DNA of 64,000 nucleotides from Gemmatimonadaceae bacterium (GTDB taxonomy: Bacteria > Gemmatimonadota > Gemmatimonadetes > Gemmatimonadales > Gemmatimonadaceae): the NCBI GenBank assembly GCA_019637445.1, contig JAHBVS010000001.1, positions 841,586 to 905,585 on the forward strand, written 5' to 3'. The translations under genes were made by a program, and so were the position numbers. The notes under the pieces were generated by a model, which was given only the letters and a program-made list of their open reading frames with translations, did no database searches and was not told where the DNA came from. How positions within the stretch are numbered: position 1 is the first letter of the stretch; each line of letters begins with the position of its first letter. Below, in pieces: positions 1-64,000 of the stretch.

Positions 1-1
1 G

Positions 2-2458
2 CGGGCGGACTGGGTGCAGCGAGGGCCGCGAGAGGTGCCGCTGGTGGGGCGGGCGGATCTGATGCGACGTCTTACCGGGCTGGTGGAGGCTGCGTGGCGT
101 GGGGAGGGTGGTGCGGTGATGCTGGTGGGTGCGCCGGGGATTGGGAAGACGCGGTTGGCGATGGAGGCGAGGGCGTATGCGGAGCTGAAGGGGATGCGGA
201 CGGTGGTGATAAGGGCGGAGGCGGGGATGGGGGAAGTGCCGCTGGCCGTACCACTTGCGATCGGAAGGGAGCTCCTTGCGACGGACGAAGTAAACGGGTC
301 GAGTCCCGCGACACTTGGACTGCTTCGTCGAATTGCTCGGACGACCGACGTCATGACGTTTATGGACTCAGACGACGTCCGCCCGTCATCTGACCAGTAC
401 GTTGCGGCGCTGTCGGATGCGCTCGTGGCATGCCAAAGCGCTCGCAGATACTTCGTTCTCGTCGAGGATGCGCATTGGATTGACGAGGACTCGCGGGAGG
501 TGCTTGCCGTCCTCGCCTCGCGTCTAGTGCAGAAGCGAATCTGCTTCGTGCTTACGAGCCGAAGCGCACACACCGAAGATGGGTCGCGACCCCATCCGGC
601 TTGGTCAACAGTTAGAGTTCCTCCCCTGGACCTAGAGAGCTCATCGCAGCTTGCTCAGCGCACAGCGCACGCGCATTCGTCAGCGCTTAGCACCGAGACG
701 GCAGGAGATATTGCCTCAGTCGGCGGCGGCAACCCTCTTTTCGTTCGCGAGCTTAGCCTGCAGGCGACGCGGCGGGAACCGAGCGTTGCGTTGCCCACAA
801 CTCTCGAGAGCGTCATTGGAGACCGCCTGAGTCGCCTCAGGCCTGCGCCGCTTGCTCTGCTGAGAACAGTCCTGCTGCTCGGGAGCGAGGCGACTGCGGC
901 TCGCGTTCGCGAGGTATCAAGCACTCCCGCGCCTGACTTCGGCAGCGCGATCGAGGCGCTCGAGGACGACGGAATCGTTACTGCCCACTCGGATGGCGTG
1001 CTGTCACTTCACGAGTGCTGGCGAAGGACATTAGCCGCCTCGCTCTCTCCAGCGACTGCTAGTGCGCTCTCGCTGCGCTGCGCCGACGCTTTGCTTGCCG
1101 AGGGTGAGAGCTCGCTGTCTGCGTCTGGACTTTGGAAGGCTTCCGACTTGTACAGAAGCGCGGGCATGTCCGCGAAGGCCCAGCTTCTCTGTGAAGCGGC
1201 GGCACGTCGCTACTATGACGCGGGTCTCATCGGCCAGAGCATCGACGTCTTTCGACGGGCAGTGGACATCTCACCGAACTCCGCGGCCGAGCCACGTGTT
1301 CGCATTGGGCTCGCGAGAGCACTACTCGCGGCAGGGAGACCGAAGGACTCGATCCAATCACTCAATCCGATACGAGCATCGGGGGCTCACGGCTTCGAGG
1401 ACACAAGAGAGACCGCGGCGAGCGCGCTCGCCCTTGAGACCGAGGCAAGTGCTAAGCTCTGCATGGAGCACAGCCGACTCCTTGCTGGAATGCTCGAGTC
1501 AGCTTCAGACAGGTCGATGTCGACAGAATTTCGGCTCGCTCTGTGTATGTCAGTCGCACGGCTAGCGGCGAATGCTCACGAGCATGCGATTGAGCGCAAG
1601 AACGCCGCTCTTGTCGACTCCCTGCGCTCCGAACTGCCGCGTAACCTGAGCGGACTGCTCGCGGCAATGATTTTCAGAACTGAGCATGGCCCAAGTGACG
1701 AGCTCTTTGAACTACATGCCACTGTCGAGACCGGCTTGTTCGGAGCCGTCGGCACAACCTCGTGGTGCGCGAGTCAAAGAATACTGGCCCACTCGCTGCG
1801 CCTTCACGGCTTCTGCGATCGAGCACTGTCGGCGGCGGCCCGAGCTCACTCAAGGGCGTCCCAAGCGGCGCTCCCCGATGACGCAGCGATTGCCGCCGAG
1901 CTCTGCGCGAACATTGCGCTCGACTACTGCAACCTTGAAGCGGCGCGCCAGTGGATCAACTCCGCCGAGCAAGATTCGCTTCGCCCCGACTACAGGCAAC
2001 GCAGCATAGCGCTGCGGCATCTCGACGACCGAATCCGAATCGACTCTGGAGACGTCCATCTCGACGAGTCATCGGCGCGCGAGCGTCTCGACGAGGTAAG
2101 GACCGACCCAGTTATCATCAGTCGAGTAACGCGACTCGCATCGTTGGCGATGCACGGCGCCATGGCAAGAATAGAGTCGATAGCGGTCGACTCCGCGACA
2201 GGTGCGGCCTCGGATGTTACCGGCCTGCTTGGACACTCCGCAGCAGACTACCCCATCGAGCTCCTTGCACGGACTGCAAAGCTACTACCCGGGCTTGTGG
2301 GAATCGCGGGTCTCAGCGAACGGCACGTCAGGGAAAGAGATCTGCGATTCATGCGCCCCCTGCCGCCATTCTATGCGGAGCTTCATGAGGCGCGACGGAT
2401 CCTAGCGAGACGAGGCGACAGCCAAGAACTCACCAGTAGTGCCTTCGATCGGCAATAG
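2..2458 (+). CDS. AAA/STAND-type ATPase regulator, 5' end outside window
   Basis: Large ATP-binding protein of the kind fused to transcriptional activators or signalling domains. Walker A is visible (GAPGIGKTR, about residue 39 counted from the GTG at 14) and Walker B is FVLVEDAHWID. The remaining roughly 500 residues are helical and TPR-like, with no recognisable DNA-binding domain at the C-terminus. The frame is open from base 2, so the gene probably starts upstream; a missing N-terminal effector or DNA-binding domain is likely but unseen. The first 77 codons from the GTG end in G in 61 cases, the next 77 in only 24, an abrupt change near base 244. The 3' end overlaps the convergent HD-GYP gene by 57 bp. 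Function beyond ATP-dependent signalling is not recognisable. Confidence 0.8.
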   Translation, partial: RADWVQRGPREVPLVGRADLMRRLTGLVEAAWRGEGGAVMLVGAPGIGKTRLAMEARAYAELKGMRTVVIRAEAGMGEVPLAVPLAIGRELLATDEVNGSSPATLGLLRRIARTTDVMTFMDSDDVRPSSDQYVAALSDALVACQSARRYFVLVEDAHWIDEDSREVLAVLASRLVQKRICFVLTSRSAHTEDGSRPHPAWSTVRVPPLDLESSSQLAQRTAHAHSSALSTETAGDIASVGGGNPLFVRELSLQATRREPSVALPTTLESVIGDRLSRLRPAPLALLRTVLLLGSEATAARVREVSSTPAPDFGSAIEALEDDGIVTAHSDGVLSLHECWRRTLAASLSPATASALSLRCADALLAEGESSLSASGLWKASDLYRSAGMSAKAQLLCEAAARRYYDAGLIGQSIDVFRRAVDISPNSAAEPRVRIGLARALLAAGRPKDSIQSLNPIRASGAHGFEDTRETAASALALETEASAKLCMEHSRLLAGMLESASDRSMSTEFRLALCMSVARLAANAHEHAIERKNAALVDSLRSELPRNLSGLLAAMIFRTEHGPSDELFELHATVETGLFGAVGTTSWCASQRILAHSLRLHGFCDRALSAAARAHSRASQAALPDDAAIAAELCANIALDYCNLEAARQWINSAEQDSLRPDYRQRSIALRHLDDRIRIDSGDVHLDESSARERLDEVRTDPVIISRVTRLASLAMHGAMARIESIAVDSATGAASDVTGLLGHSAADYPIELLARTAKLLPGLVGIAGLSERHVRERDLRFMRPLPPFYAELHEARRILARRGDSQELTSSAFDRQ

Positions 2459-3784
2459 CGGCGACAATCCGTGCACTGGGAACGCTATGGTCGCTGACTC
2501 AATTTCTCGCGTCAGCTCGCTCCACGCCGCCGGGGTCAACAAGCGCTCGCAAATTGCCGGGTCGAACTGCCGACCTCGCTCGCGATGGAGCTCCGACTTT
2601 ACGTCGTCGGGAGTGAGAGCAGCTCGGTATGGCCGGCTCGTTGTCATCGCATCGATCGTGTCTGCCAATGCAATGACGCGCGCTCCGAGAGGAATGTCCG
2701 CACCCTTCAGCGAGTGTGGATAGCCACGACCGTCCCACGACTCGTGGTGCGACTGCACGGCAGGAACAAGGTCGGCGAAGTGCGATACCCGTCCGACGAG
2801 CTCTGCGCTGCGCCCCGGGTGAGTCTTCATCACCTCGAACTCCTCGTCCGTCAGGCGACCAGGCTTCCTCAGAATCACCGCGAACTCTTCATGAATCTTC
2901 CCGACGTCGTGCAACAGAGCAGCAATCTCGGTTCTCTCCACAGCCTTTACGCCCATCCCGGCATGCTTCGCGATGACCCTGGCGTACCTGGCCACGCGTT
3001 GCGAATGACCAGACGTGTATGGATCTCGAGCCTCGATTGACGCCACCATCAACTGCAGCAGTTCCTCGTTCACCTTCTGCAACGCGAAGACCGTACGATA
3101 GAGCTGACGCATCCCGAGCATGGGCAGAGCGAGGATTGCGGACCAACCCGCACCTAGATTCGAATACGCAACCGCGAAGAATAGAATGAGCGGAAACGCG
3201 AGCGCGTCATAGAGCACCGAGCCACGCATGCTCCGCACCCAATGAGCCTTCGTGGGCGAGCCATCTGAGGCAGCGACAACGGTGCTTACCGCGAGCTTGT
3301 TGAGCGTGAAGTAGACCGCGACGAGCGCCAGGAAGGGGATCGCGCCCGGCGTATGGTTCAAAGCCGTCGAGCCTCCGAGCGCCAAGTAGGCACCGATTCC
3401 GAGCGCGACGGAGAAGATGTGCTGGGAAACGTTGAACACGAGCTTAACAAGCGGCCGCCGAAGGAAGAGCTCAGCGGCCAGCGTGCTAACCAGCACGCTC
3501 ACCAGCGCTGCAATGTTGGGCGCTACCAGTGCCGCGCTCAGGTATGGCAGAAACCCAATCGTGCCCAGAGTCGCCTGGGACGTTCGGTAGGCGAGTGCTG
3601 ACGCCAACACACCAAAGCCTGCGAAGAATGCGGCAGCGCGCCACTCGGCGATCGTGGGTTCGGGTCCCAACGCCAAGAAAGCCGCCAGAGCAACCAATGC
3701 TCCGACGGCGACCTTCTCGACAATGCTGCGTACCCGATGATCCATACTCAGTACTCCAATGACCGGAGGACCCCCCGTCCTCAT
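2402..3784 (-). CDS. Membrane-bound HD-GYP domain protein (predicted c-di-GMP phosphodiesterase)
   Basis: 460 residues. About five to six hydrophobic segments fill residues 25-235 and form an N-terminal membrane sensor. A cytoplasmic HD-GYP domain follows, with HSQRVARYA, LLHDVGKI and HHESWDGRGYP all present, so metal binding and c-di-GMP hydrolysis are expected. The start at 3784 has an AGGAAGG ribosome site nine bases upstream; an internal ATG at 3745 lacks one as good. It lies 21 nt after a 23-codon micro-ORF on the same strand, suggesting one transcript. Third-position base use is less GC-biased than in neighbours, hinting at transfer. The 3' end overlaps the convergent ATPase gene. Family assignment is firm; the sensed signal is unknown. 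Confidence 0.92.
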   Translation of the reverse strand: MRTGGPPVIGVLSMDHRVRSIVEKVAVGALVALAAFLALGPEPTIAEWRAAAFFAGFGVLASALAYRTSQATLGTIGFLPYLSAALVAPNIAALVSVLVSTLAAELFLRRPLVKLVFNVSQHIFSVALGIGAYLALGGSTALNHTPGAIPFLALVAVYFTLNKLAVSTVVAASDGSPTKAHWVRSMRGSVLYDALAFPLILFFAVAYSNLGAGWSAILALPMLGMRQLYRTVFALQKVNEELLQLMVASIEARDPYTSGHSQRVARYARVIAKHAGMGVKAVERTEIAALLHDVGKIHEEFAVILRKPGRLTDEEFEVMKTHPGRSAELVGRVSHFADLVPAVQSHHESWDGRGYPHSLKGADIPLGARVIALADTIDAMTTSRPYRAALTPDDVKSELHRERGRQFDPAICERLLTPAAWSELTREIESATIAFPVHGLSPLLPIEGTTGEFLAVASSR

Positions 3785-3805
3785 ACTGCAACACCTTCCT
3801 GCTAA

Positions 3806-3877
3806 TCAGCCCCAGTTGGCCGAATCACCCATCACAAGCGCGCAAAGCGCCACGATTACAGACGAGACATACGACAT
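3806..3877 (-). CDS. 23-residue hydrophobic micro-ORF upstream of HD-GYP gene
   Basis: An ATG at 3877 opens 23 codons ending in TGA at 3806. Residues 1-16 read MSYVSSVIVALCALVM and form a hydrophobic segment; the last seven, GDSANWG, are polar with a terminal Trp-Gly. The ribosome site GGAGGTGA at about 3886-3893 matches the anti-SD perfectly over eight bases, which is among the strongest seen in this window. Only 21 nt separate its stop from the HD-GYP start. There is no basic N-terminal patch, so it is not a classic signal peptide. It could be a secreted or membrane-embedded signalling peptide, a small regulator of the HD-GYP sensor, or a translation-coupling leader. Translation is well supported; function is unknown. 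Confidence 0.6.
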   Translation of the reverse strand: MSYVSSVIVALCALVMGDSANWG

Positions 3878-3903
3878 CGAGACTCACCTCCCGGCGACGA
3901 AAT

Positions 3904-3922
3904 CGCCCAGCAGTGCTGGGCG
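3904..3922. promoter_or_regulatory. 19-bp perfect palindrome, candidate operator
   Basis: The 9-bp arms CGCCCAGCA and TGCTGGGCG flank a single central G. It lies 27 bp before the micro-ORF start. On the minus strand it directly follows a possible -10 box (TAGGAT, 3925-3930), so it would sit over the transcription start. The one-base loop argues for a dimeric repressor or activator site rather than a terminator. The rest of 3923-4045 shows no convincing gene. Confidence 0.45.
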
Positions 3923-4045
3923 TCATCCTACGGTCGGCTCCGCTCGTGCGCCCCTAATGGACGCTACCGCTCATTTCCTCTCCGCTAAGAGAGAACGGGG
4001 GATACCTCTTTTGTTCCTCGGTTTAGTCTGGTCCTGCAACTCCTC

Positions 4046-4915
4046 CTAACGCGCCGGCGACCGACGATCCTCCACCACGGGAGCACCGCCCACCGCCTTC
4101 GACGTCACCCATCGGTTCGTCGCGTCCAACACGGCCAATACCGCCGCCGTCTCGGCGCTCTCCTTCACTTCACAGCTGCCAGTGAGGAGCTGCGACTCAC
4201 GTCCGTCGCGCGCCACCACCCCGGCAAACACAAACTCACGGTCAAAGGCCGTGATCGTCTTCACACCCTCGAGCGAGAACACGCCGGCCATCGCACCCGC
4301 CGTCGCCAGGGCCGTCAGGGCCGCCCGCGCCGCCACATCCACGCGGCTGCGGTCGCTCTGCATCCCCTCCTCCGCCTCGCCCACATACTGCTCGGCGCCA
4401 ACCCGCAACGTCACCCGACAGGTCACCCCGCGCGCCCGCGATCCCCGGACCTCCACGTCCTCGAAGTAGATCGCCCGCGCGTGCGCCTTCACCGCTGCCG
4501 TCGTCGCCGCATCAATCACCTGCGTTTCCGTCGGGGTCGGACGACGTGCCGTCGCCGCCACCGAGATCTTCCGATGGTCCACCCGCAACCCGAGCTGCGC
4601 CATCAACGCGCTCTCGATGTTGCGCACCACAGACTTCGCCGGCGTATCACCCGCCACCAACACGTGGATCGCGTCGATGCTCCCCGTCTGGTTCGCCGTG
4701 ATCCGCACCGACACGACATCCTGCAACGAGGCAATCAGCTCTTCCGCACGCTGCAACGGCAGAACGCTCCCCGCGATCGGAGAGAGGGGAGTGTTCGACT
4801 GTGGCTGCTGACCAGACACGGCAACTCGCGTGGTACGAGGTGGGACCCCAGGACTCACTGGTTCTCCGTGCGGATGCCGGCAGCAGCCCCGCGCGGCAAC
4901 CCGCCTGTGATTCAA
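4046..4915 (-). CDS. Conserved protein of unknown function, two alpha/beta domains
   Basis: Up to 289 residues, but the first 30 (Arg/Pro/Cys-rich) look untranslated; a GTG beginning VSGQQPQ at about residue 33 is a plausible start. Residues 55-120 form a compact domain with a region reading SVRITANQTGSIDAIHVLV and then VVRNIESALMAQLGL and VDHRKISVA. I recognise this as a recurring uncharacterised pattern in Gram-positive and Gemmatimonadota-like proteins. Residues 130-275 form a second domain with several beta-strands and an Ala-rich helix. No catalytic motif or membrane segment is seen. It lies 53 bp after the sigma-54 activator gene on the same strand and may be co-transcribed. Confidence 0.75.
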   Translation of the reverse strand: MNHRRVAARGCCRHPHGEPVSPGVPPRTTRVAVSGQQPQSNTPLSPIAGSVLPLQRAEELIASLQDVVSVRITANQTGSIDAIHVLVAGDTPAKSVVRNIESALMAQLGLRVDHRKISVAATARRPTPTETQVIDAATTAAVKAHARAIYFEDVEVRGSRARGVTCRVTLRVGAEQYVGEAEEGMQSDRSRVDVAARAALTALATAGAMAGVFSLEGVKTITAFDREFVFAGVVARDGRESQLLTGSCEVKESAETAAVLAVLDATNRWVTSKAVGGAPVVEDRRSPAR

Positions 4916-4968
4916 GATGTCGATAAACGATTCAGTTAGGAAGGGAGTGACCTAGGCAAAGGCCGAAA

Positions 4969-6498
4969 TCAGTCCTCTAACTGTTCAGGAACTTGATACT
5001 CTTTGAGCTTCCGATAGAGGGTTCGCTCCCCTATCGCGAGAATCTCTGCCGCTTTACGACGATTGCCACGCGTTTCACGCAACGCCGCCACAATCGCCGC
5101 CCGCTCGATCTCCGCCATCGTCATCCCCGGCGTGATCGTCACGGTATTCGGCGGCGGAGGCGCTGGCGGCTCCAGCGCGCCGGCCCCAATCGACCCGCCA
5201 GAGCCCGGAAACCCGCTGACCTCACGGTCAGAACGCTCGTCCACCCGACGGCGCAGCTCCTCAAGCTGCAGCTTCATCTCCACCAGGCTCCGGACGATGA
5301 ACTCCAGCTCCCGACCCTCGGCGCGGCTCTCCTCACGCACGATCGGCCCGATCGGCACGGGCAACAGGCGGTCGGCCCCGCCCTCTCGAATGGCACTGGG
5401 GATGTCGGCCAGCCCGATCTCACGACCGGTCGCCAGCACGACCATGCTCTCGATCAGGTTCCGGAGCTCGCGGACGTTGCCCGGCCAGGAGTAGTTCACC
5501 AGCGCCTGCATCGCCTCGGCCGATATTCCGTGGAACTCACGCGAATGCTGCTCGGCGAACTCCTGCACGAAACGCCGCACCAGCAGCGGGATGTCGCTGC
5601 GCCGCTCGCGCAGCGGCGGCAGGTAGATGCGCAGGACGTTGAGTCTATAGTAGAGGTCTGAGCGGAAGGACCCGCGCTGCACGGACTCGCGCAGCGGACG
5701 GTTGGTCGCCGCCACCACGCGCACGTCCACCGGGATGGACTGCGTGCCGCCCACGCGCGTGACCTCACGCTCTTCCAACACGCGCAACAGCTTGACCTGC
5801 GTGCTGGGCGGGATCTCGCCAATCTCGTCGAGGAACAGCGTGCCGCCGTCCGCCAACTCGAAACGTCCGATGCGACGCTCGGCGGCGCCGGTGAAGGAGC
5901 CCTTCTCGTGGCCGAACAGCTCGCTCTCGAGCAGCGTCTCCGGCAGCGCGCCCACGTTCACGGCAATGAACGGCTTGCTGCGCCGCGGCGAAAGCTTGTG
6001 AATGGCGCGCGCGACCAGCTCCTTGCCCGTGCCGCTCTCGCCCTCGATGAGCACCGTGCTCGACACCGGCGCCATCTGGCCAATAGCCACCAACACTTCG
6101 CGGACCGCCTCGCTCTCGCCATATAGCCCCGTCTCGCGCGCGACGCGCTGACGGTCGAGCAGTTCGTTCACACTCTGCCGCAGCGCCTCCGGGCTCACCG
6201 GCTTGTTGATGACCTCGGCGAAGCCAATCGCCTTGAGCTTCAGCTCCAGCTGGGGATCGCCGATGTCGGCCAGGCCGAGCACGGCGGCGCCGCCCCAGAG
6301 CTGGTCGCGTACGATGGCCAGAGTCTGCGGGTCCAGCAGGTTGCCGGTGAACACGATGACGTCCGGCCGCGCCTTGCGCACCTCGGATGGCAGGTCGTCC
6401 AACGGCGACACCACCGCGGTGCGCACGTCGTCGGCCTCGAGCAGCGCGTTGAGGCGTACCGCCGGCTCGACGTCGGCAAGCGTAATGAGAACGGTCAT
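4969..6498 (-). CDS. Sigma-54-dependent activator with pseudo-receiver N-terminus
   Basis: NtrC-type activator of 509 residues. Residues 1-115 resemble a receiver fold, but the acidic pocket is missing and the phospho-acceptor position is Thr in PDVIVFTG; the conserved Lys is kept (INKPVSPE). Control by phosphorylation is therefore unlikely. The central AAA+ domain has Walker A GESGTGKE, the sigma-54 loop as GSFTGA, Walker B and the R-finger region. A Pro-rich linker leads to a Fis-type helix-turn-helix (TRGNRRKAAEILAIGERTLY). The start at ATG 6498 is preceded by AAGGAG; a TTG at 6525 would add nine residues. It follows gcvT closely on the same strand. Confidence 0.92.
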   Translation of the reverse strand: MTVLITLADVEPAVRLNALLEADDVRTAVVSPLDDLPSEVRKARPDVIVFTGNLLDPQTLAIVRDQLWGGAAVLGLADIGDPQLELKLKAIGFAEVINKPVSPEALRQSVNELLDRQRVARETGLYGESEAVREVLVAIGQMAPVSSTVLIEGESGTGKELVARAIHKLSPRRSKPFIAVNVGALPETLLESELFGHEKGSFTGAAERRIGRFELADGGTLFLDEIGEIPPSTQVKLLRVLEEREVTRVGGTQSIPVDVRVVAATNRPLRESVQRGSFRSDLYYRLNVLRIYLPPLRERRSDIPLLVRRFVQEFAEQHSREFHGISAEAMQALVNYSWPGNVRELRNLIESMVVLATGREIGLADIPSAIREGGADRLLPVPIGPIVREESRAEGRELEFIVRSLVEMKLQLEELRRRVDERSDREVSGFPGSGGSIGAGALEPPAPPPPNTVTITPGMTMAEIERAAIVAALRETRGNRRKAAEILAIGERTLYRKLKEYQVPEQLED

Positions 6499-6533
6499 CG
6501 GGGATGCGTCTCCTTCGGGTGGCAACAGCCGCG

Positions 6534-7652
6534 CTAGCGCTTGACGGTGCCCTGCTTCCAGAACGGGAACGGCACGATGGTGCCGGTGATCCGCTTGCCG
6601 CGGATCTCCACCTCAAGTGTGTTGCCTTCCTTGGCGTGCGCGGTGGGCACGTAGGCCGTGCCGAGCCCGACGCCGACGCTGGGGCTCATGATGCCCGACA
6701 TCACGACACCGCTCGCCGCGCCATCGACGAACACCGGATAGCCGTGCCGCGGAATCGCCTTCTCGGTGAAGGTGAAGCCGACGAGCTTGCGCGGCACACC
6801 GGCCGCCTTCTGCGCCTCGAGTGCGCTGCGCCCGACGAAATCGCCCTTCTTCATCTTCACCAGCCAGCCGAGTCCGGCTTCGAGCGGCGTGACCGTGTCG
6901 TCGATGTCGTTGCCGTAGAGCGCCATGCCCATCTCGAGGCGCAGCGAGTCGCGGCAGCCGAGTCCGGTGGGCGTGATCTGCTTCGTCTCCATGAGCGCCT
7001 TCCAGAGCGCCGCGGAATCCTTCGCGTTGTGGTAGAGCTCGAAGCCGTCCTCGCCCGTGTAGCCGGTGCGCGAGAGCGTCATCGGGATGCCGGCGACGGT
7101 GGTCTCGACGAACCAGTAGTACTTGATGTCGGGCAGCGTGGCCGGCGTGAGCGCCTGCAGGATCGACTCGGCCTTGGGGCCCTGCACGGCGAGCAGGCCG
7201 ATATCGTCGCTCACGTCCTCGAGCGTCGCGTCGAACTTGGAGAGGTAGCGCGAGATGTGCGCGAAGTCCTTGTCCTTGTTCGAGCCGTTCACGACCATCA
7301 TCACGTGGTCGGCGTAGCGATACACGAGGCAGTCGTCGACAAACGTGCCCTGCTCGGTGAGGATGCCCGAGTAGTGGACCTGTCCGACGGCCAGCGCGGC
7401 GACGTCGTTGGAAGTCACGTAGGTGACGAAGTCGATGGCCTGCGCGCCGCGGATGATGAACTCACCCATATGGCTGACATCGAACACGCCGCAGCCCTTT
7501 CGCACGGCCTGGTGCTCGACGGTGATGCCGGTGGGATACTGGATCGGCATCTCAAAGCCGGCGAAGGGGACCATCTTGGCGCCGGCCGCCAGGTGGATGT
7601 CGTGGAAGGGGGTGCGCTTGAGCGTGGAGTCAGCCGCAGTCATCGCAGACAT
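6534..7652 (-). CDS. gcvT: Aminomethyltransferase (glycine cleavage system T protein)
   Basis: Transfers the aminomethyl group from lipoyl-H protein to tetrahydrofolate, releasing ammonia. Family landmarks run in order: HLAAGAKMVPFAGFEMPIQY, GVFDVSHMGE, the folate-binding region with DDCLVYRY and VVNGSN, SRTGYTGEDGFEL, GLGCRDSLRLEMGM and PLEAGLGWLVK. About 372 residues, usual for the family. The longest frame begins at 7709, but its first 19 residues are not family-like; ATG 7652 or ATG 7643 is preferred, neither with a strong ribosome site. No other glycine-cleavage genes are in view and no glycine riboswitch is apparent upstream. The AT-rich palindrome at 7738-7749 may be part of the promoter. 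Confidence 0.95.
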   Translation of the reverse strand: MSAMTAADSTLKRTPFHDIHLAAGAKMVPFAGFEMPIQYPTGITVEHQAVRKGCGVFDVSHMGEFIIRGAQAIDFVTYVTSNDVAALAVGQVHYSGILTEQGTFVDDCLVYRYADHVMMVVNGSNKDKDFAHISRYLSKFDATLEDVSDDIGLLAVQGPKAESILQALTPATLPDIKYYWFVETTVAGIPMTLSRTGYTGEDGFELYHNAKDSAALWKALMETKQITPTGLGCRDSLRLEMGMALYGNDIDDTVTPLEAGLGWLVKMKKGDFVGRSALEAQKAAGVPRKLVGFTFTEKAIPRHGYPVFVDGAASGVVMSGIMSPSVGVGLGTAYVPTAHAKEGNTLEVEIRGKRITGTIVPFPFWKQGTVKR

Positions 7653-7737
7653 TCTCGGTCTTGAGGGGAAGGAGTGCGTAGCAGGGAAAGATGCCGAAAC
7701 GGCAGGCACTTTACCACCCGCCCGCGCAATCGCTCCT

Positions 7738-7749
7738 TTCTATATAGAA
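7738..7749. promoter_or_regulatory. AT-rich 12-bp palindrome between divergent genes, possible -10 region
   Basis: The motif TTCTATATAGAA is a perfect palindrome in otherwise GC-rich DNA, between divergent gcvT and the GGDEF/EAL gene. It contains TATATA on both strands and could give -10 boxes in both directions. No clear -35 boxes are seen. Confidence 0.3.
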
Positions 7750-7868
7750 GGTCAAACAACGATGCGGCGTCGAGAAATCGAACGCCATTTTGCCCGTAAC
7801 GGACAGAGTCCTAACGCGTCCTTGGGGCGGACAGCTAGGGCTGGCACCGCGCGGCTCTCGGTGTCGGC

Positions 7869-9740
7869 GTGACTTGGACTCAAGCAACCGACTCCGTGCT
7901 CGAACTGCTGCTGGCCAGCGCACTCTCCGTCGTCTCCAGCTTCTCCAGCATCGCCGCGCTCCGACTGCGCCGTGCGGTGCGTTCCCTCGAGTCGCGACAG
8001 ACCGCCGCCGACGCCGAGCCGCGCTCCGTGAGCAGCGCCGATCCCTCGGCGTCCTGGCATACGCTGCCGCTGCTCGCCGCGCGCGACGCCCTGTGGGACT
8101 GGGACCTGACCACGGACACGATGCGCTTCACGCCGCGCTGGCGCGAGATCCTCGGCGGTCGGGCGGACGAGGTCACCGCGTCCTCCGACGAGTGGTTCTC
8201 CCGCGTGCATCCCGCCGACCTGACCCAGGCGCGCGTGGACGTCGCCGCGCAGACCAACGGTACGCAGGTGCGCTTCGAGAGCGAACACCGCATCCGTCAC
8301 GACTCCGGGCGATGGATCACGGTGCACTGGGTGGGGACGATCCTCCGCGACGAGACCGGCCGTGCACATCGCGTCGCGGGCAGCGTGCGCGACACCACGG
8401 CGCAGCGGCTGGCCGAGGAACAGGCGCGGCGCGAGGCGTTCTACGACTCGCTCACCGGCCTGCCCAACCGCGCCCTCGCGCGCGACCTGCTGCAGCGGGC
8501 CATCCGGCGCACGCGCCGTCAGGGCGAGCGCCGCTTCGCCGCACTGATCGTCGACGTCGACCGCTTCTCACACCACGCCGACGCGCTGGGCTTCAGCGCC
8601 GCCGACGAACTGTTACGCGCGATTTCCCGCCGCCTCTCACACACGGTGCGCCCCGGCGACGTTGTGGCGCGACTTGAGAACGATGTCTTCCTGCTGCTGC
8701 TCGACACCATCCACGAGGAAGCCGAAGCGCGGCAGGTGGCCGTTCGCGTCCTCGCGGCCTTCGAGAAGCCGGTGGAGGTGCTGACCCACGCGGTGCAAGT
8801 GAGCGTCAGCATCGGTGTCGCGATGCACGACCAAGCCTTCGACACGCCCGCCGACTACATCCGCAACGCCGAGATCGCCACGACGGCCGCGAAGCGGGTG
8901 GGAGGCGCGCGTCAGGCCAGCTTCTTGACGGCGATGCGCGAGGACGTGAAGCACCGCGCCTCGCTCGAACTCGACCTCGCCGGCGCCATCGCCCGCAGCG
9001 AACTGCGCCTCTGGTACCAGCCGGTGTTCTCGATCGACGAGCCGGAACCACAGCTCGCGGGCTTCGAGGCCTTGGTGCGCTGGTCGCATCCGCAGCGCGG
9101 CCTGCTCGGCGCGCACGAGTTCGTCTCGCTCGCCGAGGAGACGGGCGCCATCGTGCCGCTCGGCGCCTGGGTGATGAGCGAGGCCTGCAAGCACGTCGCG
9201 CCGATGGGAAGGGACGGCGGGCATCGGCCCTGGGTCTCGGTGAACATCGCCGCGCGGCAGCTCGCCGATGAAGCACTGGCCGACCTGGTGGATCGCGCCG
9301 TGCACGAGTCGTCGATCGACCACGCGCGCCTGCGGCTCGAGGTCACGGAGAACGTGATCCTCGCCAACGAGGAGGTCGCGCGTGGGACCCTGGCGATCCT
9401 GCGCGGGCGCGGGCACACGATCCTGATGGACGACTTCGGCACCGGCCACGCCTCGCTGAGCTACCTGCATCGGCTGCCCATCGGCGCGATCAAGATCGAC
9501 CGTTACTTCGTCGGGCGCATGGACGAGAGCTCGGAGTGCCAGGAGATCGTGCGCTCGGTGGTCGCGCTGGCGCGCTCACTCGGCATGGACGCCGTGGCAG
9601 AGGGCGTGGAGCGGCCGCAGCATGTCTCGATGCTGCGCGAGATGGGCTGCCGCTACGTGCAAGGATTCCTGTTGGGCCAGCCGGTGCCACCCGAGGAGAC
9701 GGCGCGCTTCGTTTCGGCCCCTCCCGCGTTCGCGAGCTGA
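7869..9740 (+). CDS. PAS-GGDEF-EAL protein, predicted c-di-GMP phosphodiesterase
   Basis: 623 residues from a GTG start. One hydrophobic N-terminal segment (about 10-30) is followed by a PAS domain of PAS_3 type (residues 70-180), a GGDEF domain (about 190-350) and an EAL domain (about 370-615). The cyclase signature is degenerate: RLENDVF replaces RLGGDEF, so synthesis of c-di-GMP is not expected. The EAL side is intact: FEALVRW, EVTEN, DDFGTGHASLSYL, KIDRYFV, AEGVE and QGFLLGQP. The protein most likely degrades c-di-GMP, with the GGDEF-like part acting as a regulatory GTP-binding module. Monocistronic and divergent from gcvT. Confidence 0.95.
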   Translation: MTWTQATDSVLELLLASALSVVSSFSSIAALRLRRAVRSLESRQTAADAEPRSVSSADPSASWHTLPLLAARDALWDWDLTTDTMRFTPRWREILGGRADEVTASSDEWFSRVHPADLTQARVDVAAQTNGTQVRFESEHRIRHDSGRWITVHWVGTILRDETGRAHRVAGSVRDTTAQRLAEEQARREAFYDSLTGLPNRALARDLLQRAIRRTRRQGERRFAALIVDVDRFSHHADALGFSAADELLRAISRRLSHTVRPGDVVARLENDVFLLLLDTIHEEAEARQVAVRVLAAFEKPVEVLTHAVQVSVSIGVAMHDQAFDTPADYIRNAEIATTAAKRVGGARQASFLTAMREDVKHRASLELDLAGAIARSELRLWYQPVFSIDEPEPQLAGFEALVRWSHPQRGLLGAHEFVSLAEETGAIVPLGAWVMSEACKHVAPMGRDGGHRPWVSVNIAARQLADEALADLVDRAVHESSIDHARLRLEVTENVILANEEVARGTLAILRGRGHTILMDDFGTGHASLSYLHRLPIGAIKIDRYFVGRMDESSECQEIVRSVVALARSLGMDAVAEGVERPQHVSMLREMGCRYVQGFLLGQPVPPEETARFVSAPPAFAS

Positions 9741-9775
9741 CGGGAACTGACGCGAACTGCGCGAGCTAGGGCCGG

Positions 9776-10678
9776 CTACCAGCGCGGGCCGAGGGCGTCG
9801 CGGAATTCCGCCGCGGTGGCGAACCGATCGCCCGGCGCCTTCATCATCCCGCGCTCAAGGACCTTGGCGATGGCCTCGGGGATCTCGCCGCGCAGCGTCG
9901 TCGCCAGCGGCGGCATCTCGGTGACGTGCGCGACCAACTGCCGCGCGCCCTTGTACTCCGAGAAGGGACGGTGCCCGGTGAGCATCTCGTAGCCAAGCAT
10001 CGCCAGCGAGTAGACATCGGCGCGCGCGTCGGCCGGGTCGTCGTTGACGAACTGCTCCGGCGCCATGTAGCCCGGCGTGCCGACGGCGAAGCCCTTGTCG
10101 GTGAGACGCGCCGCGTTGAATGTCGGGTTGCTCTTGCGCAGCTCGCTGAGCGACATCCCGGTGGAGCTGCGGAGGCTCTCCAGCCGGGCGTGGGCCACGC
10201 CGAAGTCGGCCAGCACCGCGTGGCTGGACTGGAAGAGCACGTTCGCCGGCTTGAGATCGCGGTGCACGATCCCCACCTCGTGCGCGTGGGCGAGCGCGTC
10301 GGAGATTTCGTGCAGGACTTTCATGGCGTCGCGGATGGGCAAGGCCCCGCGTTCCAGCTTGGACTCGAGCGACTCGCCCTCCACGAACGGCATCACGTAC
10401 CAGATGAGGTCCGTGGTGGAGCCCATCCCGAGGATGGGGACGATGTGCGGATGCTGGAGCTTGACCAGCACGGCGATCTCGCGCTTGAAGCGGGCCAGGG
10501 CGACATCGCCCGCCAGCTCGGGCGGCAGCAACTTGATCACCACGTGGCGCGGCAGGTTCGCGTCCACCGCGACGAAGAGGCGGCTCTGACCGCCAGCCGT
10601 CAGCTCGCGCTCGACGACATAGTGGCCGTCGAGCGCAGCCTGCAGGCGGCTGAGGAAGGCGTCTTCCACGCCCACCAA
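9776..10678 (-). CDS. Serine/threonine protein kinase (Hanks type), soluble
   Basis: About 300 residues, essentially only a kinase domain. Visible elements are the Gly-rich loop (TAGGQSRLF), VIKLL Lys, the catalytic loop HRDLKPANVL, DFGVA, GTPGYMAPEQ and the YSLAMLGYEMLTG helix. No membrane segment or extracellular sensor domain follows, unlike classical PknB. The ORF opens with TTG at 10678, but the next codon is GTG and is as likely to be the start. It follows the peroxiredoxin gene by 6 bp on the same strand, so the two are probably co-transcribed. Confidence 0.93.
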   Translation of the reverse strand: MVGVEDAFLSRLQAALDGHYVVERELTAGGQSRLFVAVDANLPRHVVIKLLPPELAGDVALARFKREIAVLVKLQHPHIVPILGMGSTTDLIWYVMPFVEGESLESKLERGALPIRDAMKVLHEISDALAHAHEVGIVHRDLKPANVLFQSSHAVLADFGVAHARLESLRSSTGMSLSELRKSNPTFNAARLTDKGFAVGTPGYMAPEQFVNDDPADARADVYSLAMLGYEMLTGHRPFSEYKGARQLVAHVTEMPPLATTLRGEIPEAIAKVLERGMMKAPGDRFATAAEFRDALGPRW

Positions 10679-10684
10679 GCTACA

Positions 10685-11248
10685 CTATTTCTTGCGCGCT
10701 GCGCGGGGCCTGCGGCGGGCATCGGCCCTTGGAAGCGTGGGCTGACCGCCGGTCGCGGCGCCGGTCGCGCTGCCGGTCGCACCCCGAAGGAACGCCCAGA
10801 CCTCGGCCGCGTGCCCCTCGTGTGCGACATTCTCCCACACGCGCTCCACAATGCCGTCGGGCGACAGCACGTAGGTCGTGCGCATGGCGCCCATGTACCG
10901 GTGGCCGAAGAGCAGCTTCTCTTGCCACACGCCATAGGCCACGAGCACTTCGTGCCCGGTGTCCGAGAGCAGCGGGAAGTTCAGCGATTCCTTACTGTGG
11001 AAGCGCTTGTGCGAACGCGGGGAATCGGGGGAGATGCCGAGCAGCGCGACCTTTGCTCGCTTGAACCGTGCGAAATGGTCGCGAAACTCACGCGCTTCGA
11101 TGCTGCAGCCGGTGGAGGCGTCCTTCGGATAGAAGTAGAGCACCACGCGCCGGCCGCGGAACTCGGCGAGCGAGACGTCGTTGCCGTCCTGGTCCGAAAG
11201 CGTGAACGCGGGCGCCGCGTCTCCGGGCGCTACGTTGGAATACGTCAT
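10685..11248 (-). CDS. Bcp-type thioredoxin-dependent peroxiredoxin with basic tail
   Basis: Reduces hydroperoxides through a peroxidatic cysteine. The motif PKDASTGCSIEAREF corresponds to the Bcp active site PKD..PGC..E; the Bcp second cysteine five residues later is replaced (Arg in EAREF), so resolution must use another thiol. The start at ATG 11248 gives MTYSNVAPGDAAPAFTL, the normal family N-terminus; the longer frame from 11281 is unlikely. The fold ends at about residue 155, after which a Gly/Ala then Arg/Lys-rich tail of about 30 residues is added. It is followed 6 bp later by the Ser/Thr kinase gene. Confidence 0.9.
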   Translation of the reverse strand: MTYSNVAPGDAAPAFTLSDQDGNDVSLAEFRGRRVVLYFYPKDASTGCSIEAREFRDHFARFKRAKVALLGISPDSPRSHKRFHSKESLNFPLLSDTGHEVLVAYGVWQEKLLFGHRYMGAMRTTYVLSPDGIVERVWENVAHEGHAAEVWAFLRGATGSATGAATGGQPTLPRADARRRPRAARKK

Positions 11249-11281
11249 CGCGCCGCGGCGACGTGCTGAAGCACCGCCCAC

Positions 11282-12214
11282 TCAGCGGCCCGCTTGGGAC
11301 TGCGCAAAGATCGTGAAGGCCTCAGCGGAGGTCTTGGTTGGCACGAAGCCAAACGACTCCTTCAGTCGATGGTTGTCGAGCACCGGTCGGTAGCGCAGGA
11401 ACGCCAGCTGCTCCGGGCCGTAGCGACTCACAGCGAGCGCCCGACCGACGGCCAGCGCGCTCCAGAGGAAGGAGGCAGGCAGCGCCAACACCGGTTTCCC
11501 CAGACGCGCTGCGATCTCGCGAATCCCCAAGGTCCCATCGCCGGACACGTTGTAGATGCCGGCGCGATCACCCAACACCCCGTGCACGAAGGCAGCGGCC
11601 AGATCCTGATCCCAAACGAATGCGAAAGGCGAGTCGCTGCCGATCACGGCGAGGATGCGTTTCCTCAGGAACAGCGCGGTGATCTGGTTCGACGTCGTGG
11701 CGCCGAGCACGGTACCGATGCGCAGGACTAACTGCGCCAGCGCGGGATGCGTGCGCCGGTACTCGGCCAGCATCTCCTCGACCAGGCGCTTGTGGTGCGC
11801 GTAGGCGAAGCTCGGCGTGGCGCGCAGCGGCGCGTCCTCGCTGATGAGCGGCGGGTTGTCCGCGTGGTAGCCGTACGCGGCGCCTGAGCTGGCGACGGTG
11901 AGGTGCCGGGCGCGCGCTTCGAGGCAGGCCTTCACGACGTTGCGCGTGCCATTGACGTCGATGTCGTACTCGCGCGCGCGGTCGCCCTTGCCTTCAAGCA
12001 CCGAGGCCAGGTGCACCACGTGCGTGATGCGCCTCTCACGCATCCAGCGACCCAGCGCGTTGTCGCGGATGTCCATCGGCACGATCTCGAATCCGGCGTC
12101 CGTGCGCGGCCGCAGGTCGATGCCGAACACTTGGCACTCGCGCGAGAGCCGACCGCCGACCACGCCGCCGACGTAGCCGCCCGCACCCGTGATGAGCACG
12201 CGCCGCGCGCTCAC
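11282..12214 (-). CDS. NAD(P)-dependent epimerase/dehydratase (extended SDR)
   Basis: 310 residues. The N-terminal Rossmann motif GAGGYVGGVVG and the catalytic YAHHK (YxxxK) around residue 145 place it in the extended short-chain dehydrogenase/reductase family. The substrate cannot be told from sequence; sugar nucleotides are the usual family substrates, but steroid or other ketone substrates are possible. The GTG start overlaps the stop of the BASS transporter gene by 4 nt (GTGA), implying translational coupling in an FMO-transporter-epimerase operon. Confidence 0.88.
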   Translation of the reverse strand: MSARRVLITGAGGYVGGVVGGRLSRECQVFGIDLRPRTDAGFEIVPMDIRDNALGRWMRERRITHVVHLASVLEGKGDRAREYDIDVNGTRNVVKACLEARARHLTVASSGAAYGYHADNPPLISEDAPLRATPSFAYAHHKRLVEEMLAEYRRTHPALAQLVLRIGTVLGATTSNQITALFLRKRILAVIGSDSPFAFVWDQDLAAAFVHGVLGDRAGIYNVSGDGTLGIREIAARLGKPVLALPASFLWSALAVGRALAVSRYGPEQLAFLRYRPVLDNHRLKESFGFVPTKTSAEAFTIFAQSQAGR

Positions 12215-13110
12215 GCCGCCGCCTCAGCGGGACGCCGCGCCCACCACGACGACAGCGCGATCCCGGTCACCAAGTGCCACACCCCCCAGAAGGCCGTCAC
12301 GAGCAGCATCCCTCCCGCCTCTGGGAAGAAGGTAAACAGGATGACGAGGCCCAGCCCGGAGTTCTGGATGCCGACCTCGAGCGTCACGGCGCGCGTGGCC
12401 GCGTCCCCTAGGCGCAGCGCGCGGGCCGATGCGTAGCCGAGCGAGAGCGCAAGCAGGTTCTGCAGGACGACGACATAGAAGAAGGTCCCGAAGCGCTCAA
12501 CGAACAGCGTGAGGTTCTGCGCAAACGCGATGGCCACGAAGGCGAGGAGCACCAGCAGCGCGAGGCGACGCAGGGGCGGGTCCATGCGCATCGCGAAGCG
12601 CGGGTAGCGCTGACCCGTCCACATCCCAAGCGCCAGCGGGAGGCCCAGCACCAGCAGCACGACGATGAAGATCCCGCCCGGCGGCACGGCGATGGCGCGC
12701 AGGTAGTCCCGCGTCACCGGGTTCACGCTGGCCCAGAACGCGAAGTTGAGCGGCGTGAGCAGCGTGGCCGCGAGGCTTGAGACCGCGGTCATCGACACCG
12801 ACAGCGCCACGTCACCCCGCGCGCGATACGCCATCAGGTTGGAGAAGCTTCCGCCCGGGCACGAGGCCACGAGGATCATCCCCAGGGCAAGCTCAGCGTC
12901 CAGGCGCAGTGCCCAGGCAATCGCAGTGCTCGCGGCCGGCAGCAACAGGAACTGGGCGACAAGCCCCGCCGCTGGAGCCAGCGGCTTGTGCAGCACCGCC
13001 AGAAAATCGGCCGGTCGCAGCGTCAGCGACACCCCGTACATCATCACGGCCAGCACGACGTTCAGCGTGACGAGCTGGGCCGGATCGAAGCGCAGCCCCA
13101 CCTCGTTCAC
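12211..13110 (-). CDS. Bile acid:sodium symporter family (BASS) transporter
   Basis: 299 residues with about nine to ten hydrophobic segments. The two BASS crossover regions are readable: ASCPGGSFSNLMAYRARGDV and LEVGIQNSGLGLVI. Members move bile acids, pantoate, 2-keto acids or other organic anions with sodium; the substrate here is unknown. The start is GTG at 13110 overlapping the FMO stop (GTGA), and its own stop overlaps the epimerase start in the same way. The context links transport with oxidation by an FMO. Confidence 0.93.
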   Translation of the reverse strand: MNEVGLRFDPAQLVTLNVVLAVMMYGVSLTLRPADFLAVLHKPLAPAAGLVAQFLLLPAASTAIAWALRLDAELALGMILVASCPGGSFSNLMAYRARGDVALSVSMTAVSSLAATLLTPLNFAFWASVNPVTRDYLRAIAVPPGGIFIVVLLVLGLPLALGMWTGQRYPRFAMRMDPPLRRLALLVLLAFVAIAFAQNLTLFVERFGTFFYVVVLQNLLALSLGYASARALRLGDAATRAVTLEVGIQNSGLGLVILFTFFPEAGGMLLVTAFWGVWHLVTGIALSSWWARRPAEAAA

Positions 13111-14396
13111 GAGGACAGGGCCCGGATGTGGCGCCGCAGCACGCGCAGGTAGCTCGCCTTGTGCACGTAGTAGGCCATGCGGTCAAGCTGTAGGTACTTG
13201 AAGCCACCGTCGATGCGACTGGCGAAGGACCTGCGCTTCTCTTGCTGAAGCGCGCGTGCCGCCGGATGCCCGGAAGTCAGGCCCTTCAAGTACAGCGCCA
13301 CCAACTCGGCCTGCTCGTAGCGCCCCTGCCAGCCGAGTCCGCTGGCCTCGACCATCCCCAGCAACGCCAAGGTGTCGTCGCTGGGATGCAGCGCGTTGAG
13401 ATAGAGACGCGGCGCTGGCCCGTCGTCCCAGCTGAGCGCCGCGCGATCAATGAACGGATAATGCAGCGCGTAGCCCGTGGCCTGGAGAATCACATCGTAC
13501 TCGCCGCGCGAACCATCGGCGAAGGTCACCGTGTGCCCCGCGACCTCGCGCAGATCCGGTCGCGCGCGAATGTCGCCGTGCGCCAGGTGGTGCAGCACCA
13601 GCGAGTTCATCACCGGATGCGACTCGTAGAGACGATAGTCGGGATCCGGCAGGCCGTAGTCCGACGGCTTGCCGACCACGAGCCGCACAAGCAGGCCGTC
13701 CAGGCGCTGCTTGATGGGACGCGGCAGCGTGATCAGTCCACCGAGCGTGTCGATCGGCCGGCCCTTGATGAACTTCGGGAGGAACCAGTAGCCGCGCCGC
13801 ACGCTCAGGTCCACGCTGGCCGCGTGGCGCACGGCATCCACCGCGATGTCGGCGCCGGAGTTTCCGCAGCCGACCACGAGGACGCGCTTGCCCTCGAACA
13901 CGCGCGGCGACTTGTAGTTCGCGGAGTGCATCCGCGTGCCCGCAAACTCACCGGGCAACGCCGGCTGGAACGGGTGGTGCAGCGTGCCCGTGGCGATGAG
14001 CAGCGCAGAGAACCGCCGCGTCTGCTGCTTTCCCTCGCGTTCCGTGGTGATGTCCCAGCCGCCGTCTGCAACTCGCACGCAGCGCAGCACCCGCGTCGAG
14101 AACTCGTAGTGCCGCTTCAGGTCGAAGTGCTCGGCGAAGTCCCGGAAGTACCGCGCCATCTCGTCGTGCCGCGGATACGGCGCCACCTCGTCCCGCATCG
14201 GGAACTCGGTGAACTCCGTCATCCGCTTGGAGGAGATCAGGTGCGCGCTTTCGTAGACCGTGCTCTGCGGGTTGGCGATGTCCCACAACCCGCCGACATC
14301 GGCGTGCAACTCAAAGCCCGTGAACGGCAAGCCGTGCTTCGACAGGACCCGCGCCATCGCGAGCCCCATCGGACCGGCGCCGATCAGCGCGTACAA
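13107..14396 (-). CDS. Flavin-containing monooxygenase
   Basis: 429 residues. FAD-binding GAGPMG at the N-terminus, NADPH-binding GCGNSGADIA near residue 180, a variant FMO signature (FAGTRMHSANY where FxGxxxHxxxF/Y is expected) and the ATGY motif near residue 310 are all present. Oxygenates a soft nucleophile or ketone; the substrate is unknown. It starts with TTG at 14396, seven bases after the argF stop. It is translationally coupled to the BASS transporter gene that follows. A Baeyer-Villiger role cannot be excluded. Confidence 0.92.
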   Translation of the reverse strand: MYALIGAGPMGLAMARVLSKHGLPFTGFELHADVGGLWDIANPQSTVYESAHLISSKRMTEFTEFPMRDEVAPYPRHDEMARYFRDFAEHFDLKRHYEFSTRVLRCVRVADGGWDITTEREGKQQTRRFSALLIATGTLHHPFQPALPGEFAGTRMHSANYKSPRVFEGKRVLVVGCGNSGADIAVDAVRHAASVDLSVRRGYWFLPKFIKGRPIDTLGGLITLPRPIKQRLDGLLVRLVVGKPSDYGLPDPDYRLYESHPVMNSLVLHHLAHGDIRARPDLREVAGHTVTFADGSRGEYDVILQATGYALHYPFIDRAALSWDDGPAPRLYLNALHPSDDTLALLGMVEASGLGWQGRYEQAELVALYLKGLTSGHPAARALQQEKRRSFASRIDGGFKYLQLDRMAYYVHKASYLRVLRRHIRALSS

Positions 14397-14403
14397 TCGC
14401 GAC

Positions 14404-15321
14404 TCAGAACAGGGGCTCGTTGCCCATCAACACGGCCATCACGGCCTTCTGCACGTGCAGGCGGTTCTCGGCCTCGTCCCACACGCGGCTCTGCGCACCA
14501 TCGATGACCTCGGCGGTGACTTCCTCGCCTCGGTGCGCCGGGAGGCAGTGCAGGAAGATCGCATCCTTGGCCGCGCGCTTCATCAGGTCGGCGTTCACCT
14601 GGAAGCGGGCAAAGGCGCGCTCGCGCTGCGCCTGCTCCTCCTCCTGGCCCATCGAGGCCCAGACATCGGTCGTCACGACGTCGGCGCCGTCCACCGCCTC
14701 TGCCGCGTCACGCACCAGCGTCACCCGACCCTTCGACTTCGCGTTGGCGAGGATCGTCGCGTCGGGGTCGTAGCCTTCCGGACAGGCCAGCCGCAGCGCG
14801 AAGCCGAGCAGCGCGGCGGCATCGCACCAACTGTTGGCCATGTTGTTGCCATCGCCGATCCAGGCGATCGTCTTACCATCGAAGGTGCCCAGGTGCTGCT
14901 GCACCGTGAGCAGGTCGGCGAGGATCTGACAGGGATGCTGCAGGTCCGTGAGGCCATTGATGACCGGCACCTCGGAATAGCGCGCAAACTCCACGACCTC
15001 GTCGTGCGCGTAGGTGCGGATCATCACGCCGTCCACCATGCGGTCGAGCACACGGGCCGTGTCGGCCACGTCCTCGCCGCGGCCGAGTTGCACGTCGCGC
15101 GGCGTGAGGAACAGCGGATGCGCGCCAAGCTGCCAGGCGCCGACCTCGAACGAGACGCGCGTGCGCGTGCTCGACTTATGGAAGAGCATGGCCAACGCCA
15201 TGCCCTCGAGCGGCCGCTTGCGGTACTCCCCGCGGCGCATGCGGTCGGACAGCGCGAACAACGCCCGCAGCTCGGCGGGAGAAAAGTCGGGAAGCGCGAT
15301 GAAGTCGCGGTGCGTGGACAT
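14404..15321 (-). CDS. argF: Ornithine carbamoyltransferase
   Basis: 305 residues. Catalyses carbamoyl transfer to ornithine to give citrulline in arginine synthesis. The signature elements are present: carbamoyl-phosphate loop KSSTRTRVSFE, DLQHPCQILADLLT, the ornithine-specific SMGQEEE and HCLPAHRGEEV. The ORF extends 225 codons further upstream, but that part is the shadow of other genes; ATG 15321 gives the normal N-terminus MSTHRDFIALPDFS. No obvious ribosome site; the gene lies 11 bp after the small lipoprotein gene, so coupled translation is plausible. Confidence 0.96.
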   Translation of the reverse strand: MSTHRDFIALPDFSPAELRALFALSDRMRRGEYRKRPLEGMALAMLFHKSSTRTRVSFEVGAWQLGAHPLFLTPRDVQLGRGEDVADTARVLDRMVDGVMIRTYAHDEVVEFARYSEVPVINGLTDLQHPCQILADLLTVQQHLGTFDGKTIAWIGDGNNMANSWCDAAALLGFALRLACPEGYDPDATILANAKSKGRVTLVRDAAEAVDGADVVTTDVWASMGQEEEQAQRERAFARFQVNADLMKRAAKDAIFLHCLPAHRGEEVTAEVIDGAQSRVWDEAENRLHVQKAVMAVLMGNEPLF

Positions 15322-15332
15322 GGGGATGGTGG

Positions 15333-15901
15333 CTACTGGCAGCGCGAGCCGTGCCGGATGGCGAGGCGTGTCGTGGGGACGGTGCGCGTGGAGTCCATCA
15401 GAAGATACGCCGGTTCGTACTCGGCGGAGAGGACCAGCGAGTCGCCGCGGGGGAACTCGATGGCGGTCCAGCGCCCAGTGGGATCGGCCGCTGGGCAGGG
15501 CGTGACGTCGGGCAGCGCGGCGCGGATGGCGGTCGCGACGGCGTCCCAATCGTCGTGGGCCGCGGAGTCCGAGGCGAACTGCCGGCTGGCCACGATGTCG
15601 AGGATCATCGCGTCCTCGCGCGGCCAGAGGCTGGTGGAGTCGAAGACCGGCACGTGGTACTCGACCTCGTAGCCGGCGATGATCTCCGCCATGCCGACCT
15701 CGGCGCGCGGGGCGATCTCGCGGCGGACGCTGCGGAGCTGGAGCACGCGCAGTGGCTTGGCGGGAATGCCCTGGAGCGCGTCGAAAGGCGGCAACTTGGC
15801 GCCGACGGTGGCGATGTCGTCGCCGCGGGCGCAGGCGCCGATGGCGGCTCCGAGCACGAGCGAGAGCAGGATCGGCGCGCGCCGCATGCATGCGCGCCCC
15901 A

Positions 15902-15905
<4 letters not shown>
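15333..15905 (-). CDS. Predicted lipoprotein of unknown function
   Basis: Up to 190 residues. A signal peptide (RRAPILLSLVLGAAIGAC) ends in a lipobox-like IGAC, so the mature protein would be anchored by Cys about residue 24. The body has a mixed alpha/beta pattern and two further Cys residues (DVTPCP and GSRCQ at the C-terminus). I do not recognise the family. The ATG at 15905 overlaps the hslU stop (ATGA); an internal ATG at 15887 is an alternative start. Probably co-transcribed with hslVU. Confidence 0.75.
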
Positions 15906-17332
<1,427 letters not shown>

Positions 17333-17338
17333 CGCCGG

Positions 17339-17884
17339 CTACGCCGTCGGCTCGACGACGGTGATGTGCGTGTTGGTATAGATGCAGATCTCGCCGGCGA
17401 TCGAGAGCGCACGCTTCACGATTTCCACGGGCGGAAGCTGCGTCTCGCGCACGAGCGCACGCGCGGCGGCGAGTGCATAGGAGCCACCGGAACCGATGGC
17501 GCAGATGCCGTCATCCGGTTCGATCAACTCACCGTTGCCAGAGATGACGAAGCCGTGGTCGCGGTCCACCACGATGAGCAGGGCCTCGAGGCGGCGCAGC
17601 ACGCGGTCGGAGCGCCATTCCTTGGCCAGCTCAACGGCGGCGCGCGGCAGGTTGCCGGGGTGCCGCTCGAGCTTTTCCTCGAACTTCTCGAACAGCGTGA
17701 AGGCGTCGGCAGCGGCCCCGGCAAATCCGGCGAGCACGCGGCCGCCCTTGAGCGGGCGCACCTTCACCGCGCCCTGCTTCATCACCGTGTCGCCGACGGA
17801 GACCTGGCCGTCGCCGCCGATGGCAACCTTGCCGTCGCGGCGGACGGCGAGGATGGTGGTGGCGTGGAAGGTGGGTAGTGCCAT
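17339..17884 (-). CDS. hslV: HslV peptidase subunit of HslUV protease
   Basis: 181 residues. N-terminal-nucleophile threonine peptidase: [16 protein letters not shown], where the first Thr of TTIL is expected to become Thr1 after removal of a short propeptide. [18 protein letters not shown] and [14 protein letters not shown] match the family. In the conserved gene order it should directly follow xerC, but a fic gene lies between. A TATATT box six bases before the ATG suggests its own, possibly leaderless, promoter. Confidence 0.98.
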
Positions 17885-17890
17885 AGCCGG

Positions 17891-17896
17891 AATATA
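17891..17896 (-). promoter_or_regulatory. Possible -10 box for hslVU, near-leaderless
   Basis: TATATT on the minus strand lies six bases before the hslV ATG in the 21-bp gap after fic. If used, transcription would begin at or next to the start codon. No good -35 is seen and the site overlaps the fic 3' side, so this is tentative. Confidence 0.3.
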
Positions 17897-17905
17897 CCTG
17901 CTTCC

Positions 17906-19288
17906 CTACGGGGACCGGACCTTGGTGCTCCACTGCTCGAACTCGCTGGGGAGGATCCGATATCGGGCGGCAGAGGCATCGTTGAGACCGAGGAGGATAT
18001 CAATCAGAACCTCGGCGAATCCCGTCCGGTCAGCGACCGGCACGTGATGCGTAGCCGCCCATTCCTGTCCCCATGCGAGCGTCGGAACCACACCCCCTCG
18101 GACCGCGTCGACGACAGCTGCCGAGAGCGCCTCGCGATACCGCAGCCGAATCGGATCCGGCTGCGTCACCGCCTGCTGGGCGACGAGATAGAGCTCGCAG
18201 GACCGCTGATACGCGCGGACGAAAGTGTTTCGCAGGAGCTCAATCCGCTTGAGCTCATAGATGGCGAGGATTGCCTCCGTGTACTCCTGCTCCGGAACGT
18301 CCACGAAGGTCAGTGGACAAAGGTTGCTCGCGATCAGCGGGATGTTCGCGGCGAGTCGAGATGTCCGCTTGTTCACGTCGGTGAATGGCTGCAGGTACGG
18401 CAGGTGCACCATCAGGAAGAACGACTGCTCGAATGGGTCCGTGATCTGCCGAGCCGTGCTTACGATTCGACCGAAGCACTCTTCGATGAGCTGCGGGACC
18501 GCCGTGGGCCAGTAGTTGGAGCTTGCGATGCGAACCTCGCGGCGGCGCAGCGCCCCCTCTTCCGCCTTGGTCGGCATCAGGTTCTCCGACAGCGCCGCGT
18601 GGACGCTGCGGAGCAGTCTCTCGCTGAGTGCGAGTTGCTCCCCCTCGCCTACCAAGAGTTCAATCGCGGCCTTGTGGTTGAGGATCATTTGGGCTTCGCG
18701 TGCGTCCTTTCCCTCTGCTTGCTGCCCAAACTCGAGCAAGAGCTGCGTATCCAATCGTGAGTAGGTGTTTCCTTCGAGGCGACTCGACGCCCAGGAGAGG
18801 TCGATGAGCAAGCGCTCGATGATGTCCCTGGCGAAGGTGCCGGCCGGACGCGTGTCGCCGGGACTGCGCCCAATCTCCGCGAGTTGCTTGCGGATTGCCG
18901 CGGGCAGGTAGAACGTCTCGCCGGCCACGTAGTCGAACAGCCAGTCTCGGTCGTACGTGACGTAGGACCGCTGCTCGCGAGGCTGGCGGATCTGCGCCCG
19001 GATCTCCTCGGCTGCGTCCACCGCCGCATTCGCGGTGGAAACCCTCGCGTCGCTCTTGCCCGCTTGGGCGAGCTTGTATCGGCGTCCTCGGCCGACACCG
19101 ATTTTCTCGAGCTCGTGGGGGGGCATAGCCCGCAGCCGGTACGAGACGGCGTAAGGCTCAAGCTCGGTGCCGAACATCCGAACGAGCTCGTCGGCTATTT
19201 CACCGACGGTCAGTCCTTCGGTTCTCCACTCGAGAACCTTCCGTATTTGGCGAACCTGCTCCCGGATGGCGGATCGGTTGCCAGCCAT
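17906..19288 (-). CDS. Fic-family protein with N-terminal winged-helix domain
   Basis: 460 residues. Residues 1-75 resemble a winged helix (TVGEIADELVRMF, then YAVSYRLRAMPPHELEKIG and GRGRRYKL), suggesting DNA binding. An inhibitory-helix motif [S/T]xxxE[G/N] is present as SSRLEG (168-173), typical of self-inhibited Fic proteins. The core reads QPFTDVNKRTSR (300-311), where the canonical form is HPFxDGNGRxxR: the catalytic His is Gln and both Gly are changed. The target and activity are unknown. ATG 19288 is preceded by GGGGAG. The gene interrupts xerC-hslV and is preceded by an AT-rich repeat array, so it may be an autoregulated, horizontally gained module. Confidence 0.9.
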   Translation of the reverse strand: MAGNRSAIREQVRQIRKVLEWRTEGLTVGEIADELVRMFGTELEPYAVSYRLRAMPPHELEKIGVGRGRRYKLAQAGKSDARVSTANAAVDAAEEIRAQIRQPREQRSYVTYDRDWLFDYVAGETFYLPAAIRKQLAEIGRSPGDTRPAGTFARDIIERLLIDLSWASSRLEGNTYSRLDTQLLLEFGQQAEGKDAREAQMILNHKAAIELLVGEGEQLALSERLLRSVHAALSENLMPTKAEEGALRRREVRIASSNYWPTAVPQLIEECFGRIVSTARQITDPFEQSFFLMVHLPYLQPFTDVNKRTSRLAANIPLIASNLCPLTFVDVPEQEYTEAILAIYELKRIELLRNTFVRAYQRSCELYLVAQQAVTQPDPIRLRYREALSAAVVDAVRGGVVPTLAWGQEWAATHHVPVADRTGFAEVLIDILLGLNDASAARYRILPSEFEQWSTKVRSP

Positions 19289-19304
19289 GGACTCCCCTGA
19301 TGAT

Positions 19305-19360
19305 TTATCGACAATTTGTCGATATTTTATCGATAAATCAAGTTATCGACAATTTATGAT
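19305..19360. promoter_or_regulatory. AT-rich operator-like repeat array upstream of fic
   Basis: A sharply AT-rich island in GC-rich DNA. It holds a 17-bp perfect palindrome with a central T (ATCGACAA-T-TTGTCGAT, 19307-19323), a second palindrome TTTATCGATAAA (19326-19337) and an exact 13-bp direct repeat TTATCGACAATTT at 19305-19317 and 19343-19355, 38 bp apart. The array lies 17-72 bp before the fic ATG, in the expected promoter. The fic product has a winged-helix domain, so autoregulation is the simplest idea. Confidence 0.7.
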
Positions 19361-19379
19361 AATCACTTGAGGGGATGTC

Positions 19380-19415
19380 GTTCGTGGCTACTCCCGCAGT
19401 TCCGCGGCTACGAAC
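19380..19415 (-). terminator. Possible hairpin after xerC
   Basis: Arms GTTCGTGGC and GCTACGAAC pair over 8 of 9 positions across an 18-bp loop region, just after the xerC stop on the minus strand. It is weak, with no T-run, and could equally be a recombination scar at the fic insertion border. Confidence 0.25.
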
Positions 19416-19428
19416 GCAACTCCTACCA

Positions 19429-20355
19429 TCACGCCCGCGGGTGCGCCCCGCGATACACCTGCTTGAGCCGCTCCACCGAGGTGTGCGTGTAGATCTGCGT
19501 GGTGCTCACGCTGGCGTGGCCCAGCAGCTCCTGCACCGCCCGCAGGTCCGCCCCACCGTCCAGCAGATGCGTGGCGAAGGTGTGCCGCAGCGAGTGTGCG
19601 CTCAGCCCCTGCCCTTCGTCGACTTGCTCCAGCCAACCCGTGACTGCGTTGTGCAGCGTCTTGGGACTCATCCGCTTCCCACGCTGGCTCAGGAACATCG
19701 CCACGCGGTCGCCCGCAGGCCCGAGCTTCGCCAACAGTTGATCGCGCACGCGCTCATATTCCCGCAACGCCCGCTGCGCGGGCTCACCCACCGGCACGAT
19801 GCGCTCCTTGCGCCCCTTGCCGCGCACCTTGAGCGATCCGCTCAACAGATCGAGGTCGCGCCGGTCGATCCCGCGAAGTTCACTGATCCGCAGCCCGGCC
19901 GAATAGAACAGCTCGAGGATCGCGAGGTCGCGCACGTCAGTAAAGCGCCCCTCCTGCGCGCGCGTGGCGGCAGCGGTGAGCATCGTGTCCACCTGCGTGC
20001 GGTCCAAGTGCCCCGGCAGATGCTTCTCGAGCTTGGGGCTGTTCACCGCCCGCGCCGGGTTCGCCTCGACCAAGTCATTGCGATGCAGGAATCGAAAGAA
20101 CGACCGCGCCGCGGACAGCGCCCGCGCACTCGAGCGCCGCGACAGCCCGCGCCGGTTCAGGTGCGCAAGCCAGGCCCGCATCGCCAGGCGATCGATCGCC
20201 GCCCAGTCCACGGCGTCCACCGCGAGGTGCCGCTGCAGAAAGCCCTGCAGGTCGCCGAGGTCGCGGCCGTAGGCGGCCACGGTGTTCGGCGAGACGTCGC
20301 GTTCCTTCTCCAGATGGGTCAGGAACGCGGCGACGAGATCCTCCTGATCAGCCAC
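19429..20355 (-). CDS. xerC: Tyrosine recombinase XerC/XerD type
   Basis: 308 residues. N-terminal SAM-like core-binding domain (1-95) followed by the catalytic domain. The catalytic set is visible: Arg in GLRISEL, Lys in VRGKGRKERIVP, HSLRHTFATHLL (HxxR), LLGHASVSTTQIYTH and the Tyr nucleophile within it. Resolves chromosome dimers. The position between trmFO and hslVU matches the codV/xerC locus of Bacillus. GTG start overlaps the SRPBCC gene stop by 8 nt. Confidence 0.95.
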   Translation of the reverse strand: MADQEDLVAAFLTHLEKERDVSPNTVAAYGRDLGDLQGFLQRHLAVDAVDWAAIDRLAMRAWLAHLNRRGLSRRSSARALSAARSFFRFLHRNDLVEANPARAVNSPKLEKHLPGHLDRTQVDTMLTAAATRAQEGRFTDVRDLAILELFYSAGLRISELRGIDRRDLDLLSGSLKVRGKGRKERIVPVGEPAQRALREYERVRDQLLAKLGPAGDRVAMFLSQRGKRMSPKTLHNAVTGWLEQVDEGQGLSAHSLRHTFATHLLDGGADLRAVQELLGHASVSTTQIYTHTSVERLKQVYRGAHPRA

Positions 20356-20872
20356 CGTGCCGCGGCGTCACCATCTCGCCAAAATGCCCGCCGAGCGAGC
20401 GCAGGTAGCTGTCCATCGTCCGATGCTCGCCCATCCACTTCATCAGGACGCGGAAGATCGGCGAGTCCACGTAGCCGTCCTCGGTGATCCGCACCTCGGT
20501 GCCAGATCCCGAGGACGTGATGTCATACGTCCACACGCCGCCCCAGCCGGCCTCCTCGTTGTCGACGATGGTCGTCACGACCTGCCGCGGCTCCGTGAGC
20601 GTGGTCATCTCGACGTGCATCACGCCGGCGGCGCCCATGTTCTCTTCCCAGGTCTCGCGCGCCTTGTCGGTCAGGCGGCGCGCCCCCTTCATGTCGGACC
20701 ACCAGCTGGGCGTGGTCGACACGTTGCGAATCACCTTGTACACAGTGTCAGGCGATGCCACGAGCACGATCGTGGAGCTCGCCACGTGCTCGCGCGGCAG
20801 AGAACGGCCGTAGAGGTACAGGCCGCCGGCCACCAACACCGCCAGGATCAACAGTCGTTTGATGAACTTCAT
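20348..20872 (-). CDS. Membrane-anchored SRPBCC-family protein
   Basis: 174 residues. An N-terminal membrane anchor (KFIKRLLILAVLVAGGLYLY) is followed by a START/polyketide-cyclase-like hydrophobic-pocket domain (residues 30-170: VASPDTVYKVIRNVSTTPSWWSD, then a GTEVRITEDGYV strand). The family binds lipids or aromatic ligands; no ligand can be assigned. It sits between trmFO and xerC in the operon, with 3 bp to trmFO and 8 nt of overlap with xerC. Confidence 0.85.
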   Translation of the reverse strand: MKFIKRLLILAVLVAGGLYLYGRSLPREHVASSTIVLVASPDTVYKVIRNVSTTPSWWSDMKGARRLTDKARETWEENMGAAGVMHVEMTTLTEPRQVVTTIVDNEEAGWGGVWTYDITSSGSGTEVRITEDGYVDSPIFRVLMKWMGEHRTMDSYLRSLGGHFGEMVTPRHGG

Positions 20873-20875
20873 CGT

Positions 20876-22234
20876 CTACCTCGCCGTAGTGGGGGCCGAC
20901 AGGACCCCGTACTCCAGACGCCAGGACTCCAGCGCCTGTAACGCCCGCTCGGCGTAGCGCTCGCGCTTCAGCGCCTTGTCCCGCGGCGGATCCGCCAGCT
21001 CCTCGAGCAAGCCGAAGTTGGCGTTCATCGGCTGGAAGTGCTTGGGGTCCGACTCGCGCAGGTAGCGGTAGAGCGCGCCAAGCATCGTGGTCGGCGGCGG
21101 GATGACCGGCTCCTCGCCGCGCAGGAGGCGGTCAAGATTGATGGCCGCCAGCAGCCCCGTCGCCGTACTCTCGGTATAGCCCTCCACGCCCGTGAGCTGG
21201 CCGGCAAACAAGGTCGTCGCGTGGTCGCGTAGCGCGAGGTGCGGGCTTAACGCGGCGGGCGCGTTCAGATACGAATTGCGATGGATGCTGCCGAAGCGCA
21301 GGAACTCCGCCTCGGCGAGCCCGGGGATCATCCGGATCACGCGCTGCTGTTCAGGGATCCTGAGGCGGGTCTGGAAGCCGACGAGGTTCCACATCCGCCC
21401 CGCCCGGTCCTCGCGCCGCAGCTGGACCACGGCCCAGGGGCGCTTGCCCGTACGTGGGTCCTTCAACCCAACCGGCCGCATCGGTCCGTGGCGCAGCGTG
21501 TCAGGACCCCGACGTGCCATCTCCTCGATGGGCATACAACCCTCGAAGTAGGGCACTTCATCGAACTCGTGCGCCGTGAACTGGTCCGCCGTGCTCAGCG
21601 CCTGAATGAAGGCGTCGTACTCCTCGCGGGACATCGGGCAATTGATATACGCGCCCTCCTCCCCCGCCCCTTCCATCGTCTCCTTGTCCCAGCGGGCGGC
21701 GCGGAAGGCGATGTCGTAGTCGATGCTCTCCGCGCTCAGCACGGGCGCGATGGCGTCGTAGAACGCGAGGCCCGCCACGCCGAGCCGCGCCCGGATCGCC
21801 TCGGCCAATGCGTCGCTCGTCAACGGCCCCGTGGCGACGATGCCGACGTCCGGCAGCGCCGCGACCTCGCCGCGCTCCACCGTGATGCGTGGATGTGCGT
21901 GCACACGCTCGTGCACACCGGCGCTGAACACGTCGCGATCCACCGCCAACGCAGAACCCGCGGGGATGCGCGCCGCATCCGCGGACTCGAGCACGATGGA
22001 GCCCAACGCCCGCATCTCGGCCTTCAGCAGCCCGTGCGCGTTGGTGACCTCGGTGCTCTTGAAGGTGTTGCTGCACACGAGCTCGGCGAGCCGGTCCGTG
22101 CGATGCGCGGCCGTGCCGCGCACGGGGCGCATCTCGTGCAACACGACCTCGTACCCGCGCTCCGCCAACTGAAAGGCGGCCTCGCTACCCGCGAGGCCGC
22201 CTCCGACGACGTGGATGGCGCTCCCGCCACTCAC
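20876..22234 (-). CDS. trmFO: Methylenetetrahydrofolate-tRNA-(uracil-5-)-methyltransferase
   Basis: 452 residues from GTG 22234, which overlaps the topA stop (GTGA). Folate/FAD-dependent enzyme forming m5U54 in tRNA. It has the FAD motif VVGGGLAGSEAA, LHEMRP, CSNTFKS, NCPMSREEY, FEGCMPIEEMA, GLKDPRTGKRPWAVVQLR and TGVEGYTESTATGL. The frame runs 16 residues further upstream, but that stretch is Gly-rich and falls inside topA. Confidence 0.97.
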   Translation of the reverse strand: MSGGSAIHVVGGGLAGSEAAFQLAERGYEVVLHEMRPVRGTAAHRTDRLAELVCSNTFKSTEVTNAHGLLKAEMRALGSIVLESADAARIPAGSALAVDRDVFSAGVHERVHAHPRITVERGEVAALPDVGIVATGPLTSDALAEAIRARLGVAGLAFYDAIAPVLSAESIDYDIAFRAARWDKETMEGAGEEGAYINCPMSREEYDAFIQALSTADQFTAHEFDEVPYFEGCMPIEEMARRGPDTLRHGPMRPVGLKDPRTGKRPWAVVQLRREDRAGRMWNLVGFQTRLRIPEQQRVIRMIPGLAEAEFLRFGSIHRNSYLNAPAALSPHLALRDHATTLFAGQLTGVEGYTESTATGLLAAINLDRLLRGEEPVIPPPTTMLGALYRYLRESDPKHFQPMNANFGLLEELADPPRDKALKRERYAERALQALESWRLEYGVLSAPTTAR

Positions 22235-24663
22235 GCCGTCACCGCCTCGGCCTCCGAACCCTCCGGCGCCTCCACATCCCACTCATTCTGGCACTTGAGG
22301 CAGCGACGGAAGTGCCCGCGCGACTTGGTGCTCTTGGCCTCCGCACCCTCAAAGCCGCATTCTGGACACTTCTCCAGCACCGGCTTGTCCCAGCAGACGA
22401 AATCGCAGTTGGGATAGTTCTCGCAGCCGTAGAACGCCTTGCCGCGCTTCTTCGAGCGCCGCGCCGCGATGTCGCCGCCGTCCTTCGGGCACTTCACACC
22501 GGTCGGCATCGACTTCGTGCCGCGGCACTTGGGGAAGCGCGAGCAGCCGAGGAACTCACCCGACTTGGACTTCCGGATGACCATCGGATTGGTGCCGCAC
22601 TCCGGACAGGCAATCGGATAAGTCTTCGGCGGCTCCTTCTTGCCACCCAGCGGCTGCGTGTACTTGCAGGTCTTCGGATGGTTCTCGCAGGCCACGAAGG
22701 GCCCGAAGAAGCCGCCCTTGGGCACGAGCTTGCCGCCGCAATCGGGGCACTTCTGCCCCTCCAGCGCGGAGAGGTCGTGCGCCTCGCGGATCAGTGCCTC
22801 CGCGTCCACGGTCTCGAGCGCGTGCTCGAAGGGCGAGTAGAACTCCTCGAGCACCTGCTTCCAGCCCAGCTTGCCATCCTCGACCTTGTCGAGCTCGCCT
22901 TCCATCTGCGCGGTGAAGCCGACGTCGAACTCGCGCGGGAACTGCTTCACCATCACCTTCTCGACGCTCTCACCGAGTGGCGTGGGGAAGAAGCGCCGCT
23001 GGTTGAGCTCGGCGTAGTGCCGCTCCGTGAGCGTGGAGATGATGCTCGCGTACGTGGACGGGCGTCCAATGCCACGCTTCTCGAGCTCCTTCACCAGCGA
23101 GGCCTCGGAGTAGCGCGGCGGCGGCTCGGTAAAATGCTGCGTGGGGTCGACGGACCGCACGGGCACGTGCTCGCCCGGCTCGATGGCCGGCAGCGCCTGC
23201 TCGTCCTCGAGCGCCTTGGAGTCGCCCTCCTCGCGCGTCTCCTTATAGAGCGCGAGGAAGCCCTGGAACTTGATGACGGAGCCGGTGGCCCGGAACAGGT
23301 AGCGGCCGAGGTCGAAGTCCACCGTGGTGGTGTCGAACACGGCCGGCGACATCTGCGAGGCCATGAAGCGCTGCCAGATCAGCGTGTAGAGCTTGAGCTG
23401 CTCGGGCGAGAGGTACTTGGCCACGCTGTCCGGCGTGCGCGCCGGGTCCGTCGGGCGGATGCCCTCGTGTGCACCCTGCGCGGCGGCCTGGTCCTTCTCA
23501 CTCGTGTAGAGACGCGCCTCCTTCGGTAGGAACTCGGCGCTGTACTGCTTGCCGAGGAACTCGCGGGCGGCCGCGGCCGCCGTCTCGGCGACGCGCACGT
23601 GGTCCGTACGCATGTAGGTGATGAGACCCACCGCGCCCTCGCTCGACGAGAGCTGCACGCCCTCGTAGAGGTTCTGCGCGAGTCGCATCGTGCGCTTGGA
23701 GCCGAAGCCGAGCTTCTTGGCCGCTTCCTGCTGCAGCGTGCTGGTCTTGAACGGCGCCTCAGGATTCTTGCGACGCTCGCGGCGCTTGATGTCCGTGACG
23801 TCGAAGTGTGAGCGGCCTTTGAGGTCGTTGACGATGGCCATCGCGGCCTTCTCGTTGCCGATCTCCGGCTTCTCACCGTCGAGATGGTGCAGCTTGGCGG
23901 TGAAGCCCTGGCCCTCGTGCTCAAGCGCCGCCGCGATCGTCCAGTATTCCTTCGGCTTGAACGCGCGAATCTCGCGCTCGCGCTCCACCAAGAGGCGCAG
24001 CGCGACGGTCTGCACGCGGCCGGCGGAGAGACCCTTCTTCACCGTCTTCCACAGCACCGGGCTGGCCTTGTAGCCGACGAGACGGTCGAGCACACGACGC
24101 GCCTGCTGCGCATCCACCTTCTTGCTGTCGATCTCGCGCGCCTCGGTCAGTGCCTTGGAGACGGCGTCCTTGGTGATTTCATAGAAGAGCGCGCGACGGA
24201 TCGGCGGCGCCTGCTTGCCGGAGATCTGTTGCTCCACATGCCAGGCAATGGCTTCGCCTTCGCGGTCAGGGTCGGTCGCGATGTAGACGGCCTTCGCCGT
24301 CTTGGCCGCGCTCTTGAGCTCGGCGACCGTCTTTTCCTTGCCGGGGATGGTGACGTATTCGGGCTCGAAGCCGTTCTCGGCGTCGATGCCGATGCTCTTC
24401 ACCGGCAGGTCGCGGATGTGCCCCACCGTGGCCTTTACGGCGTAGCCGGAGCCCAGGTACTTGCCGATGGTCTTGGCCTTGGCAGGCGACTCGACGATAA
24501 CCAGCGACTTCCCGGCCGCTGCGCGGGCGGCGTCCTCGTCGTGCGGGAGTTCCGGCTCAGCAGCCTTCCGCCGCGCTGCCGCTGGGGCGCGCTTGGCGGT
24601 GGCCTTCTTCTTGGTAGCCTTCTTGGCGGCCGGCTTTGCGGCCTTCTTCTTGGACGTTGCCAT
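22231..24663 (-). CDS. topA: DNA topoisomerase I
   Basis: 810 residues. Relaxes negative supercoils. After a Lys/Ala-rich, histone-like N-terminal extension (1-45) come the Toprim domain (LVIVESPAKAKTI, DPDREGEAIAWH), the active-site region GLITYMRTD with catalytic Tyr, and C-terminal zinc ribbons with repeated CPxCG/CxxxxxC pairs. The residue after YMRTD is His, where Ser is usual. The first gene in view of the topA-trmFO-xerC-hslVU set; aroK lies upstream in the same direction. Confidence 0.98.
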   Translation of the reverse strand: MATSKKKAAKPAAKKATKKKATAKRAPAAARRKAAEPELPHDEDAARAAAGKSLVIVESPAKAKTIGKYLGSGYAVKATVGHIRDLPVKSIGIDAENGFEPEYVTIPGKEKTVAELKSAAKTAKAVYIATDPDREGEAIAWHVEQQISGKQAPPIRRALFYEITKDAVSKALTEAREIDSKKVDAQQARRVLDRLVGYKASPVLWKTVKKGLSAGRVQTVALRLLVEREREIRAFKPKEYWTIAAALEHEGQGFTAKLHHLDGEKPEIGNEKAAMAIVNDLKGRSHFDVTDIKRRERRKNPEAPFKTSTLQQEAAKKLGFGSKRTMRLAQNLYEGVQLSSSEGAVGLITYMRTDHVRVAETAAAAAREFLGKQYSAEFLPKEARLYTSEKDQAAAQGAHEGIRPTDPARTPDSVAKYLSPEQLKLYTLIWQRFMASQMSPAVFDTTTVDFDLGRYLFRATGSVIKFQGFLALYKETREEGDSKALEDEQALPAIEPGEHVPVRSVDPTQHFTEPPPRYSEASLVKELEKRGIGRPSTYASIISTLTERHYAELNQRRFFPTPLGESVEKVMVKQFPREFDVGFTAQMEGELDKVEDGKLGWKQVLEEFYSPFEHALETVDAEALIREAHDLSALEGQKCPDCGGKLVPKGGFFGPFVACENHPKTCKYTQPLGGKKEPPKTYPIACPECGTNPMVIRKSKSGEFLGCSRFPKCRGTKSMPTGVKCPKDGGDIAARRSKKRGKAFYGCENYPNCDFVCWDKPVLEKCPECGFEGAEAKSTKSRGHFRRCLKCQNEWDVEAPEGSEAEAVTA

Positions 24664-24701
24664 TCCGTATCCGGGAGGGTGCGGCGAATAGGGAAGGCAT
24701 C

Positions 24702-25331
24702 CTAGTCCGCCACCCCACCCGCCGCAAGCGCAACTATAATAGAAGCGACAGCGTCCGGCGTCAGCGAATCTATGCTAACCGTATGATTTGCTTGCAGATA
24801 GGTCGACTCGCGTTGCGCTGAAAGTCGCGTGAGCGCCTCGACCGGATTCGCGGCCCCAAGGAGGGGGCGGGAGGCCGCCGACTCCCCGATCCTGGTCGCT
24901 GCGATCGCCGGAGAGACCTTCAGAAACACGGTCAGGGACCGGCCGCTGGCCCCTGCCGGACCTTGATCCCCGGCCCCTAAGGGACCTCGATTGCCTGCCT
25001 CCGCCGGCGGACGGTCGCCGCCGGCCGCACCGGATCCCAGAGCGCCTCGGTTGGCAGGGTCCAGCATCCAGCCGCCCCCCGGCGCCACAACGACCTGACG
25101 GCGATTCGCCAGCCGCGCGGTGGCCTCGCGCTCCCGCCGACGGAAACCCGCCTCGCCCTCTGCTGCGAAGATCTCGGGCACTGACTTTCCTGCCTCGCGT
25201 TCGATCTCGGCGTCGAGGTCCACGAAGGTCCACCCCAGTGCCGCCGCGACCAACGGACCGACAGTGCTCTTCCCGGCTCCTGGCAGACCCACGAGCACCA
25301 GACGCGTGACCTGCGCGCTGTCGATCGACAC
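24702..25331 (-). CDS. aroK: Shikimate kinase with low-complexity insertion
   Basis: 209 residues, against the family's usual 170. Phosphorylates shikimate. P-loop GLPGAGKST, DLDAEIE, GFRRRE, APGGGW and the lid Arg region ASRPLLG are present. Between about residues 95 and 131 a Gly/Ala/Pro-rich stretch is inserted, made of two related units beginning NRGALGSG and NRGPLGAG. It starts with GTG, 4 bp after aroC, so the two shikimate-pathway genes form an operon. Confidence 0.93.
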   Translation of the reverse strand: MSIDSAQVTRLVLVGLPGAGKSTVGPLVAAALGWTFVDLDAEIEREAGKSVPEIFAAEGEAGFRRREREATARLANRRQVVVAPGGGWMLDPANRGALGSGAAGGDRPPAEAGNRGPLGAGDQGPAGASGRSLTVFLKVSPAIAATRIGESAASRPLLGAANPVEALTRLSAQRESTYLQANHTVSIDSLTPDAVASIIVALAAGGVAD

Positions 25332-25335
25332 CGAC

Positions 25336-26541
25336 TCAGCCAGGTGTCAGCCGCTCGGCCACGCGCGCCAGGTAGGCGTCGTGATTGCGGCGTAGCTCGC
25401 CCAGCGAATCGCCGCCGAACTTCTCGAGGAGGGCATCCGCCAATACCAGCGCCGTCATCGCCTCGGCAATCACGCCCATCGCCGGCACGGCCGTGACATC
25501 CGAACGCTCGGCGGCCGCGGCGGCCTTCTCGCCCGTCTTGGCGTCCACAGTCTCCAGCGGCCGCATCAGCGTCGAGATCGGCTTCATCGCCACGCGCAGG
25601 ACCAAGTCTTCGCCGGTCGTCATCCCACCCTCGAGGCCGCCAGCGCGGTTCGTTCGGCGCCGCACGTGACCGGTACGCGGGCTGCCCGGTTGCGGCAGGA
25701 TCTCGTCGTGGACCTCGGCGCCCGTGCGCCGCGCCGCCTCGAAGCCAAGTCCCATCTCGACACCCTTCACCGCGGGGATCGAACAGATGGCAGCAGCGAG
25801 GCGGCCATCGAGCTTGCGGTCCCAGCTCACGTGCGCGCCGAGTCCGACGGGCAGGCCCGTCACGACGACCTCACAGATGCCGCCGAGGGTGTTGCCCTCG
25901 GCCTTGGCGGCATCGATGCGGGCGATCATCGCCTCCTCCGCGGCCTTGTCGAGGCAACGCAGGGGCGAGGCATCCGCGGCCGCGTTCAGGTCCTCAGGAA
26001 GCTCGGCTGGCGCACTGGCATCCACGCCGCCGAGGTGCACCAGGTGGCTACCGACGCGCACGCCGAACTGCGCGAGCAGCTGACGGGCCACCGCGCCGCA
26101 GGCCACGCGCGCAGTCGTCTCGCGCGCGGAGGCACGCTCCAGGATGTCGCGGGCATCGCGGCGGTCGAACTTGAGCAATCCGGTGAGATCCGCGTGCCCC
26201 GGCCGCACGCGGGTGACCTGGCGCTTGCGGCCTTCGGGCGTGTCGTCCTCGGGCCGCGGCGCGGGATCCATGATGGCTTCCCAGTTCTTCCAATCGTTGT
26301 TTCGGATCAGCATCGCGATGGGCGCGCCGATGGTCTCGCCCGCGCGCACGCCGGCAACGAACTCCACGCGATCCGTCTCGATCACCATTCGACGGCCGCG
26401 GCCGTAGCCCTGCTGGCGACGCGCGAGCTCGGTGTCCACGTGCTCGGCGAGCAGCGGCAGCCCGGCCGGCGCGCCCTCGACGAGCGCGACCAGGGCCTGG
26501 CCGTGCGATTCACCGGCGGTGTGGAAGCTGAGTCGTGCCAT
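25336..26541 (-). CDS. aroC: Chorismate synthase
   Basis: 401 residues. Converts EPSP to chorismate using reduced FMN. Family signatures are FHTAGESHGQ at the N-terminus, GRGRRM, RPGHADLTG, RASARETTARVA, the GIDE-like region, and RTNRAGGLEGGMTTGEDL. Followed by aroK after 4 bp. Separated from pilQ upstream by a strong hairpin. Confidence 0.98.
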   Translation of the reverse strand: MARLSFHTAGESHGQALVALVEGAPAGLPLLAEHVDTELARRQQGYGRGRRMVIETDRVEFVAGVRAGETIGAPIAMLIRNNDWKNWEAIMDPAPRPEDDTPEGRKRQVTRVRPGHADLTGLLKFDRRDARDILERASARETTARVACGAVARQLLAQFGVRVGSHLVHLGGVDASAPAELPEDLNAAADASPLRCLDKAAEEAMIARIDAAKAEGNTLGGICEVVVTGLPVGLGAHVSWDRKLDGRLAAAICSIPAVKGVEMGLGFEAARRTGAEVHDEILPQPGSPRTGHVRRRTNRAGGLEGGMTTGEDLVLRVAMKPISTLMRPLETVDAKTGEKAAAAAERSDVTAVPAMGVIAEAMTALVLADALLEKFGGDSLGELRRNHDAYLARVAERLTPG

Positions 26542-26610
26542 GGCGATGAACGTGGGCGATCGTGGACAAGTTGTCGGCCGCGAGGAGACGGGGCGGCCCC
26601 TCTGGACGCA

Positions 26611-26644
26611 GAGGCGCCCGGCGAAAGATATCGCCGGGCGCCTC
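26611..26644. terminator. Strong 14-bp hairpin between pilQ and aroC
   Basis: Perfect arms GAGGCGCCCGGCGA and TCGCCGGGCGCCTC enclose a six-base loop. It lies 26 bp past the pilQ stop and would end the pilMNOPQ transcript. No long T-run follows. Confidence 0.7.
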
Positions 26645-26669
26645 AGGTCCTACTGGACTGCGCTGCCGC

Positions 26670-28550
26670 TTAGGGCATCGAACTCGGACGCACCACCTCG
26701 CCCTCGTCCACGATATGCGGCGTGACGAGGATCAGGAGGTCCTGCTTGCGCTCGACCACGCGGGTCTCGCGGAACAGGCGGCCGATGAACGGCAGCTTCA
26801 TCAGGATCGGGATGCCGCTCTCGAGCCGCGACACCTGCGTCTGTGTGAGGCCGGCGATGACCGCCGTCTCGCCGTCACCGACGAGGACCTCGTTGGTCGC
26901 CGTGCGCTCGGAGATTTCCGGGCCGGCCACGGTGATGCCCAACAGCGTCTGCTGCGAGGCGTTGATCTCCATCGTGATCTGGCGATTGGACGTCACGTGC
27001 GGCGTGACCTCCAGCGTGATGCCGACCCGCTGGCGCTGAATGACCGGTGCAATGGCCTGGATCTGGCCCGGCACCGCCGGCGGCGTGAGGAGGAACGCGA
27101 TCTCGGTGCCGGCGAACAGCGTGGCCTGGCGGTTGTCGATTGTCGTCGTGCTCGGCTCGGCCTGCACGTCGGAGAGATTCTGCGACGAGAGCGCGTCGAG
27201 GAAGGCGGAGATGTTGCTGCCGCCGATTACCGTGTTGTAGACCAGCGAGAGTGCGGCCGTGGACCCGAAGGTGCGGTTGGCGTTGGTGACGCCGATGAAG
27301 GCATCGCCGCCGAGGTCCACCTGCAGCTCGCCGGGCGTGCCGCGCGAGAGCAGCGTGTTGAAGAAGCTCGTCGGATTGCCGAAGTCGTAGCTCAGGCCCA
27401 GCTCCTCCGTCGCCGTGCGGTCCACGGCGATGATCTTGGCCTTGATGGCGACCTGCGGCGTGCGGACGTCGAGGTCGCGCACGTAGCTGACGATCTCCGG
27501 CAACCGCGAGACGGTCTCGGTGATGAGCAGGGTGTTGGTCTTCTCGTCGTGCGTCACCACGCCGCGGCCACAGGCCGGGCTGGCGGGCGTCGGGCTCGCG
27601 CCGCCCGGGGCAGCGCCCTCGGCCCCGGTGGTGGCATCGACCACCGTGCTGGTCGCGCCCACCGAGCCGGAAGAGCAGGCGGCGATGAGCTGGCGGATGG
27701 TCGTCGCGAGCGTCGCGGCCTTGGCGTAGTTCACCGGCACCAGCTGGGTAACCAGCGGCTCGGCAGCCACGCGGGCGGCGAGGTTCTGATAGCTATCGAT
27801 CGTGATGATGCCCGTGGAGTCCTCGACCGCCTGGAGGCCGTTGGCCTGCAGTATCTTCGAGAGCGCAATGTCCCAGGGCTGGTTGACGATCTCGGTGAAG
27901 CGCACCGTACCGGTGACCGAGGATCCGGTCACGAACGTGCGCCGCGAGAACTCCGAGAAGGTCGCGATCACGTCGTGGATGTCGCGATTGGCGAAGGTCA
28001 CCGTGATGCGTTCCTGCTGCGACTGCTGCGCGCGGGCCAACGCAGCGGACTCGAAGCGCGGGCCGCGGGCCGCGGGGGCAGTCTCGGGCTCCACGGGCAC
28101 ATCGCGCACGGCGGCCGCTCCGGCCGACCATGGCGCGAAGTCGTCGCTCCCACGGACCGAAATGCGGATCTCCGTGTTGCTACGCACGACCGAGTACTCG
28201 CGGGGTGCGTCGAGATCGAGCACGAGGCGGACCACGTCGCTCTCGAACTGCGCGAGGCGCACATTCCGGATGCCCGCGCGGTTCACGCGGTCATAGGTCG
28301 GCGCGCGCAGGTCCAGTGTGGCGCCCTTGAGGTCCACGACGATGCGGTGCGGCGACTCCAGGATGAAGTCGCTGACGCTGACCGCACCGTCGAAGCTGAG
28401 CACGACGTCCGCGCGTCCGGCCCCCGGCACGACGGTCACGGCCGTCACGGTGGCGGTGGCCTCCGCGGGCGCCGGCGCCGCGTGGGCGGCCGTCGCACCG
28501 AACAGGAGTGCGCTGGCCACGATGGGGGCCAGCATCCGATATCGCCTCAT
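26670..28550 (-). CDS. pilQ: Type IV pilus secretin PilQ
   Basis: 626 residues. Outer-membrane channel for the pilus. Signal peptide (ends THAAP/AHAAP region, about residue 25), one AMIN domain (35-130: VSDFILESPHRIVVDLKGA), an STN/N0-like segment (ITVTFANRDIHDVIATFSEFS), secretin N domain (about 245-360) and the C-terminal secretin core with VPVLGD-like GIPILMKLPFIGRLFR and LLILVTPHIV. Last gene of pilMNOPQ; ATG overlaps the pilP stop (ATGA). Confidence 0.97.
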   Translation of the reverse strand: MRRYRMLAPIVASALLFGATAAHAAPAPAEATATVTAVTVVPGAGRADVVLSFDGAVSVSDFILESPHRIVVDLKGATLDLRAPTYDRVNRAGIRNVRLAQFESDVVRLVLDLDAPREYSVVRSNTEIRISVRGSDDFAPWSAGAAAVRDVPVEPETAPAARGPRFESAALARAQQSQQERITVTFANRDIHDVIATFSEFSRRTFVTGSSVTGTVRFTEIVNQPWDIALSKILQANGLQAVEDSTGIITIDSYQNLAARVAAEPLVTQLVPVNYAKAATLATTIRQLIAACSSGSVGATSTVVDATTGAEGAAPGGASPTPASPACGRGVVTHDEKTNTLLITETVSRLPEIVSYVRDLDVRTPQVAIKAKIIAVDRTATEELGLSYDFGNPTSFFNTLLSRGTPGELQVDLGGDAFIGVTNANRTFGSTAALSLVYNTVIGGSNISAFLDALSSQNLSDVQAEPSTTTIDNRQATLFAGTEIAFLLTPPAVPGQIQAIAPVIQRQRVGITLEVTPHVTSNRQITMEINASQQTLLGITVAGPEISERTATNEVLVGDGETAVIAGLTQTQVSRLESGIPILMKLPFIGRLFRETRVVERKQDLLILVTPHIVDEGEVVRPSSMP

Positions 28551-29029
28551 GGCGTCCTACCTCCCCGAGTGGGCACGGTGATCGACAGCACTTCCTGTCG
28601 TGTAAATCCGAATTCGTCGATGGCCAACGCAACCTCGCGCTGGCGGATGGCCGACACCCGCATGCGGCCGAACACGCTGCCGACCCGCACGCGGTAGATC
28701 TCGTTGCTTGAGACGTCCTTCAGGGTCGCGACGGAACTGCGGCCCGCGGGATCGAAGATGATGCCGACGACCTCGAGGTCCGCGAGCAGCGGACGGATAT
28801 CGCCGCTGGCGATCAGCGAGGCGAATGGATCGCGGCGCCCGCTACGCGGATACGCGTAGACCTCGCGGTTGAAGACCACGTTCCCGCTGGAGTCCCGGAC
28901 CACGTTCGCCGTGGAGACCTTGGCCTTGGTTGGCGCGGCCGGTTGTCCCCTGCGACCCTGCGCATTGCCGAGCAGGGGCAGGACGATGGCCACCGCTGCC
29001 ACGGCGAGGATGGCGTGCCGAGCGTTCAC
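28547..29029 (-). CDS. pilP: PilP-like type IV pilus assembly protein
   Basis: 160 residues. Signal peptide to about residue 23, a disordered linker, then a small beta domain (GRRDPFASLI, VVGIIFDPAGRSSVATLKD, YRVRVGSVFGRMRVSAI) matching the PilP fold that bridges PilNO to PilQ. It overlaps neighbours pilO and pilQ by 4 nt on each side, and position in the operon supports the call. Confidence 0.85.
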   Translation of the reverse strand: MNARHAILAVAAVAIVLPLLGNAQGRRGQPAAPTKAKVSTANVVRDSSGNVVFNREVYAYPRSGRRDPFASLIASGDIRPLLADLEVVGIIFDPAGRSSVATLKDVSSNEIYRVRVGSVFGRMRVSAIRQREVALAIDEFGFTRQEVLSITVPTRGGRTP

Positions 29030-29622
29030 TGGCTACCTCCCGGCGCTTCCGCCTTCACGACGTAGGTCTGCAGGTCGAACGTCGCGTTCAGCGACTGCGA
29101 GCCCGGACCGGTCGCCGCGCTGACCGCCGTCGACGGCTGCAGCGACAGGTTCACCGGCGCGATGATGCGGCGCAGCGACCCGATTGCCGAGAGCAACTCG
29201 CCAATCTGATGGTACTGGCCAGTGATCTGCATCTGGTAGCGATAGGTGTCGAACTCCTCGCCCTGCACCACGGGGCCCGGCACGAAGCTCCCGACATCCA
29301 TCCCCGTACGCCGCGCGGCGCCGACGATCTGGTCGAGCAGCGCCGGCACCTCGTTGCCCGCCGGGATCAGCGTGCGGATCAGCTCGAGGTTGTCGCGCAG
29401 CAGCTTGGCCTCGGCCTCCATCTCCTCGGCAGTGCCGCGGGCGAGCAGCGTGCGCGCCCGCTGGTTCGACGCCTCAAGCTTCTCGAGCCGGGCCCGCGTG
29501 GCCTCGAGCTCGATACCCTTGGGTTCGTAGACGAAGTACCAGTACAGGCCACCGAGGGCGATCCCGACGATGCCCACGATCAGCATGATCTGGTCGCGTT
29601 GGTTGGTTGGCAATCCGGCCAT
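29026..29622 (-). CDS. pilO: Type IV pilus inner-membrane protein PilO
   Basis: 198 residues. One membrane segment (12-32), a coiled coil (about 40-90) and a ferredoxin-like periplasmic domain (DTYRYQMQITGQYHQIGELLSAIGSLRRI). Partner of PilN in the alignment complex. Three bases after pilN; ATG-stop overlap with pilP. Confidence 0.93.
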   Translation of the reverse strand: MAGLPTNQRDQIMLIVGIVGIALGGLYWYFVYEPKGIELEATRARLEKLEASNQRARTLLARGTAEEMEAEAKLLRDNLELIRTLIPAGNEVPALLDQIVGAARRTGMDVGSFVPGPVVQGEEFDTYRYQMQITGQYHQIGELLSAIGSLRRIIAPVNLSLQPSTAVSAATGPGSQSLNATFDLQTYVVKAEAPGGSQ

Positions 29623-29625
29623 GGC

Positions 29626-30321
29626 TTACCTCACCGCGATCGAAAGGGGGACCGTGCGGATCGCGGTCGCATCCGGCTTCTCGAACTGCATGTCGAGCTG
29701 GAACTGCCGCACTTCCTTGCCGTCGGTCGTCGCCTGGTCCGTGGGACCGAGGGTGACGTTGGCGAGGAAGGGCGATGCCTCGAGTTGGCGCATGAAGATC
29801 GTCACGGCCTGGATATCCACCGTGTATGCGATGACGCGGATGCTCAGCGGCGGCACCTCGCCCGAGGCAGCCAGTTCCGGCGTGATCGGCGCGGTCGACG
29901 AGGCCTGCGTCACCGAGCGTAGCCAGGTGTAGGTCGGCAGCGCCCGCGCGATCTCGTCCATGATGTGCGGCCAGATGAAGCGATCGCCGTCGAGCGCCGA
30001 GATGACCGCGATCTGCCGCAGGATAGCGTCGCGCTGTGCCTCGGCGGCCGAGCGCTGCGCCAGCACCGCGGCGAATCGCGTCGAGTCCTGCACCGCCACG
30101 CGCTGCTGTTCCTCGAGGGTCGCCTCCTCGCGCCCCTGGAAGAACCACATCGCACCGGCCGCGGCTACGCCCAACACCACGCCGGCGACCGCGATGCCAA
30201 GCCAAGGATCCCGAAAGCGCTCACTCAGGCTCCCGAGCAGCGCCCCGATGTTGAGGGATGCGCCACCCGAGCCGCCCTTCGACTTCTTGCGTGCGCCTGG
30301 GAGAAGATTGATTTCAATCAT
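29626..30321 (-). CDS. pilN: Type IV pilus inner-membrane protein PilN
   Basis: 231 residues. Begins MIEINLLPG, the PilN motif that binds PilM. A Gly/Ser/Lys-rich linker leads to a membrane segment (about 43-65), then a periplasmic coil and a ferredoxin-like domain (IRVIAYTVDIQAVTIFMRQLEASPFLANVTL). It lies 14 bp after pilM. Confidence 0.95.
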   Translation of the reverse strand: MIEINLLPGARKKSKGGSGGASLNIGALLGSLSERFRDPWLGIAVAGVVLGVAAAGAMWFFQGREEATLEEQQRVAVQDSTRFAAVLAQRSAAEAQRDAILRQIAVISALDGDRFIWPHIMDEIARALPTYTWLRSVTQASSTAPITPELAASGEVPPLSIRVIAYTVDIQAVTIFMRQLEASPFLANVTLGPTDQATTDGKEVRQFQLDMQFEKPDATAIRTVPLSIAVR

Positions 30322-30335
30322 CGAATCGTCCGGAC

Positions 30336-31376
30336 CTATGCCAGCTTCCGCAGGGCGAGACCCAGCGGCAGCATCAGCAGGGGAGCCACCTCGTCCGTGA
30401 CGAGCGACTCGAAAGCGCCGTCACGCACGACGAGGTTGGCCAGGGGGCTGGCGGCCTGCACCGGCAGTCGCAGGCGATCGGCGAGGACCTCGGCGAGCCC
30501 GGGGATGCGTGAGCCGCCGCCGGACAAGTAGACCGCGCTCAAGGCCTCCGATCGGGCCGACGATGCCAGGAAGGCCACGGCGCGCTCGACCCCCACCGCG
30601 ATCTCCTCGCCGCGCGACTCCAAGACCGCGTCGAGGTGTTCGGATCGGTCAAAGCCACGCAACAGCGCATCGGACTCATCGGCGCTCAGGCCGCGATCGC
30701 GCTGCAGGTCCTCGCGCATGCGACGCGTCCCGGTCGACAGGTCGCGGGTGAGGATCGGCACGCCATTCTCCACCACGTTCACGATCGTGACCTCGTGGCC
30801 GATGTTCACCAGCGCCACGGCGCCGGTCATCGCATCGGGATAGTTCAACTCAAAGGCGTTGTGCAACGCAAACGCGTCCACGTCCACCGCCGCGGCATCG
30901 AGGCCGGCCTCCGAGACCACGCGCACCCGGGCCTCCACCAACTCCCGCTTGGCGGCGACCAGCAGGACGTCCATCTCGGGATCGGTGCCGTCCGGGTCGA
31001 GAATCTGGAAGTCCAGTTCCACCGACTCCATATCGAAGGGCACGTGCTGCTCGGCCTCCCAGCGCATTAGCTCGCGCGCCTGGGACTCCTTCACCCGTTC
31101 GATCTGGATCTTCTTGATGATCACGTCGCGACCGCCGACGGCGGTGACGACCGCCTTGGACGTCACGCCGGCCTCGGCCAGGCAAGCCGTGATGGCGTCG
31201 GCCACGATCCCGGGATCCATGATCTCGCCCTCGACAATGGCATCCGCCAGCAGTGGCGTGATTCCCACGCGTACCAGCTCCGGCTGCGATTTCGAGTGAT
31301 CGACGACCGCAACCTTGATCAGGCCCGATCCGATATCGAGACCTACAGTTGTCTTCTTGCGACCGAATAGCGCCAT
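30336..31376 (-). CDS. pilM: Type IV pilus ATPase-fold protein PilM
   Basis: 346 residues. Actin-like cytoplasmic partner of PilN. TTVGLDIGSGLIKVAVVD forms phosphate loop 1; further motifs are MRWEAEQHVPFDMESVELDFQIL, VNIGHEVTIVNVV and VYLSGGGSRIPGLAE. First gene of pilMNOPQ, separated by 142 bp from the pseudopilin genes; that gap shows no gene. Confidence 0.96.
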   Translation of the reverse strand: MALFGRKKTTVGLDIGSGLIKVAVVDHSKSQPELVRVGITPLLADAIVEGEIMDPGIVADAITACLAEAGVTSKAVVTAVGGRDVIIKKIQIERVKESQARELMRWEAEQHVPFDMESVELDFQILDPDGTDPEMDVLLVAAKRELVEARVRVVSEAGLDAAAVDVDAFALHNAFELNYPDAMTGAVALVNIGHEVTIVNVVENGVPILTRDLSTGTRRMREDLQRDRGLSADESDALLRGFDRSEHLDAVLESRGEEIAVGVERAVAFLASSARSEALSAVYLSGGGSRIPGLAEVLADRLRLPVQAASPLANLVVRDGAFESLVTDEVAPLLMLPLGLALRKLA

Positions 31377-31518
31377 GGGGTACCCGTCGGCGACCTGCGG
31401 GGGTCAGTGAGGGCGGGTGCCTAAGTTGCTGGCGGGCCCGGCCTTGGTCAACACAATAGGAGGTCTGTGTTCCTGCGACAGTACACGAACGGCCCCGCGC
31501 AGAGGTAACGTCCGGGCG

Positions 31519-32013
31519 CTAGCCGACGGGGGCGGGAAGCAGCCAATCCGCTCCGTCCGGGTTCAGCCTGGTGGCGGTCGGGCACCCCAAGGCCAGGTCG
31601 TCGGGCGGCAGCGAATCCACCCGAAGACGACCCAAAAGCCGGGCCCGTACCCCGCGCGCCCCGACCCCAACCAGCTCGGCACGGACGCGGCCGCCACCCA
31701 GCGACCACCAGCGCAGTTCGACGCGACCCGCCGGGCCGATGTCGCGCGTGACGATAGCCGGCACGGCCGGCGGCTGCAGGCAGAGCCAGGCGAGATCGTC
31801 CGGCACGAGAAGGGCGGCCACTCCGGTGACCGCGGCTGCGCGCGCCCTCACCTGCTCCTCCGCATAACGGGAGAGCTGCGTGGCCTGGATTGCGTCAGCC
31901 ATCGTCAGGGCGGCCAAGAGTCCAAGGGCCGCGAGCACGAGTAGCACGACGGGCAGTGCAATACCCCGCCGGCCTTCAGGGCCTCGCGCCGCGGCAGCAC
32001 CCGCCACCATCAA
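31519..32013 (-). CDS. PilX/GspK-like minor pseudopilin
   Basis: 164 residues. After a short Arg-rich leader, RRG is followed by IALPVVLLVLAALGLLAALTMADA. This is a class III prepilin-like N-terminus lacking Glu5, as in PilX/GspK. The C-terminal two-thirds are poorly conserved, with two Cys. ATG overlaps the upstream pseudopilin stop (ATGA). Minor pilin by N-terminus and context; specific name uncertain. Confidence 0.75.
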   Translation of the reverse strand: MMVAGAAAARGPEGRRGIALPVVLLVLAALGLLAALTMADAIQATQLSRYAEEQVRARAAAVTGVAALLVPDDLAWLCLQPPAVPAIVTRDIGPAGRVELRWWSLGGGRVRAELVGVGARGVRARLLGRLRVDSLPPDDLALGCPTATRLNPDGADWLLPAPVG

Positions 32014-32783
32014 TGCACCCAGGCCTTCGCGCCCAGCCCACCCACGCCGCGCGCCGAGAGTTCAAACCGGGACGACGCCTCCTGCCAGCGCAGGCGCAGG
32101 CCACCCGCGGCTGGCGTCCGCAGCGGTCCGACCACGGGCTGGATCACACCGCACAGCTCCAAGTATGGATGGCAGCGGCGGTATCCGAGCATCCAGTCAC
32201 CCGAACCCGCGTGGTAGAGCGCGAAGCGCGCCCTTCTCAGCAGCCGCAACTCGTCACCCGACGCGATGTCCGCCGGCACGCTGTCCTGGAGCACCACACG
32301 CAACGGACGCTGCTCTGGTCCCGACTGGAAGCCCGTCGACACTCCGCAGGTGCCCAGTGGGGCCAAGGCGACGCTGTCGATGGCTGAGAACCACCACGCG
32401 TCGGCGCTGGCCGAGAGCCGCAGCCCGACGAGATCGTCCGCCGCGGGATCCGCCGAGAGCACGGTCAGGGCGCCATCGGCGAACCGCGCGGGTGGCAGTA
32501 CGATCGCCATCGGTTCGTGCGCGCAGGCCACCGAGACGCCCAGCAGCACATCGAGCTCAACCGCCGTGTCGCCCCGCAGCGTCGGAGGCCCACCGCTGCG
32601 CAGGGCGGCCGCCAGCACCGCGACGGCTTCACGCTCGGCGCGCAGCCCACGCTCCAGTCGCTCCGCGCCCGCAGCGCTCGCGCGCGCGACCCGCAACGTT
32701 CCCAGTGCCACAGCCGCCAAGACGCCCGACAGCGCCAGCGCGCAGAGCGCCTCGACGAGTGAGTGGCCAAGCCTCAAGCGCAC
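32010..32783 (-). CDS. PilW/GspJ-like minor pseudopilin
   Basis: 257 residues. Prepilin peptidase site GH followed by SLVEALCALALSGVLAAVALGTL, with Glu at mature position 4-5 and an N-methylation-type helix. The large C-terminal domain and four Cys fit PilW/GspJ size. It overlaps the preceding small pseudopilin by 10 nt and the next by 4 nt. Confidence 0.8.
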   Translation of the reverse strand: MRLRLGHSLVEALCALALSGVLAAVALGTLRVARASAAGAERLERGLRAEREAVAVLAAALRSGGPPTLRGDTAVELDVLLGVSVACAHEPMAIVLPPARFADGALTVLSADPAADDLVGLRLSASADAWWFSAIDSVALAPLGTCGVSTGFQSGPEQRPLRVVLQDSVPADIASGDELRLLRRARFALYHAGSGDWMLGYRRCHPYLELCGVIQPVVGPLRTPAAGGLRLRWQEASSRFELSARGVGGLGAKAWVH

Positions 32784-33118
32784 GGAAATCGCGCCTCCAC
32801 CCGGAAGTCGGGCACGCGCTGCCGCGCATCGCGGACATCGATGCGCAACTGGCGGATCGTCGCGGAGTCCGTCACCGACCAGGCGCTGATCACTCGGGCC
32901 GCCGTGTCCGCCGACACCGTGTCTAGCGCGGCGCAGGCGTAGGCCCGGAACCAGTCCAGGCGATCGGCGGCGGCAGCCGACATGGCCTCGCGAGCGCGTG
33001 CCGCGTCGCGGAGACGCGCCGCCGCGGTGATGCTGGCCATCGTGCCGCTGACCCCGATGCCCAGCAACATCAGTGCGACGATCACTTCGACCAAGGAGAC
33101 GCCCGCTCGCGTTCGCAT
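32774..33118 (-). CDS. PilV/GspI-like minor pseudopilin
   Basis: 114 residues. Leader MRTRAG, then VSLVEVIVALMLLGIGVSGTM with the conserved Glu, a classical type III prepilin start. Small C-terminal domain ending in RVEARFPCA. First gene of a three-gene minor pseudopilin set downstream of pilA. Confidence 0.82.
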   Translation of the reverse strand: MRTRAGVSLVEVIVALMLLGIGVSGTMASITAAARLRDAARAREAMSAAAADRLDWFRAYACAALDTVSADTAARVISAWSVTDSATIRQLRIDVRDARQRVPDFRVEARFPCA

Positions 33119-33187
33119 GGCGACAGTCTGGTCGCTCCGGTCGAGCAGGATGTCATCGCGATACCGCGTTCCTCAGCCCCAAACGGC

Positions 33188-33222
33188 AAGGCGGGCCGGA
33201 CGCTGAGCGTCCGACCCGCCTT
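33188..33222 (-). terminator. Hairpin terminator after pilA
   Basis: Arms AAGGCGGGCCGGAC and GTCCGACCCGCCTT pair over 14 positions (one G-U in the minus-strand RNA) and the seven-base loop can close further. It lies 23 bp beyond the pilA stop and separates the abundant pilA message from the pseudopilin genes. Confidence 0.75.
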
Positions 33223-33244
33223 GTGTACTGCTAGGAGCGATGGA

Positions 33245-33622
33245 TCAGCCGCAGACCGGCTCACCCTCGTTCTCGCCCGAACCCACCTGGCTGCCAACCT
33301 TGATCGCGCAGGTCTGCGTGGTCGAGGTGTGCGAAGCCGACGCCTGCCAGCCAAGGCCGGCATCCGGGGTGGCCGTGACGGTCACGCCAGCCGACGTGGT
33401 GTAGCCCGTGCCCAGCTGGGCCAGGGTGCCGTACGCGGTGTTGTCGGAGAAGTACGCTTCCTCGGCGGTCACGAGGTTACGGAGGTCAGCCTTCATCGAG
33501 GCGATGTAGGCCTTCTCCTTCGTGTTCGCGAACTTCGGGATCGCGATCGCGGCCAGGATGCCGATGATCACGACGACGATGAGGAGCTCGATCAGCGTGA
33601 AGCCCTTCTTGTTGCTCAGCAT
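33245..33622 (-). CDS. pilA: Type IV major pilin
   Basis: 125 residues from ATG 33622 (GGAG eight bases upstream); the frame extends further but without family likeness. Leader MLSNKKG is cleaved before FTLIELLIVVVIIGILAAIAIP, with Glu5 present. Ala/Thr/Ser-rich globular part and a C-terminal Cys pair (QTCAIK, PVCG) forming the D-region loop. Preceded by a sigma-54 promoter at 33685-33699 and followed by a strong hairpin, so a monocistronic, PilSR-controlled unit is expected. Confidence 0.95.
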   Translation of the reverse strand: MLSNKKGFTLIELLIVVVIIGILAAIAIPKFANTKEKAYIASMKADLRNLVTAEEAYFSDNTAYGTLAQLGTGYTTSAGVTVTATPDAGLGWQASASHTSTTQTCAIKVGSQVGSGENEGEPVCG

Positions 33623-33684
33623 TGCAGAAACTCCGGATTGGGGGTGGAAACAACGTAGCAGCAGCAGTCCGGCGATGAATGGAG

Positions 33685-33699
33685 GCAAGCACCGTGCCA
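33685..33699 (-). promoter_or_regulatory. Sigma-54 (-24/-12) promoter of pilA
   Basis: On the minus strand TGGCACG, four bases (GTGC) and TTGC match the RpoN consensus exactly at the conserved GG and GC. The -12 is about 63 bp before the pilA ATG, giving a leader near 50 nt. pilA in Pseudomonas and Myxococcus is transcribed by sigma-54 with PilR, and pilSR lies 4 kb away here. Confidence 0.85.
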
Positions 33700-33839
33700 A
33701 CGCTTGCCATCTACCCCATCCCGCTGCCTGACAACGACTTAACACGAACGAGCGCGCATTCGGTCACTTCCTCGGTTGGCGAAACGTCAGGACTATTGCA
33801 AGACACCGCTCGGCATCCGTGGACTTCGTCTCCTGTGAC

Positions 33840-35549
33840 CTAGGGCACACGGGCGCCCGTTCTCCTGCGTCTTGCCAGCCACCAGTTGGGTCCTGCGGAG
33901 TCCGAGGCGGCCAGCGACGAGTCGGCCACATAGATCAGAAAGCGAAATGCATCCGCCGACCGGCCGGTCTCGAGACCCTGCAGCGCCACGGCCCGCGCCT
34001 CTCGGAACCGCTGCATCGCAATCAGGCAGCCCGAGGCGCCGAAGTGCGGCGTCGGCTTTCGCGGTTCCAGCCGCCGCGCAATCCCATAGAAGTGCAACGC
34101 TGGTTCGCAGAGGCCGCGAGCCTGCAGCCTCAGCGCCAAGCCGAGCGGCGGCCCATCGTGCTCCGGCCATAGCGCCATCGCCCGCCGCATGGCGGTCTCA
34201 CCGGCCACGAACTCCTCGCGCCGCAGCAGTTCGTCGCCCAGCCAGAAGTGCCCGCGGAAGTTCATCGGGGCCTCCGTGACCAGCGCGGCGACCATCGTGT
34301 CGTTGTCCTTCCAGGCGTGTTGGCGTTCCGCGCTGTGCGCGGCCGCGACGCCAAGCACGGCAACGGCACTTGCGATGACGAGCGTTCGAACTGATCCGGG
34401 TCTCGCCTGTAGCCATCCCCAGAGCCGCAGCCACAGCGCGCCCGCCGCGAGCGCGATGCCGACTGTGGAGAGAAACAACGTCCGCTCCGCCAGCAGGATG
34501 CCGGTGGGCACGACGATGTTGGCCACGATGGAGTAGGTCACGGCGATCCACGCGAGGGCGAGTGCCAGCGCGTGATCGCGTCGCCAACTCCATCCGAGGA
34601 GGCCCATGAATGCGCCGAGGATCAACAGACCCGGCAAGTGTGCGAGCCCCGGAGCCGTGTGCAGCGCCGTGTACTGCGGCGAGTAGTCGGCGTAGAGCCG
34701 CGCGGGCCAGACGAACAGACGCGCCAACTCCGGCACGAGGCCGAGCATCAGCCAGGCGCGCTGTGTGAGGCCAAGGTCCTTGAGTGCCACGTGTGCGCGG
34801 TCGCCGGCCAGCCCGCCGACGATGTCGCTGCGCACCAGCAGCCAGAGCAGCGTGATGCTGGCCAGGGCCACGAACAGGATGCGGGCCCGCATGCCCCCAT
34901 CCCGGGCGGGAGGGGCGTCGCGCAGCACCGTGAGTTCAAGCGCGAGCAGCACGCCGACCAGCAGCACCGCGTGCTCCTTCATCCCGAGACCGAGCAGCGC
35001 GAGGGCCAGCACGGCGAGGACCGTCGGCGCGTGCAGGCGATCCGTGCGGCGGGCGCGTGTGTAGACGGCGGCCGCTCCCACCACCGCCAAGGCCACCCAG
35101 AGTTCGAGCTGCCCCACGATGTTGCCGACCGACTCGACGTGCACGGGGTGCACGGCAAACACCAAAGCGGCCGCGAGCGCGCCGGCGGCGGGCAACAGTT
35201 GCCAGGCCAGCGCCAACACCACGAGACAGACGGCGACGTACAGCAGCACGCTCACCGCGTGGAACAGCAACGGCGCACCATCGCCCGCTACCCACTGCGT
35301 GGCGAAGGACAGCAGTCCCAGCGGACGCCAGAGCGTGTCTTCGGGAGGGAGCTGCCAGTACGCGGTCGTGAGCAGCGCAGGAATGTTCGAGAGCGAGTGC
35401 AACAGGTTGCGCCGCTCGATCACCAGCACGTCGTCCAGCGCGAAGCCGTTGCCGAGGCTGCTGACCGAGGCCACCAGCGCGGCGAGCACCACCAACGCCG
35501 CGGCGACCCAGGGGGCGCGCCGCGACCACAGGCCCGACCAATCGATCAT
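33840..35549 (-). CDS. TMTC-like membrane glycosyltransferase with TPR tail
   Basis: 569 residues from ATG 35549, which overlaps the GT2 stop (ATGA); upstream frame is a shadow. About ten to eleven membrane segments with an early GT-C-style acidic pair (GNGFALDDVLVIERRNLL), a region like the TMTC/DUF1736 family, then from about residue 430 TPR-like helices (FWLGDELLRREEFVAGETAMRRAM, FREARAVALQGLETG). Likely transfers a sugar from a lipid carrier on the outer face of the inner membrane. Last gene of the pilS-pilR-GT39-GT2 chain. Confidence 0.85.
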   Translation of the reverse strand: MIDWSGLWSRRAPWVAAALVVLAALVASVSSLGNGFALDDVLVIERRNLLHSLSNIPALLTTAYWQLPPEDTLWRPLGLLSFATQWVAGDGAPLLFHAVSVLLYVAVCLVVLALAWQLLPAAGALAAALVFAVHPVHVESVGNIVGQLELWVALAVVGAAAVYTRARRTDRLHAPTVLAVLALALLGLGMKEHAVLLVGVLLALELTVLRDAPPARDGGMRARILFVALASITLLWLLVRSDIVGGLAGDRAHVALKDLGLTQRAWLMLGLVPELARLFVWPARLYADYSPQYTALHTAPGLAHLPGLLILGAFMGLLGWSWRRDHALALALAWIAVTYSIVANIVVPTGILLAERTLFLSTVGIALAAGALWLRLWGWLQARPGSVRTLVIASAVAVLGVAAAHSAERQHAWKDNDTMVAALVTEAPMNFRGHFWLGDELLRREEFVAGETAMRRAMALWPEHDGPPLGLALRLQARGLCEPALHFYGIARRLEPRKPTPHFGASGCLIAMQRFREARAVALQGLETGRSADAFRFLIYVADSSLAASDSAGPNWWLARRRRTGARVP

Positions 35550-36295
35550 CGCGTGAAGTTGGACTTCGTGATGTGCCAGAACGCGGCGACGCCGTCCTTC
35601 CAGCCGATCTTCTTGCCCTCGGCGTAGGTGCGACCAGAGTACGAGATGGGGACTTCGTAGATGCGTGCCCCGGCCTGCGCGAGGCGCGCCGTCACCTCGG
35701 GCTCGAAGCCAAAGCGGTCGGCGCTCAACCGCAGCGAGCGCGCGAGATCCCCACGGATGGCCTTGTAGCAGGTCTCCATGTCCGTGAGGTTGAGGTTCGT
35801 CATCATGTTGCTGAAGGTCGTGAGCACCCAGTTGCCCACCGAGTGCCAGTAGTAGAGCACGCGGTGCGGGCCGCCGAGGAAGCGCGAGCCAAACACCGCA
35901 TCGGCGCGGCCATCGATGATCGGCCCGAGCAGGACGGGCCACTCGGCGGGGTTGTACTCGAGGTCGCCGTCCTGCACGATGACGACGTTGCCCGTGCTGG
36001 CGGCCAGCGCCGTGCGGATCGCCGCGCCCTTGCCGCGGTTCACCTCGTGTTCGAGCAGCACGTCGATGCGGCCGCGTTCGTGCAGCCGGCGCAGGATCTC
36101 CGTCGTGCCGTCCGTCGAGCGGTCGTTCACACAGATGATCTGCTTTTTTACGGGCACCGCGTGCACCGCGTCGAGGATGGTCTCGATGGTGTGCAGTTCG
36201 TTGTAGACGGGAATCAGCACCGAGAGCACGAGTTCGGGACTCGGCAGCGGCGTGCGCGACGCGGGGCGCGCGGAGGGCTGGGTAGGCGAGGTCAT
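35546..36295 (-). CDS. Family 2 glycosyltransferase (dolichyl-phosphate-mannose synthase-like)
   Basis: 249 residues. GT-A fold: LSVLIPVYNELHTIETIL, VNDRSTDGTTEIL, NRGKGAAIRTAL and the DGDLEYNP metal-binding site. No membrane segments, as in short Dpm1-type enzymes that load sugar onto polyprenyl phosphate. It sits between two GT-C enzymes with 4-nt overlaps at both ends, so it probably makes their lipid-linked donor. Confidence 0.92.
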   Translation of the reverse strand: MTSPTQPSARPASRTPLPSPELVLSVLIPVYNELHTIETILDAVHAVPVKKQIICVNDRSTDGTTEILRRLHERGRIDVLLEHEVNRGKGAAIRTALAASTGNVVIVQDGDLEYNPAEWPVLLGPIIDGRADAVFGSRFLGGPHRVLYYWHSVGNWVLTTFSNMMTNLNLTDMETCYKAIRGDLARSLRLSADRFGFEPEVTARLAQAGARIYEVPISYSGRTYAEGKKIGWKDGVAAFWHITKSNFTR

Positions 36296-37920
36296 CGGCG
36301 ATCCAGAAGGAAGGCGCGGGCGCCGGCGCCCGCGGGGGTGAACTCTCGGAAATGTCGCGCCGGGTCACGCTCGGCGCGCAGAAAAGCCACCAGGATGGGG
36401 GAGTCCGGCAGCAGTACATAAGCATCGGGCGCGAACGCGGCATCCAGCACGGTGATCACGTCGGCCCGCTCGGGAATCGTCTTCTCCGCGAGATGGTCGG
36501 TCACGCGGAGGATGTCGAGCGAGATCACCTGCTCGCCGGAATAGAGTGCCAGCATCGGGGCGATGTCCGACGCGATCAACTTGCCGCGCAAGCGCGGGTC
36601 GCTGAGCATCAGGTCCAGCGCGGGGCGCATCCGCTCGGACATCCCGCGCGAGGCGCTGCCCGCCCATCCGCGCGCGAGACCGCGCGCGCTGTACGTGGCG
36701 TGCCCGACGGCGAGAAAGAGGCCGAGGCCCAGTGTCGCCCATGCCAGTCGGGGCCGCTGCTGCGCGCGCAGCAGTTCGACCAGCGACCAGATCCCGTAGC
36801 CGCAGACCATCACGAGCAGGGGCCAAGCGCCCCAGAGGAAGCGCTCGATCTGGTATGGCCAGAAGAAGACGACGACGAGGTAGCCCGCGACGCTCAGCGC
36901 GAGGACGCGGTGCCGCCGCGCGGCGAGTCCGGCGCCAATGCCCACGACGGTGCCGATGATCACGGCCACGGCGGCGATGGGGCGCAGCACCGAGACCAAC
37001 GGGCTGAAGAAGATGCCGAGGAAGGTCCAGGCACCCGAGAGGTTTTTCTGGAGCACCGCGAACACGAGCGATGCGCCGCCCTCGCGATAGCCACCGACGA
37101 CCCACTCGAGGTAGGGGCCGTACGAGCCGCGCAACACATCAGGGAATCCCGGCGCGTGCTTCCAGACGAAGAGCTGCCAGGGCAACACCAGTAGGACGGT
37201 CGTGGCGCCAACGATGAATGCGTCGCGCCATCGCCGCTCCACGGCCAGCGCCAGCAGCAGCGCTGGCAGCAGCACGCCGCCCACGGTGCGCGTGAGGATG
37301 ACGACGCCAGTCGCCACGCCGGCAAGCATCGCGGGACGCGTCCCCCCTGCACCATCCATCAGCGCGCCCGCCGCGAGCAGGCCGGCGAACAGCGTCGCCA
37401 TGAACAGCGGCTCCGAGAGGAGAACGCTGGTCAGGACCTGCATCGGCACGCTCACGAAGCCGAGCAGCACAAGCGCCGCCAGCGCCATCCGTGGCCACGG
37501 GAGGAGGCGTCCCGCGAGACGGAAGGCGCCGGCAGCCGCCAGAGCGAGCACGATCGGGTTGACCAACTTCAGCCACATCGTGCTCTCGGGGAACGGCGGC
37601 GCGACCTTCCAGACCAGCGCCAGCAGCAGCGGATACGCCGGCGGATAGTGGATGGCCGGCGGCGTGCCCGGCAGCTGCGGGTAGACGAACCCCTGCCCCG
37701 TCGCGATGGCCTTCGCGACGAGCGCATAGATGGCATCGTCGAAGAAGACGCCGATGAGGTGCGGTGTTGCGTTGGCAAGCGACGCGAGCAACACCACGAC
37801 GCCGACGGCAATCGCGTAGCGTCGGTCCATCGCCATCTCGCTGGCGGTACCTCCCATCGGGCCGGCGTGTGCGATTGCGTCGCCAGGGGGCGGCGACGAC
37901 TCCGAGACTGGCTGGCTCAC
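36292..37920 (-). CDS. Family 39-type (ArnT/PMT-like) glycosyltransferase
   Basis: 542 residues from GTG 37920, overlapping the pilR stop (GTGA). About ten to twelve membrane segments; the first periplasmic loop has GVFFDDAIYALVAKAIATG and the motif HYPPAYPLLLALVW, both typical of lipid-linked-sugar transferases. The C-terminal periplasmic part reads LIASDIAPMLALYSGEQVISLD. Acceptor unknown; context suggests pilin or a surface glycan. Confidence 0.9.
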   Translation of the reverse strand: MSQPVSESSPPPGDAIAHAGPMGGTASEMAMDRRYAIAVGVVVLLASLANATPHLIGVFFDDAIYALVAKAIATGQGFVYPQLPGTPPAIHYPPAYPLLLALVWKVAPPFPESTMWLKLVNPIVLALAAAGAFRLAGRLLPWPRMALAALVLLGFVSVPMQVLTSVLLSEPLFMATLFAGLLAAGALMDGAGGTRPAMLAGVATGVVILTRTVGGVLLPALLLALAVERRWRDAFIVGATTVLLVLPWQLFVWKHAPGFPDVLRGSYGPYLEWVVGGYREGGASLVFAVLQKNLSGAWTFLGIFFSPLVSVLRPIAAVAVIIGTVVGIGAGLAARRHRVLALSVAGYLVVVFFWPYQIERFLWGAWPLLVMVCGYGIWSLVELLRAQQRPRLAWATLGLGLFLAVGHATYSARGLARGWAGSASRGMSERMRPALDLMLSDPRLRGKLIASDIAPMLALYSGEQVISLDILRVTDHLAEKTIPERADVITVLDAAFAPDAYVLLPDSPILVAFLRAERDPARHFREFTPAGAGARAFLLDRR

Positions 37921-39293
37921 GAGTCGACGCCGTAGCGCGCGAGCTTGCGATGCAGCGTGGACGGATCGATGCCGAGCACCTCGGCCGCCCGCGTCTTGTT
38001 GCCCGCCTCGGATTGCAGCACCCACAGGATGTACGCCTTCTCGATGACGTCGAGCGTGGGATTCACCGCCACCCGATCGCTCACCAACGGTTCGGTGCGC
38101 CGCTCGGTGATGCGCTCCGGCAGGGCGCCCACCCCAATCGTCCCGCTGCCGGAGAGGATGACGGCGCGCTCGAGCGCGTTCTCCAATTCACGCACGTTGC
38201 CGGGCCAGCTGTAGGCGAGCATCGCCTCGAGGGCGTCGTCGCCGAGTCGCTTGGGCGACTCTTCGCGCTGCTGGGCGCTGCGGGCCAGGAACGATTCCGC
38301 CAGCAGCGGGATGTCCTCGGCGCGCTCGCGCAGCGGCGGCAGGTGCAGCGCGATGACGTTGAGGCGGTAGAACAGGTCGCGGCGGAAGTTGCCGCGCTTG
38401 ATCTCCTCCTCGAGGTCGCGATTGGTGGCCGCCACGAGGCGCACGTCGATCGCCTGCGCCTCGGTGGCGCCGACGGGAATCACCTCGCGGTGCTGCAGCA
38501 CGCGCAGCAGCTTGACCTGCGTGGCGGCCGTGGTCTCGCCGATCTCGTCAAGGAAGAACGTTCCGCCCGCTGCCGACTTAAACAGGCCGTCGCGATCGCG
38601 CACGGCGCCGGTGAAGGCGCCCTTCACGTGGCCGAAGAGCTCGCTCTCCAGCAGGCCTTCGGGCAGCGCACCGCAGTTGATGCTCTGGAAGGTGGAGTCC
38701 GCGCGCGGCGAGAGGTCGTGGATGTAGCGCGCGACGACTTCCTTGCCGGTGCCGGACTCGCCGGTGATCAGCACCGTCGAGTCCGTGTGCGCCACTGCCT
38801 CGGCCAGGCTCAGGACCTCGAGCCACACGCGGTGGTTGCCCACCGGCGCGCCGGCGCCGCGGCGGTCGCGCTTGCGGATCTCGCGCTTGAGGCTGCGGTT
38901 CTCGACGCGCAGCTCGCGATGCTCGGCGGCGCGGCGCAGAATGGCGAGCAACTCGTCGTTCCGGAACGGCTTCTGGATGTAGTAGAAGGCGCCGGCGTTC
39001 ACGGCCTGCATCGCCGTCTGGAGGGTGGCCTGGGCCGTCATCAGGATGACCGGCATCTCCGGATCCAGCTCGCGCGCGGCGTTCAGCACCTCGACGCCGC
39101 CGACCTGCGGCATCCGCACGTCGGTCAGCACGATGTCGGGCTTGATCTCCGGCAGCTTCTCCAGCGCGGGCTTGCCGCCCTGCGCGACGTGCACGCTGAA
39201 GCCTTCGGCGCGGAGCAGGATCTCCAGGGTCTGCAGGATCCCGGACTCGTCATCGACGACGAGGATGCTGGGACGACGGTCGCTACTGCTCAC
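37917..39293 (-). CDS. pilR: Sigma-54 response regulator, PilR-type
   Basis: 458 residues. Receiver (10-120) with the DD pair (VVDDE), phospho-Asp in [10 protein letters not shown] and IQKPF Lys. AAA+ domain with GESGTGKE, full GAFTGA, LFLDEIGE-like FFLDEIGE. Fis-type HTH at the C-terminus ([22 protein letters not shown]). Immediately follows a PAS-type membrane kinase (ATGA overlap) as in pilSR. Predicted to activate pilA at 33685-33699. Confidence 0.9.
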
Positions 39294-40999
39294 GGCCGGG
39301 CTCCTGCCGCGTCGGCGGCGGGAAGAAGAACGGAGAAACGGGTACCCGAGCTATCGCTGTCCACCAGGACGACCCCGGAGTGGGCCTCGACGGCGCGGTG
39401 CACGACGGCGAGTCCCAGGCCACTGCCACCGGGCTTGGTGGTGGCGAAGGGTTCGAAGAGCCGGTCCACGATCTCCGGCGGGATGCCACTGCCGGCGTCG
39501 AGGACTTCCACCGACACCGCGTCGCCCACGAAGGGCAGGCCCGAGGGCAACTCCGTGCGCGACAGCACCCGTGTCTGCACGCGCACCGTTCCAGTATCGG
39601 GCGAGGCCTGCAGGGCATTGAGCACGAGGTTGAACAGGGCGCGGTGGATCAGGTCCGCATCGCCCTCAATGATGACGGGGGCGTCGGCCGTCTCGACCTG
39701 CACCGACACATCGCGTCCGCGGTCGGGATGCGCGGCCGCCAGGGCGGCCGCGTCGCGCACGATATCGCGCAGGTCGAGTCGCTCACGCCGCGAGGCCTGC
39801 ACGCGCGCAAAGTCGAGGAACTCCGAGAGCAGGCGCGAGAGCCGGTCCGACTCGCGCACGATGAGTGCACCCAGCGTGCGTTCGTCGTCGGTCGCCGTCG
39901 GGCGCACACTCATCTGCTCGACGGCGCTGCGGATGCTGGCGAGGGGATTCTTGATCTCGTGGGCCAGCGAGGCCGAGAGTTCCGCGACCGCTTCCAGCCG
40001 CTGCGCGCGCAGGCGCAGGGTCTCGAGGCGCTTCTCGTCGGAAATGTCCTGGAGAATCACCGTCGTGGCGCCACCGACCTGCCGGAGGTCGCCGCTCACG
40101 GCCGTTGTGGTGATGCCCAGCGGCACGCTTCGTCCATCGCGCTGCAGCGTGCCCTCGATGCGATTGCTCGGCCGGCGGTTCGCGATATGCGAGGAAATCG
40201 CCTCCGCCACCGATGGCGCCGACGCCCGAATGCGATCTAGGATGGGCTCGCCACCCCGACCGTAGAGCGGGAAGCCCAGCATCTCGCTGGCCGTGGGGTT
40301 GGCGTAGAGCAGCCGGCCCAAGTCGTCCACGGTGAGGATGCCCGCGCGGATGTTGGCGAGGATGTCGGCCGCACGCAGCTGCACGGAGGCCAACTCGGCC
40401 TGCAGCCGCTCGCGACCGACGCCCGCTTCCTGCAGCCGCGCGGCGATGTAGCCGGTGCCGATGGCGACAAGCACGAAGACAACGAGCTGCAACAGCAGTG
40501 GAAGCGAGAGGTCGCCGCCGCTGAGCAGGAAGGCGTCGCCGACGTAGAGCACCGAGCCGAAGATCGCCAGCAGCAGGGAACTGCCGATCGGCAACAGCAG
40601 CGCCGCCGCCGCATAGGCCAGGATGTACATCGCGGCGAACTGCGAGTCGGCACCGCCCGTGAGGTGCACGATCGCCGTGATGAGTAGGAGGTCGTGCACG
40701 AACTGCACGTAGAGGAATCCCGGGCCGGCAGGGGCGCGGCTGACCTCCGTCCGCACGAACGACAGGGCCGTCAGCCCCATCGAGGTGACGAACACGGTCG
40801 CCGCGAGGGCCGTGTTGATGGCGTAGTTCACCGGGTCGGCGAACAACGCAAAGCGGAGCACCCACGCGAAGTTGGCACTCGCGACGACCAGTCGTCCTAC
40901 ATATATCCAGACCAGCAGGCGCCGCGGCTCGAGGATTCCGCGCGCGCGTAGCTGTCCACCGTACGAGTCATCTACCAATCGGCGCTCCATGCCTTGCAT
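39290..40999 (-). CDS. pilS: Membrane sensor histidine kinase, PilS-type
   Basis: 569 residues. Six hydrophobic segments (about 28-190), a PAS domain (about 205-320), the H-box SLAHEIKNPLASIRSAVEQM, then the ATPase with N-box LVLNALQAS, DAGSGIP and GGSGLGLAVV. This architecture (six membrane helices, PAS, kinase) is that of PilS, which senses pilin in the membrane. Starts at ATG 40999 or ATG 40990. Divergent from arfB with a 50-bp gap. Confidence 0.9.
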   Translation of the reverse strand: MQGMERRLVDDSYGGQLRARGILEPRRLLVWIYVGRLVVASANFAWVLRFALFADPVNYAINTALAATVFVTSMGLTALSFVRTEVSRAPAGPGFLYVQFVHDLLLITAIVHLTGGADSQFAAMYILAYAAAALLLPIGSSLLLAIFGSVLYVGDAFLLSGGDLSLPLLLQLVVFVLVAIGTGYIAARLQEAGVGRERLQAELASVQLRAADILANIRAGILTVDDLGRLLYANPTASEMLGFPLYGRGGEPILDRIRASAPSVAEAISSHIANRRPSNRIEGTLQRDGRSVPLGITTTAVSGDLRQVGGATTVILQDISDEKRLETLRLRAQRLEAVAELSASLAHEIKNPLASIRSAVEQMSVRPTATDDERTLGALIVRESDRLSRLLSEFLDFARVQASRRERLDLRDIVRDAAALAAAHPDRGRDVSVQVETADAPVIIEGDADLIHRALFNLVLNALQASPDTGTVRVQTRVLSRTELPSGLPFVGDAVSVEVLDAGSGIPPEIVDRLFEPFATTKPGGSGLGLAVVHRAVEAHSGVVLVDSDSSGTRFSVLLPAADAAGARP

Positions 41000-41049
41000 T
41001 TCGCAACACCTTCAAGCTGACGAGCGCTCTGGCGTTCTGCAACAATCGC

Positions 41050-41502
41050 ATGGCAACGCCTGAACTCTGGGACGATGAGGGCCGGCTCTTCGTGACCGCC
41101 GCTGTGCGCATCCCCGCTGCGGAACTCACCGTGCGCGCCACTCGCGCGGGCGGGCCGGGCGGCCAGCACGTCAACACCTCGTCCACGCGGGTCGAGGTGA
41201 CCTGGAATGTCCGACAGTCCGTGGCGCTGTCCGATGATCAGCGCGCACGCCTCGAGCTCCGCCTCGCGAGCAAGCTCGACGCGAGCGGATCCATCCGCGT
41301 CGTCGCGGCAGACACGCGCAGCCAGTCGCAGAATCGCGCACTTGCGCTCCAGCGGCTCGCGTCGTCGCTACGCAGCGCGCTGGCCGTGCCGAAGCCGCGC
41401 AAGGCCACCAAGCCCAGCCGTGGCGCCAAGCAGCAGCGGCTGGACAGCAAGAAGCGGCGCTCGGCCGTGAAGCGCGAGCGCCGCTGGCGCAACGAAGAGT
41501 GA
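41050..41502 (+). CDS. arfB: Alternative ribosome-rescue factor / peptidyl-tRNA hydrolase (GGQ domain)
   Basis: 150 residues. RF1-like domain with GGPGGQHVNTSSTRVEV, the GGQ that enters the peptidyl-transferase centre, and a Lys/Arg-rich C-terminal tail (SKKRRSAVKRERRWRNEE) that fits an empty mRNA channel. No codon-recognition domain. Frees ribosomes stalled without a stop codon. Monocistronic. Confidence 0.93.
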   Translation: MATPELWDDEGRLFVTAAVRIPAAELTVRATRAGGPGGQHVNTSSTRVEVTWNVRQSVALSDDQRARLELRLASKLDASGSIRVVAADTRSQSQNRALALQRLASSLRSALAVPKPRKATKPSRGAKQQRLDSKKRRSAVKRERRWRNEE

Positions 41503-41542
41503 CAAGACCTGCGACGCGTGAACCGCGACGCGCGAACCGCGA

Positions 41543-42265
41543 CTAGCGCGCCCGACGCCGCCCGAAGCTCACGCCGATCACGATCGTCAGCAGGTCGGCG
41601 CGCGTCTCGCGAGGATTCAGCACCACGTTGCCACCGGCGTCCTCGCTGATGTCGCCGCGCGTCAGGTAGCGGACGCTCTCGCCGTTCCAGGCGTAGCGCA
41701 CCCCGAGGTCCAACACCGTCCCGCTGCTGCCCATCGGGATGTAGAGACCGCCGATCGCGATCTTCGAGAACGCGTTGTCGCTGGAGTTCGTCGTTGACGC
41801 CACCGGATCGTCGTCGCTGTCCGTCCCGCTCGCGGTTGTCCGGGTGGAGAAGTTCGAGATGCCGATCAGGCCTCCGACGTACGGACGGATGCCCGGCCCC
41901 GGCACGCCCAGCTGCCCGCCGAGGTTGAAGCCGGCAATCGCATTCGTGGTCGAGATGTCGAGGTCGATGGTCCCGGCGGCGCCCGCCGGCACCGAGATCC
42001 GGCGGCGGTCGTGTCCGTAGATCGCGAGGTCGAAGCCGGCACGCAGCCCGAGATAGTCGTTGACCATCCACATCCCGCCGAGGCCAAAGCCCCAGGAGAC
42101 CTCGACGTTCTCGGCAAACTCGCCTTGGGGCACTCCAACCTGGAAGGACAGCGGCACCGAGAACGTGCCGCCGGAGGACTGGGCAGCGAGAGTTGACCAC
42201 GGCTGCGCGGCGAGCGCGCCGAGGAGCAGGACGCGCCGGATCGGCGCAGGAACGGTTGATGGCAT
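41543..42265 (-). CDS. Predicted outer-membrane beta-barrel protein
   Basis: 240 residues from ATG 42265 (GAGGA upstream). Signal peptide RRVLLLGALAAQPWSTLAAQ, then alternating-strand, Gly/aromatic-rich sequence (GFGLGGMWMVNDYLGLRAGFDL, RPYVGGLIGISNFST, VLDLGVRYAWNG, LLTIVIGVSF) typical of small OmpA/OprF-like eight-strand barrels. The last residues are Arg-rich, not the usual Phe. Function unknown. Confidence 0.8.
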   Translation of the reverse strand: MPSTVPAPIRRVLLLGALAAQPWSTLAAQSSGGTFSVPLSFQVGVPQGEFAENVEVSWGFGLGGMWMVNDYLGLRAGFDLAIYGHDRRRISVPAGAAGTIDLDISTTNAIAGFNLGGQLGVPGPGIRPYVGGLIGISNFSTRTTASGTDSDDDPVASTTNSSDNAFSKIAIGGLYIPMGSSGTVLDLGVRYAWNGESVRYLTRGDISEDAGGNVVLNPRETRADLLTIVIGVSFGRRRAR

Positions 42266-42355
42266 CTCAGAGTCCTCAGAAGTCGATTCGTCGCGGCACT
42301 GGCGCACCGCCTCCACCATTGACGCTCACGGCCTGCGCCGCGCCACAGGGCGCGA

Positions 42356-43132
42356 CTAGCGCGGCACCAGCGCTCGCACCGCCGCTGGTGGTGCCAATTC
42401 CGCATCCTGCAGCGGATCGAAGGCCACGAATCCAATGCGCATCACCACGTCCGCCTCCGCCAGCCGCTGCACCACCGATGTCGCGATCAGCAACGGCCCG
42501 AACGCTCGGTAATCACCCAGCAGGGTCCGCTCCTCCACGTGGCCGAGTGGACCGAGCACGCGGCGGCGCGTACCGATGCTGAGCCCGGCCTCGCGGTCAA
42601 AGTACTCGTAGAGTGTGTCACCCTCCACGCGGACGAGCTCGACCTCCCAGGCACTGCGGCCATTGAAGTCGCGCGCGGAGACCGTGCGCGCGGAGACGAA
42701 GCGCGAGAAGTCGTGCAGGTCCCCGGCGAAGTCCGATTGCTGCACCAGGGCGTCGCGCTCCTCGCCGACGAGAAGGCGCGGCCCACCTGGCCTGAGCGCC
42801 CAGGCCGTCTGTCCGTCGAAGCCCTGCGATACCTCGGCGCCCTGGCCGAGCACCGTACGGAAGACGTAGTGATTGGGTCGGCGCCGAAGGATCTCGAGCG
42901 GCGCTTCAATACCGGCCGCCTCGATACTCAGCGTGCCGAGCATCCGGATGGAACTGAGGGAGTCGTAGGCCGCCCGGCCACCAACCAGCGAGTCGTGGCG
43001 CGCCGCGAGCAGGAGCGCGTTCGGCAGCGTGTCCTGGCGCGCGGCGAGCAAGACCGCGATGGGCGGCGAGTCAACGGCCGGCGCCGGTGGCTGCGCGACG
43101 GCCGTCACCAACGCCACGGCAACTGCGATCAC
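42356..43132 (-). CDS. Exported LolA-like / outer-membrane lipoprotein-sorting-type protein
   Basis: 258 residues from GTG 43132, which overlaps the upstream lipoprotein stop (GTGA); the frame extends upstream only as a shadow. Signal peptide (AVAVALVTAVAQ), then a long twisted beta-sheet pattern: APLEILRRRPNHYVFRTVLG, EVSQGFDGQTAWALRPGG, DLHDFSRFV, AWEVELVRVEGDTLYEYFD. This resembles the LolA/LolB/RseB lipid-binding fold by strand order only. Assigned by fold-like features; specific role unknown. Confidence 0.7.
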   Translation of the reverse strand: MIAVAVALVTAVAQPPAPAVDSPPIAVLLAARQDTLPNALLLAARHDSLVGGRAAYDSLSSIRMLGTLSIEAAGIEAPLEILRRRPNHYVFRTVLGQGAEVSQGFDGQTAWALRPGGPRLLVGEERDALVQQSDFAGDLHDFSRFVSARTVSARDFNGRSAWEVELVRVEGDTLYEYFDREAGLSIGTRRRVLGPLGHVEERTLLGDYRAFGPLLIATSVVQRLAEADVVMRIGFVAFDPLQDAELAPPAAVRALVPR

Positions 43133-43632
43133 GGCCGCACCGGCAGTCCCGCCTGCAACGCGAGCATGATGCGTTCCTGGTTCGCCACCGAGCCACCGGT
43201 GATCACCGCCACGAGATTGTTGTTCACCACCATCAGCATCGGGATGGCAAAGGGCGAGGTCCGTCCGGAGGGCGTGGCGCTGCGGGCATCCAGCTGGTCG
43301 GTCACGGCCTTGCGAGCCGTGCTGTCCGCATAGATCCAGGCATAGACCTCGCCACCGCCCGCGTTGAGCGCGATTGGCGGCTGCCCCATCCAAGGCGCAC
43401 TTGGCGGGGCGCCCTCGCGCACGCGCGGCAGCACGCCCGTTCGCACAAGTCGGTCCATCAAGTGCGCCTCGGTCCAGAGCCCCGTCGCCGGCATCGCCGC
43501 GGCCCGCGTGGCCGTGGACTCCGCGTCCGCGATGGCCGCGCGCGTCTGCGCCTGTTCGGCCGCCTCGCGGGCCTCTCCGCCACAGGCTGTCGCGAGGATC
43601 GGCACGATTAGCTTCAGGAGGTGACGACGCAT
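43129..43632 (-). CDS. Predicted lipoprotein of unknown function
   Basis: 167 residues from ATG 43632. Lipoprotein signal MRRHLLKLIVPILATAC with Cys17 as anchor. The rest is a small mixed domain (GLWTEAHLMDRLVRTGVLPR, VYAWIYADSTARKAVTDQLD, IPMLMVVNNNLVAVITGG). Family not recognised. It is coupled to the LolA-like gene by GTGA. The 5' end overlaps that of the divergent S4 gene by 12 bp, so its promoter must lie inside the other gene. Confidence 0.78.
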   Translation of the reverse strand: MRRHLLKLIVPILATACGGEAREAAEQAQTRAAIADAESTATRAAAMPATGLWTEAHLMDRLVRTGVLPRVREGAPPSAPWMGQPPIALNAGGGEVYAWIYADSTARKAVTDQLDARSATPSGRTSPFAIPMLMVVNNNLVAVITGGSVANQERIMLALQAGLPVRP

Positions 43633-44031
43633 CCCGAGGGAACTCCGCTGCGGACCGATCCGGTCCGCCTGGACAAGTGGTTGTGGGCGGCGCGCTTCTA
43701 CAAGACGCGCTCCATCGCTGCCGAAGCGGTGGACGGTGGCAAAGTGTACGTGAACGGCGAGCGTGCCAAGCCCGCCAAGAGCGTTCGGCCCGGTGATACC
43801 CTGCGCCTGCGCCTCGGCCCCTACGAGCACGTTGTCGAGGTGCTGGGCACCAGCGAGCGTCGCGGGCCGGCGCCCGAGGCACAGCGCCTCTACCGCGAGA
43901 CCGACGATTCCCGGAAGGCCCGCGAGCGCCTGCACTGGCAACTCACGAAAGCCGCGCCGGCGATGGAGCCGGCCAAGGGACGGCCCACCAAGCGGGACCG
44001 GCGGGATCTGGATCGATTCCGCGACCGCTGA
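43621..44031 (+). CDS. hslR: S4-domain RNA-binding protein (Hsp15/HslR type)
   Basis: 136 residues. S4 domain: VRLDKWLWAARFYKTRSIAAEAVDGGKVYVNGERAKPAKSV, with a basic, helical tail. Hsp15 binds free 50S subunits carrying nascent chains and helps recycle them. The only in-frame candidate is GTG 43621, and the ribosome site AGGAGGTGA runs straight into it, so start spacing is abnormal; a non-standard start a few codons on is possible. Confidence 0.87.
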   Translation: MTTHPEGTPLRTDPVRLDKWLWAARFYKTRSIAAEAVDGGKVYVNGERAKPAKSVRPGDTLRLRLGPYEHVVEVLGTSERRGPAPEAQRLYRETDDSRKARERLHWQLTKAAPAMEPAKGRPTKRDRRDLDRFRDR

Positions 44032-44109
44032 GCCGAGCCCGGCTCGGTGGCGGGTCCCCCCGGCCCCGATTAGGATTCCCCGCGTACCTCTGACCTACCC
44101 GATCCGACC

Positions 44110-44274
44110 ATGACGACCAACGACTCGAAGCAGTACGACCCGAACAAGCTGGGCTGGGGATTCGCGGCGGTGATCATCGTGCTCGCCATCGTGGCGAACG
44201 TGACCGCGTTCTCGATCCACAAGGCGACGTACCTCAAGCCGGACAAGCCGGCGGCAGCCGCCGCGGCGCACTAA
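44110..44274 (+). CDS. Small single-pass membrane protein, 54 residues
   Basis: ATG 44110 to TAA 44274. A hydrophilic N-terminus (MTTNDSKQYDPNKLGWG) precedes one membrane helix (FAAVIIVLAIVANVTAF) and an Ala/Lys-rich tail (KPDKPAAAAAAH). Codon use is as GC-rich as neighbours, and a strong hairpin follows 17 bp later, both signs of a real gene. No good ribosome site. Family not recognised. Confidence 0.6.
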   Translation: MTTNDSKQYDPNKLGWGFAAVIIVLAIVANVTAFSIHKATYLKPDKPAAAAAAH

Positions 44275-44291
44275 GGTCTGGACAAACGAAG

Positions 44292-44326
44292 CGCGGGGCG
44301 CGAATCCAATGGATTCGCGCCCCGCG
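44292..44326. terminator. Bidirectional hairpin terminator
   Basis: A 16-bp perfect stem (arms CGCGGGGCGCGAATCC and GGATTCGCGCCCCGCG) with a three-base loop lies between the converging small membrane gene and infA. It should stop both. Confidence 0.8.
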
Positions 44327-44354
44327 TCGTTTCTCCCGGCTACCCGGACGCCGC

Positions 44355-44576
44355 TCAGTTCTTGTGGCGGAACGTGATGCGGCCGCGGCTCAGGTCGTAG
44401 GGCGAGACCTCGACCGTGACGCGATCGCCCTGCAGGACGCGGATGCGGAAGCGCCGCATCTTGCCGGCCATCGTGGCCAGCACGTCGTGACCATTGGAGA
44501 GCAGGACCCGAAAGGTCGCGCTCGGCAACACTTCACTGACGGTCCCTTCGAGTTCGATCGCTTCTTCCTTCGCCAT
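44355..44576 (-). CDS. infA: Translation initiation factor IF-1
   Basis: 73 residues from ATG 44576, with AAGGA five bases upstream; the longer frame from 44618 adds unrelated residues. S1/OB fold: [62 protein letters not shown], matching IF-1 closely (sequence given here only as the recognisable core [26 protein letters not shown]). Binds the A site of the 30S subunit. Confidence 0.97.
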
Positions 44577-44656
44577 ATCGTCCTTGTTGCGGGTTGGGTG
44601 GTTCCGGACTGACCCCACAATCTAGCCGAGCGGGGCCCCCCGGAACAACGCTCGCC

Positions 44657-45376
44657 CTACAGACCCGACGAGGGGCCGCCAGCGTCACAACCCCGAGCGC
44701 CGCCAGCGGCCGCGGCCAGCAGCGCGACCACCTCACGCACCGTGGACGCCCCCGCATCGCGGTCGTACCAGCCCTGCTTCTCCGACGCGAACTGGGACGT
44801 GCCGCCGCCGGCGCGGGCTTCGATGGCCCGCCGTTGCAGCTCGGCCGGCCGCTCGACCCAGCAGCCGACCTCATTGCCCGCCAGGTCCAGCAGGATCACG
44901 GTTGGCGTGGCCGCACGCCCATCGGGCGTACGGCGAGCCGCCATCAAGCCCCGCGCCGCATCCGGGTGCACGATGCGGATATCGAGCGCCGGGACTTCCT
45001 CGGCCAGCTTGGCCAGGTACGGGATCGTATTGACCGAGTCGCTGCAGGCATCGAGCGCGATGGCGAGGATCAGCCAGCGGCCGGGCAGCGCACGGGCCTG
45101 GGCGAGGGCGTCCGCGGGCACCAGGGCGCGCTCCCAGTTGCTGAGCCAGAGCGCCCGACGGGCGCGGGCGTCGGCCAGGAAGCTGTCCCAGGTGACGCCG
45201 GACTCGTAGGTCGCGCGCAGCGTGCTGTCGGCAATCGCGGCGCGCGCTGCCACGGGGTCGGCCACCGCCGCGTGCGCTGCCGACGATCCCGGACCGTCCT
45301 CAACCTCGCAGCGCAGCGCGGCGGGGATCTCACCCAAGGCGAACGTGAACGACAGCGCCAGCGCGGGGACAAGCAT
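44657..45376 (-). CDS. Exported thioredoxin-fold protein with single Cys at active site
   Basis: 239 residues. Signal peptide MLVPALALSFTFALGEIPAAL. The thioredoxin fold is seen in WLILAIALDACSDSVNTIPYL and the cis-Pro strand AATPTVILLD. The usual CxxC is CSDS, so the second Cys is missing and disulfide exchange would be altered. Divergent from pnuC. Could be a thiol-binding or regulatory thioredoxin-like protein. Confidence 0.75.
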   Translation of the reverse strand: MLVPALALSFTFALGEIPAALRCEVEDGPGSSAAHAAVADPVAARAAIADSTLRATYESGVTWDSFLADARARRALWLSNWERALVPADALAQARALPGRWLILAIALDACSDSVNTIPYLAKLAEEVPALDIRIVHPDAARGLMAARRTPDGRAATPTVILLDLAGNEVGCWVERPAELQRRAIEARAGGGTSQFASEKQGWYDRDAGASTVREVVALLAAAAGGARGCDAGGPSSGL

Positions 45377-45462
45377 CTGCAGAGCCTCGGCAAACGGGAT
45401 GGCTGAGGATATCGGCGGTTCAGCGCTTGTATCAAGCCCCCGCCCATCGTTACCCTCCCGCG

Positions 45463-46086
45463 ATGGATCCCCTCGAGGTCGTCGCCGTGCTGTTCGGCGT
45501 GCTCAGCGTCTGGCTCAGCACGCGGGAGCACATCGCGAGCTGGCCGACGGCGCTGGTCAACACCTCGCTGTACTGCGTGATCCTCTGGCGCGAACATCTC
45601 TACGCCAATGCCTCGCTGCAGCTGTTCTACTTCACGCTGTCGCTGTACGGCTGGTGGGCCTGGAAGTTCGGCGGCCGCGAGCACACCGGCGTCGTGGTGA
45701 CGCGCACGTCGCGACGCCTCGCCGCGCTTCTCGTGGCCATTGGCGTCGCGGCTGCGGGACTCATCGCCGCCACGCTGTTCCGGTTCACGGATTCGGCGTC
45801 GCCGTGGCTCGACTCCGGCACCACGGCGACGAGCCTCGTCGCACAGTGGATGATGACGCGAAAGCTGCTCGAAAACTGGCTGGTGTGGACGGTGGTCAAC
45901 GTCGTCTACATCGGGATGTACCTGTCACAGGGCCTGCGACTTACGGCCGGTCTCTACGTGGCGTTCCTGGTGCTGGCGGTGCTTGGGTACCGCTCCTGGC
46001 GCCGCAGCTTGGCGTCGAGACTTGCCGTCGAGCGCGGCAATGCCGACAACGTGGCGCCGGATCGCGCCGCAACGACGCCGGCGTGA
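45463..46086 (+). CDS. pnuC: Nicotinamide riboside transporter PnuC
   Basis: 207 residues from ATG 45463. Six to seven membrane segments; recognisable family motifs are VNTSLYCVILWREHLYANASLQLFY (as NTSLYCVILW and LYANASLQLFY), LYGWWAWKFGG and TSLVAQWMMTRKLLENWLVW. Imports nicotinamide riboside by facilitated diffusion driven by phosphorylation. Its TGA overlaps the GTG of the next gene, a nicotinamide riboside kinase. Confidence 0.95.
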   Translation: MDPLEVVAVLFGVLSVWLSTREHIASWPTALVNTSLYCVILWREHLYANASLQLFYFTLSLYGWWAWKFGGREHTGVVVTRTSRRLAALLVAIGVAAAGLIAATLFRFTDSASPWLDSGTTATSLVAQWMMTRKLLENWLVWTVVNVVYIGMYLSQGLRLTAGLYVAFLVLAVLGYRSWRRSLASRLAVERGNADNVAPDRAATTPA

Positions 46087-46607
46087 CGCTGCGCGTGGTG
46101 CTGACCGGGCCGGAGGCGAGTGGCAAGACCACCCTCGCCCGCACGCTGGCCGATGCACTGGCTGCGCCCTGCGTCCCTGAAGCGTCGCGGCTTGTCGCCG
46201 AGGCCCTGCGGCCGGAAGGACTCTCGGCGGAAACCGTCGCGCCGATTGCACAGCTCGGGATGCGATTGGACGACGAGGCGCGCCTGCGCGAGCCCGACGT
46301 GATCGTCTATGACACGGACCTCGTGAGCACCGTCGTCTATGCGCGGCACTACTACGGCGAGGTCGCCTCGTGGATTGTGGACGAGGCACGCGCGCGGCGC
46401 GCCGATCTCTACCTGCTCTGTCGCCCCGATCTGCCCTGGACGCCGGATGGTGTGCGCGACCGGCCGACAGGCCGCGAGGCGATGTTCGACGCGTTCCGCG
46501 ACGCGCTCACGGAGCTGGGGGCGCGCGTGGTGGAGATCGGCGGCGTTGGCGAGGCCCGAACGGAAGCGGCGCGCGCGGCCGTGGAGGCCGCGCGCGCCGG
46601 GAAGTAG
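46083..46607 (+). CDS. NadR-type nicotinamide riboside kinase (AAA_28)
   Basis: 174 residues from GTG 46083 (GTGA overlap with pnuC). P-loop GPEASGKTTLART, PEASRLVAE, DTDLVSTVVYARHYYG and LCRPDLPWTPDGVRDRP match the C-terminal kinase domain of NadR. The adenylyltransferase and DNA-binding domains of NadR are absent. Traps imported nicotinamide riboside as NMN. Confidence is helped by the pnuC partner. Confidence 0.9.
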   Translation: MTLRVVLTGPEASGKTTLARTLADALAAPCVPEASRLVAEALRPEGLSAETVAPIAQLGMRLDDEARLREPDVIVYDTDLVSTVVYARHYYGEVASWIVDEARARRADLYLLCRPDLPWTPDGVRDRPTGREAMFDAFRDALTELGARVVEIGGVGEARTEAARAAVEAARAGK

Positions 46608-46679
46608 TCGTGCACCCACGGTTGCGCCGCGCTCACCCAGCGGCGCCCCGCTTGCCGCGCTCACATCTCCCTGCCGCGC

Positions 46680-47642
46680 TCAGCGCGCCGGCAGGTTCTC
46701 GTCGAGATGGCGCACGAACGCCGCGATGGTGCGCGCCGAGCGCAGATAGAACCCGCCGTCCACCTTCTCGGGATCATCGCTGGGCTTGTGATAGTCCGGG
46801 TGGTCCTCGACGCCGAAGTACACAAACGGGATCTTGGCCGCGTTGAAGGCACCCTGGTCGGACTGGTTCGTCCAGTCCTCGCGGCCACCTCCGCTGTCGT
46901 GTCCGAGCTTGAGCTGCACCGGCGCCACGCGCGCGACCGCCTCGAGCAGCGGACGCATCTGCGGGTAGGGCGAGGCGCCCGCCGCCCAGAGCTCGTTGCG
47001 GTCGTTGCGTGAGACCATATCGAGATTCACGTTGGCCGCGATGCGCGACAGCTCGACGGGAGGCTTGGCCACAAAGGCGCGCGCCCCGACCAGCCCCATC
47101 TCCTCGGCGTCGAACAAGGCGATGATGACGCTGTGCCGCGGTGGCGCAGCCTTGAGCGCCGCAGCGATCTGCAGCACGGCCGCCGTCCCCGACGCGTTGT
47201 CGTCCGCCCCGTTGTAGATCTCGCCGTTGCGCGTCCCGACGTGGTCGTAATGCGCCGAGACCACGATGACGCGCTCGGGATCGACGGTGCCAGGCACCAA
47301 GCCAAGCACGTTCACGCCCCGCACGGAATCGGTGTTGTTGCGGCGCGGCATCACGAACGCGTGCTCGTAGCTCCCATTCACCGGCTCCAGGCCGATGCGG
47401 CGCAGCTCGCCGACCAGGAAGGCGCGGGCCTTTGCGTTCTGCGGCGTCATTGCGGCGCGGCCGCCCATCGAGTCGTGTGCGAGCCGGAAGAGATCGCCGA
47501 GCAGGCGTGCGGAATCGAGGGTCGGGAGGCGAACCGCCGCGGCGGTCCCGGAGGCCGACGAGCCGGCCGACGAGGCGGACGAGGCCATCGAACCGGCACA
47601 GGCGGCGACGGCGAGGCTGAGGAGGGCGAGCAGAGGGCGCAT
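46680..47642 (-). CDS. M28-family metallopeptidase, lipoprotein
   Basis: 320 residues. Lipoprotein signal (LLALLSLAVAAC), a Ser/Ala linker, then a zinc peptidase domain: SAHYDHVGT, NGADDNASGTAAVL, DAEEMGLVGA, NLDMVSR and DHPDYHKPSDDPEKV supply the two-zinc ligands. Probably an exported aminopeptidase. No peptidase-associated domain is inserted. Confidence 0.93.
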   Translation of the reverse strand: MRPLLALLSLAVAACAGSMASSASSAGSSASGTAAAVRLPTLDSARLLGDLFRLAHDSMGGRAAMTPQNAKARAFLVGELRRIGLEPVNGSYEHAFVMPRRNNTDSVRGVNVLGLVPGTVDPERVIVVSAHYDHVGTRNGEIYNGADDNASGTAAVLQIAAALKAAPPRHSVIIALFDAEEMGLVGARAFVAKPPVELSRIAANVNLDMVSRNDRNELWAAGASPYPQMRPLLEAVARVAPVQLKLGHDSGGGREDWTNQSDQGAFNAAKIPFVYFGVEDHPDYHKPSDDPEKVDGGFYLRSARTIAAFVRHLDENLPAR

Positions 47643-47706
47643 CTGGGGAAGTTAGCAGGACGGAGGACGCGGGGCGCGGGACGCGGGGCGAGGCAGTTGC
47701 AAAGAC

Positions 47707-47742
47707 GACGGCGGGTGAGAGCCGAAGCCCCCACCCGCCGTC
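47707..47742 (-). terminator. Hairpin terminator after porin gene
   Basis: Arms GACGGCGGGTG and CACCCGCCGTC form an 11-bp stem around a 14-base loop, 43 bp after the porin stop. It sits inside a wider 13-bp inverted repeat (47656-47668 and 47770-47782). Confidence 0.65.
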
Positions 47743-47784
47743 TCTGCTTGCCTTCGTCCTACAACCTCAGTCCTCCGTCCTGCC

Positions 47785-49086
47785 TTAGAACGCCAGCACC
47801 GCCTCGATCATGAAGCCGTTGAACTTGCCACCGTTGCGGGTGTCGGCGGCACCGTTGAAGCCCTTGTACTCCTGCGTCACGTACTCGGCCTTCATGAGCA
47901 GGCTCGGGGTCACATACCAGCCGCCACCGAAGTTCATGCGGGTCACGTCCGCGTCCGGCGCTGCCGTGCCGACATCACCCGACACGTTGTTCCAGCGGGC
48001 GGCGAGGTAGAAGTTCTCGCTGCGGCCCATGCGGTACACGCCCTCGGCCATCATCTGGGTCACCTCGCGCTCGGAGGTCTCGGCGGCGCTGCGACCCTTC
48101 GCCGACTCATACATCCCGAAGAACTCGGCGCCACGGAACTTGATGAACGGATTGATCATGAAGGCGCTCTGCTTGTCGGTGAACCCTGGGTTGATGCGGC
48201 CCGAGGTGAAGTTCGCCGACTCGGTGGCCGTGGTGGCCTCCGTCACGAAGTAGTAGCGCGATCCGGCGCGGTCCCCCGAGTAGATCGAGTTGCTGATCGA
48301 GGACTCGGTCATGCGGAAGGAACCGCTGAGGCGGACGCGCAGGTCGTCGTTGAGCTGGCGGTCGAAGCCAAGCTTCGCCATGTACGCCGGCTTGCGGTCA
48401 TCGGGCGCGTCCACGCGGCCCTTGATCTCGCCACCCGTCGCGGCCAGCACGCCGAAGATGCCGTTCTTCTGGACGATGGCCTCGACGCCGACTTCCGTCG
48501 TGAAGGCGTCCATCAGGGCGTTGCCGACCAATGGGTTGTACATCGCGTTGCCGTTGTCCGTGCGACGGAACTGGAAGTCGCCGTAGTTCACCTGGAAGTG
48601 GCCGACCTTCAGCGTCGTGACTTCCATCAGCTTGTGGAAGAAGGGCACGTCAAGCGGCGACGCGTCGATCTGCAGGAAGCCGTCCTTCACGTATGGCTCC
48701 GGGTGGTGCCGCGACGACAGGTAGGTCGTGAGCTGCACGCGGATCCCGGGGGCGACCTGCGCGTTCATGTACAGGTTGGCCGCGGCGTTGTTGAAGCCGG
48801 CGCCGATCTCCTTGAGCGCGGTCGAGCCGTCGGTCTCATGGTCTAGCGACTGGAACTGCTGCGTGAAGGCCGCGCCCCACTGCAGCGCAAAGCCCGTGTA
48901 GGGGATGTTCTCGACCTTGGGGGTCTCGAAGATGTTGATGCCGCGCTTGTCGTAGGGCCGCAGGTACTGCACGACCGTCGGCGGCTGGAACTTCGCGTCG
49001 TCGTTGTCCGGCGTCTGCTGGGCCTGGAGCGGTACGGCAAGCGCCAGGGCGACGGCGGCGAACAGGGTGGAGTGAAGCGCTCTCAT
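47785..49086 (-). CDS. Outer-membrane porin
   Basis: 433 residues. Signal peptide (MRALHSTLFAAVALALAVPLQAQ), then about 16 or more alternating strands (IRVQLTTYLSSRH, KVGHFQVNYGDFQFRRTDNG, YMAKLGFDRQLNDDLRVRLSGSF) and a C-terminal strand ending EAVLAF, with the terminal Phe expected by the BAM machinery. Similar in layout to phosphate-selective (OprP/O-type) porins, but specificity is not readable. GAGGG lies 8 bp before the ATG. Upstream gene is the YceI-containing frame, 36 bp away. Confidence 0.9.
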   Translation of the reverse strand: MRALHSTLFAAVALALAVPLQAQQTPDNDDAKFQPPTVVQYLRPYDKRGINIFETPKVENIPYTGFALQWGAAFTQQFQSLDHETDGSTALKEIGAGFNNAAANLYMNAQVAPGIRVQLTTYLSSRHHPEPYVKDGFLQIDASPLDVPFFHKLMEVTTLKVGHFQVNYGDFQFRRTDNGNAMYNPLVGNALMDAFTTEVGVEAIVQKNGIFGVLAATGGEIKGRVDAPDDRKPAYMAKLGFDRQLNDDLRVRLSGSFRMTESSISNSIYSGDRAGSRYYFVTEATTATESANFTSGRINPGFTDKQSAFMINPFIKFRGAEFFGMYESAKGRSAAETSEREVTQMMAEGVYRMGRSENFYLAARWNNVSGDVGTAAPDADVTRMNFGGGWYVTPSLLMKAEYVTQEYKGFNGAADTRNGGKFNGFMIEAVLAF

Positions 49087-49122
49087 TGTGGTACCCTCGG
49101 GGAATGAGACCGGCCGCGCCGG

Positions 49123-50697
49123 TCAGTTGTTGAGCAACAGATCGAACTGCACCGTCACTGTCTCGCCCACCTTCAGGGCGCCCATCATCAGCCTCGGGGG
49201 CTCGACGCCCCAATCGGTCATCTTGAGCGGATAGCTGCCCGTCACACGCAGGGCGCCTTCCGCGGCCGCAAAGGTCACCGGCACCGTGATCGGCCGGGTC
49301 TGGCCGTTCAGCAGCAGCGTGCCCTGCAGCGAGCCCGTCACCGCGGTCGCCTTCGCGAGTTCGTAGCCGCTCAGCGTGAAACGGATCTCCTGGTGCTTGT
49401 CGCTGTTGAGCGCCTTCATCATGTGGCCATTCATCGTGCGGTTCTCGCAGTCGAGCTGCGCGACCGGGAAGGTCAGGGTCACCGTCTTGACCGCCTTCTG
49501 GCCGGCCAGCACCGCGGCCGGCGCGCCGGCTTCGGCATCGATCATGGCGTCGATGCGGGGCGCCTTGCAGCTCCAGTCGCGGACGGTGGAAGTGCCGTCA
49601 AACCAGAGGCGACTGCCGTCCTTCAGGCTGAGCGGATCAAGCGAGGGACGCCACGCCGTCAGCACCGCCAAGGCGGCGACTGCGAGCAGGGTTCCGGTGA
49701 TCCGAGTGCGTGTCATCGTGGACTCCAGCAGGGGGAACGAGGCGAGTGCGGACGTGTCCGTCACTCGTGCATGGAGTATCTCGTGTGGGGCGTCCCCTGA
49801 CAGTAGGGTTGCACCGGAACTTGGGTGCGGGCTGGAGCGGACTACTCGGTAGGGGTTTTCCCCACTCACTGCCCTAGGGCGCCATCCCTCGCAGGGCAGC
49901 GCCCCAGGGTAGCGGGGCGGAGACACCCACCCTGTCAGCGTCAGAGTCGTGGCGCCCAGCAGGGGCATCGACGAGCGGATCCGGACCGGAACGTGGCAGT
50001 CCGATACCGCGATATTGATGCGCACCGTGCCGGTCCCGCGATACCGCTTGGGGTCCTTCACCTCCATCTCGACGATGCGGGTGCGGAAGATCCCGACCGA
50101 GGTCTCCACGACCTCCTCGCCGCGGATGTGCACCACCGTGGGATTGCGGGAGGCGTCGAAGTGGCGCTCGAAGGAGAAGGTCGTGTCCTTCTCCAGCGGC
50201 AGCGTCCGCAGGAAGTAGATGAAGGACAGCTCATCCAGCGGCAGGGGGGAGCCGAGCGGCTTGGGCGCGTCCTCGCCGTCGCGCCAGGTGCCGGCCCCGA
50301 GGTCCATCACGACGCGTTCCTCACTGCGCGAGAGCGGGTGGCGCTCGGTCTTCTCGTAGCGGAGGCTGGCAAAGCGCAGTGGGTCGAGCCAGGAGGCCGT
50401 GCGATCGACCGCGCGCACGGGCCCACGCCCAGCTTCCAGCTCGAACACGAGCTTCCAGGTGCTGACCCCCTGCTCCACCACGGGCCCCTCGACGCGCATC
50501 TGCCCCTGACCGACGTTGCCGCCAATGGCGACGTGCACGCGATACTCCAGCGCCTCGCCGATGGGAAACGGCGGGCGCACCGGCGGCATCGTGACGGACG
50601 GCAGCTGAGCGGCCAGCGATGCCGGCAGGCAGATGGCAAGCAGAAGGTGTAGCCAGCGTGATTTCACGCGGGGAAGGTGCGGCGTGGGGCCCGGCAT
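49123..50697 (-). CDS. DUF3108 protein and YceI-family protein in one uninterrupted frame
   Basis: From ATG 50697 (GGGGAG upstream), a signal peptide (KSRWLHLLLAICLPASLAAQ) precedes a DUF3108 beta domain: FPIGEALEYRVHVAIGGNVGQ, SWLDPLRFASLRYEKTERH and VRINIAVSDCHVPVRI. After a 65-residue stretch that reads like untranslated DNA, MTRTRITGTLLAVAALAVLTAW at 49716 starts a second signal peptide and a YceI domain (FDGTSTVRDWSCKAPRID to GVEPPRLMMGALKVGETVTVQFDLLLNN), with its own GGAG site. No stop separates them. Either a true fusion, or two genes whose separating stop has been lost (mutation or sequence error). YceI proteins bind isoprenoid-like lipids; DUF3108 proteins are periplasmic. Real start of the second part is probably 49716. 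Confidence 0.82.
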   Translation of the reverse strand: MPGPTPHLPRVKSRWLHLLLAICLPASLAAQLPSVTMPPVRPPFPIGEALEYRVHVAIGGNVGQGQMRVEGPVVEQGVSTWKLVFELEAGRGPVRAVDRTASWLDPLRFASLRYEKTERHPLSRSEERVVMDLGAGTWRDGEDAPKPLGSPLPLDELSFIYFLRTLPLEKDTTFSFERHFDASRNPTVVHIRGEEVVETSVGIFRTRIVEMEVKDPKRYRGTGTVRINIAVSDCHVPVRIRSSMPLLGATTLTLTGWVSPPRYPGALPCEGWRPRAVSGENPYRVVRSSPHPSSGATLLSGDAPHEILHARVTDTSALASFPLLESTMTRTRITGTLLAVAALAVLTAWRPSLDPLSLKDGSRLWFDGTSTVRDWSCKAPRIDAMIDAEAGAPAAVLAGQKAVKTVTLTFPVAQLDCENRTMNGHMMKALNSDKHQEIRFTLSGYELAKATAVTGSLQGTLLLNGQTRPITVPVTFAAAEGALRVTGSYPLKMTDWGVEPPRLMMGALKVGETVTVQFDLLLNN

Positions 50698-50759
50698 TGC
50701 CAGCAGGTACTCCCCTTGGCGTTGGTGGTGCCGTCCCTGACAGTGCCTTTCTGGATTGG

Positions 50760-51012
50760 TGCGCTGAGTTTTTGCCACGGAGACACGGAGGCACAGAGAA
50801 CTACGGATGCGGGCGGAACGGCGGATGCGGGACAACTGCAAGAGGCGATGCTGGGGGACTGCAACAGCAACGACACCTGAAACTTCTTGGGGGAACTACA
50901 ACGGCGACGTTGCTGGCTCCGCATCGCAGTCCGCGGCTGTGCCGCATCCGCAGCCATTCCCGTATCCGCCTCCCTCTGTGTCTCTGTGCCTCTGTGGCAA
51001 AGACTCAGCGCA
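50760..51012. repeat. Foldback inverted-repeat element, copy 1 (253 bp)
   Basis: Terminal repeats of about 39 bp: left TGCGCTGAGTTTTTGCCACG and onwards, right its near-complement ending AAGACTCAGCGCA; about 34 of 39 positions match. Inside, short units around GCGGATGCGGG and GGAACTGCAAC-like words recur, and the halves pair further, so the whole element can fold into one long hairpin. No gene is convincing inside. A second copy lies at 61566-61917. Together with a terminator it fills 50698-51081. Confidence 0.8.
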
Positions 51013-51025
51013 CAAATGCACGAAT

Positions 51026-51059
51026 GAAGAAGGGGCGGCCGAACGGCCGCCCCTTCTTC
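51026..51059 (-). terminator. Hairpin terminator after pilC
   Basis: A perfect 16-bp stem (arms GAAGAAGGGGCGGCCG and CGGCCGCCCCTTCTTC) with a two-base loop, 22 bp past the pilC stop. Confidence 0.8.
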
Positions 51060-51081
51060 GTCCTTCAACCTTCGTCTGCCC

Positions 51082-52278
51082 TTACTGCACCGCGTTGATC
51101 ATGTCGAAGATCGGCAGGTACATCGCCACGACCATGCCGCCGACCACGACGCCGAGGAACACGATCATCATCGGCTCCATCAGGGCGAGCAGGCCGCCCA
51201 CCGCGGCGTCCACTTCCTCGTCGTAGAAGTCGGCGATCTTCGACAGCATCTCGTCGAGGCCGCCTGTCTGCTCGCCCACGGCGATCATCGAGATCACCAT
51301 CGGCGGGAACACGCCGGACTTGGCCAGCGGCGCCGAGATCGTATCACCACCGGCGATCGACGAGCGCGAGGCCATGATGGCGTCCGAGATGACGCGGTTG
51401 CCCGCCGTTTTGGCTGTGATCTCGAGGCCGTCCAGGATGCTCACGCCCGAGCTGATCAGCGTACCCAGCGTACGCGTGAAGCGCGACACGGCCGACTTGC
51501 GCAGCACATCGCCGAGTACCGGGGCCTTGAGCAGCATCCGGTCAATGCGCAGTTGGCCGTCAGGCGTGCCGTAGTACTTCCGCAGCGACTGCACCGCGAC
51601 CACGCCGGCGATGATCAGCGCCCACCACCAGCTCTGCAAGAACTCCGACATCCCGATCACGATGCGCGTCGGCAGCGGCAGGGCCAGGCCGACCGACTCG
51701 AACATGCTTTGGAACGTCGGGATCACGAACAGCAGCAGGATGGTGATGGCGGAGCCGGCCACGCCCATGATGACGCCAGGGTAGATCATGGCGCCTTTCA
51801 CCTTGCGAACCAGGGCGTCGTTCTTTTCCATGAACGTCGCGAGACGCAGGAGGATCGTGTCCAGGATACCGCCCGCCTCGCCCGCCGCCACCATGTTCAC
51901 GTAGAGCTCCGTGAACGCGTTCGGATGCTTGGCCAGCGCGTCGGCCACCGTGTGGCCCGACTCGACGTCGAACACCACCTGCCGCGTCACCGCCTGCAGC
52001 ACGGGGTTCTCCGACTGCTTGGACAGGATGTCCAGGGCCTGCACGAGCGGCAGGCCCGAGTTGATCATGGTCGAGAACTGGCGGGTGAAGATCACGATGT
52101 CGCGCATCGCAATCGAGCCCTTGGTCTTCGGGGCGGTCTTCGACTGCTCCTCGACCTTCACGACGTTCATCCGCATACGCTTCAGCTGCGCGACGACGTC
52201 TTCCTTGTTCGCGGCCTCGATGGTCGCGGACTTGAGTTCGCCGGAGGCGGTGCGTGCGGTATAGACAAAGGCTGGCAT
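51082..52278 (-). CDS. pilC: Type IV pilus inner-membrane platform protein PilC
   Basis: 398 residues. Two GspF domains (about 60-185 and 265-390) each with AAGEAGGILDTIL-type or AVGEQTGGLDEML motifs, and three membrane segments. N-terminal MPAFVYTARTASGELKSATIEA is the family start. Cytoplasmic faces contact PilB and PilT. GAGGAGA lies 5 bp before the ATG. Follows pilT by 24 bp. Confidence 0.97.
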   Translation of the reverse strand: MPAFVYTARTASGELKSATIEAANKEDVVAQLKRMRMNVVKVEEQSKTAPKTKGSIAMRDIVIFTRQFSTMINSGLPLVQALDILSKQSENPVLQAVTRQVVFDVESGHTVADALAKHPNAFTELYVNMVAAGEAGGILDTILLRLATFMEKNDALVRKVKGAMIYPGVIMGVAGSAITILLLFVIPTFQSMFESVGLALPLPTRIVIGMSEFLQSWWWALIIAGVVAVQSLRKYYGTPDGQLRIDRMLLKAPVLGDVLRKSAVSRFTRTLGTLISSGVSILDGLEITAKTAGNRVISDAIMASRSSIAGGDTISAPLAKSGVFPPMVISMIAVGEQTGGLDEMLSKIADFYDEEVDAAVGGLLALMEPMMIVFLGVVVGGMVVAMYLPIFDMINAVQ

Positions 52279-52302
52279 AGGGTCTCCTCAGGGACCAGAC
52301 GA

Positions 52303-53481
52303 CTAACGACGGCCGCCGGACACAGGCCCACCCCGTCCGGCCGGGCCGGTCGTCGAGGGGCCTTCGTCCCCGGCGGACTTGCCGATCATGCGCAGGAACT
52401 CCACCGGGTCGCCGGACACCCGCAGGCATTCCTCCTCCGACACCTCGCGCGACTGGTACAGCCCGTACAGGGCGTCGTTCAAGGTCTGCATCCCATGCTT
52501 CTTGCCGGACTGCATCATCGAGTAGACCTGGTGGATCTTGTCGTCGCGGATCAGCGCCCGGATGGCCGGGGTCACCACCAGGATCTCGGCGGCCATCGCC
52601 CGGCCCTTGCCCGAACGCTTGGGCAGCAGCGTCTGCGTGATGATGCCCTCCAGCACGAAGGCCAGCTGGGCACGGACCTGTGCCTGCTGGTGGCTGGGGA
52701 AGACGTCGATGATACGGTTGATGGCCTCGGCCGCCGAGTTCGTGTGCAACGTGGCGAAGGCCAGGTGGCCCGTCTCGGCGATAGTGAGACCGGCGTGGAT
52801 CGTCTCGTGGTCGCGCATTTCGCCTACGAGCACGACGTCCGGGTCCTCACGGAGCGCGTACTTGAGCGCGTGACCGAAGCTCTTGGTGTCCGAGCCCACC
52901 TCGCGCTGGTTGACGATGCAGCCCTGGTGCTTGTGGATGAACTCGATCGGGTCCTCGACCGTGAGGATGTGGCCTTTGCGCTCGCGGTTGATCTTGTCGA
53001 TCATCGCGGCAAGGGTCGTGGACTTGCCGGAGCCCGTGGGCCCCGTCACCAGCACAAGGCCGCGCGGCTTCTCGGCCAGCTTGGCAATCACCGGCGGCAG
53101 GTTGAGGTCCGAAAAGGTCTTGATGCTGAACGGGATGACGCGGAGCACGATGGAGACGCAGCCGCGCTGCTTGAAGCAGTTGCCGCGGAAGCGCGCCAGG
53201 TTCTGGATGCCGAACGAGAAGTCCAGCTCGTCCTCCATCTCGAAGCGCTTCTTCTGGTTCTCAGTGAGCACCGAGTAGGCCAGCTGCAGCGTCTCCTTGG
53301 GCTGCAGCACCGTATCCTGTCGGGACGGCGTGATGTCGCCGTCGATGCGCATCATCGGCCGGGAGCCGGCGGTGATGTGCAGGTCGGACGCGCCGCGCTC
53401 GAGCATCTCCTCCAGGAGCACACGGAGGTTGACGCCCTGCGGCTGGGGGGCGGTGGCGGCTGCGGCGGGGGCTGCGGTCAT
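52303..53481 (-). CDS. pilT: Pilus retraction ATPase PilT
   Basis: 392 residues. Walker A GPTGSGKSTTLAAM, Asp box, Walker B EDPDVVLVGEMRD, His box FATLHTNSAAEAINRIIDVF and the PilT-specific AIRALIRDDKIHQVYSMMQSGKKHGMQTLNDAL (named here as AIRALIRD, IHQVYSMMQ and HGMQTLN). Longer than typical PilT by an N-terminal Ala/Pro stretch and a Gly-rich tail. Powers retraction and twitching. Lies 52 bp after pilB. Confidence 0.97.
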   Translation of the reverse strand: MTAAPAAAATAPQPQGVNLRVLLEEMLERGASDLHITAGSRPMMRIDGDITPSRQDTVLQPKETLQLAYSVLTENQKKRFEMEDELDFSFGIQNLARFRGNCFKQRGCVSIVLRVIPFSIKTFSDLNLPPVIAKLAEKPRGLVLVTGPTGSGKSTTLAAMIDKINRERKGHILTVEDPIEFIHKHQGCIVNQREVGSDTKSFGHALKYALREDPDVVLVGEMRDHETIHAGLTIAETGHLAFATLHTNSAAEAINRIIDVFPSHQQAQVRAQLAFVLEGIITQTLLPKRSGKGRAMAAEILVVTPAIRALIRDDKIHQVYSMMQSGKKHGMQTLNDALYGLYQSREVSEEECLRVSGDPVEFLRMIGKSAGDEGPSTTGPAGRGGPVSGGRR

Positions 53482-53533
53482 TGCTCGGGGGAAACGGTGA
53501 ACGGGGAACGGTGCACGCGCGTGGCGAACACCA

Positions 53534-55363
53534 TTACGCGCTGGTCTCGGTGATCACCTGCTCGAGCGACGTGATGCCCTTCCACACTTTCACCAGGCCA
53601 TCCATGCGGAGGGTGAGCATCCCTTCCTCGATCGCGAAGTCCTTGATCTCGGCGGCGCCGACATTGGAGAGGATCAGCTTGCGAAGGCCGGGCGACATGT
53701 TCATCACCTCGTAGGCGCCCTGGCGGCCCTTGGAGCCGGAGCCGTTGCAGGCGTCGCAGCCCTTGCCCTTGAAGAAGGGCATGTCGATGGCCTTGGTCTC
53801 GAGCGTGATGTTGGCCAGCAGCGGCTTCACGTCGTCCGGCGCGCGGGCCTTGAGGCCGTCGATGGCCGCCTGGCTGAAGCGCAGTTCCCCAAGCGTCGTC
53901 GTCTCGGTCCAGCGCGCGGCGGCGATCTCTTCGGGCGTCAGCTTCACCTGCTGCTTGCAACTGCTGCAGTTGCGGCGCAGGAGGCGCTGCGCGAGCACAA
54001 GGTTGAGCGCCGAGCTGACGTTGAAGGGCTCGAGGCCCATATCCAGGAGACGCGTCACCGTCTCGGCGGTCGAGTTCGTGTGCAGCGTGGAGAGCACCAG
54101 GTGGCCGGTGAGGGCCGCCTTGACGGCGATGCCGCCCGTCTCGAGGTCGCGGATCTCGCCGACCATGATGATGTTCGGGTCCTGACGCAGGAAGGCCTTC
54201 AGCGCCGCCGCGAACGTCATGCCGATCTCGTTGCGCACCAGCACCTGGTTGACGCCGAAGAGGTTGTACTCCACGGGGTCCTCGGCCGTCATGATGTTCG
54301 TCTCGACCTTGTTGATGAGCTTGATGCTCGAATACAACGTGGTCGTCTTGCCGGAGCCCGTGGGACCGGTGACGAGTACCATGCCGTAGGGGCTGCGGAC
54401 GGCGTCCATCAGGTCGCGCTCGGCCTGGGGCTCGATGCCGAGCTTGTCCAGGTCCATCAGGTTGCTCTGGCTCAGGATGCGGAGCACCACCTTCTCGCCG
54501 AACAGCGTGGGCAGCGTGGAGACGCGGAAGTCCACGACCTTGTTGGCGCTGAGCTTCAGCTTGATGCGGCCGTCTTGCGGCACGCGGCGCTCGGCGATGT
54601 TCAGCGAGCTCATGATCTTGAACCGGGAGATAAGCGCCGGCTGCATCTTTTTGGGTGGCTTCATCACCTCTTCGAGGTGGCCGTCCACGCGGTAACGCAC
54701 CCGGAGTTCCTTCTCGAAGCACTCGAAGTGGATGTCCGAGGCGCCCTGCTTCACTGCGTTCGTCAGGATCGCGTTGATGAGCTTCACGACCGGGGCATCG
54801 TCCACGGCTGCAGCCAGCGCCGTGGCGGACATCTCCTCTTCCTTGTCCTCCAGCACCTCGATGTCGCCGTCCTCGAGGCCCTCGATCTCGTCTAGCAGCG
54901 CGGACATCTGCACGTCGCTGGACTCGTAGTGCTTCTCGATGACGTTGCGAAGCGTGAACTCGCCGGCGATGACCGGGAAGATGTCGTAGCGCGTGATGAA
55001 CTTGAGGTCCTCGATGACACCCATATTCGTCGGGTCGGCCATCGCGACCGTCAGCGTGCGCCCGTCCCGCTTGAGGGGCAGCACCAGGTTCTTCGTGGCC
55101 AGGTCCGCCGGCACCAGCTTGATGATCTTCGGATCCACCTCGAACTTCGAGAGGTCCACGGCAGGCATCTTGTACTGCCGCGCCAGCGTGCGCGTGAGCT
55201 CATTCTCTTGGATGAACCCGAGCTTGATCAGGTTGTAGCCGACACGCGTGCCACTGTGGCGCTGCTCGTCCAGCGCCTTCTGGAGCTGGTCGCGCGTGAT
55301 CAGCCCCTCCTTCACGAGGAGGTCACCGATCCGCTCTGGTCCTCCAGCTGCGGCTGCGCTCAT
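53534..55363 (-). CDS. pilB: Pilus extension ATPase PilB
   Basis: 609 residues. N-terminal MshEN domain (10-150) of the type that can bind c-di-GMP, then a linker and the ATPase: Walker A GPTGSGKTTTL, FLRQDPNIIMVGEIRDLETG, LSTLHTNSTAETVTRLLDMG, and the zinc tetra-Cys NCSSC and GCDAC. Drives pilin polymerisation. Two c-di-GMP-handling proteins earlier in the window make c-di-GMP control of PilB worth noting. Confidence 0.97.
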   Translation of the reverse strand: MSAAAAGGPERIGDLLVKEGLITRDQLQKALDEQRHSGTRVGYNLIKLGFIQENELTRTLARQYKMPAVDLSKFEVDPKIIKLVPADLATKNLVLPLKRDGRTLTVAMADPTNMGVIEDLKFITRYDIFPVIAGEFTLRNVIEKHYESSDVQMSALLDEIEGLEDGDIEVLEDKEEEMSATALAAAVDDAPVVKLINAILTNAVKQGASDIHFECFEKELRVRYRVDGHLEEVMKPPKKMQPALISRFKIMSSLNIAERRVPQDGRIKLKLSANKVVDFRVSTLPTLFGEKVVLRILSQSNLMDLDKLGIEPQAERDLMDAVRSPYGMVLVTGPTGSGKTTTLYSSIKLINKVETNIMTAEDPVEYNLFGVNQVLVRNEIGMTFAAALKAFLRQDPNIIMVGEIRDLETGGIAVKAALTGHLVLSTLHTNSTAETVTRLLDMGLEPFNVSSALNLVLAQRLLRRNCSSCKQQVKLTPEEIAAARWTETTTLGELRFSQAAIDGLKARAPDDVKPLLANITLETKAIDMPFFKGKGCDACNGSGSKGRQGAYEVMNMSPGLRKLILSNVGAAEIKDFAIEEGMLTLRMDGLVKVWKGITSLEQVITETSA

Positions 55364-55464
55364 GCGTCAGGAAACGGGGACGGGTGCCGACCTCCCCGGG
55401 CGGTGGATTGCCGGGGCGTACGACACGTGGAGGGTGAGAAGGTGCCCGGTAGAGCGCACAAGTG

Positions 55465-55971
55465 TCAAGGATGTGCGCGGCGGGCTGCCGGTCGGCCCGA
55501 TTGTGTAGGACGAGGCAGGCCCGAGAAGGTGACATAGGGCGCCAGTTTTGCGGCCAGTGCGGGACCTATGCCCTTCACCTGCTGGAGAGCCTCGAGCGAG
55601 CCGTAAGCGCCTGCTGAGTCGCGGTTTGCGATAATGCGAGCGGCAAGCGCGGGACCGATTCCCGGCAGGCGGTCGAGCTCTTCGATGCCGGCCCGATCCA
55701 CATCGACCAAGTGAGGTGTTCCGGGTCGCGGGCCCGATGCTCCGGCGCTAGCGCCACTCGACGTGGAGGGCGCGCTGGCCTTCGAGCTGCTTCGCTTCCG
55801 CCCCCCGGCCGCGACCGCCGAGTCAACTGCAGCGATCTGCCTGGCGAGGGCCTCCCGGGACTCGGCCGGCACCGGCGTGGGCCGAAGGGCGCGGCAACCG
55901 CGGACTCCCACGCCGAGCGCGGCGATGGATGCCACGAAGAGCAGCGCGCTCCGTTCGGCTGGTGTCGGCAC
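55465..55971 (-). CDS. comEA: ComEA-like helix-hairpin-helix DNA-binding protein
   Basis: 168 residues from GTG 55971. N-terminal membrane anchor (ALLFVASIAALGVGVRG), Ser/Ala-rich linker, then two HhH motifs: LDRLPGIGPALAARIIANR and LQQVKGIGPALAAKLAPY. Binds incoming double-stranded DNA during natural transformation; its place next to pilB, pilT and pilC supports a competence role. Confidence 0.9.
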   Translation of the reverse strand: MPTPAERSALLFVASIAALGVGVRGCRALRPTPVPAESREALARQIAAVDSAVAAGGRKRSSSKASAPSTSSGASAGASGPRPGTPHLVDVDRAGIEELDRLPGIGPALAARIIANRDSAGAYGSLEALQQVKGIGPALAAKLAPYVTFSGLPRPTQSGRPAARRAHP

Positions 55972-56060
55972 CTGCGGAGCTTGGTAGCGCCTTCGCCCCG
56001 CGCCGCATCGCCGCTACGCAGCCCGCATCGATTCTGGCTCCGCGGTCCGCCGGATGCCGA

Positions 56061-57050
56061 CTACAGCCCGCGCAGCACCGCCAGCGCGACATCGCCCACC
56101 ACCTGCATCGTCGCTCGCGACACCTTGTCCGCCGTGTCCTCGAGCGTGTGGTGATAGGCGTAGTCGAGGTCGATCACGTCGATGACCTTGAGGCCGGCCT
56201 CGATCAGCGGCAGGTGGTCGTCGGTGATTGGCCCGTACTCCCGTGTCGGGAAGTAGATGCCGTGGCCGAGGCGCTGCGCAGTGGTCCACACCCGCTGCAC
56301 CACTTCGGGGGCCGCACGCACCGAGTGCGACTCGTACAGGAAGCGCGCGTCAGCCTTGCCGATCATGTCCCACACGACACCGAACTCCGGCGCGTAGGTC
56401 GCCGAGGGGAGATGCGTGGCGAAGTACTTGGCGCCCAGCAGCACGTCGGTGTTCGTGTCGAAGCTGCCCCAGTCCTCGCCGTCGACGAGCAGGAGGTCGA
56501 CGCCCACGGCGACCGGATTCGCCTTCAGCGCGTCCGCCACGCCGAGCAGCAACGCGACGCCGGAGGCGCCGTCATTGGCGCCGGGAATGGGCTTGTTGCG
56601 ATCCTCGGCGCGCATCTCCTTGTCGGCGCGCGGACGGCTGTCCCAGTGCGCGACGTAGAGCACACGTCGTGCGGCCGCGGGATTGAAGCGGGCCAGCACG
56701 TTGCGCATCGGCAGCCGCTGGCCGTCCTCGGTCGTGTGCGTCCAGGTCTGGACGAGCATGGTGTCGGCGCGCGCGCCGAACTCCCGGACCATCCAGTCAC
56801 CGGCCGCGCGGTGCGCCGCGGTGCCGGGAACGCGGGGCCCGAACTCGATCTGCGCGGTGACATAGCGCATCGCCGCGTCGGCGTCGAACTCGCTGGCCGC
56901 GGTGCTGACATTCGCTGCGGCGGCGTCACCGGGCCGGGCATCCGCGCCGCCACCGCAGGCCAGCGCCGCCACGAGGGGCAGTCCAGCGAGTGCAAGCCCT
57001 GCAGCCGCCATCCGGGGCGTCGACTTGGGAACCTTCCGCGAGTGATTCAT
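56061..57050 (-). CDS. M28-family peptidase / glutaminyl-cyclase-like lipoprotein
   Basis: 329 residues. Lipoprotein signal (LPLVAALAC), then M28 domain: VLYVAHWDSRP, PIPGANDGASGVALLL, DGEDWG, DMIGKAD, and DDHLPLIEAGLKVIDVIDLDY with His ligand. The AHWDSR and the WDMIGKAD forms are those of glutaminyl-peptide cyclotransferase-type members. Either QC-like or aminopeptidase. Divergent from lptF across 181 bp that shows only a TATACC box. Confidence 0.9.
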   Translation of the reverse strand: MNHSRKVPKSTPRMAAAGLALAGLPLVAALACGGGADARPGDAAAANVSTAASEFDADAAMRYVTAQIEFGPRVPGTAAHRAAGDWMVREFGARADTMLVQTWTHTTEDGQRLPMRNVLARFNPAAARRVLYVAHWDSRPRADKEMRAEDRNKPIPGANDGASGVALLLGVADALKANPVAVGVDLLLVDGEDWGSFDTNTDVLLGAKYFATHLPSATYAPEFGVVWDMIGKADARFLYESHSVRAAPEVVQRVWTTAQRLGHGIYFPTREYGPITDDHLPLIEAGLKVIDVIDLDYAYHHTLEDTADKVSRATMQVVGDVALAVLRGL

Positions 57051-57231
57051 GCGCCGTGTTCGCCTCTCCTGGGGCCGGCAGGCGATCCGCTACGGCCAAC
57101 ATCGCCGCGCGGTCCGCTCTCACCGGCGCTCGTGGGTATCAATCCGCGCCGCCGGGCCCTGAAACCTTGCCCCGCCCCTCGCAGAACGTCGAATATACCC
57201 TGTTCGCCCCCGTCTCCCCACGCCGCTCGAC

Positions 57232-58773
57232 GTGAAGATCGTTGCCCGCTACATCCTGAAGGAGCACATCGGCCCGCTGCTGTTCGCGCTGTCCGCGCTG
57301 ACGTCGCTGCTGCTGCTCAACTTCATCGCCAAGAAGTTTCCGGACCTGGTCGGCAAGGGGCTACCCTGGTCGGTGATCGTGGAGTTCCTGCTGCTCTCGA
57401 TCCCGTTCACCCTGGCAATGACGCTGCCGATGGCGGTGCTGGTGGCGACGTTGCACGCGTTCTCGCGCTTCGCCTCGGAGAACGAGATTACGGCCTTCAA
57501 GGCCAGCGGCGTGAGCATGCAGCGGCTGGTGCGGCCGGTGATCCTCGCCTCGTTCGTGCTGGCTGCCGGGATGGTGCTGTTCAATGACCAGGTGCTGCCG
57601 CGGGCCAACCACCGGTTGGCGACCCTGCAGGCTGACATCGCGCGGGTGAAGCCGACGCTGGCGCTCAACGAGCAGATCATCAACGAGGTGGTGCGCGGGC
57701 AGCTGTACCTGCGCGCGGCACGCATCGAGTCGGGCAGCAACCGCATGCGCGACGTCACGATCTACGACCTAAGCGACCGCGAACGGCGCCGCACCATCCG
57801 CGCCGACAGCGGAAACCTTGCCTTCTCGCGGACGGGCGAGGACCTGATCCTCACGCTGTACGACGGGTTCACGACGGAGCTTGAGAGCTCCACGCCACGG
57901 CGGCTGCAGCGCAGTTTCTTCAAGGAAGACCTGATCGCGGTACGCGGGATCGCCACCCGACTCGAACGCGACACGCCGACGGCGGCCTACAAGTCCGACC
58001 GAGAGCTGACGGTCTGCGAGCTGCAGCAGCGCGTGGACGCGGCACAGGGTGCGCGCGACACCGTGTGGATGCGCATCCAGGTGGCGCAGCGGCCCGGGCA
58101 GGAGATCGGGACGCCGCCGGGCGCGACTTGGGGCATCGCCCCCACGTACTGTGCCGTGCAGCGCTGGTGGCGGGAGCGGTCGCTGGTGAAGGAGGCGCAG
58201 GCTGCCGAGCCAAGTGCGGCCGCGGATGCTGATGCGGTGCACGAGGCAGCGGGGGCGAACGCGTCGGCGACGCGGCGTGTCGCAAGCGTGCAACGCGCCG
58301 TCCTGGACTCGCAGACCCCGCTGCCGCGCCCTCAACCACCGGCCTACGATGCCGTTGTGCTTGAAGGACTTCGCTTCGAGCTCACCAGCACGGATGCCAG
58401 CATCGACCGCTACCGTGTCGAGATCGAGAAGAAGTTCTCCATCGCCGCGGCCTGCATCGTGTTCGTATTGCTCGGCGCGCCCATCGCGCTGCGCTTCCCG
58501 CGCGGCGGTGTCGGACTCACCATCGGCGTGAGCCTCGGCGTGTTCGGCATCTACTACGTGGGCCTGCTGGCGGGCGAAGCGCTCTCCGACCGCGGCTTGC
58601 TGGACCCCGCGCTGGCGATGTGGGCGACCAATGCCATGCTCGGCATCGTCGGCATCTACCTCACGGCCAAGCTGGGCAGCGAAGGCTCCACTTCGCGCGG
58701 CAGCGAGACCTCGGAGTGGTGGGCACGCGCGATGGAACGCTGGCGCGGGCGATGGGCGCGGAGGCGCGCGTGA
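57232..58773 (+). CDS. lptF: LPS export permease LptF-type (YjgP/YjgQ)
   Basis: 513 residues, longer than the usual 360. Membrane helices at about 15-35, 50-75, 95-120, then a beta-jellyroll periplasmic part and three C-terminal helices (AAACIVFVLLGAPIALRFPRGG). A region of about 115 residues (about 250-370) with two Cys and an Ala-rich stretch is inserted before the last helices. Part of the LptB2FGC extractor. GTG start; TGA overlaps lptG start. Confidence 0.93.
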   Translation: MKIVARYILKEHIGPLLFALSALTSLLLLNFIAKKFPDLVGKGLPWSVIVEFLLLSIPFTLAMTLPMAVLVATLHAFSRFASENEITAFKASGVSMQRLVRPVILASFVLAAGMVLFNDQVLPRANHRLATLQADIARVKPTLALNEQIINEVVRGQLYLRAARIESGSNRMRDVTIYDLSDRERRRTIRADSGNLAFSRTGEDLILTLYDGFTTELESSTPRRLQRSFFKEDLIAVRGIATRLERDTPTAAYKSDRELTVCELQQRVDAAQGARDTVWMRIQVAQRPGQEIGTPPGATWGIAPTYCAVQRWWRERSLVKEAQAAEPSAAADADAVHEAAGANASATRRVASVQRAVLDSQTPLPRPQPPAYDAVVLEGLRFELTSTDASIDRYRVEIEKKFSIAAACIVFVLLGAPIALRFPRGGVGLTIGVSLGVFGIYYVGLLAGEALSDRGLLDPALAMWATNAMLGIVGIYLTAKLGSEGSTSRGSETSEWWARAMERWRGRWARRRA

Positions 58774-59852
58774 GGATCCTGCGCCCGCTGGACCGCTATG
58801 TGCTCTCGGAGTTCTGGAAGGTGCTCGTCGCCACGGCGCTGGGCTTTCCGCTGCTGGTCATCATCATCGACGTGTCCGAGAAGCTCGACAACTACCTCGC
58901 GCGTGAGCTGACGCCGGCAGATATCGGCCTGGCGTACCTGTTCGGCATTCCGGAGACGATGTTCCAGGTGCTGCCGGCGGCCGTACTGTTTGCCACCGTC
59001 TTCACGATCGGCGGGTTCACGCGGCACAGCGAGATCACGGCGGCCAAGGCCTCGGGCATCAGCTTCCACCGTTTCATCCTGCCCATCGTGGTCGGCTCCG
59101 TGGCGGCGACGCTGATCGGCCTCGGGCTCTCGGAGATCATCCCGCCGCTGAACGCGCGGCGGCTCGAGCTGCTCAAGGAGAAACAGGTCCGCTCGGCGAA
59201 CCAGCGCTCCAACTTCGCCTATGCAGCGGACGAAGGACGCGTCTACAAGATCGGCTACGCGGACGTGAACACGAAGGTGGCCACGAAGGTGGAGATCGAG
59301 CGCCGCGGCACCGGACCCGACTTCCCGCACTACGTGGTGGCCGCCACCGAGGGCGACTGGAATCCCGAGCGTGGCTGGATGCTGCGCAACGGCTACGTGC
59401 ACCTGATGCCGGACTCGCTGTCGAATCTCAGCATCCAGTTCGACTCGCTGCACGACCGCCTGATGACCGAGCAGCCGGTGAACCTGATGGCGAACCCCAA
59501 GGCGCCGGCCGAGATGGGCTACCGCGACCTTGGGCGCTTCATTGCGGCAATGGAGCGCTCGGGCGCCGACGTGCGCAAGCTGCGCGTGGAGCGCATGCTC
59601 AAGATCGCCATCCCCGTGACCTGCGTGATCATTATGTTGATTGGCGCGCCGCTGGCGACCAGCACGCAGCGCGGCGGCACGGCCTACGGCGTGGCGGTGA
59701 GCCTGGCGACGACGGTGGTGTTCCTCGTGCTGCTGCAGTTGACGCAGGCAATCGGTGCCGGCGGGCTGGTGATGCCGGAGATTGCCGCGTGGTTGCCGGG
59801 GGCCTTGTTCACGGTGATCGGCACCTTCCTGCTCGTCCGCGTGAGAACCTAG
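58770..59852 (+). CDS. lptG: LPS export permease LptG-type
   Basis: 360 residues from GTG 58770 (GTGA with lptF). YjgP/YjgQ domain: ILRPLDRYVLSEFWKVLVATALGFP, FRRHSEITAAKASGISFHRFI-like TRHSEITAAKASGIS, and C-terminal helices IAIPVTCVIIMLIGAPLATSTQRGG. Partner of LptF. Its TAG abuts the next ATG, so mlaE is in the same operon. Confidence 0.93.
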   Translation: MRILRPLDRYVLSEFWKVLVATALGFPLLVIIIDVSEKLDNYLARELTPADIGLAYLFGIPETMFQVLPAAVLFATVFTIGGFTRHSEITAAKASGISFHRFILPIVVGSVAATLIGLGLSEIIPPLNARRLELLKEKQVRSANQRSNFAYAADEGRVYKIGYADVNTKVATKVEIERRGTGPDFPHYVVAATEGDWNPERGWMLRNGYVHLMPDSLSNLSIQFDSLHDRLMTEQPVNLMANPKAPAEMGYRDLGRFIAAMERSGADVRKLRVERMLKIAIPVTCVIIMLIGAPLATSTQRGGTAYGVAVSLATTVVFLVLLQLTQAIGAGGLVMPEIAAWLPGALFTVIGTFLLVRVRT

Positions 59853-60683
59853 ATGGCGCATCGTCCCACCGAGTCCTTCCCGATCGTCCAACGCAGTGGC
59901 CTTCGCTTCTTCCGCGTGATGGGACGCGGGACACTGGGGCTGTTCGGCGGCATTGGCTCTCGGGTCCTCTTTATACGTGAGGTGGGGCGGGCCTTCCGCG
60001 AGGGCCGCACCTGGACCCGGGAGGTGTTCCACCAGATGCGGGCCATCGGCGTGGATTCCCTGCCCTTGGCCATCATGGTGGCGGCGTTCATTGGCGGCGT
60101 GATCACGATCCAGATCCGCTACCAGCTCTTCCCCGGCATCCAGCTCTCGATCGTAGGCCTGAGTTCGCGGCAGATCGTAATTCTCGAGACGGGACCGTTG
60201 CTCACGGGCCTGGTGCTGGCCGGGCGGGTGGGCGCCAAGATGACGGCCGAGATCGCGACGATGCGAGTGACGGAGCAGATCGACGCGCTGGAGACGCTGG
60301 CCTTCGACCCCGTGGCGGTGTTAATCGTGCCGCGACTGATCGCCGCGATCATCATGCTGCCCATCCTCACCGTATTCGCCGACGTCTTCGGCGTATTGAG
60401 CGGCCTGATGGCGGCGGTCACCATCACGGACGTGAAGTACGCGCAGTTCATGGAAGGCGTGCGGCTGGGCTACGAACAGTTCCAGGTCACTTATAGCCTC
60501 ATCAAGGCCACACTCTTTGGCGGCGCGATCGCCTACCTCTGCACCTACGAGGGCTACACGACGCGCGGCGGCGCCGAGGGTGTGGGCCAGAGCACGGCCA
60601 AGGCGGTGGTGGTATCGTCCATCGCCATCCTCATCCTGGACGCCATCACGGCGGTCCTCCTCGCCCCTTACCTTCAGGCATGA
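59853..60683 (+). CDS. mlaE: MlaE-type ABC permease (lipid transport)
   Basis: 276 residues. Five to six membrane segments with the MlaE motifs AAFIGGVITIQIRYQL, LETGPLLTGLVLAGRVGAKMTAEIATMRVTEQIDALE and DPVAVLIVPRLIA. Moves phospholipid between the membranes with an MlaF ATPase, which is not found in the window. Followed by mlaD with an ATGA overlap. Confidence 0.95.
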   Translation: MAHRPTESFPIVQRSGLRFFRVMGRGTLGLFGGIGSRVLFIREVGRAFREGRTWTREVFHQMRAIGVDSLPLAIMVAAFIGGVITIQIRYQLFPGIQLSIVGLSSRQIVILETGPLLTGLVLAGRVGAKMTAEIATMRVTEQIDALETLAFDPVAVLIVPRLIAAIIMLPILTVFADVFGVLSGLMAAVTITDVKYAQFMEGVRLGYEQFQVTYSLIKATLFGGAIAYLCTYEGYTTRGGAEGVGQSTAKAVVVSSIAILILDAITAVLLAPYLQA

Positions 60684-61561
60684 AGCGACGCGACGAAGTG
60701 CTGGTCGGGATCGTGGCCACGGTGGCGCTGGTCCTGGCGATCATCGGCTCCCTGCTACTGGCCCGCGGCGGGTTGGCATCGGGCTATCCGGTCTATTCCG
60801 TCTTCGAATGGGGCTCCGGGCTGCGGCCGGGCCAACCGGTGCTGTTCTCCGGCGTGACGGTCGGCTACGTGTCGGACGTGGAGTTCGCGCGCAACGGCAC
60901 GCTGCTGATCACGATGAAGGTGGGCAAGGAGTACCGGCTGCCCCGCACAACCGAGGCGCGAATCGTCCCGAACGGTGTGTTCGGCGACATGATGGTGGCC
61001 CTGCAGGTCGGCGGGCCGACCGACGAGGACTTCGCGGTGGGCGACACGATCCCGGCGGGGCCGCCGTCGATCGGTATCGGCGAGGTGCTGGCGCGGGTGG
61101 ATTCCGTCGGCCGTGACATCCAGCTGGTCTCGAAGGCGCTCAGCGAGGAGCTGGTGACCCGCGGCGGGCTGCGCGAGATGCGGCAGACAGTCGAAAGCGC
61201 CAACCGACTGCTGGAGACGCTGACGGACGTGGCGCGCGAGCAGTCGGACGAGTTGTCCCGCACGCAGCAGGCGCTCAGGCGCGTGGTGAGCGCGGTGGAC
61301 TCGGTGCAGGTGGACAGCACGGTTCGCGCGCTGGCGGGGGCCTCCGTGGCGGTGCGCACGCTGGCCAGTGACCTGCAAGAGACGACCACACGGCTCAATG
61401 GGGTGCTGGCCCGGCTTGAGGGCACGGAGGGTTCGGCGGGGCTGCTGATGAACGACCCTGGGCTCTACCGGGACACGCGGGCTTTGCTCACGCGGTTGGA
61501 TTCACTGACCGCTGATTTCCAGAAGAATCCGAGGAAGTACATCAAGTTGTCGATCTTCTAG
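60680..61561 (+). CDS. mlaD: MCE-domain lipid-binding protein MlaD-type
   Basis: 293 residues. N-terminal membrane anchor (VGIVATVALVLAIIGSLLLA), MCE domain (about 38-120: GSGLRPGQPVLFSGVTVGYVSDVEF, ARIVPNGVFGDMMVAL), then a coiled coil (about 150-280) and terminal NPRKYIKLSIF, a natural MCE end. Binds lipid in the periplasm beside MlaE. The inverted-repeat element copy 2 begins 4 bp after its stop. Confidence 0.93.
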   Translation: MKRRDEVLVGIVATVALVLAIIGSLLLARGGLASGYPVYSVFEWGSGLRPGQPVLFSGVTVGYVSDVEFARNGTLLITMKVGKEYRLPRTTEARIVPNGVFGDMMVALQVGGPTDEDFAVGDTIPAGPPSIGIGEVLARVDSVGRDIQLVSKALSEELVTRGGLREMRQTVESANRLLETLTDVAREQSDELSRTQQALRRVVSAVDSVQVDSTVRALAGASVAVRTLASDLQETTTRLNGVLARLEGTEGSAGLLMNDPGLYRDTRALLTRLDSLTADFQKNPRKYIKLSIF

Positions 61562-61565
61562 ATCT

Positions 61566-61917
61566 GTGCGCTGAGTTCTTTGCCACAGAGGCACGGAGAC
61601 ACAGAGGACTGCGGATGCGGGACGAACAGCGGATGCGGGGCAAACGCTGACGGCGATGCGGGAACTGCAACGACAGCTGCTGGTGGAACTGCAAAGGCGA
61701 CATTCACAGCAACTGCACTTGAAGGGGGGCTCGGCGGACAGATTTGTCCGCCGAGCCCCCTTTGATTTGCTGTTGGTGTTGCTGTTGCGGTTGTCGTTTG
61801 ACTGACTTTCGCGGTTCCCGTATCGCCCCTTGCCGTTGTCCCGCATCCGCCGCCACTCCCGCATCCGCAGTTCTCTGTGCCTCCGTGCCTCTGTGGCAAA
61901 GCAGTTCCTCAGCGCAC
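61566..61917. repeat. Foldback inverted-repeat element, copy 2 (352 bp)
   Basis: Same terminal words as copy 1: GTGCGCTGAG, TTTGCCACAGAGGCACGGAG and ACAGAGGACTGCGGATGCGG on the left, their complement on the right. The centre carries a 16-bp perfect hairpin (61725-61740 with 61745-61760, loop GATT), followed by TTT, which could terminate mlaD. Words like GGAACTGCAA recur. No convincing gene. With the receptor terminator it fills 61562-61995. Confidence 0.82.
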
Positions 61918-61936
61918 GAAAGCCAGAAAAAACCAA

Positions 61937-61973
61937 CCGCCCCGGCCGCCGAACGAATCGGCGACCGGGGCGG
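61937..61973 (-). terminator. Rho-independent terminator of the receptor gene
   Basis: A 16-bp stem (one G-U) with a five-base loop, followed on the minus strand by TTGGTTTTTTCT. This is the only hairpin in the window with a classical T-run. Confidence 0.85.
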
Positions 61974-61995
61974 CGGTGCTACTGGAGGCTAGCGC

Positions 61996-63999
61996 TTAGT
62001 TGAACGTGTAGCGGAAGCCGAGCTGCATGCGCCAGACGTCGTTCACGCCGGCGGTCTTCTGGAAGGTCTTGTTCATCAGCTGGCCGCCCACCACACGCAT
62101 CTGATAGCGCGGCTCGCCCGCCTTCGGGCCCGTCGTCGCCGGGGTGCGGACGATCAGCGGGGAGTTGCTGACCGCGGTCTGGGCCAGACCCCAGTCCTTG
62201 TTCAGCATGTTGGTGAAGTTCAGGATGTCCAGGCGGATCTGCAGGGTGTTCTTGGAGCCCGACACGAGGCGGCTCACGTCCTGCGAGAGCGAGAGGTCCA
62301 TCCGGGTGACGTTCGGCAGGAGCAGGCCGCCACGCTCCGCATACTGGCCGCGACGCGAACGGAGGTACGAGTCCTGGTTGATGTACGCCTCGAACGCGGC
62401 TTCCTGCTGCGCCACCGAGAAGGGCGTCGAACCCGTGATGGCCTCGAAGTTCATCTCCGCGATGCTGGCCGGGATGTACATCAGGTCATTCGAGGTGCCG
62501 CCGTCGCCATTCAGGTCGCCGGAGGTCACGTAGCTCGTGTTGCCGATCGTGAAGTTCTCGAGGAAGGCCGAGAACATCGTATTGCCCCAACCGAAGAAGT
62601 CGCGCGTGTACGACGCGACCATGAAGCTGCGGCGGCCCTGATAGTTGCCGGAGAAACCAACGCCCGGGTTGTTCGGGTCGCCAGTGTGCTGGTTGTTGTT
62701 CCAGCTACCGAAGGCGATCGAGCCCGGATCCACGGTGTTCTCGGCGGTGCCGTAGGCCGTGGCGATCTTCGTGTAGAAGCCGTTCATGAAGTTGCGCTCC
62801 AGCGTGAAGGCCGCGTTCATCGTGCGGCCGACATCCTGGTTCTTCAGGACGATCGCGCTGGTGATGTTGCAGTTGATGCGGTTGGCCTGGGTGCAGGCGT
62901 CGCCGACCTGGCTGAAGTAGCGCGGGCGGTTGTCCGGGCCCGGGAAGTTGCCGTCAGCCGCCGGCAGGTTGGCGTTGATGTAGTACACGCCGTTGACGTC
63001 CTGGCCCCAGATGAACTCGATCGTGGAGCGCCAGCCGCTCTCGAACTTGTGGTCGATGGCCAGGTTCGAACGCCAGACCTGCGGGAACTTGAAGCCCTTG
63101 TCCGTCAGCGCGAGCTCATACGACGGGGCGGGCGCGCCCGAGGGGCTGGCCGGCTTGTAGTGGTCCGGATCCGGGTGCCAGGGGCGGTTGAACGTGTTGT
63201 CCTGCTGCTCGAAGCCCGTCAGGATGCCGTTGTTGCCGATCTGGTTGGAGATCCAGACATACGCCGGGCGGCCGGTGAAGACGCCGGTACCACCGCGGAG
63301 GATGGTCTGGCCGTTGCCGCGCACGTCGTAGTTGAAGCCGAGGCGCGGCGAGAACAGCGGCGTCGCGTCGGGCAGCTTCTGCGTGTTGTACTGCACGCTC
63401 TGTCCGTTCTCGTCGCGGAACGTCATCGCGTTCGCGGCGGTGTTCGTGAAGCCCGTGTTGCCGAACGAAGCCATATCGATGCGCAGGCCGCCGGTCACGG
63501 TGAGGTTGTTCCGCACGCGCCATTCATCCTGCACATACACGCCCGAGAAGTTCACTTCGAGCGGCTGCACCGGCTTGGTCTGGCCCGGGATGTTGGCGTA
63601 GCGGACCTGGAAGCGGCGGAGGTCCACGGGGGACGTCGGACGCGAGCAGGTGGACCAGGTCGCGGCGTTGGTGCCGCACTGCGTCAGGAAGTCGTTCGCG
63701 TCCGTGTAGAAGTCGCTCAGTGAGCGATACACGTAGGCGCTCTGACTGCCCGGGAAGAACACGTTCTCCGACTCGTAGAGCTCGACGCTGAGTCCGAAGG
63801 TCAGGTCGTGCCGGTTGCCGTAGATCGTGAAGTTGTTCTGGAACTGGAAGCTGTTGTACCGCAGCTCGTTGTTCGGCGTGAAGGGCTCCGAGCCGAACGA
63901 GGTGTAGGTCGTGCTGCCACCGCCCGGGATGTCGCCGCCGAGGATGTCCACGAAGGGGAACAGGTTGCTGATCGCGCCACGGCTCTCGTCCTGCTTGGT
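61996..63999 (-). CDS. TonB-dependent receptor-like outer-membrane protein, 5' end outside window
   Basis: At least 667 residues; the frame stays open to the window end (SRGAISNLFPF precedes the GTG at 63951), so the plug and any carboxypeptidase-like domain lie outside. Barrel strands alternate throughout: NNFTIYGNRHDLTFGLSVELYESENVFF, VNFSGVYVQDEWRVRNNLTVTGGLRID, LFSPRLGFNYDVRGNGQTILRGGTGVFTGRP (each cited only by these landmark words), and the last strand is MQLGFRYTFN. This is the C-terminal barrel of Oar/TonB-dependent receptors common in Gemmatimonadota and Acidobacteria. Transport substrate unknown. Confidence 0.92.
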   Translation of the reverse strand, partial: TKQDESRGAISNLFPFVDILGGDIPGGGSTTYTSFGSEPFTPNNELRYNSFQFQNNFTIYGNRHDLTFGLSVELYESENVFFPGSQSAYVYRSLSDFYTDANDFLTQCGTNAATWSTCSRPTSPVDLRRFQVRYANIPGQTKPVQPLEVNFSGVYVQDEWRVRNNLTVTGGLRIDMASFGNTGFTNTAANAMTFRDENGQSVQYNTQKLPDATPLFSPRLGFNYDVRGNGQTILRGGTGVFTGRPAYVWISNQIGNNGILTGFEQQDNTFNRPWHPDPDHYKPASPSGAPAPSYELALTDKGFKFPQVWRSNLAIDHKFESGWRSTIEFIWGQDVNGVYYINANLPAADGNFPGPDNRPRYFSQVGDACTQANRINCNITSAIVLKNQDVGRTMNAAFTLERNFMNGFYTKIATAYGTAENTVDPGSIAFGSWNNNQHTGDPNNPGVGFSGNYQGRRSFMVASYTRDFFGWGNTMFSAFLENFTIGNTSYVTSGDLNGDGGTSNDLMYIPASIAEMNFEAITGSTPFSVAQQEAAFEAYINQDSYLRSRRGQYAERGGLLLPNVTRMDLSLSQDVSRLVSGSKNTLQIRLDILNFTNMLNKDWGLAQTAVSNSPLIVRTPATTGPKAGEPRYQMRVVGGQLMNKTFQKTAGVNDVWRMQLGFRYTFN

Positions 64000-64000
64000 G

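Follow-up and report, generated by a model that had tools for sequence, protein, structure and literature searches.

In the SHP/Rgg and Phr/Rap systems, a tiny gene adjoins that of its regulator, the N-terminus of the encoded peptide is hydrophobic or signal-like, and the active part is C-terminal. The locus described here, a micro-ORF preceding a membrane HD-GYP gene in a 64-kb stretch of gemmatimonad DNA that was analysed as a whole (the window), resembles the SHP/Rgg, Phr/PhrK and Phr/Rap pheromones in placing a tiny gene with a hydrophobic or signal-like N-terminus beside a regulator. The SHP and Phr peptides, however, act on cytoplasmic regulators, whereas the micro-ORF is enclosed by a structured RNA and adjoins the gene of a membrane HD-GYP protein, and its NCBIfam similarity falls below the cut-off. 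The adjacency of a peptide gene to that of a multi-pass membrane receptor recalls AgrD/AgrC, from which the locus differs in having no cyclic peptide features and an HD-GYP rather than a kinase output; no AgrB-like processing gene was seen in the neighbourhoods read. With the ermC and tnaC leader peptides it shares a short ORF that has a strong ribosome site and lies in a leader that folds, upstream of the controlled gene, but its composition is signal-peptide-like, and the helix closing its RNA (P1) leaves the ribosome site of the next gene unmasked in Clostridia. The downstream protein corresponds to the MASE9 (PF20972) HD-GYP phosphodiesterases in domain order and catalytic residues, but is accompanied by its own peptide gene and RNA. 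Its membrane domain has a predicted six-helix fold that may resemble that of the ECF S-components (RibU, FolT, BioY, ThiT and NikM), though it is fused to a signalling enzyme and no sequence-level family match was found.

No family in Rfam, Pfam or NCBIfam describes the unit, and a literature search on MASE9 with HD-GYP, Gemmatimonas with HD-GYP, DUF5317, and clostridial peptide pheromones with HD-GYP found no paper, preprints and many subscription papers being beyond its reach. The unit is hard to spot in current annotation because its peptides are very short and match no family model. Ligands are known for few membrane HD-GYP sensors, and we know of none for MASE9; a peptide gene kept next to a single receptor family in both phyla is a directly testable ligand candidate. 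If the peptide is the ligand, peptide signalling would be tied to c-di-GMP breakdown and, through it, to whether cells live motile or attached. The RNA may represent a new structured family, in which a coding micro-ORF inside the closing helix makes an unusual layout.

The micro-ORF and its reading frame

The 23-residue ORF and its ribosome site, which a first-pass annotation of the window had pointed out, were both found exactly as described (Table 1), and among all ATGs of the 64-kb window only the micro-ORF start has GGAGGTGA within 16 nt upstream. The 21-nt gap to the HD-GYP gene given in that annotation holds for ATG 3784, but the first 13 residues from this ATG are absent from relatives and its G already lies inside an RNA helix arm, while ATG 3745 has its own GGAG and aligns with the HD-GYP starts of relatives. 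Judged from this alignment, the HD-GYP gene probably starts at 3745 rather than 3784, and with the conserved start the distance from the micro-ORF stop becomes 60 nt instead of 21.

Table 1. Coordinates of the unit and its upstream gene in the window
Feature	Positions	Strand	Remarks
Upstream gene, syntenic	4046..4915	minus	Predicted LeuA-type regulatory domain
Whole RNA element, P1 to P1', with the micro-ORF inside	3770..4003	minus	No Rfam match
P1 5' arm, ATCCCCCGTTCTC, closing the RNA around the micro-ORF	3991..4003	minus	True arms score above swapped ones
Hairpin P2, competing with inner P1	3975..3995	minus	From the fold; sequence variable in relatives
Hairpin P3	3948..3964	minus	From the fold
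Conserved core, GAGCGGAGCCGACC, 5' side of helix P4, facing the ribosome site	3932..3945	minus	
Hairpin P5	3905..3922	minus	From the fold
Ribosome site of the micro-ORF, GGGAGGTGA	3884..3892	minus	Paired in helix P4
Micro-ORF, 23 codons, MSYVSSVIVALCALVMGDSANWG	3806..3877	minus	Hydrophobic body and GDxxxW-type tail; frame and Trp tail conserved
P1 3' arm (P1'), GAGGACGGGGGGT, past the micro-ORF stop and before the HD-GYP start at 3745	3770..3782	minus	
Membrane HD-GYP protein, MASE9 sensor and HD-GYP phosphodiesterase	2402..3745	minus	Longest ORF starts at 3784; Pfam MASE9 and HD_5

The first-pass annotation had proposed testing frame conservation in the regions that precede related HD-GYP genes; in this test, the frame proved to be kept, in two phyla. 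Within close groups, pN/pS was 0.48 in the true frame versus 0.83 and 1.63 in the other two, ratios that are rough because synonymous sites are near saturation, and the second codon positions showed the least change. A Trp was present among the last three residues in 97 of 103 distinct gemmatimonad peptides versus 18 of 202 control ORFs, the latter being ORFs of 14–28 codons from the window; in most peptides it is encoded by the final codon or the one before, without being invariant. The C-terminal tail often follows [G/A][D/E]xxxWx in Gemmatimonadota and is (G)A|GYTWI-like in Clostridia, an acidic residue stands six from the C-terminus in 38 of 75 peptides, and Pro is nearly missing. N-terminal Lys/Arg occurs in 9 of the 103 gemmatimonad peptides, which are mostly devoid of a clear cleavage motif and some of which, at 14–16 residues, are short for a membrane span. 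Selection on the micro-ORF as a peptide is well supported by these sequence comparisons.

Distribution of the unit and its leader RNA

Where the first-pass annotation had proposed a new two-gene unit, the combination of peptide and HD-GYP genes indeed turned out to be conserved, but the structured RNA around the micro-ORF had been overlooked. What the compared loci support well is a conserved unit of a structured leader RNA, a hydrophobic micro-ORF of 14–39 codons and a membrane HD-GYP gene. It was tabulated at 105 Gemmatimonadota loci with 103 distinct peptides, and orthologues from the same genus and the same family carry the micro-ORF at the equivalent position, preceded by the same ribosome site and ending in a tail of the same type. 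The search pattern, composed of the RNA core and the micro-ORF ribosome site, occurs in a single copy in the genome of origin, namely the window copy, and has true copies across several families of the class, in which 110 of 246 genomes possess a MASE9-type N-terminal domain. Among the sensor loci outside the set retrieved by the RNA pattern, the micro-ORF was found in 32 of 36 upstream regions, one of the 32 (L213) being less clear.

The other four of these 36 sensor-HD-GYP copies have neither the micro-ORF nor a recognisable RNA, namely three divergent ones in genome G107 (L205–L207) and one in G099 (L208); they are natural exceptions and informative on the receptor acting alone. Apparent second copies of the unit in G118, G093 and G251 were rejected as probable assembly overlaps, since they lie at contig ends or close to them. 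Units of gemmatimonad type, identical to gemmatimonad ones or almost so, were also observed on contigs labelled Chthoniobacterales, Acidobacteria or Actinomycetales (L132, L146, L133 and L166), which are probably misbinned or mislabelled.

Outside Gemmatimonadota, the micro-ORF and P1 accompany the same sensor family at at least 17 loci, two on plasmids and at least 15 on contigs. Nearly all of these belong to Bacillota (Clostridia), with one labelled Atribacteria and one actinobacterium. A recognisable RNA core is present in all those listed, the divergent core of L108 excepted. Against plasmids, one N-terminal domain query gave no match and another gave two Clostridia plasmid matches. Among the matches listed, HD-GYP genes matching over the HD end alone have no such unit, and it is also absent where part of the sensor is matched in Brevibacillus gelatini and at some actinobacterial loci, so that the unit marks part of the sensor family. 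The clostridial peptides are mutually alike (MKKIVAVLISLLALILASGAGYTWI, MKKALLVLLSLITLVLASGAHLSWV, MKRLVSVLLALLALVLAGGANMQIGW), consisting of N-terminal Lys/Arg, a hydrophobic core, LASGA-like small residues and then a 5–6-residue Trp tail; by this composition they resemble signal peptides to which a short Trp tail is attached. One of them matched Phr_nterm, the secreted pheromone signal, with an E-value of 0.006 and 17 bits, below the cut-off of 25, and the window peptide gave no match to the NCBIfam pheromone families. In the Natranaerobius locus (L102, 1499–2790), the HD-GYP gene seems split, and a 65-residue hypothetical ORF overlaps the annotated HD-GYP start. A small membrane protein often comes next after HD-GYP in the clostridial copies, the annotated one being the DUF5317 of the Natranaerobius plasmid; proteins like it lie downstream of HD-GYP in L105, L109–L116, L138 and L140, and none does in the window.

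Helix P1 is formed by a C-rich arm upstream of the micro-ORF and a G-rich arm past its stop, mostly 0–15 nt away from it, and encloses both the RNA and the micro-ORF. With kinship ignored, the true P1 arms of gemmatimonads scored 28.9 versus 21.3 for arms swapped between genomes, and 10,000 permutations never exceeded 23.5; likewise with kinship ignored, the non-gemmatimonad set scored 34.2 versus 20.1, with a permutation maximum of 27.3. P1 pairing was kept despite sequence change, as in CCCCCTCGG/CCGAGGGGG, GGAGCCCCCG/CGGGGGCTCC and TCCCGTTCCC/GGGAACGGGA. P4 is formed by the core GAGCGGAGC and the ribosome-site region of the micro-ORF, in many gemmatimonads as GCG-GA-GCC-AA-CC with GG-GA-GGU-GA-CGC, and compensatory changes were found here as well (GATATAGC/GCTATATC, GTTTGCC/GGCAAAC and GGTCTC/GAGACC). 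The window RNA folds better than its shuffles (z −2.4), and the Rfam covariance models, that of the c-di-GMP riboswitch included, yielded zero matches at E-values up to 1 in window positions 3500–5000 and five relatives. Across the compared loci, conservation of the unit, of the frame and of the RNA is well supported.

The predicted receptor

By signature and fold, the window HD-GYP protein is a predicted c-di-GMP phosphodiesterase. It matches Pfam HD_5 with an E-value of 3.9e-33 and carries the HD-GYP signature (HDxGK, HH, DGxGYP), of which H323, D324, G326, K327, H377, H378 and G385 are invariant and D382, G383, Y386 and P387 nearly invariant in 70 aligned rows, and the model of the domain reaches Z 25.8 to 4mcw. 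Its MASE9 match scores 29.5 bits, above the cut-off of 24.3, and some relatives score below it.

Because the window frame runs through the micro-ORF stop into HD-GYP, peptide and receptor were modelled as one chain, using an alignment without one row, from a plasmid record. This read-through chain gave a pLDDT of 88.9 and a pTM of 0.79, with a pLDDT of about 53–56 in the peptide part. S-components of ECF transporters bind small ligands, and those of differing ligands align to model residues 74–245, i.e. the sensor (TmRibU with Z 13.4, FolT, BioY and ThiT); for NikM (Z 13.9), the match starts with model residue 20 and NikM residue 1. The resemblance of the membrane domain to S-components is a prediction from the model, in which many of them score Z 10–14 where unrelated helical bundles reach about 14, and the Foldseek E-value to TmRibU is 0.14. 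Residues 19–22 of the peptide tail form a strand in the model and residues 103–106, adjoining the conserved GSIxF region, form another. The start of the NikM match suggests, as a lead and not a result, that the tail sits where NikM's own N-terminus sits; in view of the peptide pLDDT, this placement may result from the tethering. Two membrane-domain Asn, N149 and N193 in model numbering, are invariant or nearly so in both phyla.

Proposed mechanism, rival readings and flanking genes

As the sequences show, the leader RNA folds into an element closed by P1 with the micro-ORF inside, its core pairs with the ribosome site through P4, and the micro-ORF stands directly before one membrane HD-GYP gene; from these features, a mechanism can be proposed. 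When the RNA admits a ribosome, a short hydrophobic peptide would be made and would enter the membrane or be exported; its C-terminal 5–6 residues, cut free or tethered, would then bind a pocket of the S-component-like membrane domain, and this binding would switch the c-di-GMP hydrolysis of the receptor. In Gemmatimonadota, peptide translation is probably also coupled to receptor translation. We infer membrane entry, release, binding and the effect on c-di-GMP; the signal-peptide look of the clostridial sequences and the modelled S-component-like sensor fold both fit the idea of a peptide ligand, and the 23-codon micro-ORF may encode the ligand of the neighbouring HD-GYP enzyme, be it as an autoinducer, a membrane partner or an inhibitor, the three roles named in the first-pass annotation. 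The reading we favour, in which the peptide is exported or held in the membrane and its Trp tail controls the c-di-GMP hydrolysis of the neighbouring protein, with the RNA setting the peptide output, has in our estimate an even chance of being right. Only tentatively, and leaning somewhat against it, do we put forward the wider claim of a new class of bacterial communication, in which the Trp tail of about 5–6 residues from an RNA-controlled micro-gene would be the ligand of an S-component-like, c-di-GMP-destroying sensor, old enough to be common to Gemmatimonadota and Clostridia.

In the main rival reading, the micro-ORF would instead be a regulatory leader only, the translation or stalling of which switches the RNA and sets HD-GYP expression, with the released peptide having no job and the Trp near the stop serving as a stalling or amino-acid-sensing signal. 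The position of the micro-ORF, the P4 pairing with its ribosome site, the closeness of P1' to its stop and the Trp at the last or second last codon of most peptides all speak for such a role, and the conserved RNA around the ORF would also suit a purely regulatory one. So does the scarcity of SD-like sites at gemmatimonad HD-GYP starts (2 of 60), owing to which HD-GYP translation is likely coupled to that of the micro-ORF. The clostridial HD-GYP genes, however, mostly have their own SD outside P1, which rules out that P1 generally masks the ribosome site of HD-GYP, and a T-run of at least four follows P1' in a minority of units (9 of 72 and 5 of 17, and not in the window), ruling out a general terminator or an attenuating leader with an intrinsic terminator. 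Moreover, the ribosomal tunnel holds 30–40 residues, and since peptides of 14–26 residues would still be inside it at the stop, a stalling device would gain nothing from signal-peptide features. Both these features and the SD difference between Gemmatimonadota and Clostridia speak against a role as leader only without being decisive, and we regard such a role as rather unlikely.

The hydrophobic bodies, the little cleavage signal in Gemmatimonadota and the strict linkage to one receptor family would equally be expected of a micro-protein that remains in the membrane as a structural or inhibitory partner of HD-GYP rather than a diffusible or cleaved signal. Since peptide length spans 14–39 residues and the clostridial peptides resemble cleavable signal peptides, we think such a subunit distinctly unlikely, although it overlaps with the signal reading in that a tail still tethered might work within the pocket. 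An RNA that is itself the active part, as a riboswitch or a dual-function small RNA closed by P1 with the peptide secondary, would account for the strong P1 and for the motifs AGCGRAGC and TAGCGR being conserved across phyla, but is very improbable in view of the selection on the reading frame, the kept Trp, the missing Rfam match and the fact that no RNA copy without the micro-ORF was seen. Short ORFs are common, and one could arise by chance in a GC-rich leader; here, the conservation in more than 100 loci and the retention of frame, ribosome site and C-terminal Trp by relatives make the micro-ORF more than chance, and the kept frame refutes this explanation to the point that it is virtually negligible.

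The synteny extends further upstream, with homologues of the preceding gene (Table 1) standing before most clostridial copies too, i.e. in both phyla. Searched against Pfam and NCBIfam, this gene has no family match; in the model of its product, a region resembling the LeuA/citramalate synthase allosteric regulatory domain (Z 10.7) follows a small CDF/PrgK-like domain. A PAS-GGDEF-EAL gene (7869–9740, plus strand) sits some 4 kb away from HD-GYP and, together with a sigma-54 activator-like gene (4969–6525), makes up a small c-di-GMP neighbourhood.
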